Source: an uncultured Acidobacteriota bacterium (GTDB lineage Bacteria; Acidobacteriota; Thermoanaerobaculia; Gp7-AA8). From it: a stretch of DNA of 39,225 nucleotides. Shown here in pieces: positions 1-39,225 of the stretch; position 1 is the stretch's first letter; every line of letters starts with the position of its first letter. A model generated the notes under the pieces. The model worked only from the letters and a program-made list of their open reading frames with translations, had not been told where the DNA came from and searched no databases. A program made the position numbers and the translations under genes. The stretch spans positions 1 to 39,225 of the forward strand of contig CAMPKJ010000014.1 in assembly GCA_946887105.1 (NCBI GenBank). The letters are read 5' to 3'.

Positions 1-24
1 TCGTTTTAACTGCGGTTTTCCCGA

Positions 25-77
25 GACTCTAAGACTCTAAGACTCTAAGACTCTAAGACTCTAAGACTCTAAGACTC
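25..77. repeat. Tandem octamer array, family E (GACTCTAA)
   Basis: Six exact head-to-tail copies of GACTCTAA run from 25 to 72, followed by a partial copy to 77. The array ends one base before the stop codon of the minus-strand lytic transglycosylase gene. Unlike the other short-unit elements in this window, only one arm is visible. By analogy the reverse-complement arm (TTAGAGTC units) would lie left of the window edge. The array is too short-period and spacer-free to be CRISPR. Confidence 0.9.
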
Positions 78-78
78 C

Positions 79-759
79 TCAGTGCGTCCCCAGGTACTTC
101 GCGCCCGGAATCAACGCCGCCGCGACCGGCTGCATCACGTTCGCGCCGAAACCGCCGCTCAGCTTCTTGCCGCCGCGGCGTCCGGCGAAGGAGATCGAGC
201 CGCCGTACGGACGTCCGTGGTACACGGTCATGGCGCGCTTCACGTACGTGCCGGTCTCCTCGTAGGGAGGGATGCCGCCGTACTTCAGCACCGCGTTCTC
301 GCCCGCGTTGTAGCCGGCCAGCACGCGCGGCAGGTCTTCGTTGAAGAGATCGAGCAGGTACGCGAGGTAACGCACGCCGCCGTGGATGTTCTGCTCCGGA
401 TCGTGGAGCTTCGTGACGCCGAAGCGGCGCGCGGTCGCGGGCATGAGCTGCATCAATCCGCGCGCGCCTTTGTGCGAGACGCAGTTCGGATTGAAATCCG
501 ACTCGACCTGGATCACGGCGCGCACGAGCGTCGGATCGACGCCGTACTTCGCGGAGTATTGCTCGATGATCGGGTCGTACTTCGACGCGCGGTCGTGGCG
601 TTTGGCGAGCCAGTTCAGATCACTGCCGCGCGCGCCGCGGGACGGACCGGCGTTGTAGATCACCTTCTCGCCGTTGCGTTTCACGGCGACGCGCACCTCG
701 GCATTCGCAGCTCCGGCGATCACCAGCAACACACCCAGCACCAAACTCGTGGACCGCAT
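79..759 (-). CDS. Secreted lytic transglycosylase (SLT domain)
   Basis: Cleaves the MurNAc-GlcNAc bond of peptidoglycan in the periplasm, forming 1,6-anhydro ends. The 226-aa product begins with a signal peptide (hydrophobic residues 5-20, cleavage after AANA). The SLT/goose-lysozyme-like fold spans about 61-180. Visible family motifs are QVESDFN with catalytic Glu86, GLMQLMP (101-107) and AGYNAGENAV (148-157). The reading frame is open for another 220 codons upstream, but ATG at 759 is chosen because the signal peptide starts there. It is divergent from the MazG-like gene, with a family B repeat hairpin between them. The C-terminal 45 residues are Gly-rich and match no domain I know. The family call is secure; the physiological role (turnover, secretion system assembly) is open. 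Confidence 0.93.
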   Translation of the reverse strand: MRSTSLVLGVLLVIAGAANAEVRVAVKRNGEKVIYNAGPSRGARGSDLNWLAKRHDRASKYDPIIEQYSAKYGVDPTLVRAVIQVESDFNPNCVSHKGARGLMQLMPATARRFGVTKLHDPEQNIHGGVRYLAYLLDLFNEDLPRVLAGYNAGENAVLKYGGIPPYEETGTYVKRAMTVYHGRPYGGSISFAGRRGGKKLSGGFGANVMQPVAAALIPGAKYLGTH

Positions 760-790
760 GTCCGGCGATTTTACAGCATAGACTTGGGGT

Positions 791-890
791 GAGTTCCTCG
801 GAGTGCCCTCGGAGTGCCTCGGTTCCTCGGGCAGAACACTCCGCGGAACTCCGAGGAACTCCGAGGAACCGAGGAACCGAGGAACTCCGA
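791..890. repeat. Inverted short-unit repeat hairpin, family B copy 1
   Basis: Left arm (about 791-831) is made of TTCCTCGG/AGTGCC-type units. A short loop (832-840) separates it from the right arm (841-890), made of GGAACTCCGA and GGAACCGA units. The arms are largely reverse complements. The right arm contains CCGAGGAACTCCGAGGAAC, which also occurs in family B copies 2 and 3. It lies in the 135-bp gap between two divergent genes, so it cannot be a simple terminator for either, and its last GAGGA (879-883) is the only Shine-Dalgarno-like sequence ahead of the MazG-like ATG. Confidence 0.85.
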
Positions 891-894
891 CACC

Positions 895-1209
895 ATGTCC
901 TTCAAGCCCATCCAGCAGGAAGTGGACGCGTGGATCGCGCAGTTCGAGGAAGGCTACTTCACGCCGCTGCCGATGCTCGCCCGGCTGACCGAGGAAGTGG
1001 GAGAGCTGGCGCGTGTGCTGATGCACCAGTACGGCGGCAAGAAGCCGAAGCCGGGCGAAGATCCGGGCGACGCCGGCGGCGAGATCGCGGACGCGATCTT
1101 CGTACTGGTCTGCCTCGCGAACTCGCTCGGGATCGACCTGGACGAAGCGTTCTCCGCAATGATGGAAAAGTACCGCATCCGTGACGCCCAGCGGTGGACG
1201 CGCAAGTAA
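895..1209 (+). CDS. MazG-like nucleotide pyrophosphohydrolase
   Basis: Predicted to hydrolyse nucleoside triphosphates to monophosphate and pyrophosphate (all-alpha NTP pyrophosphatase superfamily). The 104-aa protein holds one MazG-type four-helix domain with the metal-binding signature EExxE (Glu33, Glu34, Glu37) and ExxD (Glu63, Asp66). It is a short single-domain form, unlike two-domain E. coli MazG. ATG at 895 is chosen because the in-frame extension back to 814 would translate the repeat array into low-complexity sequence. The GAGGA at 879-883 in the array is 11 nt from the start, a slightly long spacing. It is transcribed away from the transglycosylase gene. The substrate is not predictable; housecleaning of noncanonical nucleotides is the usual role. 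Confidence 0.85.
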   Translation: MSFKPIQQEVDAWIAQFEEGYFTPLPMLARLTEEVGELARVLMHQYGGKKPKPGEDPGDAGGEIADAIFVLVCLANSLGIDLDEAFSAMMEKYRIRDAQRWTRK

Positions 1210-1333
1210 GTCCATTTTTGCGCTATCATTGCTGCCATCCAAAAACAACGGTTGTAAGCACCCGCGAAGCCTCGGTGGAGCAGCGCGGGTGGGCGTTCCA
1301 TTCAACGTGCGGGGATCCCCCAGGGAGAAGCGT

Positions 1334-1705
1334 ATGGACGGTTTGCTCCGGAGCCTCATCAAGACAGTGCGACGCCGCCTTCGCGCGGACGAGGAAGTGA
1401 CAGTCGAAGCCGTGACCAAGGAGCTCGGCTACACGCGACAGTACATCTCGGGCCGTTTCCATCGCATCACCGGACGCCTGCTCAGCCAGTTCCTCAAGGA
1501 AAAACGGCTGGAAAAGGCCGCCCGGCTGCTCAAAGGCGGCAACGTGCGCGTCTCCCAGGTCGCCCGCCGCTGCGGCTTCGACTCGGAAAACTACTTCCGC
1601 CAGCAGTTCCGCATCCGCTACGGCATGTCCCCGCGCCAGTTCCGCACGAACGGCACGCTGCGGACCGCGCCGCGCCGGCCGGTGGCGGTGTTGGCGACCG
1701 CCTGA
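1334..1705 (+). CDS. AraC-type HTH protein without sensor domain
   Basis: A 123-aa DNA-binding protein made almost entirely of the AraC/XylS double helix-turn-helix. The first HTH is at about 22-43 (ELGYTRQYISGRFH), the second at about 70-93 (VSQVARRCGFDSENYFRQQF), ending in the family hallmark GMSPRQFR (97-104). No N-terminal effector-binding or receiver domain is present, so activity may be set by expression level or a partner. ATG at 1334 has GGGAG at 1323-1327, spacing 6. In-frame sequence upstream to 1181 has no family similarity. The 124-bp leader contains ACAAC-G-GTTGT (1245-1255), a small dyad that could be an operator. The gene ends 5 bp before a family A hairpin shared with the convergent aminotransferase. 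Confidence 0.88.
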   Translation: MDGLLRSLIKTVRRRLRADEEVTVEAVTKELGYTRQYISGRFHRITGRLLSQFLKEKRLEKAARLLKGGNVRVSQVARRCGFDSENYFRQQFRIRYGMSPRQFRTNGTLRTAPRRPVAVLATA

Positions 1706-1710
1706 CGGCG

Positions 1711-1762
1711 AACGATGAACGATGAACGATGAGGGCGCCACGGCTTTCATCGTTCATCGTTC
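1711..1762. repeat. Inverted heptad hairpin, family A copy 1
   Basis: Three GAACGAT-type heptads (1711-1732) are followed by an about 13-nt loop and then the reverse complement units (1746-1762). AACGATGAACGATGAA pairs perfectly with TTCATCGTTCATCGTT. It separates two convergent genes and overlaps the last codons and the TGA of the minus-strand aminotransferase (1754-1756). A bidirectional terminator role is plausible from position, but there is no T tract. Confidence 0.85.
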
Positions 1763-2599
1763 TGACTCCGCCTCATCAAACATCCCCTGCAACCTTCCCG
1801 TGATCTCCCCTCTCCGGCCGTTGCGGATCACGCGTCCATCGATCTCCGTCACCGGCATCACGCCTTGCGTCGTGCTGGTGATGAACGCTTCGTCGAGATC
1901 GAACAGCTCCGCTTCGCGCAGCGGGCGTTCGTCGACGCGGATCTTCGAGCGCAGCGCCAGGCCGATCACGCGATCGCGGACGACGCCGGGGAGGATGTGC
2001 TCGTCGAGCGGATGCGTGACGATGCCTCCGTTGCGCACGGCGAAGAAGTTCGAGCTCGCGCCTTCGCGCACGAATCCGTCCGCCATCAGAATCGCCTCAT
2101 CGGCGCCCGCGCGCTGCGCGTGTTTCTTCGCCATCGCGTTGCCGAGGAGATTCACCGACTTCACCTGGCAGCAATGCCAGCGCCGGTCGGGTGCGGTGAC
2201 GACGCGGATGCCGCGCTCCTTCTTCGCCGTATCGGGAAAGCGGAAACGGCGTGAGTACGCCACCGCGGTCGGCTCGATGCCCTCCGGCCAGAAATGCGCG
2301 CGCTCCGCTTCGCCGCGCGTGACCTGCACGTACACGATGCCGTCATCGAACGACGTCCGCGCCAGCAGTTCCTCCATCGCGGCCGTGAATTCACTCTCGC
2401 TCCACGGGCAGCGGATTTCGAGCTCGCTCAATCCGCGCTCGAGGCGCCTGAAGTGTTCGAGCATGAAGATCGGCCGCTTGCCGATGAACTTGAAGACTTC
2501 GTAGATCGCGTCGCCGAACTGGAACCCTCGATCCTCGACGCCGAGGACGCGCTCGTCGGTGGTGGTGAACCGGCCGTTGAAGAGAAGGACGTCAGCCAT
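1754..2599 (-). CDS. Class IV PLP aminotransferase, D-amino-acid transaminase type
   Basis: PLP-dependent fold-type IV transaminase. It is predicted to transfer amino groups between D-amino acids and 2-oxoacids, although branched-chain or aminodeoxychorismate activity cannot be excluded. The 281-aa length is typical. Early motifs VEDRGFQFGDAIYEV (21-35) and the lysine motif VKSVNLLGNAMAKK (146-159), with Lys147 as the Schiff-base residue, match D-alanine aminotransferases. EGASSN (179-184) supplies the PLP-ring glutamate, and TSTTQGVMPV near residue 245 is the usual C-terminal phosphate-binding loop. The final residues and the stop codon are encoded by the right arm of the family A repeat, so the extreme C-terminus is probably not conserved. 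It is convergent with the AraC-type gene. Confidence 0.88.
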   Translation of the reverse strand: MADVLLFNGRFTTTDERVLGVEDRGFQFGDAIYEVFKFIGKRPIFMLEHFRRLERGLSELEIRCPWSESEFTAAMEELLARTSFDDGIVYVQVTRGEAERAHFWPEGIEPTAVAYSRRFRFPDTAKKERGIRVVTAPDRRWHCCQVKSVNLLGNAMAKKHAQRAGADEAILMADGFVREGASSNFFAVRNGGIVTHPLDEHILPGVVRDRVIGLALRSKIRVDERPLREAELFDLDEAFITSTTQGVMPVTEIDGRVIRNGRRGEITGRLQGMFDEAESER

Positions 2600-2686
2600 T
2601 GCGGCCGAATGATAAGACGCGCGGTGATGACAACCGTGCCGGAACTAATCCTGCTGTAGACTCCGCCGGAGGGAATCGTCCGGTCC

Positions 2687-4807
2687 ATGGAGCTCCAACG
2701 TCCAACGCGGTACGTCGCGACGGTCGTCGCGTTGGCGGCGGCGCTGACGGCGTTCAGCCTCATCGCGCTGCGCCTGCAGCCGACCGGACCGACCAGCCTC
2801 GTTTATCCCGCCACCGGTCTCGGCGCCGGATTGCTCTGGGGCTTCGGCCGGCGATGGTGGCCGGCGGTCTTCCTCGCGCAGTTCGCGCTCAGCATGCGGG
2901 TCGGAAACTCGGCGTTGATCGCGTCGTACGTCGCCGGAACCGAGCTGCTGGTGATCCTGCTCTTTTGCAGCATGGTCGTGCACTACCGCGTGTCGCGCGA
3001 TCTCGACCGCCTGCGCGATCTCGGATTCTTCCTCGCCGCGGTGTTCCTCACCCCACTGGTCGGCGGCCTGGTGGCCGGCATCGGCGGAAGTCTCTTCGAG
3101 ACCGGACCGCTTCCGGAGCTCATCGCGGACAGCATCTCGTTCTGGCTCTCCGACTTCGTGAGCATGCTGATCTTCGTGCCGCTGTTGGTCGGCTGGCGGC
3201 GCTGGCCGTTCGGCACGCGCATTCAGTTTCAGCGATGGCTGGCGCTCGCGGTATTGCTGATGATCCTCGGCGCCGTGATCGCCGAACGCGGCGTGCCCGG
3301 TTCGAACACGCTCTTCCTGCTCCTCCCGATCGTGGTCTGCACCGCGCTCGTGGCGGGCATCCCCGGAGCCTCCTCCGCCGGCGCGATTCTGCTCTTCATC
3401 CTGCTCGGCATCGGCGGCATGCAGCATCTCGACCGCGCCGACGCCATCATCCGCGTGATCTTCATCAGCACCGCCACGGCCACCGGCTACGTGCTCGCGG
3501 TGATCTGGCGCGAGCGCGAGCAGGGCGCGCTGAGCCTCTTCCATCTCGCGCACCACGATCCGCTCACCGGCATGTGGAACCGGCACGAGCTCGAGACGCG
3601 CCTGCAGAAAACCGTGAGCGCCGGACCGCCATCCGCGCATGCGTTGCTCTATCTCGACCTCGATCAGTTCAAGCTCGTGAACGATACCTGCGGTCACATG
3701 GCCGGCGACCGGATGCTGCAGGAGCTCGCGAAGGAGCTGCAACGCGTGCTGCCGCGCGGCGCCACGTTCGCGCGCCTCGGCGGCGACGAGTTCGCGTGCA
3801 TTCTTCTTCACGCTACCAAAGATGATGCGCTCGCCGTCGCCGCCGCGCTTCACGACGCCACGGCGCGCTATCGCTTTTACTTCAGCTCCATGAGCTTCAC
3901 CGTCGGCGTGAGCATCGGCATCACGTTCTTTCCCGGCGAGGATGGCGATACGGCGGATGCGGTCCTCGGACGTGCGGACGTGGCCTGCTATGTCGCGAAG
4001 GAGGACGGGCGGAATCGCACGCACGTCTACTTCCCGCGCGACGAGGTGATGCTCAAGTACCACTCCTCGATCCACGAGGTCTCGCAGCTCGAGAACGCGA
4101 TGGAGAACGGCAGTCTGCAGCTCTATCGCCAGTCGATCGTCGACCTCGAGGACGGCGCACCGACCAACTTCCACGAAGTGCTGCTGCGCCTCGCCAATCC
4201 GAGCGACGGATCGCTGCGCACCAGCTCCGAATTTCTCCCCGTCGCGCAGCGCTTCGGTCTCATGGACCGCATCGATCGCTGGGTGCTCGAACACTCCTGC
4301 CGCCATCTCGCGGCATTCGGCGATCGCGATCTGAAACTGAGCGTGAACGTGTCCGGCTCGACGCTGAACGATCCGTCGTTCTACGAGATGGTGGTCGAGG
4401 CGCCGCGCAAGTACGGCTTCGACGCGCGCCAGCTCTGCCTCGAAGTCACGGAAGGCGTGATGATCCATCGCCTGCGCCAGGCGGTCGAGGCGATGAAGGG
4501 ACTGCGCGAACGCGGCTTCGACCTCGCACTCGACGACTTCGGCGCGGGCGTGGCCAGCTTCGCGTATCTGCAGGAGTTGCCGGTCACGTACGTGAAGCTC
4601 GACGGCCGCATCGTGCGCGATCTCGGCACCGAGCCGGCCAGCGAAGTGATCATCGGATCGCTGGTGAAACTGGCCCGGCTGCGCAACATCGAGTGCATCG
4701 CCGAGTGGGTGGAGAATCAGGCCGCCATCGACATCCTGCGCTCCCTCGGCGTCCGCTACGCGCAGGGCTTCTTTCTCGACATGCCGGCGCCCCTCCGCGC
4801 GACGTAG
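2687..4807 (+). CDS. MASE1-GGDEF-EAL cyclic-di-GMP enzyme
   Basis: Inner-membrane c-di-GMP metabolism protein of 706 aa. Residues 10-275 form a MASE1-type sensor with about eight to ten transmembrane helices. GGDEF spans about 285-455 with intact RLGGDEF (363-369), so cyclase activity is possible. The RxxD inhibitory site before it is absent. The EAL domain (about 460-700) reads EVL at 497-499 but keeps the catalytic set: the NVS asparagine (554), LEVTE (585-589), DDFGAG (Asp616, Asp617), and the VKLDG lysine and aspartate. It could therefore be a phosphodiesterase or bifunctional. GGAGGG at 2668-2673 is the likely ribosome site. It is monocistronic by spacing, and no partner explains the signal sensed. 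Confidence 0.92.
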   Translation: MELQRPTRYVATVVALAAALTAFSLIALRLQPTGPTSLVYPATGLGAGLLWGFGRRWWPAVFLAQFALSMRVGNSALIASYVAGTELLVILLFCSMVVHYRVSRDLDRLRDLGFFLAAVFLTPLVGGLVAGIGGSLFETGPLPELIADSISFWLSDFVSMLIFVPLLVGWRRWPFGTRIQFQRWLALAVLLMILGAVIAERGVPGSNTLFLLLPIVVCTALVAGIPGASSAGAILLFILLGIGGMQHLDRADAIIRVIFISTATATGYVLAVIWREREQGALSLFHLAHHDPLTGMWNRHELETRLQKTVSAGPPSAHALLYLDLDQFKLVNDTCGHMAGDRMLQELAKELQRVLPRGATFARLGGDEFACILLHATKDDALAVAAALHDATARYRFYFSSMSFTVGVSIGITFFPGEDGDTADAVLGRADVACYVAKEDGRNRTHVYFPRDEVMLKYHSSIHEVSQLENAMENGSLQLYRQSIVDLEDGAPTNFHEVLLRLANPSDGSLRTSSEFLPVAQRFGLMDRIDRWVLEHSCRHLAAFGDRDLKLSVNVSGSTLNDPSFYEMVVEAPRKYGFDARQLCLEVTEGVMIHRLRQAVEAMKGLRERGFDLALDDFGAGVASFAYLQELPVTYVKLDGRIVRDLGTEPASEVIIGSLVKLARLRNIECIAEWVENQAAIDILRSLGVRYAQGFFLDMPAPLRAT

Positions 4808-4867
4808 ATCACACTTCCTGCGATTCCGCCGTCGTATCCTGCGCTCCTGCAAAACGCGAGGTGTGGC

Positions 4868-5758
4868 ATGCGAGCTTTCGCACGGGCGGGTACGCTGCTC
4901 GGTCTCCTTCTCTCCGGTCTTCTTCTCCAGGCGCAGGGCGTCAAGGTCGAGCTCGACGAGATCGTCGACAATCGCGTGACCGCCGGGCCGTTCCAGGGTT
5001 CACTCGACTTTCGCGTGAAGCTGAGCGGCGCCGCGGCCGACAAGGCGAATGCCGCGCGCGTGGTCGTGAAGGAGGCGCGCGACGATCGCGGCACGGTGCT
5101 CTTCGACGGGAAGCCGAAGGGGCCGTCGGACTTCGTCCCGCGCGACTACAACAACGGCACGCTGCAGTTTTCGGTCAACAGCCCGCCGCGCGCCGCCAGC
5201 TCGGTCAAGGTGAAGGGCACCGTGGAGTTGTTCGTCCCGGCGCGCGATCCGAACGCGGTCGTGACCATCAGCAAGGCGCTGGGAACGCTCGACAGACCGC
5301 TGTCGTCGAAGGCGTTGAAGACCGCGAAGGTGTCGATCACGCCGCTCTCCGCCACCGGTTACGCCGAAGTGAAGAAGGCCCGCAAGATCGACGACACCAA
5401 GATCGCGGAGCTTCGCGCCGAAGGAAAGAAGCAGGGAATCCCCGACGACGAGATCAACATGGCCATCGAGCTCGCGAAAGCGTTCGAAGGGATGGATGAG
5501 GACCTGCCGGAAGGCACGGTGATCCTCTCCGGCACGAAGGCCGACTTCGACCGCGTCTTCCGCATCGAGATCCTCGGCAACGACGGCAAGCCGATCCAGA
5601 CCTCGAGCCGCGGCACGAGCACGCGCGGCGATGCATCGACGATCATGACCATCCAGCCTTCGGAGCCGGTACCGCCGAACGCGTCGCTGCAGATCTTCCT
5701 GCTCACCGACAAATCGCGTGTCACGTCTCCGTTCGAAATGAGCGTAGCCCTGCCATGA
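4868..5758 (+). CDS. Secreted protein of unknown function, paralogue 1 of a tandem pair
   Basis: I do not recognise the family. The 296-aa product has a signal peptide (hydrophobic 9-22, cleavage near LQAQG). The body looks beta-rich with an alpha-helical section rich in charged residues (about 160-205). It shares with the next gene a mid-protein motif G-x-x-E-L-[FY]-[VM]-P-x-[RK]-D-P-N (here about 116-128) and the last residues VALP, so the two arose by duplication. GAGG lies before the ATG. Its stop overlaps the next start (ATGA, 5755-5758), so the two are translationally coupled and likely act together in the periplasm or outer envelope. No catalytic motif or lipobox is visible. Confidence 0.75.
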   Translation: MRAFARAGTLLGLLLSGLLLQAQGVKVELDEIVDNRVTAGPFQGSLDFRVKLSGAAADKANAARVVVKEARDDRGTVLFDGKPKGPSDFVPRDYNNGTLQFSVNSPPRAASSVKVKGTVELFVPARDPNAVVTISKALGTLDRPLSSKALKTAKVSITPLSATGYAEVKKARKIDDTKIAELRAEGKKQGIPDDEINMAIELAKAFEGMDEDLPEGTVILSGTKADFDRVFRIEILGNDGKPIQTSSRGTSTRGDASTIMTIQPSEPVPPNASLQIFLLTDKSRVTSPFEMSVALP

Positions 5759-6630
5759 AAACGATCGCTGCCTTTGCACTCGCTCTCTCCGCCACCACGT
5801 TGCTGGCGCAGCCGAAACCGGTGGAGGTGAAAGTCCACCAGGTGAACGACCGCCGCACGAACGGTTCGTTCTCGCGACTGACGCTCGATCTCGTCCTGCC
5901 GAAGATCCGTTCGGCGGACGTGGAGGCATCACGCGTGCTGCTGACCGCTGCGACCGATGACTCGGACAAGAGCCTCATCGATCCCGAGGCCAGCGAACCG
6001 CAGATGCAGCCGAACTTTCAGCTGAGCAGGCCGGGCGCTGCCGCCGACAATCCGCCGCCGCCCATCACCCTGAACGTGAGCCTCACCAATCCGGATCGAA
6101 AGGCCACACGCGTGAAAGAACTGCGCGGCGAGATCGAGCTGTACATGCCGTCGAAGGATCCGAACAGCATCGCCGACATCCCGAAGTTTCTCTCGACGTC
6201 CGGAAAACCGTCCACGCACAAAGCACTCAAAGCGAACGGCGTCGAGCTCGCGCTGCTCAACGAAAAGCAGATCGAAGCGGAGAAGAAACGCATCTCCGAC
6301 GCAAAGCGCAAGGAGTACAAGGACGCGGGTTGGGAAGATGGTGAGTCGCTCGAGGAAATGGTCAAGAGCATCATGTCGTCGACGCTCACCGCCGAGGAAA
6401 GCGACCTGCTCGTGCGCATCAAGGATCCCAATCAGCGCATCCAGGACATCGTCTATGTCGACGCCGCCGGCGAAGTGAAGCGCATCTCCACGCGCACGGA
6501 GGAAGGCGTGGTCTATTTCTCGACCTGGGGCGAGAAACCGCAGCCCGATTGGAAACTGCGCGTGCTCATGAAGACGCCGAAGAACATGGTCCGATACCCG
6601 TTCACGCTGACGGACGTGGCGCTGCCTTAG
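5755..6630 (+). CDS. Secreted protein of unknown function, paralogue 2 of a tandem pair
   Basis: A 291-aa secreted protein (signal peptide 1-18, cleavage after LLAQ or nearby) paralogous to the preceding gene. It shares the ELYMPSKDPN motif (about 129-138) and a C-terminal PFTLTDVALP block matching PFEMSVALP in its neighbour. A charged helical stretch lies at about 165-200. It is coupled to the upstream gene by an ATGA overlap. Its 3' end overlaps by 4 bp the end of the convergent winged-helix/TPR gene, leaving no room for a separate terminator. Function unknown; a heteromeric periplasmic assembly is an inference from pairing. Confidence 0.75.
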   Translation: MKTIAAFALALSATTLLAQPKPVEVKVHQVNDRRTNGSFSRLTLDLVLPKIRSADVEASRVLLTAATDDSDKSLIDPEASEPQMQPNFQLSRPGAAADNPPPPITLNVSLTNPDRKATRVKELRGEIELYMPSKDPNSIADIPKFLSTSGKPSTHKALKANGVELALLNEKQIEAEKKRISDAKRKEYKDAGWEDGESLEEMVKSIMSSTLTAEESDLLVRIKDPNQRIQDIVYVDAAGEVKRISTRTEEGVVYFSTWGEKPQPDWKLRVLMKTPKNMVRYPFTLTDVALP

Positions 6631-8447
6631 ATCCCCATTCGGCGAATCAGGTCCGCGTATCGCGGATCGCGGCGCAGCGGTTCGAATCCCTGCTCGACGG
6701 TGATCATCCGCAGCAGATAGGTGCGTTTCGCGTATGCGCGTTCGAGCCACTGGAACGCGCGATCGTGATCGCCGAGCGCGGTCCAGGCCAGGGCGATGTT
6801 CGCGGCGGCGATCGTTTCGTGCGGCTGGCGGGCTTCGAGCTCGCGGACCACGCGCAGCGCTTCCTCGCGATGACCTGCCTTCGCGGCCACATACGCGTAG
6901 AGCGCCGGAAGCTGTGAACTGCGGCGCCGCCCCTCCATGGCGGCCTTCAGCCGCTTCATTCCTTCTTCGGGGCGTCCCGAATTCGCGTACGCCAAGGCGA
7001 GGTGCAACTGGAGCGGCGCCATCTTCGGATGGAGACGGAGCGCCTCTTCGAGATGCCGGGTGGCCTCGTCGTGCCGTCCACTGAAACGGAGCACCAGTCC
7101 GCGATTCGACAAGCCACCCGGCGCGAGCGGATCGAGCTCCACCGCGCGCCGGCTGTGCTCGAGCGCGCAAGCGAACCTGCGCCGGAACACGCATAACGCC
7201 GCGTACCAGTTGTGCACCACCGCGCTATTCGGATTGAGGGCGAGCGCGCGCGCGTATTCGCGCTCGGCATCCTCCCATCGCCATTGGTAATCGCCGTAAA
7301 CAGCGCCCAGGGCGGCGTGCGCCGAGGCGAGATCGGGATCGAGTGCGATGGCCTTCTCCGCGGCCGCGCGCGCCCGTTCGAAATGCTCGCGCGGATCGCC
7401 GTCCATGTAGCGCCCGTGCAGCAGCCACGTATCGGCGATGCCTGCCCACGCGGCCGCAAATTTCGGATCGTGCGTCAAGGCACGTTCGAAGAACTCGCGT
7501 GCGCGCGACAGGTCGCGCTCGACGAGGTACAGGCCCTTCAGATAGAGGTCGTACGCCGCCAGATTGCTGGTGGTCTTCTTGGCCAGCAGGCGCTCCTCGC
7601 GTCCGGAGAGAGATGGCGTCACCGACCGCGCCACGCCATCAGCCACGCGATCCTGGACCGCAAACAGATCGCGGGCGTTCTCGTCGAACTGCGCCGCCCA
7701 CAGCGGCTCTCCGCCGGTCGTGCGCAGGAGCCGCACCGTGACGCGCATGCGCTCGCCGCTACGCTGGATGCTGCCGTCCAGCACCGCATCGACGCGCAAC
7801 TCGCGACCCGCGGCGAGCGGATCCTGATCGAGCTTCGAATAACGGCGCACCGCGCTGGTGGGACTGACCACGATTCCGGGGATGTGGCTGAGCCTCGTGA
7901 TGAGCGTGTCGGCCATCCCGAGCTCGAGCGATTCATCGCGATGCGCGGCCACGAGCGGGCGGAATGGCAGCACGGCCACGGAGCGCACTCCCGGCACCGG
8001 GACAGCAGTCGCCGGCGCAGGTCTGAGCAACCACATCGCAATCCACAGCAACGCGGCGGCTGCCGCGGCGAAGCCGATGATCAGTGCCGGACTCGCGCGC
8101 CGCTCCGGGATGGCGATTGTTCCGTCTGCGCCATTCCGGCGCTGGACGGGACCAGCGAACTGATATCCGCGGCCGGGGATCGTCACCACGTACCGGCCTT
8201 CGCCGAGCGCCTTGCGCAGCGTCGAGATCTGAAAGGTGAGGTTGCTCTCCTCGACCGCGGTGTCGGGCCAGAGCGCGCCCATGAGCGTTTCCTTCGGCAC
8301 CACCTGCCCATCGTGCTCGACGAGCAGCGAGAGGAGATCGAACGCTTTCGGCGTCAGCGCGACCGGCACGCCATCGCGCGACAGCACCCGCTTCGGCCGG
8401 TCCAGCACAAATGGACCGAACCCGTAAACCGCTGATTCGACGGCCAT
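6627..8447 (-). CDS. CadC-like winged-helix transmembrane regulator with TPR sensor
   Basis: One-component membrane regulator of 606 aa. Residues 5-100 form an OmpR/PhoB-type winged helix (LTPKAFDLLSLLVEH at 31-45, ending in the wing GRGYQFAGPV). A single transmembrane helix follows at about 121-141, then a TolB/cyclase-associated-like module starting SVAVLPF (about 155-265) with VDAVLDGSIQRSG, and then about eight TPR repeats (285-600). The N-terminus should be cytoplasmic on DNA and the TPR half periplasmic, so binding outside is coupled to transcription. This architecture is frequent in Acidobacteriota and Bryobacter-like genomes. The divergent gene is the ScyD-like secreted protein 94 bp away, a possible target. 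The shared 5' region holds the dyad TTCTAAGAA at 8456-8464. Confidence 0.9.
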   Translation of the reverse strand: MAVESAVYGFGPFVLDRPKRVLSRDGVPVALTPKAFDLLSLLVEHDGQVVPKETLMGALWPDTAVEESNLTFQISTLRKALGEGRYVVTIPGRGYQFAGPVQRRNGADGTIAIPERRASPALIIGFAAAAAALLWIAMWLLRPAPATAVPVPGVRSVAVLPFRPLVAAHRDESLELGMADTLITRLSHIPGIVVSPTSAVRRYSKLDQDPLAAGRELRVDAVLDGSIQRSGERMRVTVRLLRTTGGEPLWAAQFDENARDLFAVQDRVADGVARSVTPSLSGREERLLAKKTTSNLAAYDLYLKGLYLVERDLSRAREFFERALTHDPKFAAAWAGIADTWLLHGRYMDGDPREHFERARAAAEKAIALDPDLASAHAALGAVYGDYQWRWEDAEREYARALALNPNSAVVHNWYAALCVFRRRFACALEHSRRAVELDPLAPGGLSNRGLVLRFSGRHDEATRHLEEALRLHPKMAPLQLHLALAYANSGRPEEGMKRLKAAMEGRRRSSQLPALYAYVAAKAGHREEALRVVRELEARQPHETIAAANIALAWTALGDHDRAFQWLERAYAKRTYLLRMITVEQGFEPLRRDPRYADLIRRMGI

Positions 8448-8541
8448 GAGGATCGTTCTAAGAAAATCTACGAAATTCTAGCCGCCTTTCTCAGGACTTC
8501 CGCCGGTTCATCGCGCAGATTGCGGCGCCGGAGGTCAACTC

Positions 8542-10383
8542 ATGAAATCCATGTTCACCATCGTCTTCCTTGCATTTGCACTCGCCGCGCATCCGCAGGG
8601 GCCGCCGTTCGCGGCCGGCCTGCAGGCGCCGACGCGCGTGGTCTTCACGCCTCAGGGTAACGTCCTCGTCACCGAGGCCGGCACCGTGGCCGAGAACTCC
8701 GGCCGCGTCTCGATCATCGATCGCACCAACGGCGTCCGGCGCACGCTCATCGACGGCCTGCCGTCCGGCGTCAGCGGAGGCGGCGCGGAGGCGGCGCCAT
8801 CGGGTCCGTCCGGCGTGGCCGTCCAGGGCACGACCCTTTACGTCGCGATCGGCGCCGGCGACGGCGTCATTCCCGGACCGGCTCCCGGAACCGAATTGCC
8901 GAACGACTCGCCCGCGTCGCCGATCCTCAGTTCCCTGCTCGCGCTGCAGGTCGTGACGCCGCTCGATCTCGACAGCGGCGGATTCACGCTGCTGCCCGCC
9001 GACCACACGCGTCTGAAAAACGGCGAGACTCTGACACTGCACAACGCGTCCGGCGGCACGATGACGGTGCGCCTGGTCGCCGATTTTCCGAACCACACTC
9101 CGTCGCCGCGTCCCGACTTCCCCGCGAACGTCCGCGCCGGCAATCCGTTCGGCGTGGCCGTGCTGGGACCGACGGCATTCGTGGTCGATGCGAGCCAGAA
9201 TCTGATCCGCCGCGTCGATACGACCACCGGCGCGTTCGACACGCTGACGACGTTCGCACCGATCGCGAATCCGTTGCCGTTCGGACCGCCGTTCGTCGAC
9301 GCGGTCCCGGACAGCATTGCTCTACGCGGCGGCGAGTTGCTCGTGACCACGCTGACCGGCTTTCCGTTTCCGCCCGGCAAAGCCGAAGTGCGGCGGGTGA
9401 ACATCGCCACGGGCGCAAACGAGCCGCTGCACTCCGGTCTGACCTCGGCGATCGACGTGCAGCCCCTCGGGAACAATGCATCCGATCCGCTGCTCGTGCT
9501 CGAGTTCAGCACGAACATGACCGAGTCACAGCCGGGACGCCTGCGGATGATCACCGCCGCCGGCGTGTCGACGACCATCGCCGAGGGACTGCCGACGCCG
9601 ACCGGGATGGCAGTGGACCGGCGCAGCGGCGAGATCTTCATCTCGCACATCTTCCCCGGATTGATCACGCGCGTGAACGCGGGCGCGATCATTCCGGCCG
9701 CGCCGCCGGCGGCCATCATTCCCGTCGTCGCCTCGCTGCCGGGAGCACACGGATCGCAGTTCACGACGTCGATGCAGATCGCCAATCCGCATCCGTTCGC
9801 GATTGCCGGAACGATGGTCGTACATCCGCAAGGTCACGCGGCCGCGACCAGTGATTCTGCCGTCTCATACACGCTCGCGCCGTTTGCGACGCGCGAGTTC
9901 GCGGACTTCATGTCGGCGGCAGGCACCACCGGCGGCGGCTCGGTCGACATCATCGCGGCGGTCGGCTCCGCGCCGGTGACGGTGACGCGGATCGTCAACA
10001 CCGCCGAGACGGGACAGCCGGCCGTCCAGGTACCGCAGGTCGATCCGGCGGATGCGTTGACGATCGGGACACATGGCACACTGGTCGCGCCGGGCAGCAC
10101 GGCGATGCGGTTCAACATCGGCATCCGCACGCTGTCGCAGAACACGAGCATGACGTTCCGGCTGTACGACGCAGATGGCGCGGAGCTGCATGCTTCGGCG
10201 CGATCGTTTCCCGCGCACTACTTCCAACAGTTCGCGGCGGCCGATCTGGTCGGGATGGCGCCGGGCGTGAATCAGTCGGTGGTGATCACGATCGACGGCG
10301 GCAGCGCGATCGTGTACGGCGTGGCCATCGACAACGTGACCGGGAACGGGACGCTGCAAGTCGCGAGACGCACGCAGGAGTAG
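8542..10383 (+). CDS. Secreted ScyD/ScyE-like beta-propeller protein
   Basis: A 613-aa exported protein (signal peptide about 1-17). The N-terminal 390 residues resemble the ScyD/ScyE family, an NHL-like propeller first named in scytonemin clusters. Recurrent motifs are GLQAPTRVVFTPQGNVLVTEAG, the GPSGVAV strand and the GLPTPTGMAVD strand. The C-terminal part (about 395-613) is a separate beta-sandwich-like region, common in Acidobacteriota surface proteins, starting after a Pro/Ala linker (AIIPAAPPAAIIPVVASLPG region). Ribosome site GGAGG at 8530-8534, spacing 7. It is divergent from the winged-helix/TPR regulator, and a perfect palindromic hairpin follows the stop. Scytonemin synthesis itself is not implied because no other genes of that pathway are here. 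Confidence 0.8.
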   Translation: MKSMFTIVFLAFALAAHPQGPPFAAGLQAPTRVVFTPQGNVLVTEAGTVAENSGRVSIIDRTNGVRRTLIDGLPSGVSGGGAEAAPSGPSGVAVQGTTLYVAIGAGDGVIPGPAPGTELPNDSPASPILSSLLALQVVTPLDLDSGGFTLLPADHTRLKNGETLTLHNASGGTMTVRLVADFPNHTPSPRPDFPANVRAGNPFGVAVLGPTAFVVDASQNLIRRVDTTTGAFDTLTTFAPIANPLPFGPPFVDAVPDSIALRGGELLVTTLTGFPFPPGKAEVRRVNIATGANEPLHSGLTSAIDVQPLGNNASDPLLVLEFSTNMTESQPGRLRMITAAGVSTTIAEGLPTPTGMAVDRRSGEIFISHIFPGLITRVNAGAIIPAAPPAAIIPVVASLPGAHGSQFTTSMQIANPHPFAIAGTMVVHPQGHAAATSDSAVSYTLAPFATREFADFMSAAGTTGGGSVDIIAAVGSAPVTVTRIVNTAETGQPAVQVPQVDPADALTIGTHGTLVAPGSTAMRFNIGIRTLSQNTSMTFRLYDADGAELHASARSFPAHYFQQFAAADLVGMAPGVNQSVVITIDGGSAIVYGVAIDNVTGNGTLQVARRTQE

Positions 10384-10389
10384 CAAAGA

Positions 10390-10420
10390 GATGCGGAGCA
10401 CCGGACCGGTGCTCCGCATC
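10390..10420. terminator. Perfect 15-bp inverted repeat between convergent genes
   Basis: GATGCGGAGCACCGG (10390-10404) and its exact reverse complement (10406-10420) are separated by one base, giving a strong GC-rich hairpin. It fills the 38-bp gap between two stop codons facing each other. Position and symmetry suggest a bidirectional terminator, although neither side has a real T tract. It is not built of tandem units and so differs from the short-unit elements elsewhere in the window. Confidence 0.8.
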
Positions 10421-10421
10421 A

Positions 10422-11612
10422 CTACAACTCGATCGCTTTCACGATCACGATGGTGCGGTCGTCCTGATCCTCGCGTCCCCACTTCGCAACGCGCGCCAGC
10501 ACTTCCTGGCCGATCTCCTGCGCGGAGCGCGCTCGATTGGCTTTCACGAGGCGCACCAGGCGTTCGATGCTGAACTCGCGGTCCTTGCGATCCTGCGCTT
10601 CGATGATGCCGTCGGTGTACATGCAGAGCAGATCGCCCGGCTCGAGCTGCACGTAGCCGCGGGTGTAGGTCGCGTCCGGCGTCGGCCCGAGGACCGGACC
10701 GCCGTTGCGCAGAAACTCGCTCTTGCCGTTCTTGCGCAGGACGAACGGCGGATTGTGGCCGGCGTTGCAATAGATCAGGATCCCACCCGTTTCGAGCTCG
10801 CCGTAGAACAGCGACACGAACTTCGTGGTCAGGCGGCCGCGGTGGATGATGTGATTGAGCTTCTCCAGCGTGCGGATGATCTTGAAATCGCGATCGGTAG
10901 CCATGCGCAGGCCCATGTAGACATCGCGCACGACCAGCGCCGCCGGCAGTCCGTGGCCGGAACCATCGGCGATGGCCAGCCCGAGGATGTTGTCGGAGAC
11001 CGGGATGTAATCGTAGAAATCGCCGCTGACGATCTCCGCGGGAACGGTGCGGCCCCAGACGTCGTAGCCGGCGTACTGGGGGATGCGCGACGGCAGGATG
11101 GACTGCTGGATGCGTTGCGCCTCGACGATCAGCGACTCGTACCATCGCGCGCGGATGCGCTGGTTGATCGCGTACCGGATCAGGTTGAGCGAGAAGAGAA
11201 TGTCCTCGCGCCGGTGTGACGGCGAGACGTTGAAGGCGATGATGTAGTCGTCGTCGCCGACCGAGATCGCGCAGAACCGCTGCGCGCCGAGCTTCTCTTC
11301 GAGCACCGGATCGAATCCCGGATCGGTCGGATCCATGACCAGGATCCCGTTCTCCGTGACCAGCTCGATCGGTTTGTAGTCTTTGGGGACTTCGATCCCC
11401 AGCACGCCGGCATGCGACTCGCCGAACCGCGCCACGAGCTCGTACGACTCGTCGCGCGCTTCATACACGCGCCCGCCGGTGATGCCGAGCTGATCGCGAA
11501 AATTCGTGGCGATCGTCTCCGCGATCTGCGCGACAGAGGTGGAAGGAGAGTCGGAGGTCTCCAATTGCTCGAGCGTGCGCTCGACCTGGGTGAGGAGTTT
11601 TCGATAATCCAT
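10422..11612 (-). CDS. SpoIIE/RsbU-type PP2C serine phosphatase with GAF-like sensor
   Basis: Metal-dependent protein phosphatase of 396 aa. Residues 25-150 look like a GAF-type sensor, followed by a helical linker with the RsbU/SpoIIE hallmark EAQRIQQSILPS (164-175). The PP2C domain follows at about 185-395 with metal ligands in SGDFYDY (Asp198) and IADGSGHGLPAA (Asp216), then NAGHNPP, YTDGIIEA and the final QDDRTIVIV. Such enzymes dephosphorylate STAS anti-anti-sigma proteins in partner-switching networks. A STAS protein with a phosphorylatable serine is encoded at 33471-33821 and is a candidate substrate. It is the last gene of a tight minus-strand operon (gaps of 2-4 bp) with the phosphatase-superfamily enzyme and nucleotidyltransferase pair. 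Confidence 0.92.
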   Translation of the reverse strand: MDYRKLLTQVERTLEQLETSDSPSTSVAQIAETIATNFRDQLGITGGRVYEARDESYELVARFGESHAGVLGIEVPKDYKPIELVTENGILVMDPTDPGFDPVLEEKLGAQRFCAISVGDDDYIIAFNVSPSHRREDILFSLNLIRYAINQRIRARWYESLIVEAQRIQQSILPSRIPQYAGYDVWGRTVPAEIVSGDFYDYIPVSDNILGLAIADGSGHGLPAALVVRDVYMGLRMATDRDFKIIRTLEKLNHIIHRGRLTTKFVSLFYGELETGGILIYCNAGHNPPFVLRKNGKSEFLRNGGPVLGPTPDATYTRGYVQLEPGDLLCMYTDGIIEAQDRKDREFSIERLVRLVKANRARSAQEIGQEVLARVAKWGREDQDDRTIVIVKAIEL

Positions 11613-11616
11613 CGGT

Positions 11617-11853
11617 TTACTTGGGTTGGCGTTCTGCGCGAAGGCGTTCGATGCGTTGCTGCTCGTATTTCTGCCGGTCCGCCTGCATCTCTTCGATCGT
11701 GCGGAATTTGACCACTCCGCGCGGCATGTTCAGCGGTCCGGCGAAGTTGCCCATGCTCATCAGCGCGCGAATGCGCCGGCCGAGCGGAACATGGCGGTTC
11801 ACCGTCCCTGCGTCCGGCATCTCTTCGATGCTTCTGTATTTCCAGACCGGCAT
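11617..11853 (-). CDS. Small protein partnered with nucleotidyltransferase, internal repeat
   Basis: A 78-aa protein without a domain I can name. Two copies of one motif are visible: VWKYRSIEEMPDA (3-15) and VVKFRTIEEMQAD (47-59), separated by the basic stretch HVPLGRRIRALMSM. The C-terminus is a charged helix. ATG at 11853 shares its A with the TGA of the upstream nucleotidyltransferase, so translation is coupled. Short proteins with an YRS/FRT-(I/F)EE motif are, from memory, often seen beside this type of nucleotidyltransferase, which suggests a two-component toxin-antitoxin-like or regulatory pair. It lacks the RxxxxH motif of HEPN partners. Function unproven. Confidence 0.7.
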   Translation of the reverse strand: MPVWKYRSIEEMPDAGTVNRHVPLGRRIRALMSMGNFAGPLNMPRGVVKFRTIEEMQADRQKYEQQRIERLRAERQPK

Positions 11854-12323
11854 CAATCCTCCAGCCGGAACGCCTGGCGCAGCGCCTCCGCGTCGCCACG
11901 GTCCTTGGGACGCACGGTGTCGCGTTTCATCTGAAACAGTTGCGCGGGAGTGACCACGCGAACGGGAATGCCTTCGATCTCCGCGTTCTGCCACTCGAGT
12001 GTCGAATACGAATACGCCTCGCCCAGCCGGGTCAGGAAGTCGACGTAGAAGTCTGTGTCAGGCGGACCATAGCGAACGGCAGGATAGTCGCCGATCAGTT
12101 CGTCCGCGTCGATGTCATCGATGGCGGGATCGTTCCAGACGGAACGAAGTGCCCGCTTGAGGCGTTCGATGTTTTCCGTGGTCGGGGCGACGAAGAAGTC
12201 CGCGTCCTCCGTGTTCCGCACGATGCCGTGCGCCCACAGCGCGATGGCGCCAAAGGTCACGTATTCGACATTTTCGCGGTTCATCGCCTTGATCAGCGTC
12301 AGCACTTCGCCGAGATCCACCAT
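11853..12323 (-). CDS. Nucleotidyltransferase-fold protein (AbiEii/MNT-like)
   Basis: A 156-aa minimal nucleotidyltransferase-like protein. FGAIALWAHGIVRNTEDADFFV (split as FGAIALWAHG at 24-33 and RNTEDADFFV at 36-45) is the active-site block, with Asp40 and Asp42 as metal ligands. A third acidic strand, DTDFYVDFL (about 89-97), follows. The usual Gly-Ser of the MNT motif is Gly-Ala here, as in AbiEii/DUF6036-type proteins. The last third (VRVVTPAQLFQMKRDTVRPKDRGDAEAL) is the family's typical ending, with a conserved Lys-Asp-x-x-Asp. It is coupled to the 78-aa gene downstream and starts 2 bp after the phosphatase-superfamily gene. A toxin-antitoxin or protein-modifying role is inferred from the family. 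Confidence 0.8.
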   Translation of the reverse strand: MVDLGEVLTLIKAMNRENVEYVTFGAIALWAHGIVRNTEDADFFVAPTTENIERLKRALRSVWNDPAIDDIDADELIGDYPAVRYGPPDTDFYVDFLTRLGEAYSYSTLEWQNAEIEGIPVRVVTPAQLFQMKRDTVRPKDRGDAEALRQAFRLED

Positions 12324-12325
12324 CG

Positions 12326-14458
12326 CTACCGCAACTCTACCCCATCGACCTCATACGGCGCCTTCACGCCCAGGGCGCCGAGCACTGTCGGATACACATC
12401 CGCGATGTACGGCGCGCGGGCGGTGGTCAGCTTGCGGTTGGTGAAGAAGATCCCTTTCACGATCTCGGGATCGACCGAGCAGTGGTCGCCGCTCCAGACC
12501 GCTTTGTTGTCTTCGAAGAGCGCTTTGGGGACGCCGCCGAGGGAGGTTTGCCAGGAGACGCGGTAACCGTCGTTGTTCATCACGAAGAGGTCGGGGATCA
12601 TGTTCGGGTCGAACTTCTGGTACGCCTCTTCGCGCGTGAGGACGCGGCGGACCGGATGCTCGTTCGTTTCGGGATCGACCATGGCCACGAGGCGCGTCTG
12701 CAGTTCCTTCTTCAGCGCGTCATACTCGGCGCCCGGCTCGACGATGCCCTGCGCCTCGCGCCCTTTGAGATTCACGTACACCTCGCCCAGCCCCATCGCG
12801 TAGGCGCGCGTTTTCGACCAGTCGACATTCTCCCAGAACTGTCCCTGATCGAAGAGCATCTCCACGTTGCGATCCTTCACCTGCACGCCGGTCTTGAGCG
12901 TCATGTAGCCGTTCAGCACCAGCCAGGTGTTGTAGTGCACGTGACGGCGGAACGAGGCGAAGCCGTGATCGGACGCGACCAGCAGCAGCGCGTTTTTCCG
13001 CTCCGCCGCCTCCATCGCATCGCCGACGATCTCGTCCATCAGCTGGTAGGACTTCAGCAGCGCATCGCCCCACTCCGCGGCGAGCTTCGCGTCATACGCG
13101 GGATGCTTCGGATCGACGATGCGCCAGAAGACGTGCCCGACGCGATCCGGAAATTCGAAGCACTGCACGAGCAGGTCGTCATCGCGCTGCAGCAGCGAGT
13201 TGAAGATCTTCCGCGACTGCGCGACCGTCCACTCCATGTCATCCCAGAAGATGCGCTCCGTCGCAAATCCCTCGGAAATCGCCCAGGTGTCGATCTGCCA
13301 TCCGAGCGTCTTGTACGGCCCGTGCTCCTTCGCCAGTTCCGGCGCCCAGTCCGTCGGACCCGAGATCTTGAATCCCGGCGGGAGGCTGCGCGGATCGAAG
13401 TTGATCGGCGACAGGTACAACTTCACCTCCGGCTGCACGGTGAGCAGATGGAACCTGCTGATGCCGCGGACCTTGATCAGCGGATTGAACGGAAAGACGA
13501 AGTCGACCCAACCGGTCCACTCCCCCGCTTTGAGGGAGTGTTTCCTGCCGCTCACTTCGATCTCGATCGAGTTGCGATCGTCGGCGACGGTGATGGTCAT
13601 CGGAATGGAGATGTACGGCGGATCTCCGAAGAGTTTGTTCGGCGGCCCCTGGATGGTGGTCTGGATGACGCCCTTGTTGTCTTCGAGCTGCACGACTTCG
13701 ATCGAGAACTCGTTCGTGCCCGCGCGTTTGAAGTCGAGCTCGGACGTGAAGTAGAACGGCTTGCCGACGCGGCCGGAGACGTCCGGGACGCCGAGACCCG
13801 ACAGCATGTGTCCCTGGTGATCGCCATGGCCGAAATCAGTCGCGGGAAACGTCACCGGCACGTGGACGATGGTGGCCTTCTTCCCCGCCTGCGACGCCAC
13901 TTCCCAGAACGGCGTTCCCTGACGGCGGTTGATCACGCCCGGACGCTTCTCCGGAATGTACTTCTTCACCGCGGCAAACGTTCCGGCACCGAGCGCGACG
14001 CCGAGCACGAGCAGGACCAGCCCGCCAACGCGCCGGCGGCGCATCAGCAGCACGACCGCGATGAGCGCGAACAGCAACGTCACCGCCGCGGCGAACGCGA
14101 TCGGATTGCGCTTGCCGAGGAGAAACGGCTCGGTGGTCTCGTCGAACGCGGCGAAGACCGGGAGGTACGTTTTCGGATCGCGGCGGAGGAAATCGAAGAT
14201 GCCGGTGCGGCCGGGATCGACGCCGGTGTCGTGGTCGACGTTCAGCACCGGCGTCTGTGCGGGCGTGGTCGGGAGCAGCGGACGGAACGTCCCCGTCGCG
14301 CGCAGTTTCGCCAGGTTCGGGAGCTTCCCTTCGTTCATCCAGCGCTCGGTGTAGTTGGCGTCGACGCCGTCGAAACCGAGCACGATCACTTTCTGCTGCG
14401 CATGCGCCGCGGCCGTAAGTGCCAGCGCTGCGATGAGGATCAGTCTTCTCAGAGCCAT
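12326..14458 (-). CDS. Alkaline phosphatase-superfamily hydrolase with inserted membrane hairpin
   Basis: A type I phosphodiesterase/nucleotide pyrophosphatase-like enzyme of 710 aa. It has a signal peptide (1-20, cleavage AHA). Metal and catalytic residues are all present: Asp30 in GFDGVD, probable nucleophile Thr69 in AQTPVLN, PGRTGIFDF (82-90), Asp438/His442 in FPDRVGHVFW, Asp497/His498 in ASDHGF, and His659 in GDHCS. Two transmembrane helices (about 119-139 and 144-164) joined by RRRR are inserted between the nucleophile loop and the rest of the catalytic domain. Positive-inside orientation puts both catalytic halves in the periplasm. ATG at 14458 is chosen for the signal peptide. It leads the operon with the nucleotidyltransferase pair and SpoIIE phosphatase. 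Substrate unknown. Confidence 0.88.
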   Translation of the reverse strand: MALRRLILIAALALTAAAHAQQKVIVLGFDGVDANYTERWMNEGKLPNLAKLRATGTFRPLLPTTPAQTPVLNVDHDTGVDPGRTGIFDFLRRDPKTYLPVFAAFDETTEPFLLGKRNPIAFAAAVTLLFALIAVVLLMRRRRVGGLVLLVLGVALGAGTFAAVKKYIPEKRPGVINRRQGTPFWEVASQAGKKATIVHVPVTFPATDFGHGDHQGHMLSGLGVPDVSGRVGKPFYFTSELDFKRAGTNEFSIEVVQLEDNKGVIQTTIQGPPNKLFGDPPYISIPMTITVADDRNSIEIEVSGRKHSLKAGEWTGWVDFVFPFNPLIKVRGISRFHLLTVQPEVKLYLSPINFDPRSLPPGFKISGPTDWAPELAKEHGPYKTLGWQIDTWAISEGFATERIFWDDMEWTVAQSRKIFNSLLQRDDDLLVQCFEFPDRVGHVFWRIVDPKHPAYDAKLAAEWGDALLKSYQLMDEIVGDAMEAAERKNALLLVASDHGFASFRRHVHYNTWLVLNGYMTLKTGVQVKDRNVEMLFDQGQFWENVDWSKTRAYAMGLGEVYVNLKGREAQGIVEPGAEYDALKKELQTRLVAMVDPETNEHPVRRVLTREEAYQKFDPNMIPDLFVMNNDGYRVSWQTSLGGVPKALFEDNKAVWSGDHCSVDPEIVKGIFFTNRKLTTARAPYIADVYPTVLGALGVKAPYEVDGVELR

Positions 14459-14536
14459 CGCCGCGCATGATACATAGAGGCGGAACGCACGCGGCGGGCA
14501 CTTCTCTTGTAACGTCCGCCGCGGAGGAGTAACGCA

Positions 14537-16093
14537 ATGAAACATCGCCAGTTGATCGCGCTCGCGATCGCCACAACGATGGTCCTCTCCGGATGTGGCG
14601 GCAGAGAGAAGAAAAACGGTGGCGGCGGCGCGGGCAGCGACGCGAACCGCCTCGTGATCGGACTCAAGAGCAGCCCCACCAATCTCGATCCGCGCGTCGG
14701 CAACGACAACGCCTCGGGACGCATTCAGGATCTCTGCTGCAGCGGTCTCATCCGCGTCACGCCCGAGCTCGACTACGCGCCGGACATCGCCTCGAGCTGG
14801 GAAACGCCGGATGACAAGACCATCATCTTCAAGCTCAACCCGAACGCGAAGTTCCAGAACGGCCAGCAGGTCACCGCGCAGGACGTGAAGTGGACGTACG
14901 ACACGACCATGGGCGAGGAGCTGGTGACGCCGAAGAAGTCCGGCTATTCGGCAGTGGCGAGCATCGAGGCGCCCGACGCGCAGACGGTCATCTTCCGCTT
15001 GAAGGAACCGAACGGCGGTCTGTTCGACAATCTCAACCTCGGCATCGTGCCGACCGGCACGGATACGAACGCCGCCAAGACCCGACCGGTCGGCGCGGGT
15101 CCGTACAAAGTGGTCGACTTCCGGACCGACGAGAGTGTGACGCTGGAAGCATTCGACCAGTACCACGGCGGCGCGCCGAAGATCAAAAACATCACCGTGC
15201 GCATCATCCCGGACTCGACCACGATGGTGCTCGAGCTGCGCCGCGGCACGGTGAATTTCGAGGTCAATCAGATCCCGTTCGAGAACGTCGGCGAGTTCGA
15301 GAAGAGCGACAGGATGCAGGTCATCAAGAAGCCCGGCTCGGTGTGGCAGTACCTCGCCTTCAACCTGAAAGATCCGACGCTCTCGGACGTCAACGTGCGC
15401 CGCGCCATCGCCCATGCCATCGACCGGCAGAAGATCGTCACCGATCTGCTGCGCGGCCACGGCGTGCCGACCGACAGCATGTTCGCGGCCGGACACTGGG
15501 CGCGCGCGAACAACCTTCCGACCTATCCATACGATCCGGCGCGCGCGAAGCAGCTCCTCGACGAGGCCGGCTTCCGCGATCCGGATGGCGACGGGCCGGA
15601 GCCGCGCTTCACGATCTCGTTCAAGACCTCGACGGACATGGAAGCGAACCTGCGCGCGCAGATGATCCAGCAGATGCTGCAGGCGGTGGGCATCAAGGTG
15701 ACCATCGAGACGAGCGAGTTCGGCAAGTTCCTCGAGGATGTGTCGAAGGGGAACTTCCAGCTGTATTCGCTGAGCCGCAACGGCATCGGCGATCCGGACT
15801 TCTTCTACGTCATCTTCTTTTCGAAGAACATCCCGCCCGAGGGACAGAACCGCGGGTACTACCGCAACGCGCGCATCGACGAGCTCATCCTGGAAGGGCG
15901 CTCCACGTTCGACCGCGCAAGACGCAAGCAGATCTACGACGAGATCCAGCGCATCGTGCAGGAGGACCTGCCGTACGTGTCGCTGTATCACCAGATCAAC
16001 GTGGCCATCATGGACAAGGGACTGCAGGGATACACGATGTATCCGGCCGGCTTCTGTCTGGGCATTACGCAGATGAGCTGGCAGTCGCAATGA
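14537..16093 (+). CDS. ABC transporter solute-binding lipoprotein, peptide/nickel family
   Basis: A 518-aa family 5 solute-binding protein (DppA/OppA type). The N-terminus is a lipoprotein signal with lipobox LSGC (Cys20), then a Gly-rich tether (26-36). The mature start LVIGLKSSPTNLDPR and the block YAPDIASSWETPDDKTIIFKL (two motifs, about 81-100) are typical. So are VRRAIAHAIDRQKI and YPYDPARAKQLLDEAGF further on. Strong GGAGGAG at 14523-14529, spacing 7. No permease or ATPase gene is adjacent, so it must pair with a transporter encoded elsewhere. The next gene, mgtC-like, begins 13 bp downstream. Ligand (oligopeptide, dipeptide, other) cannot be told from sequence. Confidence 0.92.
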   Translation: MKHRQLIALAIATTMVLSGCGGREKKNGGGGAGSDANRLVIGLKSSPTNLDPRVGNDNASGRIQDLCCSGLIRVTPELDYAPDIASSWETPDDKTIIFKLNPNAKFQNGQQVTAQDVKWTYDTTMGEELVTPKKSGYSAVASIEAPDAQTVIFRLKEPNGGLFDNLNLGIVPTGTDTNAAKTRPVGAGPYKVVDFRTDESVTLEAFDQYHGGAPKIKNITVRIIPDSTTMVLELRRGTVNFEVNQIPFENVGEFEKSDRMQVIKKPGSVWQYLAFNLKDPTLSDVNVRRAIAHAIDRQKIVTDLLRGHGVPTDSMFAAGHWARANNLPTYPYDPARAKQLLDEAGFRDPDGDGPEPRFTISFKTSTDMEANLRAQMIQQMLQAVGIKVTIETSEFGKFLEDVSKGNFQLYSLSRNGIGDPDFFYVIFFSKNIPPEGQNRGYYRNARIDELILEGRSTFDRARRKQIYDEIQRIVQEDLPYVSLYHQINVAIMDKGLQGYTMYPAGFCLGITQMSWQSQ

Positions 16094-16106
16094 TCGACGT
16101 GCCGAC

Positions 16107-16784
16107 GTGATCGAGCTATCGACCGTTGCAGTCAGGCTGACGCTGGCACTCGCGTTCGGCGCCATCATCGGCGTCGAGCGCGAGTGGCGTCAGAAACACG
16201 CCGGGCTCAAGACCATGATCCTGGTCGCGCTCGGCGCGGCCACGTTCTCGATGATGTCCGACACGTTCGGCCCCGAGAATCACAATCCCGGACAGATCGC
16301 CGCGGCGGTGGTCGGCGGCGCCGGCTTCATCGGCGCGGGCGTGATCATGCATCGCGGCGCGACGGTGCAGGGCGTGACCACCGCGGCGACGTTATGGGCC
16401 TCGGCAAGCGTCGGCGTAGCGGTCGGACTCGGCCAGTACATCCTCGGCAGCGTGCTCACCGGCGGGATCTTCGTCGTGCAGATCGTCATGCGCCGCGTCG
16501 AGTGGATGATCCTGCGCTCACGCCGTGAAAAAGCGCCGGGACGTTTCGAGCTGCGCGTCGAATGCGACGGCGAAACCTATCCGATGGTGGCGGCGATCCT
16601 CGAACGCCGCGAGGAGCTGGTGGTGGTGCGCCGTTCCATCCAGCGCGGCGCAGAACAGTTGTCGTTCCGCGCCGTGATCCGCACACCCCACCCCGCCGAT
16701 CTCGCCGCGCTCGAAGAAGAGCTGGTGCGGCTGCAGGGTGTGCGGAAGGTCGATCTGTGGCACCTCGGGATCGAGGACGATTAG
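16107..16784 (+). CDS. MgtC/SapB-family inner-membrane protein
   Basis: A 225-aa membrane protein. The MgtC domain (1-135) has four to five helices and the family signatures GVEREWRQKHAGLKT (22-36), GAGFIGAGVIM and GVTTAATLWASASVGVAVG. The C-terminal soluble part (about 145-225) is an ACT-like fold as in longer MgtC homologues. MgtC proteins are linked to survival at low magnesium and to control of ATP synthase or phosphate uptake, although the biochemical activity is unsettled. GTG is the start; an ATG at 16090 is out of frame. The 3' end overlaps the convergent glutamine synthetase gene by 4 bp. Confidence 0.88.
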   Translation: MIELSTVAVRLTLALAFGAIIGVEREWRQKHAGLKTMILVALGAATFSMMSDTFGPENHNPGQIAAAVVGGAGFIGAGVIMHRGATVQGVTTAATLWASASVGVAVGLGQYILGSVLTGGIFVVQIVMRRVEWMILRSRREKAPGRFELRVECDGETYPMVAAILERREELVVVRRSIQRGAEQLSFRAVIRTPHPADLAALEEELVRLQGVRKVDLWHLGIEDD

Positions 16785-17797
16785 TAATCCCCGAGCACCG
16801 TCTCCATCAACACCGCGCATACCTGGTACGGATCCATGTTCGCTGCCGGACGGCGGTCTTCGAAATAGCCGAAACCCTGATTGGCGGTGGCCATCGGGAT
16901 GCGGATCGAGGCGCCGCGGTCGCTGGTGCCCCAGCGGAACTGATGGATGGGCGCGGTCTCGTGCATCCCGGTCAGGCGCTCTTCGTTGTGCGCGCCGTAG
17001 ACCTTGATGTGCTCCTCGTGGCGCTTCTCGAGCTTGCGCATGGCGTTCTCGATGAACTGCATGCCGCCTTCCTGGCGCATCTCTTTGGTCGAGAAGTTCG
17101 TGTGCGCGCCGGCACCGTTCCAGTCGCCTTTGACCGGTTTCGGATAGAGCGTCGCGCTGATGCCGAAGTCTTCGCCGAGGCGGTAGAGCAGCCAGCGCGC
17201 GATCCAGAGCTCGTCGGCGACTTCCAGCGGTCCGAGCGTTCCGATCTGGAACTCCCACTGCGCGGGCATGACCTCGGCGTTCGTTCCGTAGATGCTGATG
17301 CCGGCGCGCTGACACGCCTCGGCGTGCGCTTCCACGAGCTCGCGGCCGAACACTTCATCGCTGCCGACGCCGCAGTAATAGCCGCCCTGCGGCGCGGGAA
17401 AACCGTGATCCGGCCAGCCCAGCGGGCGATTGCCTTCGAACAGCGTGTACTCCTGCTCGATGCCGAACCAGGCATCGTGATCCTGGTACTTTTCGGCCAT
17501 CTGGCGCAGCTGCGCGCGGGTGTTGCTCCAGTGCACCGAGCCGTCCGGATTCAACACTTCGCAGAGCACGAGGATGTCGTTTTCGCGATGCAGCGGATCG
17601 GGCAGCATCTTCACCGGCCGCAGCAGCAGGTCGCTGAAATGACCGCTGGCCTGGCTGGTGCTCGAGCCGTCGAAGCCCCACTCCGGAATGTCGTCGACTC
17701 TCTTCACGGGCCCGTCGAGAATCTTTGTTTTCGAGCGCAGTTTTGCGGTCGGTCTCTGTCCGTCGATCCAAATGTACTCAGCGGTGATTTTGGCCAA
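16781..17797 (-). CDS. glnII: Glutamine synthetase type II (eukaryotic-like GSII)
   Basis: ATP-dependent ligation of ammonia to glutamate. The 338-aa length and motifs identify the small GSII class rather than the 450-aa GSI: AEYIWIDG (6-13), WGFDGSST (40-47), FGIEQEYTLF (111-120), GAGAHTNFST, the GTSDRGASIRIP block and YFEDRRPAANMDPY. All metal and glutamate ligands expected in these motifs are present. There is no GSI adenylylation loop, so control is likely by expression or feedback. The start is TTG at 17795-17797, supported by GGAGG (17807-17811) 9 nt upstream and by family N-termini. It lies downstream of the GAF-GGDEF gene on the same strand (69-bp gap). GSII is scattered in bacteria (rhizobia, Streptomyces, some Acidobacteriota). 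Confidence 0.95.
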   Translation of the reverse strand: MAKITAEYIWIDGQRPTAKLRSKTKILDGPVKRVDDIPEWGFDGSSTSQASGHFSDLLLRPVKMLPDPLHRENDILVLCEVLNPDGSVHWSNTRAQLRQMAEKYQDHDAWFGIEQEYTLFEGNRPLGWPDHGFPAPQGGYYCGVGSDEVFGRELVEAHAEACQRAGISIYGTNAEVMPAQWEFQIGTLGPLEVADELWIARWLLYRLGEDFGISATLYPKPVKGDWNGAGAHTNFSTKEMRQEGGMQFIENAMRKLEKRHEEHIKVYGAHNEERLTGMHETAPIHQFRWGTSDRGASIRIPMATANQGFGYFEDRRPAANMDPYQVCAVLMETVLGDY

Positions 17798-17866
17798 GGC
17801 GTGCTACCTCCAGAAGCGGTGTTGAAGATGCGAGAAGATAGCAAGAATGGACGCCGAGTCCAACGC

Positions 17867-19021
17867 TCAATTTGCGTCGCGACTCAAATGCCCGCTCGCC
17901 TCGCGCAGCGTCTCCGGAGCCCACACCACGACTTTGTTCTTGCCCAGTGATTTGGCCTGATACATGGCGATGTCGGCGCGGCGCAGCAGCTCGCTTCGTT
18001 CCATTTCCAGCGACTCCGTAGTGGCCGGATCGGGAACGTAGCGCGCCACTCCGATCGACGCGGAAAGAATCCCGCGCAGGTGCAGCGGCGGCATGCTGAA
18101 TCCCCACTCGCGCTCGAGGAAGGTGGTCTTCTCGACAGCGTCGCGGATCTCCTCGCAAAGGCGCAATCCTTCGTCGATGGAGGTCTCGGGAAGGATCATC
18201 ACGAATTCGTCGCCGCCATAGCGCGCGACGGTGGCGTCGCCGCGCTGCACGATGCGCTTGAGCAGGAAGCCCACCTCGCGCAGCACCTGGCTGCCGGCCA
18301 GATGACCGTGGCAGTCGTTGACCACCTTGAAGCGGTCGAGATCCATGAACAGCAACACCGCTTCCTTGCCGCTCGCGCGCGCCGCGGCCATGGTCTCGTT
18401 GAGGCGGACGTGGAACCAGCGGTCGTTGTACAGCCCCGTCAGATCGTCTTTCTTGGCCAGTTCGTGCGCGCGTTTGGCGTCCAGCGCGTTCTGCAGCGTG
18501 AACGAGGTATAGCCGGCGAAGATCTCCAGCAGGGTCATGTCGCGCCGCGTGAAGCTCTTCCCTTCCAGACGGTTGATCAGCTCCAGCACGCCGCAAACGT
18601 GCTTGCCGATGTAGACCGGCACGGCCACGACCGAGTGGGTCTTGTGGCCGATCTGCGTGTCGATGTCCGCGTAGAAGTACTGGTCCTTCCCCACGTCCTC
18701 GGACAAATAAGGAGTGCCGGTCTGATAGACGCGGCCGACGATTCCATGCTGCGCGGGCAGGCGCGTGCCGACCAGGTCGCGGCTCGATTCGCCGAACGTG
18801 GCGATGAAGACCAGCTCGTTCTCCTTGCGCGAGGGCACCTTGCGAAACGGATCGTCGAGCAGGATCGACCCCGACTCGGACGGCACGAATTCGAAGGCCT
18901 TCTGCAGGATCTGCCGCAGGACGAGATCGAGATCGACCTCGTTCTTGAGCGATAGGCCGGCCTTGTGCCGCTCCAGAAAGCGCTCCAGCTGCGGGGTCTC
19001 CAGCGAGTGGAAGTGGATCAT
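17867..19021 (-). CDS. GAF-GGDEF diguanylate cyclase
   Basis: Soluble 384-aa protein predicted to make cyclic di-GMP. A GAF domain at about 22-180 (GIVGRVYQTGTPYLSEDV, VVAVPVYIGKHVCGVLELIN) should bind a small ligand. The GGDEF domain at about 190-370 has DDLTGLYNDRWF, MDLDRFKVVND and intact RYGGDEFVMIL, ending with IAMYQAKSLGKN. The RxxD inhibitory site is not in register (RGDA). No membrane segment is present. It starts 25 bp after the small zincin gene and ends 69 bp before glnII, so the three could be co-transcribed. It is the second c-di-GMP enzyme of the window. Confidence 0.93.
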   Translation of the reverse strand: MIHFHSLETPQLERFLERHKAGLSLKNEVDLDLVLRQILQKAFEFVPSESGSILLDDPFRKVPSRKENELVFIATFGESSRDLVGTRLPAQHGIVGRVYQTGTPYLSEDVGKDQYFYADIDTQIGHKTHSVVAVPVYIGKHVCGVLELINRLEGKSFTRRDMTLLEIFAGYTSFTLQNALDAKRAHELAKKDDLTGLYNDRWFHVRLNETMAAARASGKEAVLLFMDLDRFKVVNDCHGHLAGSQVLREVGFLLKRIVQRGDATVARYGGDEFVMILPETSIDEGLRLCEEIRDAVEKTTFLEREWGFSMPPLHLRGILSASIGVARYVPDPATTESLEMERSELLRRADIAMYQAKSLGKNKVVVWAPETLREASGHLSRDAN

Positions 19022-19046
19022 CAGTCGATGTCAGGGCGCCGGTCGA

Positions 19047-19406
19047 TTATAGGCCTGGTTTGGCGTCCGGCTGTTCGGCGGCCATCGCCTCGCGCTCGAA
19101 CGAGATCATTGCGTACGCGCGGGCGATCGAGCGCACGCGCCAGAAATGCCGGGCGAATTCGGCAATGTAGCGCCAGTAGAAGACGAACAGCCCGAGGCGG
19201 TTGATCTGGCGCACGTGGGCAAGCTCGTGGCGGAGCAGACGCTCGGCCGCGGCCGGCGTCGCTTTCGCGCTGAGATAGATCCGGCGGCCGATGGTGATCG
19301 CGATGACGTCGCGCATCAGCCACGGGCGCAGCCACCACGGATAGTTCATGCGCACCTTCGCGCGCGCATCGGCGATGGCCTCTTCGATCGCCGCGGACAG
19401 GTTCAT
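19047..19406 (-). CDS. Small zincin-motif protein (HExxH)
   Basis: A 119-aa protein with RHELAHVRQ (59-67): His60, Glu61 and His64 form a zinc-metallopeptidase motif, and SFEREA (102-107) supplies glutamates in the helix where a third ligand would lie. Aromatic, basic helices (NYPWWLRPWLMRD, FVFYWRYIAEFARHFWR) suggest a membrane-proximal globule. No signal peptide. It resembles small DUF4157-like putative peptidases, and activity is unproven. GGAGGTGAT before the ATG is a full 9-nt match to the 16S anti-Shine-Dalgarno sequence. Only 12 bp separate its ATG from the ATG of the divergent metallo-beta-lactamase-fold gene. Confidence 0.75.
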   Translation of the reverse strand: MNLSAAIEEAIADARAKVRMNYPWWLRPWLMRDVIAITIGRRIYLSAKATPAAAERLLRHELAHVRQINRLGLFVFYWRYIAEFARHFWRVRSIARAYAMISFEREAMAAEQPDAKPGL

Positions 19407-19418
19407 TTAATCACCTCC

Positions 19419-20309
19419 ATGCGCACACCGTACCTGCTCCTGGCCGCCTCCCTCCTCGCCGCCACGACCACGCTGCACGCTCAGCGAGACATGAGCAAGG
19501 TCGAAGTGAAGGCCACCAAAGTGGCGGGATCCGTCTACATGATCACCGGCGCGGGCGGAAACATCGGCGTTTCCATCGGCGAGGACGGGATCATCATCGT
19601 CGACGATCAATACGCGCCGCTGGTGCCGAAGATCGAAGCGGCGTTGCAGGCGATCTCCGACAAGCCGCTGCGCTTCATCCTCAACACGCACTACCACCCC
19701 GATCACACCGGCGGCAACGAACAGCTCGGGAAGAGCGCGCCGATCGTCGCGCAGGAGAACGTCCGCAAGCGCCTGAAGGAAGGGACGACCACACTGTTCG
19801 GACCGATGCCCGCGCAACCGAAGGGAGCGCTTCCGATCATCACGTTCAACGACACGCTGACGCTGCACGTCAACGGAGAAGACATCCGCGCCGTGCACTT
19901 CCCCGGCGGACACACCGACGGCGATTCGGTGATCTGGTTCACGCAGTCGAACGTCGTGCACATGGGCGACAACTTCTTCAACGGCATGTTCCCCGTGATC
20001 GATCTCGACAACGGCGGCGGCGTGCGCGGGATGATCCGCGCGGCCGAAAAGGTGGCCTCGATGATCCCCGCCGACACGAAAGTGATCGCCGGCCACGGTC
20101 CTCTCGGCGATCGCGAGTCCCTCCGCAAATTCGCCGAAGTCCTCCGCGGCGCCGCCGACGCCGTACAGGCCGGCCTCGCCGCCGGCAAGACCGCCGATCA
20201 GCTGAAGGCGGAGAAGGCCCTCGCGGCGTGGGAGGAGGATTGGGGGAAGGGGTTCGTGAAGACGGACATGTTCATCGATTTGCTGTACCGCGACCTCTCG
20301 AGGAAGTAG
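19419..20309 (+). CDS. Secreted metallo-beta-lactamase-fold hydrolase
   Basis: A 296-aa zinc hydrolase with a signal peptide (1-21, cleavage after LHA). The metal motif THYHPDHTGGN (His91, His93, Asp95, His96) is complete. FPGGHTDGDSV supplies the next histidine, HMGDNFF the bridging aspartate, and VIAGHGPLGD the last histidine. The order and spacing fit the broad MBL-fold hydrolases related to class B lactamases and quinoprotein-relay SoxH-like proteins, so the substrate is uncertain and antibiotic hydrolysis should not be assumed. ATG at 19419 is chosen for the signal peptide. No Shine-Dalgarno precedes it, because the adjacent bases are the opposite-strand ribosome site of the zincin gene. 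A family C repeat hairpin follows 11 bp after the stop. Confidence 0.88.
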   Translation: MRTPYLLLAASLLAATTTLHAQRDMSKVEVKATKVAGSVYMITGAGGNIGVSIGEDGIIIVDDQYAPLVPKIEAALQAISDKPLRFILNTHYHPDHTGGNEQLGKSAPIVAQENVRKRLKEGTTTLFGPMPAQPKGALPIITFNDTLTLHVNGEDIRAVHFPGGHTDGDSVIWFTQSNVVHMGDNFFNGMFPVIDLDNGGGVRGMIRAAEKVASMIPADTKVIAGHGPLGDRESLRKFAEVLRGAADAVQAGLAAGKTADQLKAEKALAAWEEDWGKGFVKTDMFIDLLYRDLSRK

Positions 20310-20320
20310 GCGGTCGGAAC

Positions 20321-20400
20321 CGCAAGTCTCAAAGTCGCAAAGTCTCAAAGAGAATGATCGCGCGCTCTTTGAGACTTTGCGACTTTGAGACTTTGCGACT
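20321..20400. repeat. Inverted octamer hairpin, family C copy 1
   Basis: Left arm 20321-20352 alternates AAGTCTCA and AAGTCGCA octamers. A 12-nt loop follows, then a right arm at 20365-20398 that is its reverse complement with one extra T, giving a stem of about 32 bp. It separates the stops of two convergent genes, so it may act as a bidirectional terminator, yet no T tract follows. The right arm shares CTTTGAGACTTTGCGACTTT with family C copy 2 at 37.7 kb, 17 kb away, while the loops differ. Confidence 0.9.
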
Positions 20401-20402
20401 GG

Positions 20403-20864
20403 TCACCCCTTCCTCTTCAGGGACAACGTCAGCGTGAACCGCGCCACCGGCTCGTCGCCGAACTTCGACGGCACGGTGGCGATCACGGGCACGGTGGCTT
20501 CCTGGCGCTCGCCGGTGTCGAGGGCGCGCTGGAGCATGTCCTGGATCATGCGGCCTTCATTGTTCGTGAAGAGCACGTCGCCTTCGGCGCGCTTGAGGAA
20601 CTGCGCGTTCATGTCCTTGAACAGGAAATTCACGCGCAGTTTGCGCTCGCGCACGAGCTTGAAGGCGATCAGGCCGGCGGCGACGTCCGCGCCCATGCAG
20701 AGCGTGCCGAGGTACATCGCGTGAATGTCGCGGCGCCGGGTGCGCCAGTTCAGCGGAACGCGGATCACGCATCGCTCGCTGGTGAGCTCCACGATCTTCG
20801 GCGACGCCAGAAAGAGAAAGAACACGTTCTGCAGCGCCCACAGGCGGACCATCGCGGTCGTCAT
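20403..20864 (-). CDS. DUF4442 hotdog-fold protein
   Basis: A 153-aa protein resembling the DUF4442 branch of the hotdog thioesterase superfamily (PaaI relatives). Supporting features are the N-terminal amphipathic helix MVRLWALQNVFFLF, the strand VIRVPLNWRTRRRD, and the conserved central helix IHAMYLGTLCMGADVAAGLIA, where most hotdog enzymes have the acyl-binding helix. The C-terminal strands VPVIATVPSKFGDEPVARF and TLTLSLKRK complete the fold. A catalytic residue is not obvious, and thioesterase activity is only a family inference. ATG at 20864 replaces a longer in-frame reading that would cross the divergent promoter. It is divergent from the PHA-system gene by 48 bp. Confidence 0.8.
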   Translation of the reverse strand: MTTAMVRLWALQNVFFLFLASPKIVELTSERCVIRVPLNWRTRRRDIHAMYLGTLCMGADVAAGLIAFKLVRERKLRVNFLFKDMNAQFLKRAEGDVLFTNNEGRMIQDMLQRALDTGERQEATVPVIATVPSKFGDEPVARFTLTLSLKRKG

Positions 20865-20912
20865 GACGGCGCAGTCTAACGCGTGGTTATACTGGCGGCC
20901 ACCGGAGGATCG

Positions 20913-21212
20913 ATGCGCATCGCCGTTCCACACCACACCACCCGGGCCAACGCCCGCACTACCATCGAACAGAAAGTGGCGGCGCTGCTGAGCCAATTCG
21001 GCGGCCGCGTCGACGACCTGCAGCAGCAGTGGACCGGCGACACGCTGGAGTTCAAGGGAAAAGCGCGCGGCTTCAAGGTGGAGGGAACGGTGGAGGTCAC
21101 GGACGAGGAGATCATCCTCGAAGGGAAGCTCCCGCTGATGGCGTTACCGTTCGAGCCGCGCATTCGCGAGGCGGTCAAACGCGAAGCGGAAAATCTGTTC
21201 CGGACGGCCTGA
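20913..21212 (+). CDS. Polyhydroxyalkanoic acid system family protein
   Basis: A 99-aa protein matching the PHA-system (PHA_gran_rgn-like, PF09650) pattern: an N-terminal strand RIAVPHHTTRANARTTIEQKV with early basic and histidine residues, then W-x-G-D-x-L-E-F (50-57), G-F-K-V-E-G-T-V-E-V, and the LEGKLPLMALPFEPRIREAV ending. The family was named for its position near PHA synthesis genes and later found widely. Its function is not established, and no PHA synthase or phasin is in this window. GGAGG at 20904-20908 is close to the ATG. The upstream in-frame start at 20883 would lack a ribosome site. Confidence 0.75.
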   Translation: MRIAVPHHTTRANARTTIEQKVAALLSQFGGRVDDLQQQWTGDTLEFKGKARGFKVEGTVEVTDEEIILEGKLPLMALPFEPRIREAVKREAENLFRTA

Positions 21213-21244
21213 CGGAACGTGCGGTTTCCGCCTCGCGTGGTGCG

Positions 21245-21469
21245 TTAGTTCGCTTCGCCTTCGACGTGCAGGATCTTCTTCAGCGCGTCGACGTTCGGAT
21301 CGACGAACAGGCGTCCATCGACTTCAACGGCTGGATCCGATCCCAGGTGATGCGTGTGTTTGTACTCCTCGGGGCGAACCATTTCGTGGTCCACACGGAA
21401 CTGCTTGAGAAAGCCAGCGATCAGGCTGGTCTTGTGCTTCTGGCTTCCGGGGAAGAACCTTACGGTCAT
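21245..21469 (-). CDS. Small hypothetical protein, possibly a Cys-less glutaredoxin-like fold
   Basis: A 74-aa protein not confidently recognised. Its order of elements (strand TVRFFPG, helix TSLIAGFLKQF, strand DHEMVRPEEY, then DPAVEVDGRLFVDPNVDALKKIL) is reminiscent of glutaredoxin-like thioredoxin folds, where x-P-x-V-x-V-D-G-R precedes the last helix. No cysteine is present, so no redox activity is expected. ATG at 21469 is preferred over 21493 because GGAGGGGAGG directly precedes it. The upstream start repeats the same MTV residues. It is the last gene after the ABC exporter on the minus strand, with a gap of about 70 bp. The fold assignment is tentative. Confidence 0.5.
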   Translation of the reverse strand: MTVRFFPGSQKHKTSLIAGFLKQFRVDHEMVRPEEYKHTHHLGSDPAVEVDGRLFVDPNVDALKKILHVEGEAN

Positions 21470-21541
21470 CGCCTCCCCTCCCTTCACGGTCATTCATGAT
21501 TTACGGATGTTTGCGAACCTTAGGCCCAGTTCCTTCAGAAG

Positions 21542-23416
21542 TCAAATAACGTGAGCTGCCTCCAGCGCTTCCCGATACTGAATCTCGTAAAGCTTTCGAT
21601 ACAGTCCGTTTACAGACATCAACTGTTCGTGCGTGCCGCGCTCGCGAATCTCCCCGTGATGGAACACGAGAATGGTGTCGGCGGAGCGAATCGTCGACAG
21701 ACGATGCGCGATCACGATCGACGTGCGTCCGTGGAGCAGCGTCTGGATCGCTTCCTGGATCAGCAGCTCGGTCTCGGTGTCGATGGACGACGTGGCCTCG
21801 TCGAGGATCAGCACCGGCGGATCGAATGCCAGCGCGCGGGCAAACGAGAGGAGCTGCTTCTCGCCCACCGACAATCCGGCGCCGCGCTCCCGCACCACGG
21901 ACGCATACCCGTCCGGCAATCGCGAGATGAACCGGTCGGCCTGCACGCGCACCGCGGCCGTACGGATCTCGGCTTCGCTGATCTCCGGATCGCCGAGGGA
22001 GATGTTCTCGGCCACCGAGCCGGTGAAGAGAAAGATGTCCTGCTGCACGATCGCGAACAGACGCCGCAGCGACTCCATCGAATAGCGGCGGATGTCGATG
22101 CCGTTGATCAGGATCTCTCCGCGCTGCGGTTCGTAGAAACGCAGCAGCAGCGAGGTGATGGTGGTCTTCCCCGCGCCGGTATGCCCGACCAGCGCCACGC
22201 GCTCGCCGCGCGCGACACGGAACGAGACGTTCTTCAGCACCCACTCCGGCTGGCCCGCTTCGTTGTCGACGTATGCGAACCAGACATTGCGCAGTTCGAG
22301 CGACTCGAACTGCCCCACTTCCAGCGTTCCCGAGTCCTCGATGCGCACCTTCGTATCGAGCAGCCGGAAAATCCGCTCGCTCGCCGCCATCGCCGATTGC
22401 AGGATGTTGTACTTCTCGGAGAGGTCGGAGATCGGCTGGTAGAACCGCTGTGAGTACTGGAAGAACGCCACCAGCGCGCCGACGGAGAGCGTTCCCTGGA
22501 TGACCTTCCCGCCGCCGTACCAGACGATCAGCGCGATGCCGATGGTCTCGATCAACTCGATGACCGGATAGAAGATCGAGTAGTAGTAGATCGAGTCGAT
22601 GTTCGCGTCGCGATGCCGTCGATTCAGCCCGTCGAACTTCGCCGCCTCCCGCTCCTCGGCATTGAAGAGCTGCACCGTCGACATTCCGGAGATGTGCTCC
22701 TGCAGAAATGCGTTGATCGCCGCGATGCGCGCGCGCACCTGGCGGTACGTGACGCGCGCGCCGCGGCGGAACCAGATCGAGACCAGCACGATGAACGGCG
22801 TGATGGAGAAGAGCACCAGCGCCAGCCGCCAGTTCAGCCAGAACAGCACGCCGATGATGCCCGCCAGCACGAAGATGTCGCCGAAGATGGCCACGAAGCC
22901 GGCGGTGAACAGCTCGTTCAGCGCGTCGACGTCGGTGGTCACGCGCGTCATCAGCCGCCCCACCGGGTTGCGATCGAAGAACTGGATGTTCAGGCGCTGC
23001 AGATGTCCGAAGATCTGCTTGCGCAGGTCGTACATGATGTACTGCCCCATCAGGTTCATCAGGACCATCTGCGTGTAGATGGCCGCGGATCCGCCGACGA
23101 GCGTGAGCAGGTAGAGGCCGGCCGCGATCTGGATGCCGGTCATCGGCGCGAGCGCGATGCCGTTCGCCGCCATCCATTCCGCGATACGCCCGCTGACGCC
23201 GAGGGGCTGCGCGCCCTGCAGCGGCTTCACGAACAGATCGATGGCCACGGCCGTGATGGCCGGTCCTGCGATCTCGAAGAGCGACGACAGGATCACCAGG
23301 AGCACGGACAGCGCCGCGCGTCCGCGATACGGACGGAGATAGCCGAACAGCCGCCGCGTCAGGTGCGCGTCGAAGGGGCGTGCGCCTTCGTCTTCGTGCT
23401 TCTCGATTTCGGGCAT
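21542..23416 (-). CDS. Heterodimeric ABC exporter subunit (catalytic Walker B)
   Basis: A 624-aa half transporter with a type IV ABC transmembrane domain (six helices, about 30-345) and a nucleotide-binding domain (about 370-610). Walker A is GHTGAGKTT, the Q-loop is VQQDIFLFTG, and Walker B VLILDE (535-540) keeps catalytic Glu540 and is followed by the D-loop SSID. The H-loop is AHRLST. The signature is the noncanonical LSVGE (515-519). Together with the Asp-for-Glu Walker B of the neighbouring subunit this fits a heterodimer with one degenerate ATP site (TM287/288, BmrCD, TmrAB type). Such exporters move lipids or drugs outward. The partner gene lies upstream, separated by a family D repeat element. 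Confidence 0.93.
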   Translation of the reverse strand: MPEIEKHEDEGARPFDAHLTRRLFGYLRPYRGRAALSVLLVILSSLFEIAGPAITAVAIDLFVKPLQGAQPLGVSGRIAEWMAANGIALAPMTGIQIAAGLYLLTLVGGSAAIYTQMVLMNLMGQYIMYDLRKQIFGHLQRLNIQFFDRNPVGRLMTRVTTDVDALNELFTAGFVAIFGDIFVLAGIIGVLFWLNWRLALVLFSITPFIVLVSIWFRRGARVTYRQVRARIAAINAFLQEHISGMSTVQLFNAEEREAAKFDGLNRRHRDANIDSIYYYSIFYPVIELIETIGIALIVWYGGGKVIQGTLSVGALVAFFQYSQRFYQPISDLSEKYNILQSAMAASERIFRLLDTKVRIEDSGTLEVGQFESLELRNVWFAYVDNEAGQPEWVLKNVSFRVARGERVALVGHTGAGKTTITSLLLRFYEPQRGEILINGIDIRRYSMESLRRLFAIVQQDIFLFTGSVAENISLGDPEISEAEIRTAAVRVQADRFISRLPDGYASVVRERGAGLSVGEKQLLSFARALAFDPPVLILDEATSSIDTETELLIQEAIQTLLHGRTSIVIAHRLSTIRSADTILVFHHGEIRERGTHEQLMSVNGLYRKLYEIQYREALEAAHVI

Positions 23417-23443
23417 CGTGTCTGCGCGTCTCTCGTGGTGTCC

Positions 23444-23562
23444 TGTTGTCAGTTGTCGGTTGTCGGTTGTCTGTGACTCTACGCCTCGGCGTCGTGTGCC
23501 GCGGGAGCCGACTTGGCCTCGTGCGTTGCCGCACAGACAACCGACAACCGAGAACCGACAAC
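23444..23562. repeat. Inverted heptad element, family D copy 1 (short loop)
   Basis: Left arm 23444-23475 consists of GGTTGTC/AGTTGTC heptads ending in GTCTGTGA. The right arm 23532-23562 starts with CACAGACAACCGACAACC and continues with the same heptads. The 56-nt loop has no gene. The inner ends (CTGTGA and GCACAGAC) and the arms are shared with family D copy 2 at 26.05-26.56 kb, which instead holds a protein gene. It occupies most of the 163-bp gap between the two ABC exporter genes, so it must be transcribed through if they form one operon. Confidence 0.9.
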
Positions 23563-23579
23563 CGCGAGCGAAACGAGCG

Positions 23580-25364
23580 TCACGCCGTCTCCTCCAACTC
23601 CGCCTCGATGGTCTGGCGGCGATAGAGGTCGGCGTAGTAACCGCCCTTCGCGAGAAGCGTGTCGTGCGTGCCGCGCTCGACGATGGCGCCGTCGTCGAGC
23701 ACCACGATCGCGTCGGCGTCTTTCACCGACGACACGCGATGCGACACGATCAGCACCGTGCGTCCTTCGCGAATGCTCCGCAGCGCGTTCAGGATCCGCT
23801 CCTCGGTCTGCGTGTCGACCGCGCTCAACGAGTCGTCGAGGATCAGGATCAACGGATCGCGCACCAGCGCACGCGCAATGGCGGTGCGCTGTTTCTGTCC
23901 GCCGGAAAGCGTGATGCCGCGTTCCCCGATGATGGTGCGCAGTCCCTCCGAGAACGTGGCCACGTCGGACGTCAGCCCCGCTTGTGCCGCCGCTTCGTCG
24001 ATCTCTTCGTCCGTTGCATCGGCGCGGCCGAAGCGGATGTTCTCGGCCAGCGTTTCGGAGAAGAGAAACGTTTCCTGCGGCACCATGCCGATCCATTCGC
24101 GCAGTTGGCGCATCGGGATGGTCTCGATCGGACGTCCGGCCACGAAGATCGTGCCCGGCGGCGGCTCGAACGCGCGCGTGATCAGGTTCAGCAGCGTCGA
24201 CTTTCCGCTGCCGGTGCGGCCGACGATGCCGATGGTCTGTCCGTGCTGCACCGTCAGATCGATGTCGCGCAGCACGGGACGATGTCCGTACGAGAACGTG
24301 AGATCGCGGATACGAAGAAGTTCCTCGGGTTCCTCGGCGTTCCTCGGAGTTCCTCGGGTGGCGGGGCTCTCCTCCGAGGAACTCCGAGGAACCCCGAGGA
24401 CCTCCGAGGAACCGGCGTCGACCGTCCAGATCTCGTGCAGCCGCTTCATCGACGCCATGCCGCGCTGGAAGAGATTGATCACCCAGCCGAGCGCGATCAG
24501 CGGCCACACCAGGCGGCCGAGGTAGAACTGGAAGGCGACGAAGGAACCGATGGTCATCGTGCCGGCCAGGATTTCCCGGCTGCCCGCGTAAAAGATGAAT
24601 ACGAACAGCAGTCCCACCAGCGTCTGCAGCGACGGATGAAACATCGCATTCAGCCGGATGAGCGAGCGGTTGCGCTCCACGAACTCGTGATTCATCCGCT
24701 TGAAGTTCTCGGTCTCGTTGCGCTCGCGCGTGAACGCGCGCACGACGCGCACGCCGGAGAGGTTCTCCTGCACGCGCGCGGAGATGTCGCCGAAGTAGTC
24801 CTGCACCGCTTTCGAGCGGATGTGGATGCGCTCGCCGAAATACTTGGCCATCCCGCCGACGACCGGCACGGCCAGCAACGACACGAGCGCCATGCTGCCG
24901 TCGATGCGCACCATCATCACGAACGCGCCGGAGACGACGAGCAGCGCCGAGATGGAGTGCATCACGGCCGGCCCGACCAGCATGCGTACGGAGGCGAGGT
25001 CGTTCGTGGCGCGCGACATCAGATCGCCGGTGCGCTGTCCCTGATAGAACTCGAGCGGCAGGCGCTGCAGGTGTGCGTAGAAGTCGTCGCGCATGTCGTA
25101 TTCGATGTGCCGCGATGCGCCGATGAGAATCCAGCGCTGCAGGTAGAGGAAGATGCCCTCCACCGCCGCCGCGCCGATGAGCAGCAGTCCATAACGGACG
25201 AGCATGCCGCGCGTGAAGTTGCCGCCGAGGGTGTCGACCGCGCTGCCGATGATGAGCGGCTTGAGCAGCGAGAAGACCGCCGAGCCGATCACGCATGCGG
25301 CGCCGAGGGAGAGGCTGCGTTTGTAGCGCGCGAAGTAGCCGAGGAGCCTGGAGAGCGGAGTCAT
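23580..25364 (-). CDS. Heterodimeric ABC exporter subunit (degenerate Walker B)
   Basis: A 594-aa half transporter: six-helix transmembrane domain (about 1-305) and nucleotide-binding domain (about 350-590). Walker A is GRTGSGKST, the Q-loop VPQETFLFSE, the signature canonical LSGGQ (486-490), and the H-loop SHRVSS. Walker B reads LILILDDS, so the catalytic Glu is Asp511. This degenerate half-site would face the LSVGE signature of the partner, as in heterodimeric exporters. The linker between domains (about 318-348) is translated family B repeat, rich in Ser, Glu, Pro and Arg and unlike family linkers. It is coupled by an ATGA overlap to the small gene upstream. Confidence 0.93.
   Translation of the reverse strand: MTPLSRLLGYFARYKRSLSLGAACVIGSAVFSLLKPLIIGSAVDTLGGNFTRGMLVRYGLLLIGAAAVEGIFLYLQRWILIGASRHIEYDMRDDFYAHLQRLPLEFYQGQRTGDLMSRATNDLASVRMLVGPAVMHSISALLVVSGAFVMMVRIDGSMALVSLLAVPVVGGMAKYFGERIHIRSKAVQDYFGDISARVQENLSGVRVVRAFTRERNETENFKRMNHEFVERNRSLIRLNAMFHPSLQTLVGLLFVFIFYAGSREILAGTMTIGSFVAFQFYLGRLVWPLIALGWVINLFQRGMASMKRLHEIWTVDAGSSEVLGVPRSSSEESPATRGTPRNAEEPEELLRIRDLTFSYGHRPVLRDIDLTVQHGQTIGIVGRTGSGKSTLLNLITRAFEPPPGTIFVAGRPIETIPMRQLREWIGMVPQETFLFSETLAENIRFGRADATDEEIDEAAAQAGLTSDVATFSEGLRTIIGERGITLSGGQKQRTAIARALVRDPLILILDDSLSAVDTQTEERILNALRSIREGRTVLIVSHRVSSVKDADAIVVLDDGAIVERGTHDTLLAKGGYYADLYRRQTIEAELEETA
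24321..24412. repeat. Family B inverted repeat inside an ABC transporter gene (copy 2)
   Basis: Left arm 24321-24358 is four TTCCTCGG-type units. The loop is 24359-24371. The right arm 24372-24412 is CCGAGGAA-type units, reverse complementary to the left. It shares CCGAGGAACTCCGAGGAAC with copies 1 and 3. It is read in frame as residues of about 318-348 of the exporter subunit, in the flexible joint between transmembrane and ATPase domains, the one place an insertion would be tolerated. Confidence 0.9.
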
Positions 25365-25744
25365 AGCGGCTCCTGACGTGGCTCTCGCAACGGAAGCTTC
25401 TTCATTTCCTGGAGCGTAATGCGCAGCACGGAGCCGAGCGTGAAACCGGTCGGAAAACAGTGCGGAATGCGCACGCCGGCGCCGGAGAGCTCGAGGAAAT
25501 CGAGTGGCGGCCTGCGCCGCGCCAGCACGTGCGCGAGCTTGCGCGGGAGGTCTTCGCGGTCGTCGACGTTGAGGTGCAGCGGCTGGAGGTAATAGCCGAA
25601 GTGCATCTCGCGCAAGGCCGGCACGCCGCCGGCGAACTCAGGCAGGGTGACGCTGAGCGTCAACGCGCCGAAAATCCAGTTCTCCTGCGCAAACTCGCCA
25701 CGCCAGAAGTCCTCTTCCTCCTCGGTCAGATGTTCCAGTCGCAT
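25361..25744 (-). CDS. Conserved-looking hypothetical protein before ABC exporter
   Basis: I do not recognise this 127-aa soluble protein. It starts with an acidic helix (EHLTEEEEDFWRGEF), followed by a beta-strand-rich centre (ENWIFGALTLSVTLPEF, MHFGYYLQPLHLNVDD) and ends LGSVLRITLQEMKKLPL. No signal peptide, membrane segment or metal motif is seen. ATG at 25744 is the first plausible start, because the longer open frame upstream is Arg/Ser-rich shadow sequence. Its TGA overlaps the exporter ATG (ATGA), indicating translational coupling and suggesting a role tied to the exporter or simply co-expression. Confidence 0.6.
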   Translation of the reverse strand: MRLEHLTEEEEDFWRGEFAQENWIFGALTLSVTLPEFAGGVPALREMHFGYYLQPLHLNVDDREDLPRKLAHVLARRRPPLDFLELSGAGVRIPHCFPTGFTLGSVLRITLQEMKKLPLREPRQEPL

Positions 25745-25754
25745 GGAGAAAGGA

Positions 25755-26018
25755 TCATTGCGGCTGTCGCGCCCGAAGCCCGGCCGCAATCTCATCGAGC
25801 CGAGCCTGATGGAAGTCGTTGACGAACTTCTGCAACTCCCCCTCCCGCGACTCGTCGATGTCCTCGGCATACACCTTCTTCAACGCCCCGCCCAGATAGA
25901 CCTTGGTCTCGACACGCCACGCCGGCCGCGAGAAGAACTCGGTCTGGATGGTGAGCTTTTTCGAGGCAACGTCGATGGCGTCGAGACGGCCCATGGGTGG
26001 GGTGGCGGGTTCTCGCAT
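25755..26018 (-). CDS. Small hypothetical protein
   Basis: An 87-aa soluble protein of unknown family. A beta-rich first half (LDAIDVASKKLTIQTEFF, WRVETKVYLGG) is followed by an amphipathic helix (GELQKFVNDFHQARLDEIAAGL). The start is uncertain: ATG at 26018 and ATG at 25994 are both in frame and neither has a clear Shine-Dalgarno sequence. The Gly-Arg-Leu-Asp context after the second start looks more protein-like than the Pro-rich first eight residues. The gene ends 10 bp before the next, so it probably opens the exporter operon. It begins 32 bp from the left arm of the family D element. Confidence 0.55.
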   Translation of the reverse strand: MREPATPPMGRLDAIDVASKKLTIQTEFFSRPAWRVETKVYLGGALKKVYAEDIDESREGELQKFVNDFHQARLDEIAAGLRARQPQ

Positions 26019-26050
26019 TGGGTTGGAGTGTACCGCGCTTCGCGCGGGGC

Positions 26051-26562
26051 GGTCGGTTGTCGGTTGTCTGTGAGGTAGCGTAGGATTGGCGCTCCACGCC
26101 GAGCGCGGTCAATCGCAGCGCCGTCCTCCCACCACGATCGATTCATGCCTCATTTGAAGACTTGCGTGCGTTTCAGCGCGCCATCGATCTCATGGTCGAC
26201 ATATACACCGCGACCGAGACTTTTCCGCGACACGAGGTGTATGGCCTCAGGTCGCAGTTACGACGCGCCTCGTGCTCGGTCGTGAGCAACATCGCTGAAG
26301 GTCAGGGGCGGCTCACGTATGGCGAGTGGCGCCAATTGCTCAGCCACGCACGGGGCTCGTTGTACGAGGTACAGGCGCAAGTGATCGCGTCGCAGCGACT
26401 GGACTTCCTGAGCACGTCGGCAGCGGAACACTTGCAGAAACGAATCCGCTTGGCAGCACGCGAACTTGCGGGTCTCATCACTTGGATCAGAAAGCGCGAA
26501 GCTGAGAGCAAACGCCGCAAGAACCACGAGGCACAGACAACCGACAACTGACAACCGACAAC
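26051..26562. mobile_element. Family D inverted-repeat element carrying a four-helix-bundle gene (copy 2)
   Basis: Left arm 26051-26073 (GGTTGTC heptads ending GTCTGTGA) and right arm 26532-26562 (CACAGACAACCGACAAC then further heptads) are inverted, with about 20 of 21 positions matching. The interior of about 458 bp is almost wholly one gene (26162-26551). The arms match copy 1 at 23.4 kb including the inner CTGTG/CACAG ends, so copy 1 looks like a version without cargo. No transposase, no target-site duplication and no other gene are visible, so mobility is inferred from the shared arms only. Confidence 0.65.
26162..26551 (+). CDS. Four-helix-bundle protein, 23S rRNA intervening-sequence/Avd-like family
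   Basis: Belongs to the small four-helix-bundle family found in 23S rRNA intervening sequences and related to Avd of diversity-generating retroelements. Core motifs are FPRHEVYGLRSQLRRAS, SVVSNIAEGQGRLT and GSLYEVQAQVIASQRL (129 aa as read from TTG). The expected N-terminus S-F-E-D-L-R-A-F is encoded in this frame just upstream (26150-26173), but the nearby ATG (26145) is out of frame by one base. No ATG, GTG, TTG or CTG precedes 26162 in frame back to a stop at 26081. It is therefore either started at TTG 26162 or frameshifted. The last residues QTTDN and the TGA come from the right repeat arm. Likely RNA/DNA-binding; biochemical role unknown. Confidence 0.8.
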   Translation: MRAFQRAIDLMVDIYTATETFPRHEVYGLRSQLRRASCSVVSNIAEGQGRLTYGEWRQLLSHARGSLYEVQAQVIASQRLDFLSTSAAEHLQKRIRLAARELAGLITWIRKREAESKRRKNHEAQTTDN

Positions 26563-26569
26563 AAAAACC

Positions 26570-27745
26570 TCACCGTTCCCTCCTCACACTCCGCCGGCAC
26601 TTCGCCTCTGCCCTCGACTCGATCTGCCGCACTCGCTCCCTCGACAGGTTCAGGATCTCGCCGATGTCGCGCAGGGTCAGTTCGTCGTCCTGCAGGATTC
26701 CGTAGCGGAGTTTCATGATCGTCTTTTCTTCGAGCGACAGCTCGTCGACGGCTTGTTGCACCGATGCGTGCTCGCGGAGGTTTTGCAGGTAGGGCAGGCG
26801 CTCCTTGGCGATGGCGGGGGAAACGGTCTCGCGGCGGTCGTCGAGCTCGTACCAGTAGTGGAACCAGCCCTTCGGATTGGGATTCGTGTACAGCAGCAGC
26901 ACGGCCAGCTCGCCTTCGGAGATCTCCAGCTTCGTGCAGACCTTCGTCTTGGCGATGTCGAGGATGCCGGTGACGTTTTCGACGGTGCGGTTGAGGAAGG
27001 AGGCCAGCTCGCGCACGCTGCGCGGGACGTTGTCGCTGACGCCGTGGCGCAACGAGAGCACCAGGCGCTCTTTCGGCGAGAGCTCGGACATGTGCGCCAG
27101 CAGTTCTTCGCGGCGCGACTGCACCTGCATCTCGTCTTCGGCGGACGGGATCATGGTCTGCTCGACCACGTCCGCGAGCTCGGTGTGCGAGTCGCCGTCG
27201 AGCTCCGCGTTGAGCGAGTAGTTGTCGGCGTTGGCCTGCAGGAGCGTCTGCACTTCCTTGACCGTCACGCCGAGGTTCTGCGCCAGCTCGTCGGGCGTCG
27301 GGATGTGACTGCCTTCGGTCATGGCCGTGGCAATGGCCTTCTCCAGGCGATACATCAGATTGGCGCGCTTCGGCGGAAGGCGGAACGCGCCGGCCTGCTC
27401 GGACAGCGCGTGCAGGATGGCCTGGCGGATCCACCACACCGCGTACGTGATGAACTTGACGTTCTTGTCGGGGTCGTACTTCTTCGCGGCGTGGATCAGC
27501 CCGATGTTGCCTTCGTTGATCAGATCGAGGAACAGCACGTGCGCGTTGCGATACCGCTTCGCGTACGACACCACGAACCGCAGATTGGCCTTGACCAGTT
27601 CCTCGAGCGCGGCCTTGTCATTCTCCTGAATGCGCCGGCCGAGCTCCTTCTCCCGTTCGGGAGTGAGCCGCGGGATGCGGGCGATTTCCTGCAGGTAATG
27701 ATTGAGGAGATCGTACGATTCGTCTCGTTCCTGGTGCCTGGCCAT
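26570..27745 (-). CDS. Sigma-70 factor with two region-4-like domains
   Basis: A primary-like (group 2/3) sigma factor of 391 aa lacking region 1.1. Regions 1.2-2 span about 9-120, with LVKANLRFVVSYAKRYRNAHVLFLDLINEGNIGLI (split over 50-84) and the -10-binding KFITYAVWWIRQAI (97-110). Region 3 is at about 125-185. A first region-4-like segment (205-272: LSPKERLVLSLRHGV, SVRELASFLNRTVENVT) has a diverged recognition helix. A linker with aromatic residues follows (290-300), then a canonical region 4 (331-391: LSLEEKTIMKLRYGI, TLRDIGEILNLSRERVRQIE). Two region-4 domains in one sigma factor are unusual. The ATG at 27745 starts the family N-terminus. The 3' end is 8 bp from the family D element. 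Confidence 0.9.
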   Translation of the reverse strand: MARHQERDESYDLLNHYLQEIARIPRLTPEREKELGRRIQENDKAALEELVKANLRFVVSYAKRYRNAHVLFLDLINEGNIGLIHAAKKYDPDKNVKFITYAVWWIRQAILHALSEQAGAFRLPPKRANLMYRLEKAIATAMTEGSHIPTPDELAQNLGVTVKEVQTLLQANADNYSLNAELDGDSHTELADVVEQTMIPSAEDEMQVQSRREELLAHMSELSPKERLVLSLRHGVSDNVPRSVRELASFLNRTVENVTGILDIAKTKVCTKLEISEGELAVLLLYTNPNPKGWFHYWYELDDRRETVSPAIAKERLPYLQNLREHASVQQAVDELSLEEKTIMKLRYGILQDDELTLRDIGEILNLSRERVRQIESRAEAKCRRSVRRER

Positions 27746-27779
27746 GATGCGGGACGGAAATGATACGACACCGTTCCGC

Positions 27780-28259
27780 TCAGCGTCGCGCCATCCGCGT
27801 CACATTCCGCGGTCTGTCTCCCAACTCTCTGGCCAGCACTTCGGCGTCGACTTCGACGCGCACCAGCACGGTCTGTTCATGATCGTGCGCGAGGATCATC
27901 AGCTCCATGCGCGATCCTTCCTTCGACGGCTTCGCGTAGATGAAGCTCACCTCGCCTGAGCGGCGCGACCAGACCTGCACGAGCGGCGTGAATCCCTCGC
28001 CCGCCTTCGACTTCATGATCTCGTGCAGCTCGTGCGGGTCGACGTTGCCGTCGCTCTTGAACGTGACCAGCTGGAAGTCGTGCACGCCCTGCGGCCGCGC
28101 CACCCAGACCACCGCGCGCGCGACGCCGAGGAACGGGATCCAGATACGCTTCACTCCGTCCTGCCGGTCGATGGCGCGTGCCACGTCCGAAAAGCCGGCC
28201 TGCAGCGGAAGAGCGATCGAGCCGAGGAGCACAGCCGCGATCAGCAGTCGCTTAGTCAT
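27780..28259 (-). CDS. Secreted DUF4252-like protein, second copy
   Basis: A 159-aa exported protein (signal peptide 1-21, cleavage after LQA). The body follows the same plan as the upstream DUF4252 protein: an N-terminal helix, a central strand pair, a lysine-rich GEVSFIYAKPSKEG hairpin and a C-terminal MILAHDHEQTVLVRVEVDAEVLARELG block. I treat it as a diverged paralogue. It overlaps the upstream gene by 8 bp, so it is the last cistron of the ECF sigma operon. DUF4252 has no known activity and is often found beside ECF sigma/anti-sigma genes in Bacteroidetes and Acidobacteriota. Confidence 0.7.
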   Translation of the reverse strand: MTKRLLIAAVLLGSIALPLQAGFSDVARAIDRQDGVKRIWIPFLGVARAVVWVARPQGVHDFQLVTFKSDGNVDPHELHEIMKSKAGEGFTPLVQVWSRRSGEVSFIYAKPSKEGSRMELMILAHDHEQTVLVRVEVDAEVLARELGDRPRNVTRMARR

Positions 28260-28782
28260 GATCCTTCCTCGCTCTCGTGGTGATCTCCGGGATCCCGAAC
28301 TGGCCCGACAGATCGGCCAGGCGGTCGATGTCGATCGGACCTTCGATGCTCACGATCGTGAACTCGCGCGGCTCGGCGGCGATGATCACCAGACCGGTGA
28401 CCTTGTCGCCGCGCATGTCGGCCATGATGTTCACGTTTTCCTTCGTCTTGCTGCGCACGGTGACCAGTGGCTTCCAGGTCGGCCCGAGCTGCGACTTCAC
28501 GCGATCGATGAGGCTTCGGTCGTACTCCCCTACCTTCGCGAACTCGTAGCTGCGCACGTAGATCCCCTGCAGGCCGTTGATCATGTCGCGCACGGCGCGT
28601 TCGTCGGCGTTATGGCCGGAGAGGAACTTCGCCGCGAGACGAAGCATGGTCGCATCGAGCGTGACGTCGACGACCTCTTCCGCTTTGTCCGCGAGGCCGG
28701 GGAAGTCGAGGTTGAGCCGCTGCGCCGATGCGGGAACGGCCAGGGTGAGAGTGAGGGTCAGGGTGATGATGAACTTACGCAT
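28252..28782 (-). CDS. Secreted DUF4252 protein
   Basis: A 176-aa protein with signal peptide (1-21, cleavage after ASA). Family-like motifs are FPGLADKAEEVVDVTLDATML, GLQGIYVRSYEF, VNIMADMRGDKVTGLVIIAAEPREFTIVSIEG (several short strands) and IDIDRLADLSGQFGIPE. ATG at 28782 is preceded by GGAG. It lies 14 bp after the putative anti-sigma gene and overlaps the second DUF4252-like gene. It probably works in the cell envelope as an effector of the sigma regulon; the activity is unknown. Confidence 0.8.
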   Translation of the reverse strand: MRKFIITLTLTLTLAVPASAQRLNLDFPGLADKAEEVVDVTLDATMLRLAAKFLSGHNADERAVRDMINGLQGIYVRSYEFAKVGEYDRSLIDRVKSQLGPTWKPLVTVRSKTKENVNIMADMRGDKVTGLVIIAAEPREFTIVSIEGPIDIDRLADLSGQFGIPEITTRARKDHD

Positions 28783-28796
28783 GTCGTCTCCTTCGA

Positions 28797-29102
28797 TCAT
28801 TCGGCGGTGCCGATCCCGCGGACTTCCTGTTGTGCATAGCGGACCTTCTCGCCGGCGATGCGCATCGCGGTGAGAACCTGCTCTTTGGCCCGCTCGCCGC
28901 GGCGGTGCTCGACGACGCGGTGCGTCGCGTAACCGCCGAGGATTGCGGCGAGGGTCACCGATGCGGCGGCGGCGCGCCACCACACCGGACGGCGCGCGGG
29001 ACGCCGTTCCGCTTCGTGAATGTGCTGCATGACGCGCCCTGCGAAGCCGGGTGCCGGCGCCCGGCGGCGCAGTACGCGTTTGAGGTTGTTCTCGAGGGTC
29101 AT
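28797..29102 (-). CDS. Putative anti-sigma factor, single-pass membrane protein
   Basis: A 101-aa protein: basic N-terminal helix (1-35), one transmembrane helix at about 42-62 (WWRAAAASVTLAAILGGYAT), then a charged C-terminal helix (KEQVLTAMRIAGEKVRYAQQEV). Topology would place the N-terminal helix in the cytoplasm. Its ATG overlaps the stop of the ECF sigma gene (ATGA), the standard sigma/anti-sigma arrangement. It lacks the zinc-binding HxxxCxxC of ZAS anti-sigma factors, so the anti-sigma role is inferred from position and topology. The downstream DUF4252 genes are part of the same operon. Confidence 0.65.
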   Translation of the reverse strand: MTLENNLKRVLRRRAPAPGFAGRVMQHIHEAERRPARRPVWWRAAAASVTLAAILGGYATHRVVEHRRGERAKEQVLTAMRIAGEKVRYAQQEVRGIGTAE

Positions 29103-29641
29103 AGGTGCTTCTCCAGTTTCTTACGCAGCGACTGCAGGGCGCGGTGCAGGTGACTCTTGACTGTGTTCACGGGCATGTTCACGATCCGGCAGATCTCCGA
29201 CGGATCGAGGTCTTCCTGGTATCGCAGCGTGACCAGTGCCCGCTGCACGTCGGGCAACTCCTGAATCGATTGCGCGAGGCGCCGGTCGAGGAAGGGATCG
29301 GCGTTGCGATCGACGGCGTGCAACTCGCCCGCGTCGTCGAGGCTGACCGCTTTCATGCGCGAGCGCCGCACCTGATCGATGCAGCGCCGCGTCGTGACCT
29401 GTCGCAGCCAGAACAGGACGTGCGCGTCCGTCTCCAGGGAGTCGAGGTTCCGGTACAGCTGGAGGAACACATCCTGCGCCACTTCTTCGGCGCGCGAGCG
29501 GTCGTTGAAGAAGTGATAGGCGAGGCTGTAGACCATCGACTCGTGCCGCTCGATGAGCTCCGCGAATGCATCCTGATCGCCCGCCTGCGCTCGGGTCAGC
29601 ACCGCGGGGAACTGGATCGCCTCTGGCACGATTGCCGTCAT
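29099..29641 (-). CDS. ECF sigma factor (RpoE-like)
   Basis: A 180-aa extracytoplasmic-function sigma factor. Region 2 (about 15-90) contains DAFAELIERHESMVYSLAYHF, EEVAQDVFLQLYRNL and FWLRQVTTRRCIDQVRR. Region 4 (about 120-175) has LPDVQRALVTLRYQEDL, then SEICRIVNMPVNTVKSHLHRALQSL with a typical recognition helix. ATG at 29641 is chosen over a TTG 39 bp upstream, which would place the promoter inside the gene. It begins an operon with the putative anti-sigma factor and two DUF4252 genes. A perfect palindrome lies between the putative -35 and -10 (29650-29680), suggesting regulated transcription. Confidence 0.92.
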   Translation of the reverse strand: MTAIVPEAIQFPAVLTRAQAGDQDAFAELIERHESMVYSLAYHFFNDRSRAEEVAQDVFLQLYRNLDSLETDAHVLFWLRQVTTRRCIDQVRRSRMKAVSLDDAGELHAVDRNADPFLDRRLAQSIQELPDVQRALVTLRYQEDLDPSEICRIVNMPVNTVKSHLHRALQSLRKKLEKHL

Positions 29642-29649
29642 CCTGGAGC

Positions 29650-29680
29650 TATATACGCAGGATTCCGGAATCGGGTGCAA
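29650..29680 (-). promoter_or_regulatory. Candidate promoter with palindromic operator in a 19-bp spacer
   Basis: On the minus strand TTGCAC (29680-29675) and TATATA (29655-29650) are 19 bp apart and sit just before the ECF sigma ATG at 29641. The spacer holds the perfect 12-bp palindrome GATTCCGGAATC (29661-29672), nearly centred. A long spacer with a central dyad is the layout used by MerR-type regulators. No MerR gene is in the window, and the predicted transcript would be nearly leaderless. Confidence 0.4.
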
Positions 29681-29698
29681 GGGGGCGGGACCGCCCCC
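29681..29698 (-). terminator. GC hairpin after the lipocalin-like gene
   Basis: GGGGGCGG (29681-29688) and CCGCCCCC (29691-29698) form a compact hairpin 9 bp after the stop of the minus-strand gene at 29708, followed on that strand by TT. It is a probable terminator separating this gene from the ECF sigma promoter immediately downstream. Confidence 0.6.
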
Positions 29699-29707
29699 CT
29701 GCCCGGT

Positions 29708-30214
29708 CTACTTCACTTTCGCGAGCGTCATGTCCAGGAACTTGAACCACTTCGCGCCATCAGGCGAGAATTCGCCGACTTCGTTCCACTCACCCTTGTC
29801 GGTCCGGCGGATGGTGAAGCGCACCTTGCCACTTCCCTGCGGTGGGGTCAGACCCCACACCAGCGTGTCCGGCGCGGTCATGTCCAGGGTTGTGTCGACG
29901 CTGGGCCTGTCCGCGACGTGGCCGATGAAGCGATAGGTCTTCTTCTCTTCATCCCACGAGATGAAGGCGATCGCGTCGTGCACGATCTTGCCGTCCTTGT
30001 CGCGGCCGAGCCCTTCGACCAGCAGCACTTTGCCGCCGGCGCGCGGGGTCACCTTCTCGACCTGGACGATCGTCTCCGGCTGTCCGGGACCCGTGCGGGC
30101 CGTCGCCTCCCCTTTCCATTCGCCGACGAGCCAATCGAGCTTGCTCATCTCGTCGGCGCCATACGCGACCGTGGCGGTCAGCACCGCCACGAGAACCATC
30201 ACCAGCCTTTTCAT
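29708..30214 (-). CDS. Secreted lipocalin-like protein (DUF1579-type)
   Basis: A 168-aa exported protein (signal peptide 1-19, cleavage after AYG). LDWLVGEWKGEAT (about 26-38) at the start of the mature chain is the hallmark of DUF1579/SnoaL-independent lipocalin-like barrels. It is followed by alternating beta-strands (KVLLVEGLGRDKDG, IAFISWDEEKKTYRFIGHV, KVRFTIRRTDKGEWNEVGEF). Such proteins are thought to bind small ligands, and no enzyme residue is visible. ATG at 30214 with GGAGG before it is preferred to 30238. It is monocistronic, with a hairpin terminator downstream. Confidence 0.7.
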   Translation of the reverse strand: MKRLVMVLVAVLTATVAYGADEMSKLDWLVGEWKGEATARTGPGQPETIVQVEKVTPRAGGKVLLVEGLGRDKDGKIVHDAIAFISWDEEKKTYRFIGHVADRPSVDTTLDMTAPDTLVWGLTPPQGSGKVRFTIRRTDKGEWNEVGEFSPDGAKWFKFLDMTLAKVK

Positions 30215-30276
30215 CACTGCCTCCTTCGAGAGCAGCAATGTAGGGCGGAGCGGTCACGCGGCGACAGTGACGCCTG

Positions 30277-30780
30277 TCATGAAGATGGGATGATGCGCGC
30301 CATGACGCGATCGGTCTGCAGGTCGGTGCCGACCAGGAACGGCTGGCTTCCGACGTCGGCGAAGCCGCATTTGGCGTAGAACGCGATCGCGCGCGCGTTG
30401 CGCTCCCACACGCCGAGCCACACGGTTTTCGCGCCGAGCTCGCGCGCCGTCTCGCAAGCGGCCTCCATGAGCTGCTGCGCGATGCCGCGTCCGTGATGGT
30501 TCCTGTCGACGTAGAAGCGGGCGATCTCGATTTCGCCATGCGGCGACTGCACGCGACGCATCTGCACATACGCGATCAACTGGCCGTCTTCGCTCTCGCC
30601 GAACAGGACGATGTGCCCGCTCTCCAGTTCGCGGCGCTGCTGCTCCTCGCCGTACGCGCCGGCGACATACGCCTCGAGGTCTTCAGGAGTGTTGTGCGCG
30701 GCGAACGTGTCGCGGAATGTGCGCTCCGCGATTTCCGCGAGTGCCGCCGCGTCGGCGACCGATGCCTGACGGATGTTCAT
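30277..30780 (-). CDS. GNAT-family N-acetyltransferase
   Basis: A 167-aa acetyl-CoA-dependent N-acetyltransferase. The N-terminus IRQASVADAAALAEIAERTF is typical of the RimI-like group. Motif A is IARFYVDRNHHGRGIAQQLM, containing the pyrophosphate-binding R-x-x-G-x-G/A pattern (H-G-R-G-I-A). VWLGVWERNARAIAFYAKCGF is the motif B region with the usual Tyr. The substrate is not predictable; polyamine, aminoglycoside-like or peptide N-termini are all seen in relatives. It lies 10 bp after the NTF2-like gene on the same strand and may be co-transcribed with the nuo genes. Confidence 0.88.
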   Translation of the reverse strand: MNIRQASVADAAALAEIAERTFRDTFAAHNTPEDLEAYVAGAYGEEQQRRELESGHIVLFGESEDGQLIAYVQMRRVQSPHGEIEIARFYVDRNHHGRGIAQQLMEAACETARELGAKTVWLGVWERNARAIAFYAKCGFADVGSQPFLVGTDLQTDRVMARIIPSS

Positions 30781-30790
30781 CGTGAAGAGG

Positions 30791-31168
30791 TCACGGCGCA
30801 AGACGCGTCGATGCCTGTCCGAAGACGTACCGCCACGTGCCGTCGATGCGAACGTACGTGTCGCTGAACCACAGCTTGTAATCGAACGGCGTGCCGTCAT
30901 CGACGCCCTTGGCGCGCAGGAGCGCGGTGATCACCGCGGTATCGCCCCACACGCGCACGGTCTGTTCGCTGTCGCGCTGGAATTCGTACTGCACGCGGCC
31001 GCTGCGCGCTTCCTCGAGCAGGTCGTTTTTCGTGTAGACCTTGCCCATCCCGGTGACGAGGACGAAATCGTCCGCGAGGATGCGGTCCATCGTCGCCGCG
31101 TCATTGCGCTCTACCGCGGCCTGATACTGCGTGTCGAGATCGGCGATCTCTCGTTCGACAGTGGTCAT
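30791..31168 (-). CDS. NTF2-like (SnoaL/DUF4440) protein
   Basis: A 125-aa cone-fold protein. The helix-rich start IADLDTQYQAAVERNDAATMDRILADDFVLV is the standard DUF4440/NTF2-like opening, and the ending WFSDTYVRIDGTWRYVFGQAS is the last strand pair. No signal peptide. Functions in the family range from small-molecule isomerases to ligand carriers. No catalytic residue is diagnostic here. It begins 2 bp after nuoF, so it is in the nuo transcript, although a role in complex I is not suggested by its family. Confidence 0.82.
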   Translation of the reverse strand: MTTVEREIADLDTQYQAAVERNDAATMDRILADDFVLVTGMGKVYTKNDLLEEARSGRVQYEFQRDSEQTVRVWGDTAVITALLRAKGVDDGTPFDYKLWFSDTYVRIDGTWRYVFGQASTRLAP

Positions 31169-31170
31169 GG

Positions 31171-32480
<1,310 letters not shown>

Positions 32481-32481
<1 letters not shown>

Positions 32482-33011
32482 TACTTGAGCCGCTCCAGCA
32501 GAGCGCTCATCTTCTCGACGCTCATGTTCTCGTGGTAGTCGTTGTTGACCTGCACGACCGGCGCGGTGCCGCAGGAGCCGAGGCATTCCACTTCGACGAC
32601 GGTGTAAAGGCCGTCCTTCGTCGTTTCGTGCGGCTTGACGTGCAGACGCTCGCAGAGGTACTCGTAGATGTCGTATCCGTTGGAGACCATGCAGCTCAGG
32701 TTCGTGCAGACGCGCAGCTGGTATTTGCCGACCGGCTTCTGGTTGTACATGTCGTAGAACGACACGACGCCGAACACGGTGGCCGGCGAAAGGTCGAGCA
32801 ACTCTCCGACGTAATGCACGGCCTCGGAGGAGATCCAGCCCCAGGTCTCCTGCACCAGGTGGAGCGTCGGCAGCAGGGCCGCTTCCCTGGTCGGATAACG
32901 CGTCAGGATCTCGTCGAAGCGCTTCCGGACCGCTTCCGGGAACTCGATCGTGCGCGTGGGGTCGGGGAAATTCTCTTTGGCGTAGGGGTTAGGGGGATGG
33001 AGATCAGCCAT
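32481..33011 (-). CDS. nuoE: NADH-quinone oxidoreductase subunit E
   Basis: The 24-kDa-type thioredoxin-like subunit carrying the N1a 2Fe-2S cluster. The 176-aa protein has the four cysteine ligands Cys102 and Cys107 (VCTNLSCMV) and Cys143 and Cys147 (ECLGSCGTAP). The helical N-terminal half (AALLPTLHLVQETWGWIS, VFGVVSFYDMYN) is typical. It passes no obligate electron on the main path but is required in the NADH-oxidising module with nuoF. It starts 1 bp after nuoA and is coupled to nuoF. Confidence 0.95.
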
Positions 33012-33012
33012 T

Positions 33013-33390
33013 TCACTTCCAGTCGAAGGCTTTCTTCTTCCAGCAGTAGACGTAGCCCACGCCGAGGAGAAGGATGAAGACCAGCATCTCACCGAAGACG
33101 AACCAGGAGAGGCCGTTCGGCGAGTGGGTGGCGTCGCGATAGATGACCGCCCACGGATAGAGGAACGCCGCCTCGATGTCGAACAGGATGAACAACATCG
33201 CGATCTGATAGAAGCGCACGTTCACACGCTTGCGGTTGTCGTCGAGGAGCGGAACGCCGCTCTCGTAGGGCGAGAGCTTGGACGGGTTCCGCTGATGTTT
33301 GCCGACGATCCAGTTCAGCGAAAGGAAGACCGCGCCGATCACGGCGGCGACGAACATCATGATGAGGATGGGAAGGTAACTCTCGGTCAT
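33013..33390 (-). CDS. nuoA: NADH-quinone oxidoreductase subunit A
   Basis: A 125-aa membrane subunit (ND3 homologue) with three transmembrane helices (about 5-28, 58-80, 90-113). The conserved loop SKLSPYESGVPLLDD and RFYQIAMLFILFDIEAAFLYPW, including the ESG and DIE motifs, are diagnostic. In most genomes nuoA is followed by nuoB; here nuoE and nuoF follow directly. No Shine-Dalgarno sequence precedes the ATG, and a candidate promoter lies 12-39 bp upstream, consistent with a leaderless message. It defines the first gene of this five-gene minus-strand operon. Confidence 0.93.
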   Translation of the reverse strand: MTESYLPILIMMFVAAVIGAVFLSLNWIVGKHQRNPSKLSPYESGVPLLDDNRKRVNVRFYQIAMLFILFDIEAAFLYPWAVIYRDATHSPNGLSWFVFGEMLVFILLLGVGYVYCWKKKAFDWK

Positions 33391-33401
33391 AAAGCGCGCG
33401 A

Positions 33402-33429
33402 ATCCTACACGAGGTGCGAGGGGAAGCAA
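33402..33429 (-). promoter_or_regulatory. Candidate promoter of nuoA-nuoE-nuoF
   Basis: On the minus strand TTGCTT (33429-33424) and TAGGAT (33407-33402) are 16 bp apart, a fair sigma-70 match. The -10 ends 11 bases before the nuoA ATG, so transcription would start within a few bases of the start codon, which also lacks a ribosome site. Sequence match only. Confidence 0.35.
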
Positions 33430-33470
33430 ACCGCTGGCCCGCGTGCGCGCTGACGCGCAGGGCGTCGCCG

Positions 33471-33821
33471 TTACGCGGCAGACTCGGTGAGATACGTCAT
33501 CGCACCCTCGCGCGAGTCGAAGATCTTGAACACCGTGTCGAGCTTGGTGATCTTCAGGAGGGCCAGGATGCGGTGCGACGGCTTGACCAGCGCCATCTTG
33601 CGCTGCTTGTCCTCGAACTTCTGGAGGTAGCCGATCAGCTCGCCGAGGCCGGTCGAGTCCATGTAGTTGATCGCCTCGAAGTTGATCATCACCGGACCGG
33701 TCTCGTCGTTGAGCACTTTCTCCAGATAGCTGGAGAATTCGCGAGCGCTCTCGCCGAGCTTGATCACGCCCTGGATGTCGAGAACTGTGACGTCGTTGAC
33801 CCGATTCTTGATGATGTTCAT
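33471..33821 (-). CDS. STAS-domain anti-sigma factor antagonist
   Basis: A 116-aa SpoIIAA/RsbV-type protein. INYMDSTGLGELIGYL (51-66) contains the phosphorylatable Ser56 followed by Thr57. The first strand NDVTVLDIQGVIKLGE and the last helix (TVFKIFDSREGAMTYL) complete the fold. Unphosphorylated forms bind an anti-sigma kinase and free its partner. A cognate phosphatase is a likely role for the SpoIIE-type protein encoded at 10422-11612, although no kinase is in the window. The YvlD-like gene is upstream on the same strand (39-bp gap). Confidence 0.93.
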   Translation of the reverse strand: MNIIKNRVNDVTVLDIQGVIKLGESAREFSSYLEKVLNDETGPVMINFEAINYMDSTGLGELIGYLQKFEDKQRKMALVKPSHRILALLKITKLDTVFKIFDSREGAMTYLTESAA

Positions 33822-33860
33822 ACGGACGCGGCGAAGTGTAGCAGAACCGTCCCAGGGACT

Positions 33861-34211
33861 TCAGCGCTTCTCTTCGCCCCTGCCGATCCGCCCCGTCACC
33901 AGCGACACGATCGACAACACCAGCGCCCCGACGATGGCCCAGCCGAAGCCTTCGATGCCGAAGCCGGGCACCAGCCACGCGGTGAGCTCGAGCATGATCG
34001 CGTTCAGCACGAGCAGGAACAGCCCCAGCGTGACCACCGTGATCGGCAGCGTCAGCACGAACAGAATCGGCCGGACGATCGCATTCAGCAGCCCGAGCAC
34101 CGCCGCCGCGATGGCGAGCGAAATCCAATCGCGGTACGTGAACCCGGGAACGATCGTGACCACGAGAAAGAGCGCCAGCGTGTTGAGGATCCAACGGATG
34201 AGAAGCGACAT
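33861..34211 (-). CDS. YvlD-like phage-holin-4-superfamily membrane protein
   Basis: A 116-aa polytopic protein with four helices (about 6-25, 31-51, 56-79, 87-107). The motifs NTLALFLVVTIVPGFTYRD, LNAIVRPILFVLTLPITVVTLGLF and GFGIEGFGWAIVGALVLSIVSL are those of the PF04020/YvlD group. Despite the name it is a normal chromosomal gene, not evidence of a prophage, and its function is unknown (cell-envelope stress is suspected in Bacillus). It lies between a family B hairpin and the STAS gene. Confidence 0.88.
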   Translation of the reverse strand: MSLLIRWILNTLALFLVVTIVPGFTYRDWISLAIAAAVLGLLNAIVRPILFVLTLPITVVTLGLFLLVLNAIMLELTAWLVPGFGIEGFGWAIVGALVLSIVSLVTGRIGRGEEKR

Positions 34212-34233
34212 GCGGGGATTGTACGGTGAGGCG

Positions 34234-34344
34234 GTTCCTCGGGTTCCTCGGGTCCTCGGAGTTCCTCGGCCGGGGCTGGCTGGCTGGCCGAGGAACCCGA
34301 GGAACCCGAGGAACCCGAGGAACTCCGAGGAACTCCGAGGAACT
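34234..34344. repeat. Inverted short-unit repeat hairpin, family B copy 3
   Basis: Left arm 34234-34269 of GTTCCTCGG units, loop 34270-34286 (with GGCTGGCTGGCTGGCC character), and a long right arm 34289-34344 of CCGAGGAAC units. It contains the 19-mer shared by all three family B copies. It fills the space between the start of the YvlD-like gene and the stop of the heme lipoprotein gene (34349), leaving only 4 bp on the latter side. Confidence 0.9.
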
Positions 34345-34348
34345 GGTC

Positions 34349-35836
34349 TTACGGATTTCCGGGCGGCGGAAGGAACGGCCCCGTGTGCGCGTGCGCCTGC
34401 GTGGCCCAGGAGAATTCGAGCTTGGTCACTCCCTTGAACCAAAGCGGATCGGACGGATCGAGATTGAAGTCGATCGCATACGGCGGATTCGCATTGGACG
34501 GATTCCACACGGCCGCGCGGTGGCAGGTCATGCAGTTCGTCTGGATGCCGACGCCGTCGGTGATGGACTGGTCCTTGTTGTCCAGGCCGGTGAGGCCGGT
34601 CTCGAGATACGGGTTGTAGCAGAGGAACTGCTGGCCATTCGGATCGTTCGGCGGCGTGACCATGTAGTACGCGGTGCAGGAGGCGTAGTTGTTCCACGGC
34701 GCGGAGATGCTCGACGGTGCGCCTTGTGCGCCGGGCGGCTGCGACGGCATCGCGGACGGCGTCGGCGTGTACCAGAACGTCTGCCAGGTCCAGTTGTCGA
34801 TCTCGCGCGTGGCGACGTGCGTGGCCACGAAGATCGCGTAGTCGCCGGCTTCGAGCGTCGAGAGGCCGTACATCTGGCCGAGATCATTGCCGAGGAGCGT
34901 GTTGAGCTGCGTGGCCTCCGCGGCGGTGAGCTGGAACGCGTACAGGCCCGACTGCGACGGATCCTTGTTGATCTTGACGACCTGGTACTGCCCGCCGGGG
35001 ATCGTCGCGCCGTTGCACGTGATCGGATTCTGGTTTGTGGCGGTGCCGGTCGGATCGAGCAGCACGCATTGCTTCCACGTATCGGGCGTCGGGTTTTGCG
35101 GATTCGAGGTGGCGTTCGTGCCGGTGCCGTTCCAGTACGGCATCGGCGTCGTCGTGGTCGCGTCGGCGATCCAGAAGACCGGCTTCAACGCGATCGAGTG
35201 ATCCGGAAACTGGAGCACGGTGCGCTGGCCGATCGGCGTGCCGTCCTGATCGAACTTCTGATTCAGGGCGGTGAGCACGGACGAGTTGTAATACTGGTTC
35301 TTCCAGATGTGATCGCGCATCTCCTGGGTGAAGCGGTTGAACGAGAGCACCGCGCCGGCCAGCTGTCCGTTCGTGCCGGTGCGCACGCCGTGTTTGACGT
35401 TCTGCACGGGACGGGTGAAGCGGCGCTTTTCGTGGACCTGGCTCAAGTCCGCCAGCCGCGAGCCCTTCACCGCCGCGCTCGCGTTGACCGGCAGGACTGC
35501 ATCGGCGAAGACCGTGGTCGTGTCGTACCACGTCTCCCACACCGGGAGCGGCGTGCCGTTGAGCGTCTGCCCGCTCGGCGCGGTCATGCCCTGCCAGATC
35601 GACCAGCGATGGGCGTCGATGGCGGCCTGGTCGATCGGATTGGCGTTGATCCAGCCGTTGATCGTGGCCGCGGACGCGAACACGCTCGGATCGATGGCGA
35701 CGTAAGTGACGGTGCCGGCGTCCGTCGTGGTGGTCGTGGTGGTTCCGGTGGTATCGGTGGAGGTGGTCTGTTCGGTGGGCTTGCACATCGCCAGAGCGAC
35801 AATCACGGCAAGAAGGATCCCCAGTTTCTTGGTCAT
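34349..35836 (-). CDS. Putative c-type heme lipoprotein
   Basis: A 495-aa exported protein. The N-terminus MTKKLGILLAVIVALAMCKP gives a possible lipobox (ALAMC, Cys18, with Met at -1, which is unusual). A Thr-rich tether follows (about 24-40). A single c-type heme site, NCMTCHRA (Cys435, Cys438, His439), lies near the C-terminus. The large middle region has no domain I recognise, although its motifs (VWETWYDTTTVF, HIWKNQYYNSSVL, WTWQTFWYTP) are aromatic-rich. It probably sits on the periplasmic face of a membrane and moves or senses electrons. Its ribosome site is buried in a hairpin. The next upstream gene is carbonic anhydrase. Confidence 0.75.
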   Translation of the reverse strand: MTKKLGILLAVIVALAMCKPTEQTTSTDTTGTTTTTTTDAGTVTYVAIDPSVFASAATINGWINANPIDQAAIDAHRWSIWQGMTAPSGQTLNGTPLPVWETWYDTTTVFADAVLPVNASAAVKGSRLADLSQVHEKRRFTRPVQNVKHGVRTGTNGQLAGAVLSFNRFTQEMRDHIWKNQYYNSSVLTALNQKFDQDGTPIGQRTVLQFPDHSIALKPVFWIADATTTTPMPYWNGTGTNATSNPQNPTPDTWKQCVLLDPTGTATNQNPITCNGATIPGGQYQVVKINKDPSQSGLYAFQLTAAEATQLNTLLGNDLGQMYGLSTLEAGDYAIFVATHVATREIDNWTWQTFWYTPTPSAMPSQPPGAQGAPSSISAPWNNYASCTAYYMVTPPNDPNGQQFLCYNPYLETGLTGLDNKDQSITDGVGIQTNCMTCHRAAVWNPSNANPPYAIDFNLDPSDPLWFKGVTKLEFSWATQAHAHTGPFLPPPGNP

Positions 35837-35841
35837 GAGCT

Positions 35842-35861
35842 CTCTCCTTTGTGAAGGAGAG
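35842..35861 (-). promoter_or_regulatory. Hairpin sequestering the ribosome site of the heme lipoprotein gene
   Basis: On the minus strand the Shine-Dalgarno AAGGAGAG (35849-35842) lies 5 nt before the ATG at 35836. It pairs perfectly with CTCTCCTT (35861-35854) across a 4-nt loop, an 8-bp stem. Folding in the transcript would hide the ribosome site, as in RNA thermometers or attenuators. Sequence shows the pairing; a regulatory role is inference. Confidence 0.55.
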
Positions 35862-35892
35862 TCGCCAATGACGGCAATCCACACCCTGATGT

Positions 35893-36510
35893 TCAGCCTG
35901 CCGGCGGGTGCACGTCCAAATCGATACAGACGTCGAGGTCGCGCAGCAGTCCATCGTGGAGGTCGTACACCCATCCATGCACGGCCACCGACTGGCCGCG
36001 CGCCCAGGCGTCGCGCACGACGGTGGTGCGGCTGACGTTCATCACCTGTTCGATGACATTCAGCTCGCACAGGCGGCGGTGGCGCCCGGTCTCGGTCGGC
36101 AGTTCATCGAGTTGCGGCTGGTGTTTCGCGCGCACGTCCTGCACGTGGCGGAGCCAGTTGTCGACCAGGCCGAGCTTCTCATCGCGCAGCGCGGCCAGCA
36201 CGCCGCCGCAGCCGTAATGACCGCAGACGATGATGTGCCGGACTTTCACCACTTCGACCGCGAACTGGATCGCGGAGAGGCAGTTCAGGTCCGCGTGCAC
36301 GACCACGTTGGCGACGTTGCGATGGACGAACATCTCGCCCGGTGCCAGTCCGACGATCTGATTGGCCGGCACGCGGCTGTCGGAGCAGCCGATCCAGAGG
36401 AATTGCGGTGCCTGCTGGCTGGCCAGCCTCGTAAAGAATTCCGGATCCTCGCGGACCGACTCCTCGGCCCACTTCCGGTTGTTCGCGAACAGATCGCCCA
36501 GAATGCGCAT
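35893..36510 (-). CDS. Beta-class carbonic anhydrase
   Basis: Interconverts CO2 and bicarbonate using zinc. The 205-aa protein has the complete beta-class set: Cys42 in WIGCSDSR with the Asp44-Arg46 dyad, and His98 and Cys101 in VCGHYGCGG. FVHRNVANVV (61-70) and AIQFAVEVVKVRHI follow the family order. ATG at 36510 is chosen from the typical N-terminus and from the 2-bp gap to the upstream dehydrogenase-like gene, with which it should be co-transcribed. No export signal, so cytoplasmic. Confidence 0.95.
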   Translation of the reverse strand: MRILGDLFANNRKWAEESVREDPEFFTRLASQQAPQFLWIGCSDSRVPANQIVGLAPGEMFVHRNVANVVVHADLNCLSAIQFAVEVVKVRHIIVCGHYGCGGVLAALRDEKLGLVDNWLRHVQDVRAKHQPQLDELPTETGRHRRLCELNVIEQVMNVSRTTVVRDAWARGQSVAVHGWVYDLHDGLLRDLDVCIDLDVHPPAG

Positions 36511-36512
36511 CG

Positions 36513-37637
36513 CTAAGTGATCGCCACGTCGATCCTGCGCTTCGCCAGTTCGTCCATGAAGAGCTGCGGCGGGATGCAACGCTCCTGCGGCAGCGCGCCT
36601 TTCGACGTGGTCTGGTTACGCGCCATCATCAACGCGACGATTGACGCAGGAAACGCGGTGGTGCGCATCATCGCGCTGAGGCCGGTCTCGGGATCGTAGC
36701 GATCGATGATGTCGTAGCGGAGCATCTTCCCGCCTCCGTGAAACTCGACGCGCACGAGCACCACGTCCGGCTCGTCGTGCGGCAGGTTCTTCACCAGCAG
36801 ATCGCCGAGCACGCGGCGCGGCCGCACGGAAACGCCGTCGACCTCCATCGGCTCGGAGCTGCAGAGCCCGAGGTCGATCATGGTGCGGAACTTCGCGCAG
36901 TGGCCGGGGTAGCGGATGGTCTTGTAGTCGAGATCGTAGACCTTGCCGAGGAACGTCTCGACGAGTGTCGAGGTCCCGCCGGAAGTCTGGAACGCTTCCA
37001 TGACACCGAAAGGCTCGGGGAAGTGCAGCGTCTCGAGCTCGGTCATCGAGTCGACGATGGTGATCTTTCCGTCGCGGATCACGCGCGCGGGCTCGACGTA
37101 TTCGTTGATCAGGCCTTCCACCGAGAAGACCATCTGGTAGTCGAGCGGCGGCTTCGGCGTCTGCGGCAGACCGCCGACGCGGATGTGGATCGCGTCGAGC
37201 TTCTCGAACTGTTGCGCGCCGTGCGCGGCGAGGACGGCCACCATCCCGGGCGCGAGGCCGCAGTCGGGGATGACGTTCACGCCTGCATTGCGCGCGTCGG
37301 CGTCGAGGGCCAGCTCGGCGTCGACGACGTCGTTGTTGCCGCCGAGGTCGCAGAAATGCGTGCCTGCTTCGATCGCGGCGCGGGCCAGACGCTCGTTGAG
37401 CCAGTAGTTCACGCAGCTGATCGCGGAGACGTGACCGCGCATGAGCTCGACCACGGCCGCCTGATCGTTACAGTCGATCTGCGCGGCGCGCGCCTTCTGC
37501 GGGTAACGGGTGGCGATGGCGTCCGCCTTGAAGCGGTCGAAGTCGGCCACCGTGACCTCGGTGACATCGGGCTGGGAAACGAGATCGTGCACCGCGCCGA
37601 GACCCATCCGGCCGGCGCCCAGAACGAGCATTCGCAT
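36513..37637 (-). CDS. Saccharopine dehydrogenase-family oxidoreductase
   Basis: A 374-aa NAD(P)-dependent enzyme. The Rossmann start LVLGAGRMGLGAVHDL (4-19) has the G-x-G-x-x-G dinucleotide motif, followed by VTVADFDRFKADAI at the second strand. CVNYWLNERLARAAIEAGTHFCDLGGNN (about 75-102) and PDCGLAPGM are typical of saccharopine reductase/lysine 6-dehydrogenase-like proteins. Amine or amino acid oxidation is likely but the substrate is unresolved. ATG at 37637 is preferred because the 13 codons further upstream come from the family C repeat. No good Shine-Dalgarno. It is co-oriented with carbonic anhydrase (2 bp gap). Confidence 0.85.
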   Translation of the reverse strand: MRMLVLGAGRMGLGAVHDLVSQPDVTEVTVADFDRFKADAIATRYPQKARAAQIDCNDQAAVVELMRGHVSAISCVNYWLNERLARAAIEAGTHFCDLGGNNDVVDAELALDADARNAGVNVIPDCGLAPGMVAVLAAHGAQQFEKLDAIHIRVGGLPQTPKPPLDYQMVFSVEGLINEYVEPARVIRDGKITIVDSMTELETLHFPEPFGVMEAFQTSGGTSTLVETFLGKVYDLDYKTIRYPGHCAKFRTMIDLGLCSSEPMEVDGVSVRPRRVLGDLLVKNLPHDEPDVVLVRVEFHGGGKMLRYDIIDRYDPETGLSAMMRTTAFPASIVALMMARNQTTSKGALPQERCIPPQLFMDELAKRRIDVAIT

Positions 37638-37659
37638 AGGGGGCGGGATGGTAGTCGGA

Positions 37660-37742
37660 AAGTCGCAAAGTCTCAAAGTCGCAAAGTCTCAAAGGGAGGC
37701 GCCTCTCTCTTTGAGACTTTGCGACTTTGCGACGTTGCGACT
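37660..37742. repeat. Inverted octamer hairpin, family C copy 2
   Basis: Left arm 37660-37697 alternates AAAGTCGC and AAAGTCTC. After an 8-nt loop the right arm 37706-37742 is its reverse complement with three mismatches, a stem of about 37 bp. CTTTGAGACTTTGCGACTTT is shared with copy 1 at 20.3 kb, but the loops differ. It lies between the dehydrogenase start and the response regulator stop on the same strand, and its last base is the first base of that stop codon (37742-37744). Confidence 0.9.
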
Positions 37743-38119
37743 CAGCCCAGGTACCGCTCGATCGACGCGATGAACGTCTTCACGTCGATCGGCTTGGAAA
37801 TGTACCCGTCGCAGCCGGCTTCGAGGAAGCGGTCCTTGTCGCCGCGCATGGCGTGCGCCGTCAGCGCGAGCACGGGAATCCGCGCGGTGCGCTCGTCCGC
37901 CTTGATGGCACGGACGACCGAAAGGCCGTCCATGCCGGGCAGGTGGATGTCCATCAGGATGAGGTCCGGCGTGCTGCCGGTGCCTTCGCGTGCGATGGCC
38001 AGCGCCTCTTCGCCGCTTGTGGCTTTCACGATGCGATACCCGCCTTCCTCCAGGAGGAATTCGACGAGCTGCATGTTCATGTCGTTGTCTTCAACGACCA
38101 GGATGTTCCGTTCGGGCAT
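37742..38119 (-). CDS. Receiver-only response regulator
   Basis: A 125-aa CheY-like receiver with no output domain. Acidic pocket residues Glu10, Asp11 and Asp13 are in VVEDNDMN, phospho-acceptor Asp57 in LILMDIHLPGMDG, and the conserved Thr87 and Lys109 in LALTAHAM and YISKPID. The HAM and GYI segments resemble DivK/PleD receivers. A histidine kinase is not in the window, so its signal is unknown. Such proteins act by binding a kinase or an effector. It is followed by the family C hairpin. Confidence 0.92.
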   Translation of the reverse strand: MPERNILVVEDNDMNMQLVEFLLEEGGYRIVKATSGEEALAIAREGTGSTPDLILMDIHLPGMDGLSVVRAIKADERTARIPVLALTAHAMRGDKDRFLEAGCDGYISKPIDVKTFIASIERYLG

Positions 38120-38149
38120 GTTCAGGAATGGACCTGACTAATAGTACGC

Positions 38150-39112
38150 CTAACCATTGGCCGGGTTGGCCGGCGCGGCGGGCGGCGCACCCGGCACGGC
38201 CGGAGCCGGCGGGAAGAATTTCGGATCGAGATCGATCTTCGCTCCGCCCTGCAGCCGTTTCATCTCCTCCTCGGCGACCTGCTGCCGGATGCGCTGGCTG
38301 AGCATCGGACGGAGATCTTCGAGCGACGGCTGCTCGACTTTGAAGATGTGGATGCCGAACTGCGTCTTCACCGGATCGCTCATCTGTCCCGGCTTGAGCT
38401 TGCTGACCACCGCGCCGATGTCGGGCGGAAGCTGATCCGGCTTGGCCGGTCCGATCATGCCGCCGTTCGGACCCGACTGCTCGTCGTCCGATTCCGCGCG
38501 TGCGGTCTCCGCGAAGTCGGCGCCGGCGCGCAGCTTCGCCGCGACCGTATTCGCCTTCTGCATGGCCGCCTGCTCGGACGGCGCCGGCTGGCCGCGGCGC
38601 GCGGGAACGCCTCCACCCTCGTACGCGAAGAGAATGTGGCGCAACGAGATCGCCGTCGCCTTCTCCTTCTCATACTCGGCGCCGATGCGCTCGTCGGTCT
38701 TCTGGTTGGCGAGCTTCTCGAGCGCGCGCGCGGCGGTGATCTGCGCGCGAGCCATCTCGATCTGCGCCTTCACTTCCGGATCGTCGGCGATGCCCATGCG
38801 CTTCGCTTCCTGCTCGAGCACTTTCAGCTTCACCAGCTCGTCGGCGAGAGCGCGGCGGCCGGCGGGGCTGCCGTAGAACTGGCGCCCCTCGGCGGGCGCA
38901 TTCTGGAGAAACAGGTTGAACTCGCGTTCGGTGATCGGGTCGCCGTTGACGCGCATGACCACCGTGTCGCTCCCGAGCGTCCGGGCAGCATCGGGATCCT
39001 TGGCGGCTGTGGTCGTGGCCGGCGTCGAGTTGGGACGGAGAGCCGCCAGCCCGAAGGCCAGGGCGATGACGATGACGACTGCTACTGCAGCGATGACGAT
39101 GTCTTTTTTCAC
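38150..39112 (-). CDS. SurA-like parvulin peptidyl-prolyl isomerase, membrane-anchored
   Basis: A 320-aa periplasmic foldase. An uncleaved N-terminal anchor (about 5-26, IVIAAVAVVIVIALAFGLA) is followed by a SurA N-terminal-like helical chaperone region (about 45-150: DTVVMRVNGDPITEREFNLFL, ALADELVKLKVLEQEAKRMGI). The parvulin PPIase domain is at about 153-262 (ISLRHILFAYEGG, ADFAETARAESDDEQSGPNGGMIG split, MSDPVKTQFGIHIFKV). The tail is Pro/Ala-rich. GTG at 39112 is the start, with GAAGGA upstream. Such proteins help outer-membrane protein folding. It ends 30 bp before the response regulator start. Confidence 0.9.
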   Translation of the reverse strand: MKKDIVIAAVAVVIVIALAFGLAALRPNSTPATTTAAKDPDAARTLGSDTVVMRVNGDPITEREFNLFLQNAPAEGRQFYGSPAGRRALADELVKLKVLEQEAKRMGIADDPEVKAQIEMARAQITAARALEKLANQKTDERIGAEYEKEKATAISLRHILFAYEGGGVPARRGQPAPSEQAAMQKANTVAAKLRAGADFAETARAESDDEQSGPNGGMIGPAKPDQLPPDIGAVVSKLKPGQMSDPVKTQFGIHIFKVEQPSLEDLRPMLSQRIRQQVAEEEMKRLQGGAKIDLDPKFFPPAPAVPGAPPAAPANPANG

Positions 39113-39130
39113 AGAAATCCTTCAGTGCGA

Positions 39131-39206
39131 AACGATGAACGTTGAACGAGGAACGATGAATGGGGCGCGTATTGTTTCATCGTTCCTCGTTCGTCGTTCA
39201 TCGTTC
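39131..39206. repeat. Inverted heptad hairpin, family A copy 2
   Basis: Left arm 39131-39160 reads four heptads GAACGAT, GAACGTT, GAACGAG, GAACGAT in order. After a 15-nt loop, the right arm 39176-39206 carries the complementary heptads in mirror order, pairing 28 of 30 bases. The variant heptad GAACGAG is matched by its exact complement, so arm identity goes beyond simple tandem repeats. It lies upstream of the SurA-like gene, and the gene on its far side is outside the window. Confidence 0.9.
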
Positions 39207-39225
39207 CAACCTCTCGTTGACGCTC

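Follow-up and report, generated by a model that had tools for sequence, protein, structure and literature searches.

Intervening sequences (IVSs) of 23S rRNA genes exist also in a gene-less form, and heptad repeats are reportedly on record since the 1990s, with work by Vioque in 1997. Avd, a protein of diversity-generating retroelements (DGRs), is a pentameric ring with a nucleic-acid partner, and the trp RNA-binding attenuation protein TRAP is an 11-mer ring that binds (G/U)AG triplets, one regularly spaced motif per protomer; TRAP, whose fold is unrelated to that of the proteins treated here and which has no mobility, may serve as an analogy for a ring that reads spaced motifs. In PMC4990558 the IVS of Coxiella burnetii is given as about 430 nt long and is suspected of mobility, known IVS elements are placed in rRNA helices, and a four-helix-bundle (FHB) protein of Xanthomonas is described as a homopentamer. 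REPIN/RAYT systems, as covered in PMC3116915, have two inverted arms that form a hairpin, many non-autonomous copies per genome, and a distinct trans-encoded gene beside each family that co-diversifies with its repeat. The elements described below share these traits, the co-diversification by analogy, within a phylum only and with one unit of six negative; they differ from REPIN/RAYT in that the gene is of the FHB family and not a Y1 transposase, and in that the arms are tandem heptads and not single REP palindromes. The cyanobacterial STRR, Xanthomonas GGGAATC and Nostoc GGGGA(T/C)T repeats also consist of 7-nt tandem units in intergenic hairpins, with 70 convergent pairs in X. campestris and an STRR function called unknown; the accessible text of PMC2670836 and PMC4692102, the sources for these repeats, states no link to FHB genes.

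We analysed a stretch of 39,225 nt (the window) from an uncultured Acidobacteriota bacterium, which carries two inverted heptad arrays, D1 and D2, laid out as follows.

23444-23564: D1, whole element, cargo-free
23444..23475, + strand: D1 left arm, GTTGTCA/GTTGTCG heptads ending in TCTGTG, with CTGTG at 23471-23475
23476..23531, no strand: D1 loop, 56 nt, gene-free
23532..23564, + strand: D1 right arm, inverted heptads, with CACAG at 23532-23536
26051-26562: D2, whole element, gene-bearing
26051..26072, + strand: D2 left arm, GTTGTCG heptads ending in TCTGTG, the inner end, with CTGTG at 26068-26072
26162..26551, + strand: FHB gene (PF05635/TIGR02436 family), with a TTG start or a disturbed 5' end and its stop codon within the right arm
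26532..26562, + strand: D2 right arm, CACAGACAACCGACAACTGACAACCGACAAC, inverted heptads, with CACAG at 26532-26536; it contains the stop codon at 26549-26551

Both elements are real, as a preliminary description of this DNA had proposed: the shared inner ends GGTTGTCTGTG / CACAGACAACCGACAAC (CTGTG/CACAG) and the enclosed 56 nt in D1 and 459 nt in D2 can be read directly. Their hairpins fold with z values of -7.3 (D1) and -3.7 (D2), and the arms of D2 are unequal, the left (about 21 nt) being shorter than the right (31 nt). An origin of the D2 arms from two independent, unrelated arrays, which the preliminary description had named as the reading that would undo its own, was rejected. The inverted-flank score, taken as the best local alignment between the 220 nt upstream of a gene and the reverse complement of the 220 nt downstream, is 37 for D2 and lies above all 1898 random segments of the window (99th percentile 26, maximum 30). 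No target-site duplication was seen by eye at D1 or D2, nor was any movement seen, and the window yielded no tRNA. By ABC transporter protein, the closest relatives among 396 genomes searched are G002 (75%) and G003 and G014 (71% each).

D2 resembles the C. burnetii IVS, as described in PMC4990558, in its protein family, in a comparable length and in inverted terminal repeats that pair into one stem, and the predicted terminal stem of D2 is a possible RNase III substrate. Like IVSs, these elements come both with and without the gene. Unlike the IVS, D2 sits outside rRNA, between an ORF at 25755-26018 and a sigma-70 gene; elements of its kind comprise several families per genome, with phase-locked tandem 7/8-mer arms and trans-matching cargo-free copies, and have non-rRNA locations in five phyla, two of which contribute a single locus each. 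The D1/D2 pair shares its ends like an IS/MITE pair but has no transposase gene. We consider it probable that D2 and D1 are the gene-bearing and gene-less forms of one REPIN/RAYT-like family without a recognisable transposase, in which an FHB pentamer recognises the heptad hairpin of its own family. Sequence comparison shows the association of FHB genes with arms, the period and polarity of the arrays, the pairing of unit and protein within a phylum, the fit of most cargo-free hairpins to the units of resident FHB genes in the sampled genomes, and the presence or absence of elements at given sites; that the protein binds the arms and promotes their copying is inferred. The kind of element is widespread and apparently so far undescribed; in an open-access library, no earlier report linking FHB genes to heptad hairpins was found.

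The assignment of the D2 cargo to the 23S-IVS four-helix-bundle family is borne out by the open frame from 26147, which matches PF05635 with an E-value of 1.3e-28 and 99.8 bits (cut-off 33.8). The D2 protein has 595 homologs, the best of them 99% identical, and TIGR02436 scores 94.4 bits (cut-off 24) on the 99%-identical relative P0001. Compared with P0001, the 5' end of the gene (26145-26162) is disturbed: an in-frame ATG is absent and the first usual start is the TTG at 26162, so that the gene may start from TTG or be in decay. Since translation ends within the right arm, the last residues of the protein are array-encoded. An AlphaFold2 model of P0001 with A1 has four helices and a mean pLDDT of 92.5; Foldseek aligns it to 2gsc (Xcc0516, a pentamer; TM 0.80/0.94) and to 2rld (Bacteroides S23 family), chains A to E.

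The association of FHB genes with inverted arms extends far beyond D2. A scan of genome contigs with a single protein gave no confirmed FHB locus; a scan with an alignment gave six, and PF05635 was then sought in the genomes of those loci. Matches came from 31 of 60 genomes in the class to which G001 belongs and from 61 of 80 in the phylum of G004. Flanks were scored for 139 loci, a part of all matches (23 from G001-G003, 63 from 23 other genomes of the class, 24 from G004-G006 and, as the best matches listed, 29 from further Bacteroidota), of which four with flanks under 60 nt were dropped, leaving 135. A score of at least 30 was counted as flanked. For Acidobacteriota 64 of 83 loci qualify, against 0.8% of 1103 random segments; for Bacteroidota the figures are 31 of 52 loci and 0.26% of 781 segments. 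Among 28 plasmid records with FHB genes, 16 loci were fetched (14 from cyanobacteria, where those of Trichormus and Scytonema are nearly identical, one from Azospirillum, Pseudomonadota, and one from Gemmatirosa, Gemmatimonadota), and 14 of these are flanked; the other two, from Picosynechococcus and Nostoc HK-01, score 29 and 20, and 60 random segments reach at most 24. The enrichment of the gene family between inverted short-unit arms that the preliminary description had called for is thus present in all three sets, far above chance.

The rule has exceptions. The score stays below 30 in 40 of the 135 loci, 21 of them among the 52 of Bacteroidota, and the Ferruginibacter locus, one of the original six, reaches only 26. 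Fourteen of the 19 Acidobacteriota misses score below 65 bits for PF05635. Some flanked genes score as low, and full-length genes of G001, G024 and G026 are among the misses. G024 has 25 PF05635 matches and inverted arms at none of the seven examined; its genes are perhaps a subgroup outside the heptad-hairpin system. Several plasmid genes sit amid operon partners of cyanobacterial CRISPR operons, namely cas6/cas4 and cmr2/cmr3 (L230, L233 and L239), and one lies between two ribonucleotide reductase genes on the opposite strand; those in CRISPR operons are likely insertions and not CRISPR accessory genes. A defence or toxin function of FHB was set aside, no result pointing there. One Bacteroidota query found no FHB match in a phage collection, and three viral contigs carry the GGGAATC pattern three times in a row.

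The period of the arms is mostly 7 nt and sometimes 8, whatever the sequence of the unit. Across 69 elements the arms match themselves at 0.65/0.66 for lag 7 and at 0.57-0.67 for lags 14 and 21, as against 0.20-0.37 at other lags up to 24. Arrays of 7 and 8 nt also prevail in 800 kb from three genomes and in the window, and a chance origin was rejected because 3-mer shuffles yield 0-1 arrays per period and region. Cargo-free arms tend to begin and stop in phase, typically with four units plus three nucleotides: dividing their length by 7 leaves 2-4 in 58 of 78 arms (33.4 expected, p 1.7e-8), and dividing it by 8 leaves 2-4 in 22 of 34 (p 0.0012), with a detector that is blind to arms under about 17 nt. 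Five register positions are the commonest count, both in cargo-free arms (37 of 78 7-mers, 20 of 34 8-mers) and in FHB elements of Acidobacteriota, where 44 of 90 arms with 7-mer units have five; among the 20 8-mer arms of the latter the phasing is not significant. Taken with the five chains of the 2rld match, this count suggests, as a hypothesis, that each FHB protomer takes one register position.

The idea that D1 is a cargo-free sibling implies that hairpins elsewhere should resemble the arms of resident FHB genes, and in the two genomes compared most of them do. For 35 cargo-free pairs in G003 the mean similarity to resident FHB arms is 19.3, falling to 6.6 with the unit flipped and to 3.4-15.1 with the arms of other genomes; the values for 19 pairs in G002 are 16.6, 6.1 and 4.7-10.1. 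A similarity of at least 14 is reached by 74% of the pairs in G003 and 68% in G002, and by 0% of the flipped ones in both. The comparison left out 14 FHB loci without a profile match, among them the AAATTGA element of G003, and some AATTGA-type hairpins are therefore counted as unmatched. Where a spacer in the sampled stretches measures about 390-600 nt, the pair is one of the seven resident FHB elements. Three pairs whose spacers measure 187, 295 and 641 nt (in the last case probably through mispairing) hold no clear FHB remnant, the best candidate being a 30-residue stretch with E 0.003, and 200 kb sampled from G005 contain FHB elements but no cargo-free pair.

Six units, picked from known arms or from the window, were then followed through 60 genomes, counting three-unit arrays with one mismatch, calling genomes with at least 10 hits array-rich, and taking as cognate an FHB gene flanked left and right by the unit at no more than four mismatches in 21. 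AGTSCTG has a cognate in all seven array-rich genomes, and also in G018 and G043, where it stands without arrays. CAGACCR is array-rich only in G003 and G049, both with a cognate, and FHB genes with a CAGACCR-like unit occur without such arrays in G014 and G020. Cognates accompany AACGATG in three of five array-rich genomes and GAAGGCA in four of five (two of five at three mismatches). GGTAGCG is array-rich only in G003 and G049, where the FHB gene of G049 qualifies only at five mismatches; its counts of 198 and 11 hits, with 0 elsewhere, were as forecast beforehand. The forecast for GAAGGCA was right for G002 (373 hits) and G033 (186) and missed G001 (222 hits, with only a four-mismatch cognate), G061 (29) and G041 (18). 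GGTTGTC, the unit of the window, has a cognate in neither of its two array-rich genomes as scored; a looser one exists in G033 and none was found in G026. Weak or partial FHB matches have inverted arms in two of six cases (G053:C162 and G045:C120, neither with the sought unit) and none at G026:C44, G033:C56, G037:C337 and G030:C9. Pooled over six units and 60 genomes, a cognate is present in 17 of 23 array-rich cells against 6 of 337 others, with a p of 1.7e-19 that ignores kinship among the genomes and the choice of units. Both in G002 and G003 and for five of the six units, the notion of cargo-free siblings holds.

These figures also bear on the alternative that the hairpins came first, spreading by slippage, recombination and replication errors, with FHB genes as passengers in their loops. 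It would fit the residence of IVS elements in rRNA helices (PMC4990558), the excess of cargo-free over gene-bearing pairs in the sampled stretches (35 to 2 in G003, 19 to 1 in G002), and arrays for which no cognate was found, namely GGTTGTC in G026, AACGATG in G053 and G041, and GAAGGCA in G061. However, no hit for any of the six units occurs in the 29 genomes, out of 60, where PF05635 finds no match, most cargo-free hairpins fit a resident FHB unit together with its polarity, and plain slippage does not predict phase-locked arms with a commonest number of units; we regard this alternative as unlikely, if worth keeping in view.

If each family has its own unit and protein, the two should change together. 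This expectation of the preliminary description held inside one phylum and failed across two. For 94 elements (the 95 scoring at least 30, minus one with a protein under 60 residues), arm similarity to the closest protein from a different genome within the phylum is 14.98, whereas permuting units within genomes gives a mean of 7.81 (sd 0.57, maximum 9.92) and 0 of 1000 permutations reach the observed value. Similarity on the opposite strand is only 6.95, so that the polarity of the arrays is conserved too, and only 5% of 187 pairs of FHB elements inside one genome share a unit. Between Acidobacteriota and Bacteroidota the signal is absent (6.13 vs 5.92, reached by 170 of 1000 permutations). 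Since gene and arms are adjacent, common descent of the linked element could by itself yield the co-variation within a phylum; only matches in trans escape this, and the trans tests given above weigh more.

A second trace of the partnership lies in the proteins. Because 7 leaves a remainder of 1 on division by 3, all three frames of a heptad array give one and the same heptapeptide cycle (QPTTDNR for CAACCGA, QPATSNQ for CAACCAG and QTPDTRH for CAGACAC). A C-terminal tail was counted as array-encoded if four or more residues of a cycle stand near its end; four cycles were used, picked after viewing the tails. Such tails occur in 77 of 120 listed homologs (of 595), compared with 1.9% of shuffled tails. 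Among the 76 homologs of a single class, the nearest neighbour by core sequence has the same tail class in 92% of cases, as against 34% with shuffled labels (maximum 55%); tail class thus tracks core kinship, which indicates that an FHB gene and its particular array stayed together. The stop codon falls inside or past the downstream arm in 35 of the 95 flanked loci.

The preliminary description's statement that no transposase is involved stands for the element itself, the D2 gene being PF05635, though Y1 genes (PF01797) are common around it: they occur in 46 of 60 genomes, often in many copies, and in every array-rich genome except G041. They might thus be the true agents, moving heptad hairpins in trans as TnpA-REP transposases with FHB along for the ride. 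We find this improbable, because tandem 7/8-nt arrays lie on both flanks of none of 20 Y1 genes in G003, G022 and G014 (on one side in 2 of 20 with 600-nt flanks), as against 12 of 19 FHB genes in the same genomes, all 19 of which have inverted arms, and because G041, a draft genome, has an FHB element and AACGATG and GAAGGCA arrays (10 and 18 hits) with zero Y1 hits. Seven of the 20 Y1 genes have inverted flanks of their own (11 with 600-nt flanks); unlike RAYT genes, the Y1 genes of heptad-array genomes carry other inverted repeats or none. A role of FHB like that of Avd, serving a distant reverse transcriptase that copies hairpin RNAs into DNA, is to our mind very improbable. The P0001 model does match Avd at TM 0.68/0.82-0.84 (4dwl, 8ub7), with DGR complexes that contain Avd among the hits, Avd being likewise a four-helix bundle. 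The Avd and bAvd profiles of NCBIfam and Pfam also score, though below their cut-offs, on P0001, P0010 and P0015 (NF033474 at 24-34 bits against 80, PF22296 at 18-25 against 40), and RVT_1 occurs in 17 of 60 draft genomes, including six array-rich ones (G002, G003, G014, G026, G033, G049). Yet an RVT_1 match is absent from seven array-rich draft genomes (G022, G057, G037, G053, G001, G041 and G061). Unlike a DGR, the element showed neither a reverse transcriptase nor a template/variable repeat.

At the corresponding sites in relatives the elements vary. The D1 site, between two ABC genes, holds an AGTGCTG hairpin in G003, a GAGTGAC/GAGTGAT hairpin in G014 and a GTTGTC-like stretch in G026, and the genes abut in G022 and G018. 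In G002 it holds a long non-heptad palindrome (L203 7953-8093), possibly a REP-type hairpin, which would place two systems on one junction. The D1 junction is reused repeatedly, or its hairpin is converted between families. The gene order around D2 is kept only in G014 and G022, where the intergenic gap, measured from tblastn ends, is about 146 and 88 nt and contains neither FHB nor heptads. Variation at both sites among relatives indicates that insertions differ between species.

In the mechanism that we propose, two phase-locked inverted arms of tandem 7-nt (sometimes 8-nt) units would fold into one long hairpin whose loop encodes an FHB protein, unit and protein both being specific to the family. 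The putative FHB pentamer would recognise the heptads of its family as a DNA or RNA hairpin, in the simplest case with one register position for each protomer, and such recognition would allow both gene-bearing and gene-less copies of the hairpin to reach new sites, mostly intergenic in the cases seen, by way of the replication or repair machinery of the host. In such a system the 23S rRNA intervening sequences with FHB family genes would have a genome-wide relative. We predict that the STRR, Xanthomonas and Nostoc heptads are cargo-free members, the evidence for this being the cyanobacterial plasmid FHB genes with heptad arms. A broader proposal, which we put forward tentatively and with some doubt, is that of a new class of mobile elements that lack a transposase and span five phyla or more, whose FHB ring would read five positions and drive hairpin duplication via host machinery, whose units and proteins would drift into incompatible families, and whose products would include the 23S IVSs, the STRRs and the Xanthomonas heptads. 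If true, a widespread family of function-unknown proteins (four helix bundle / S23 protein) would acquire a genomic role, heptad repeats would have a proposed origin, rRNA intervening sequences would be joined to a genome-wide element, and the code pairing a small ring protein with a 7-nt unit might represent a novel mode of nucleic-acid recognition. The finding is in any case larger than the one first drawn from D1 and D2 alone.

The window carries further inverted short arrays beyond D1 and D2, with units of 7-10 nt.

791..890, no strand: cargo-free hairpin, unit about GGAACTCCGA
1710..1762, no strand: cargo-free hairpin of a family other than that of D1/D2, unit AACGATG
20324..20400, no strand: cargo-free hairpin, 8-nt unit AAGTCTCA/AAGTCGCA
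24319..24412, no strand: GGTTCCTCGG-type hairpin, within the ABC transporter coding region 23580-25364, in the linker between two domains
34232..34343, no strand: cargo-free hairpin, unit GGTTCCTCG(G), matched by FHB arms at G003:C30
37653..37742, no strand: cargo-free hairpin, 8-nt unit AAGTCTCA/AAGTCGCA
39131..39206, no strand: cargo-free hairpin, unit AACGATG

The unit AACGATG also flanks FHB genes in G001, G014 and G037, and no FHB arm among those compared matches the 8-nt unit. Arrays of 9 nt (GGGACCGAT and AGGACGAAT) are paired as inverted arms in G002:C41 and G003:C10; none of the FHB arms compared has either unit. At the edge of the window (24-77) lies an array of 6.8 copies of AGACTCTA, any partner arm of which would fall outside it. 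The ABC transporter linker that holds the GGTTCCTCGG-type hairpin contains a different palindrome in G002 and is shorter in G003, G014, G026 and G022.
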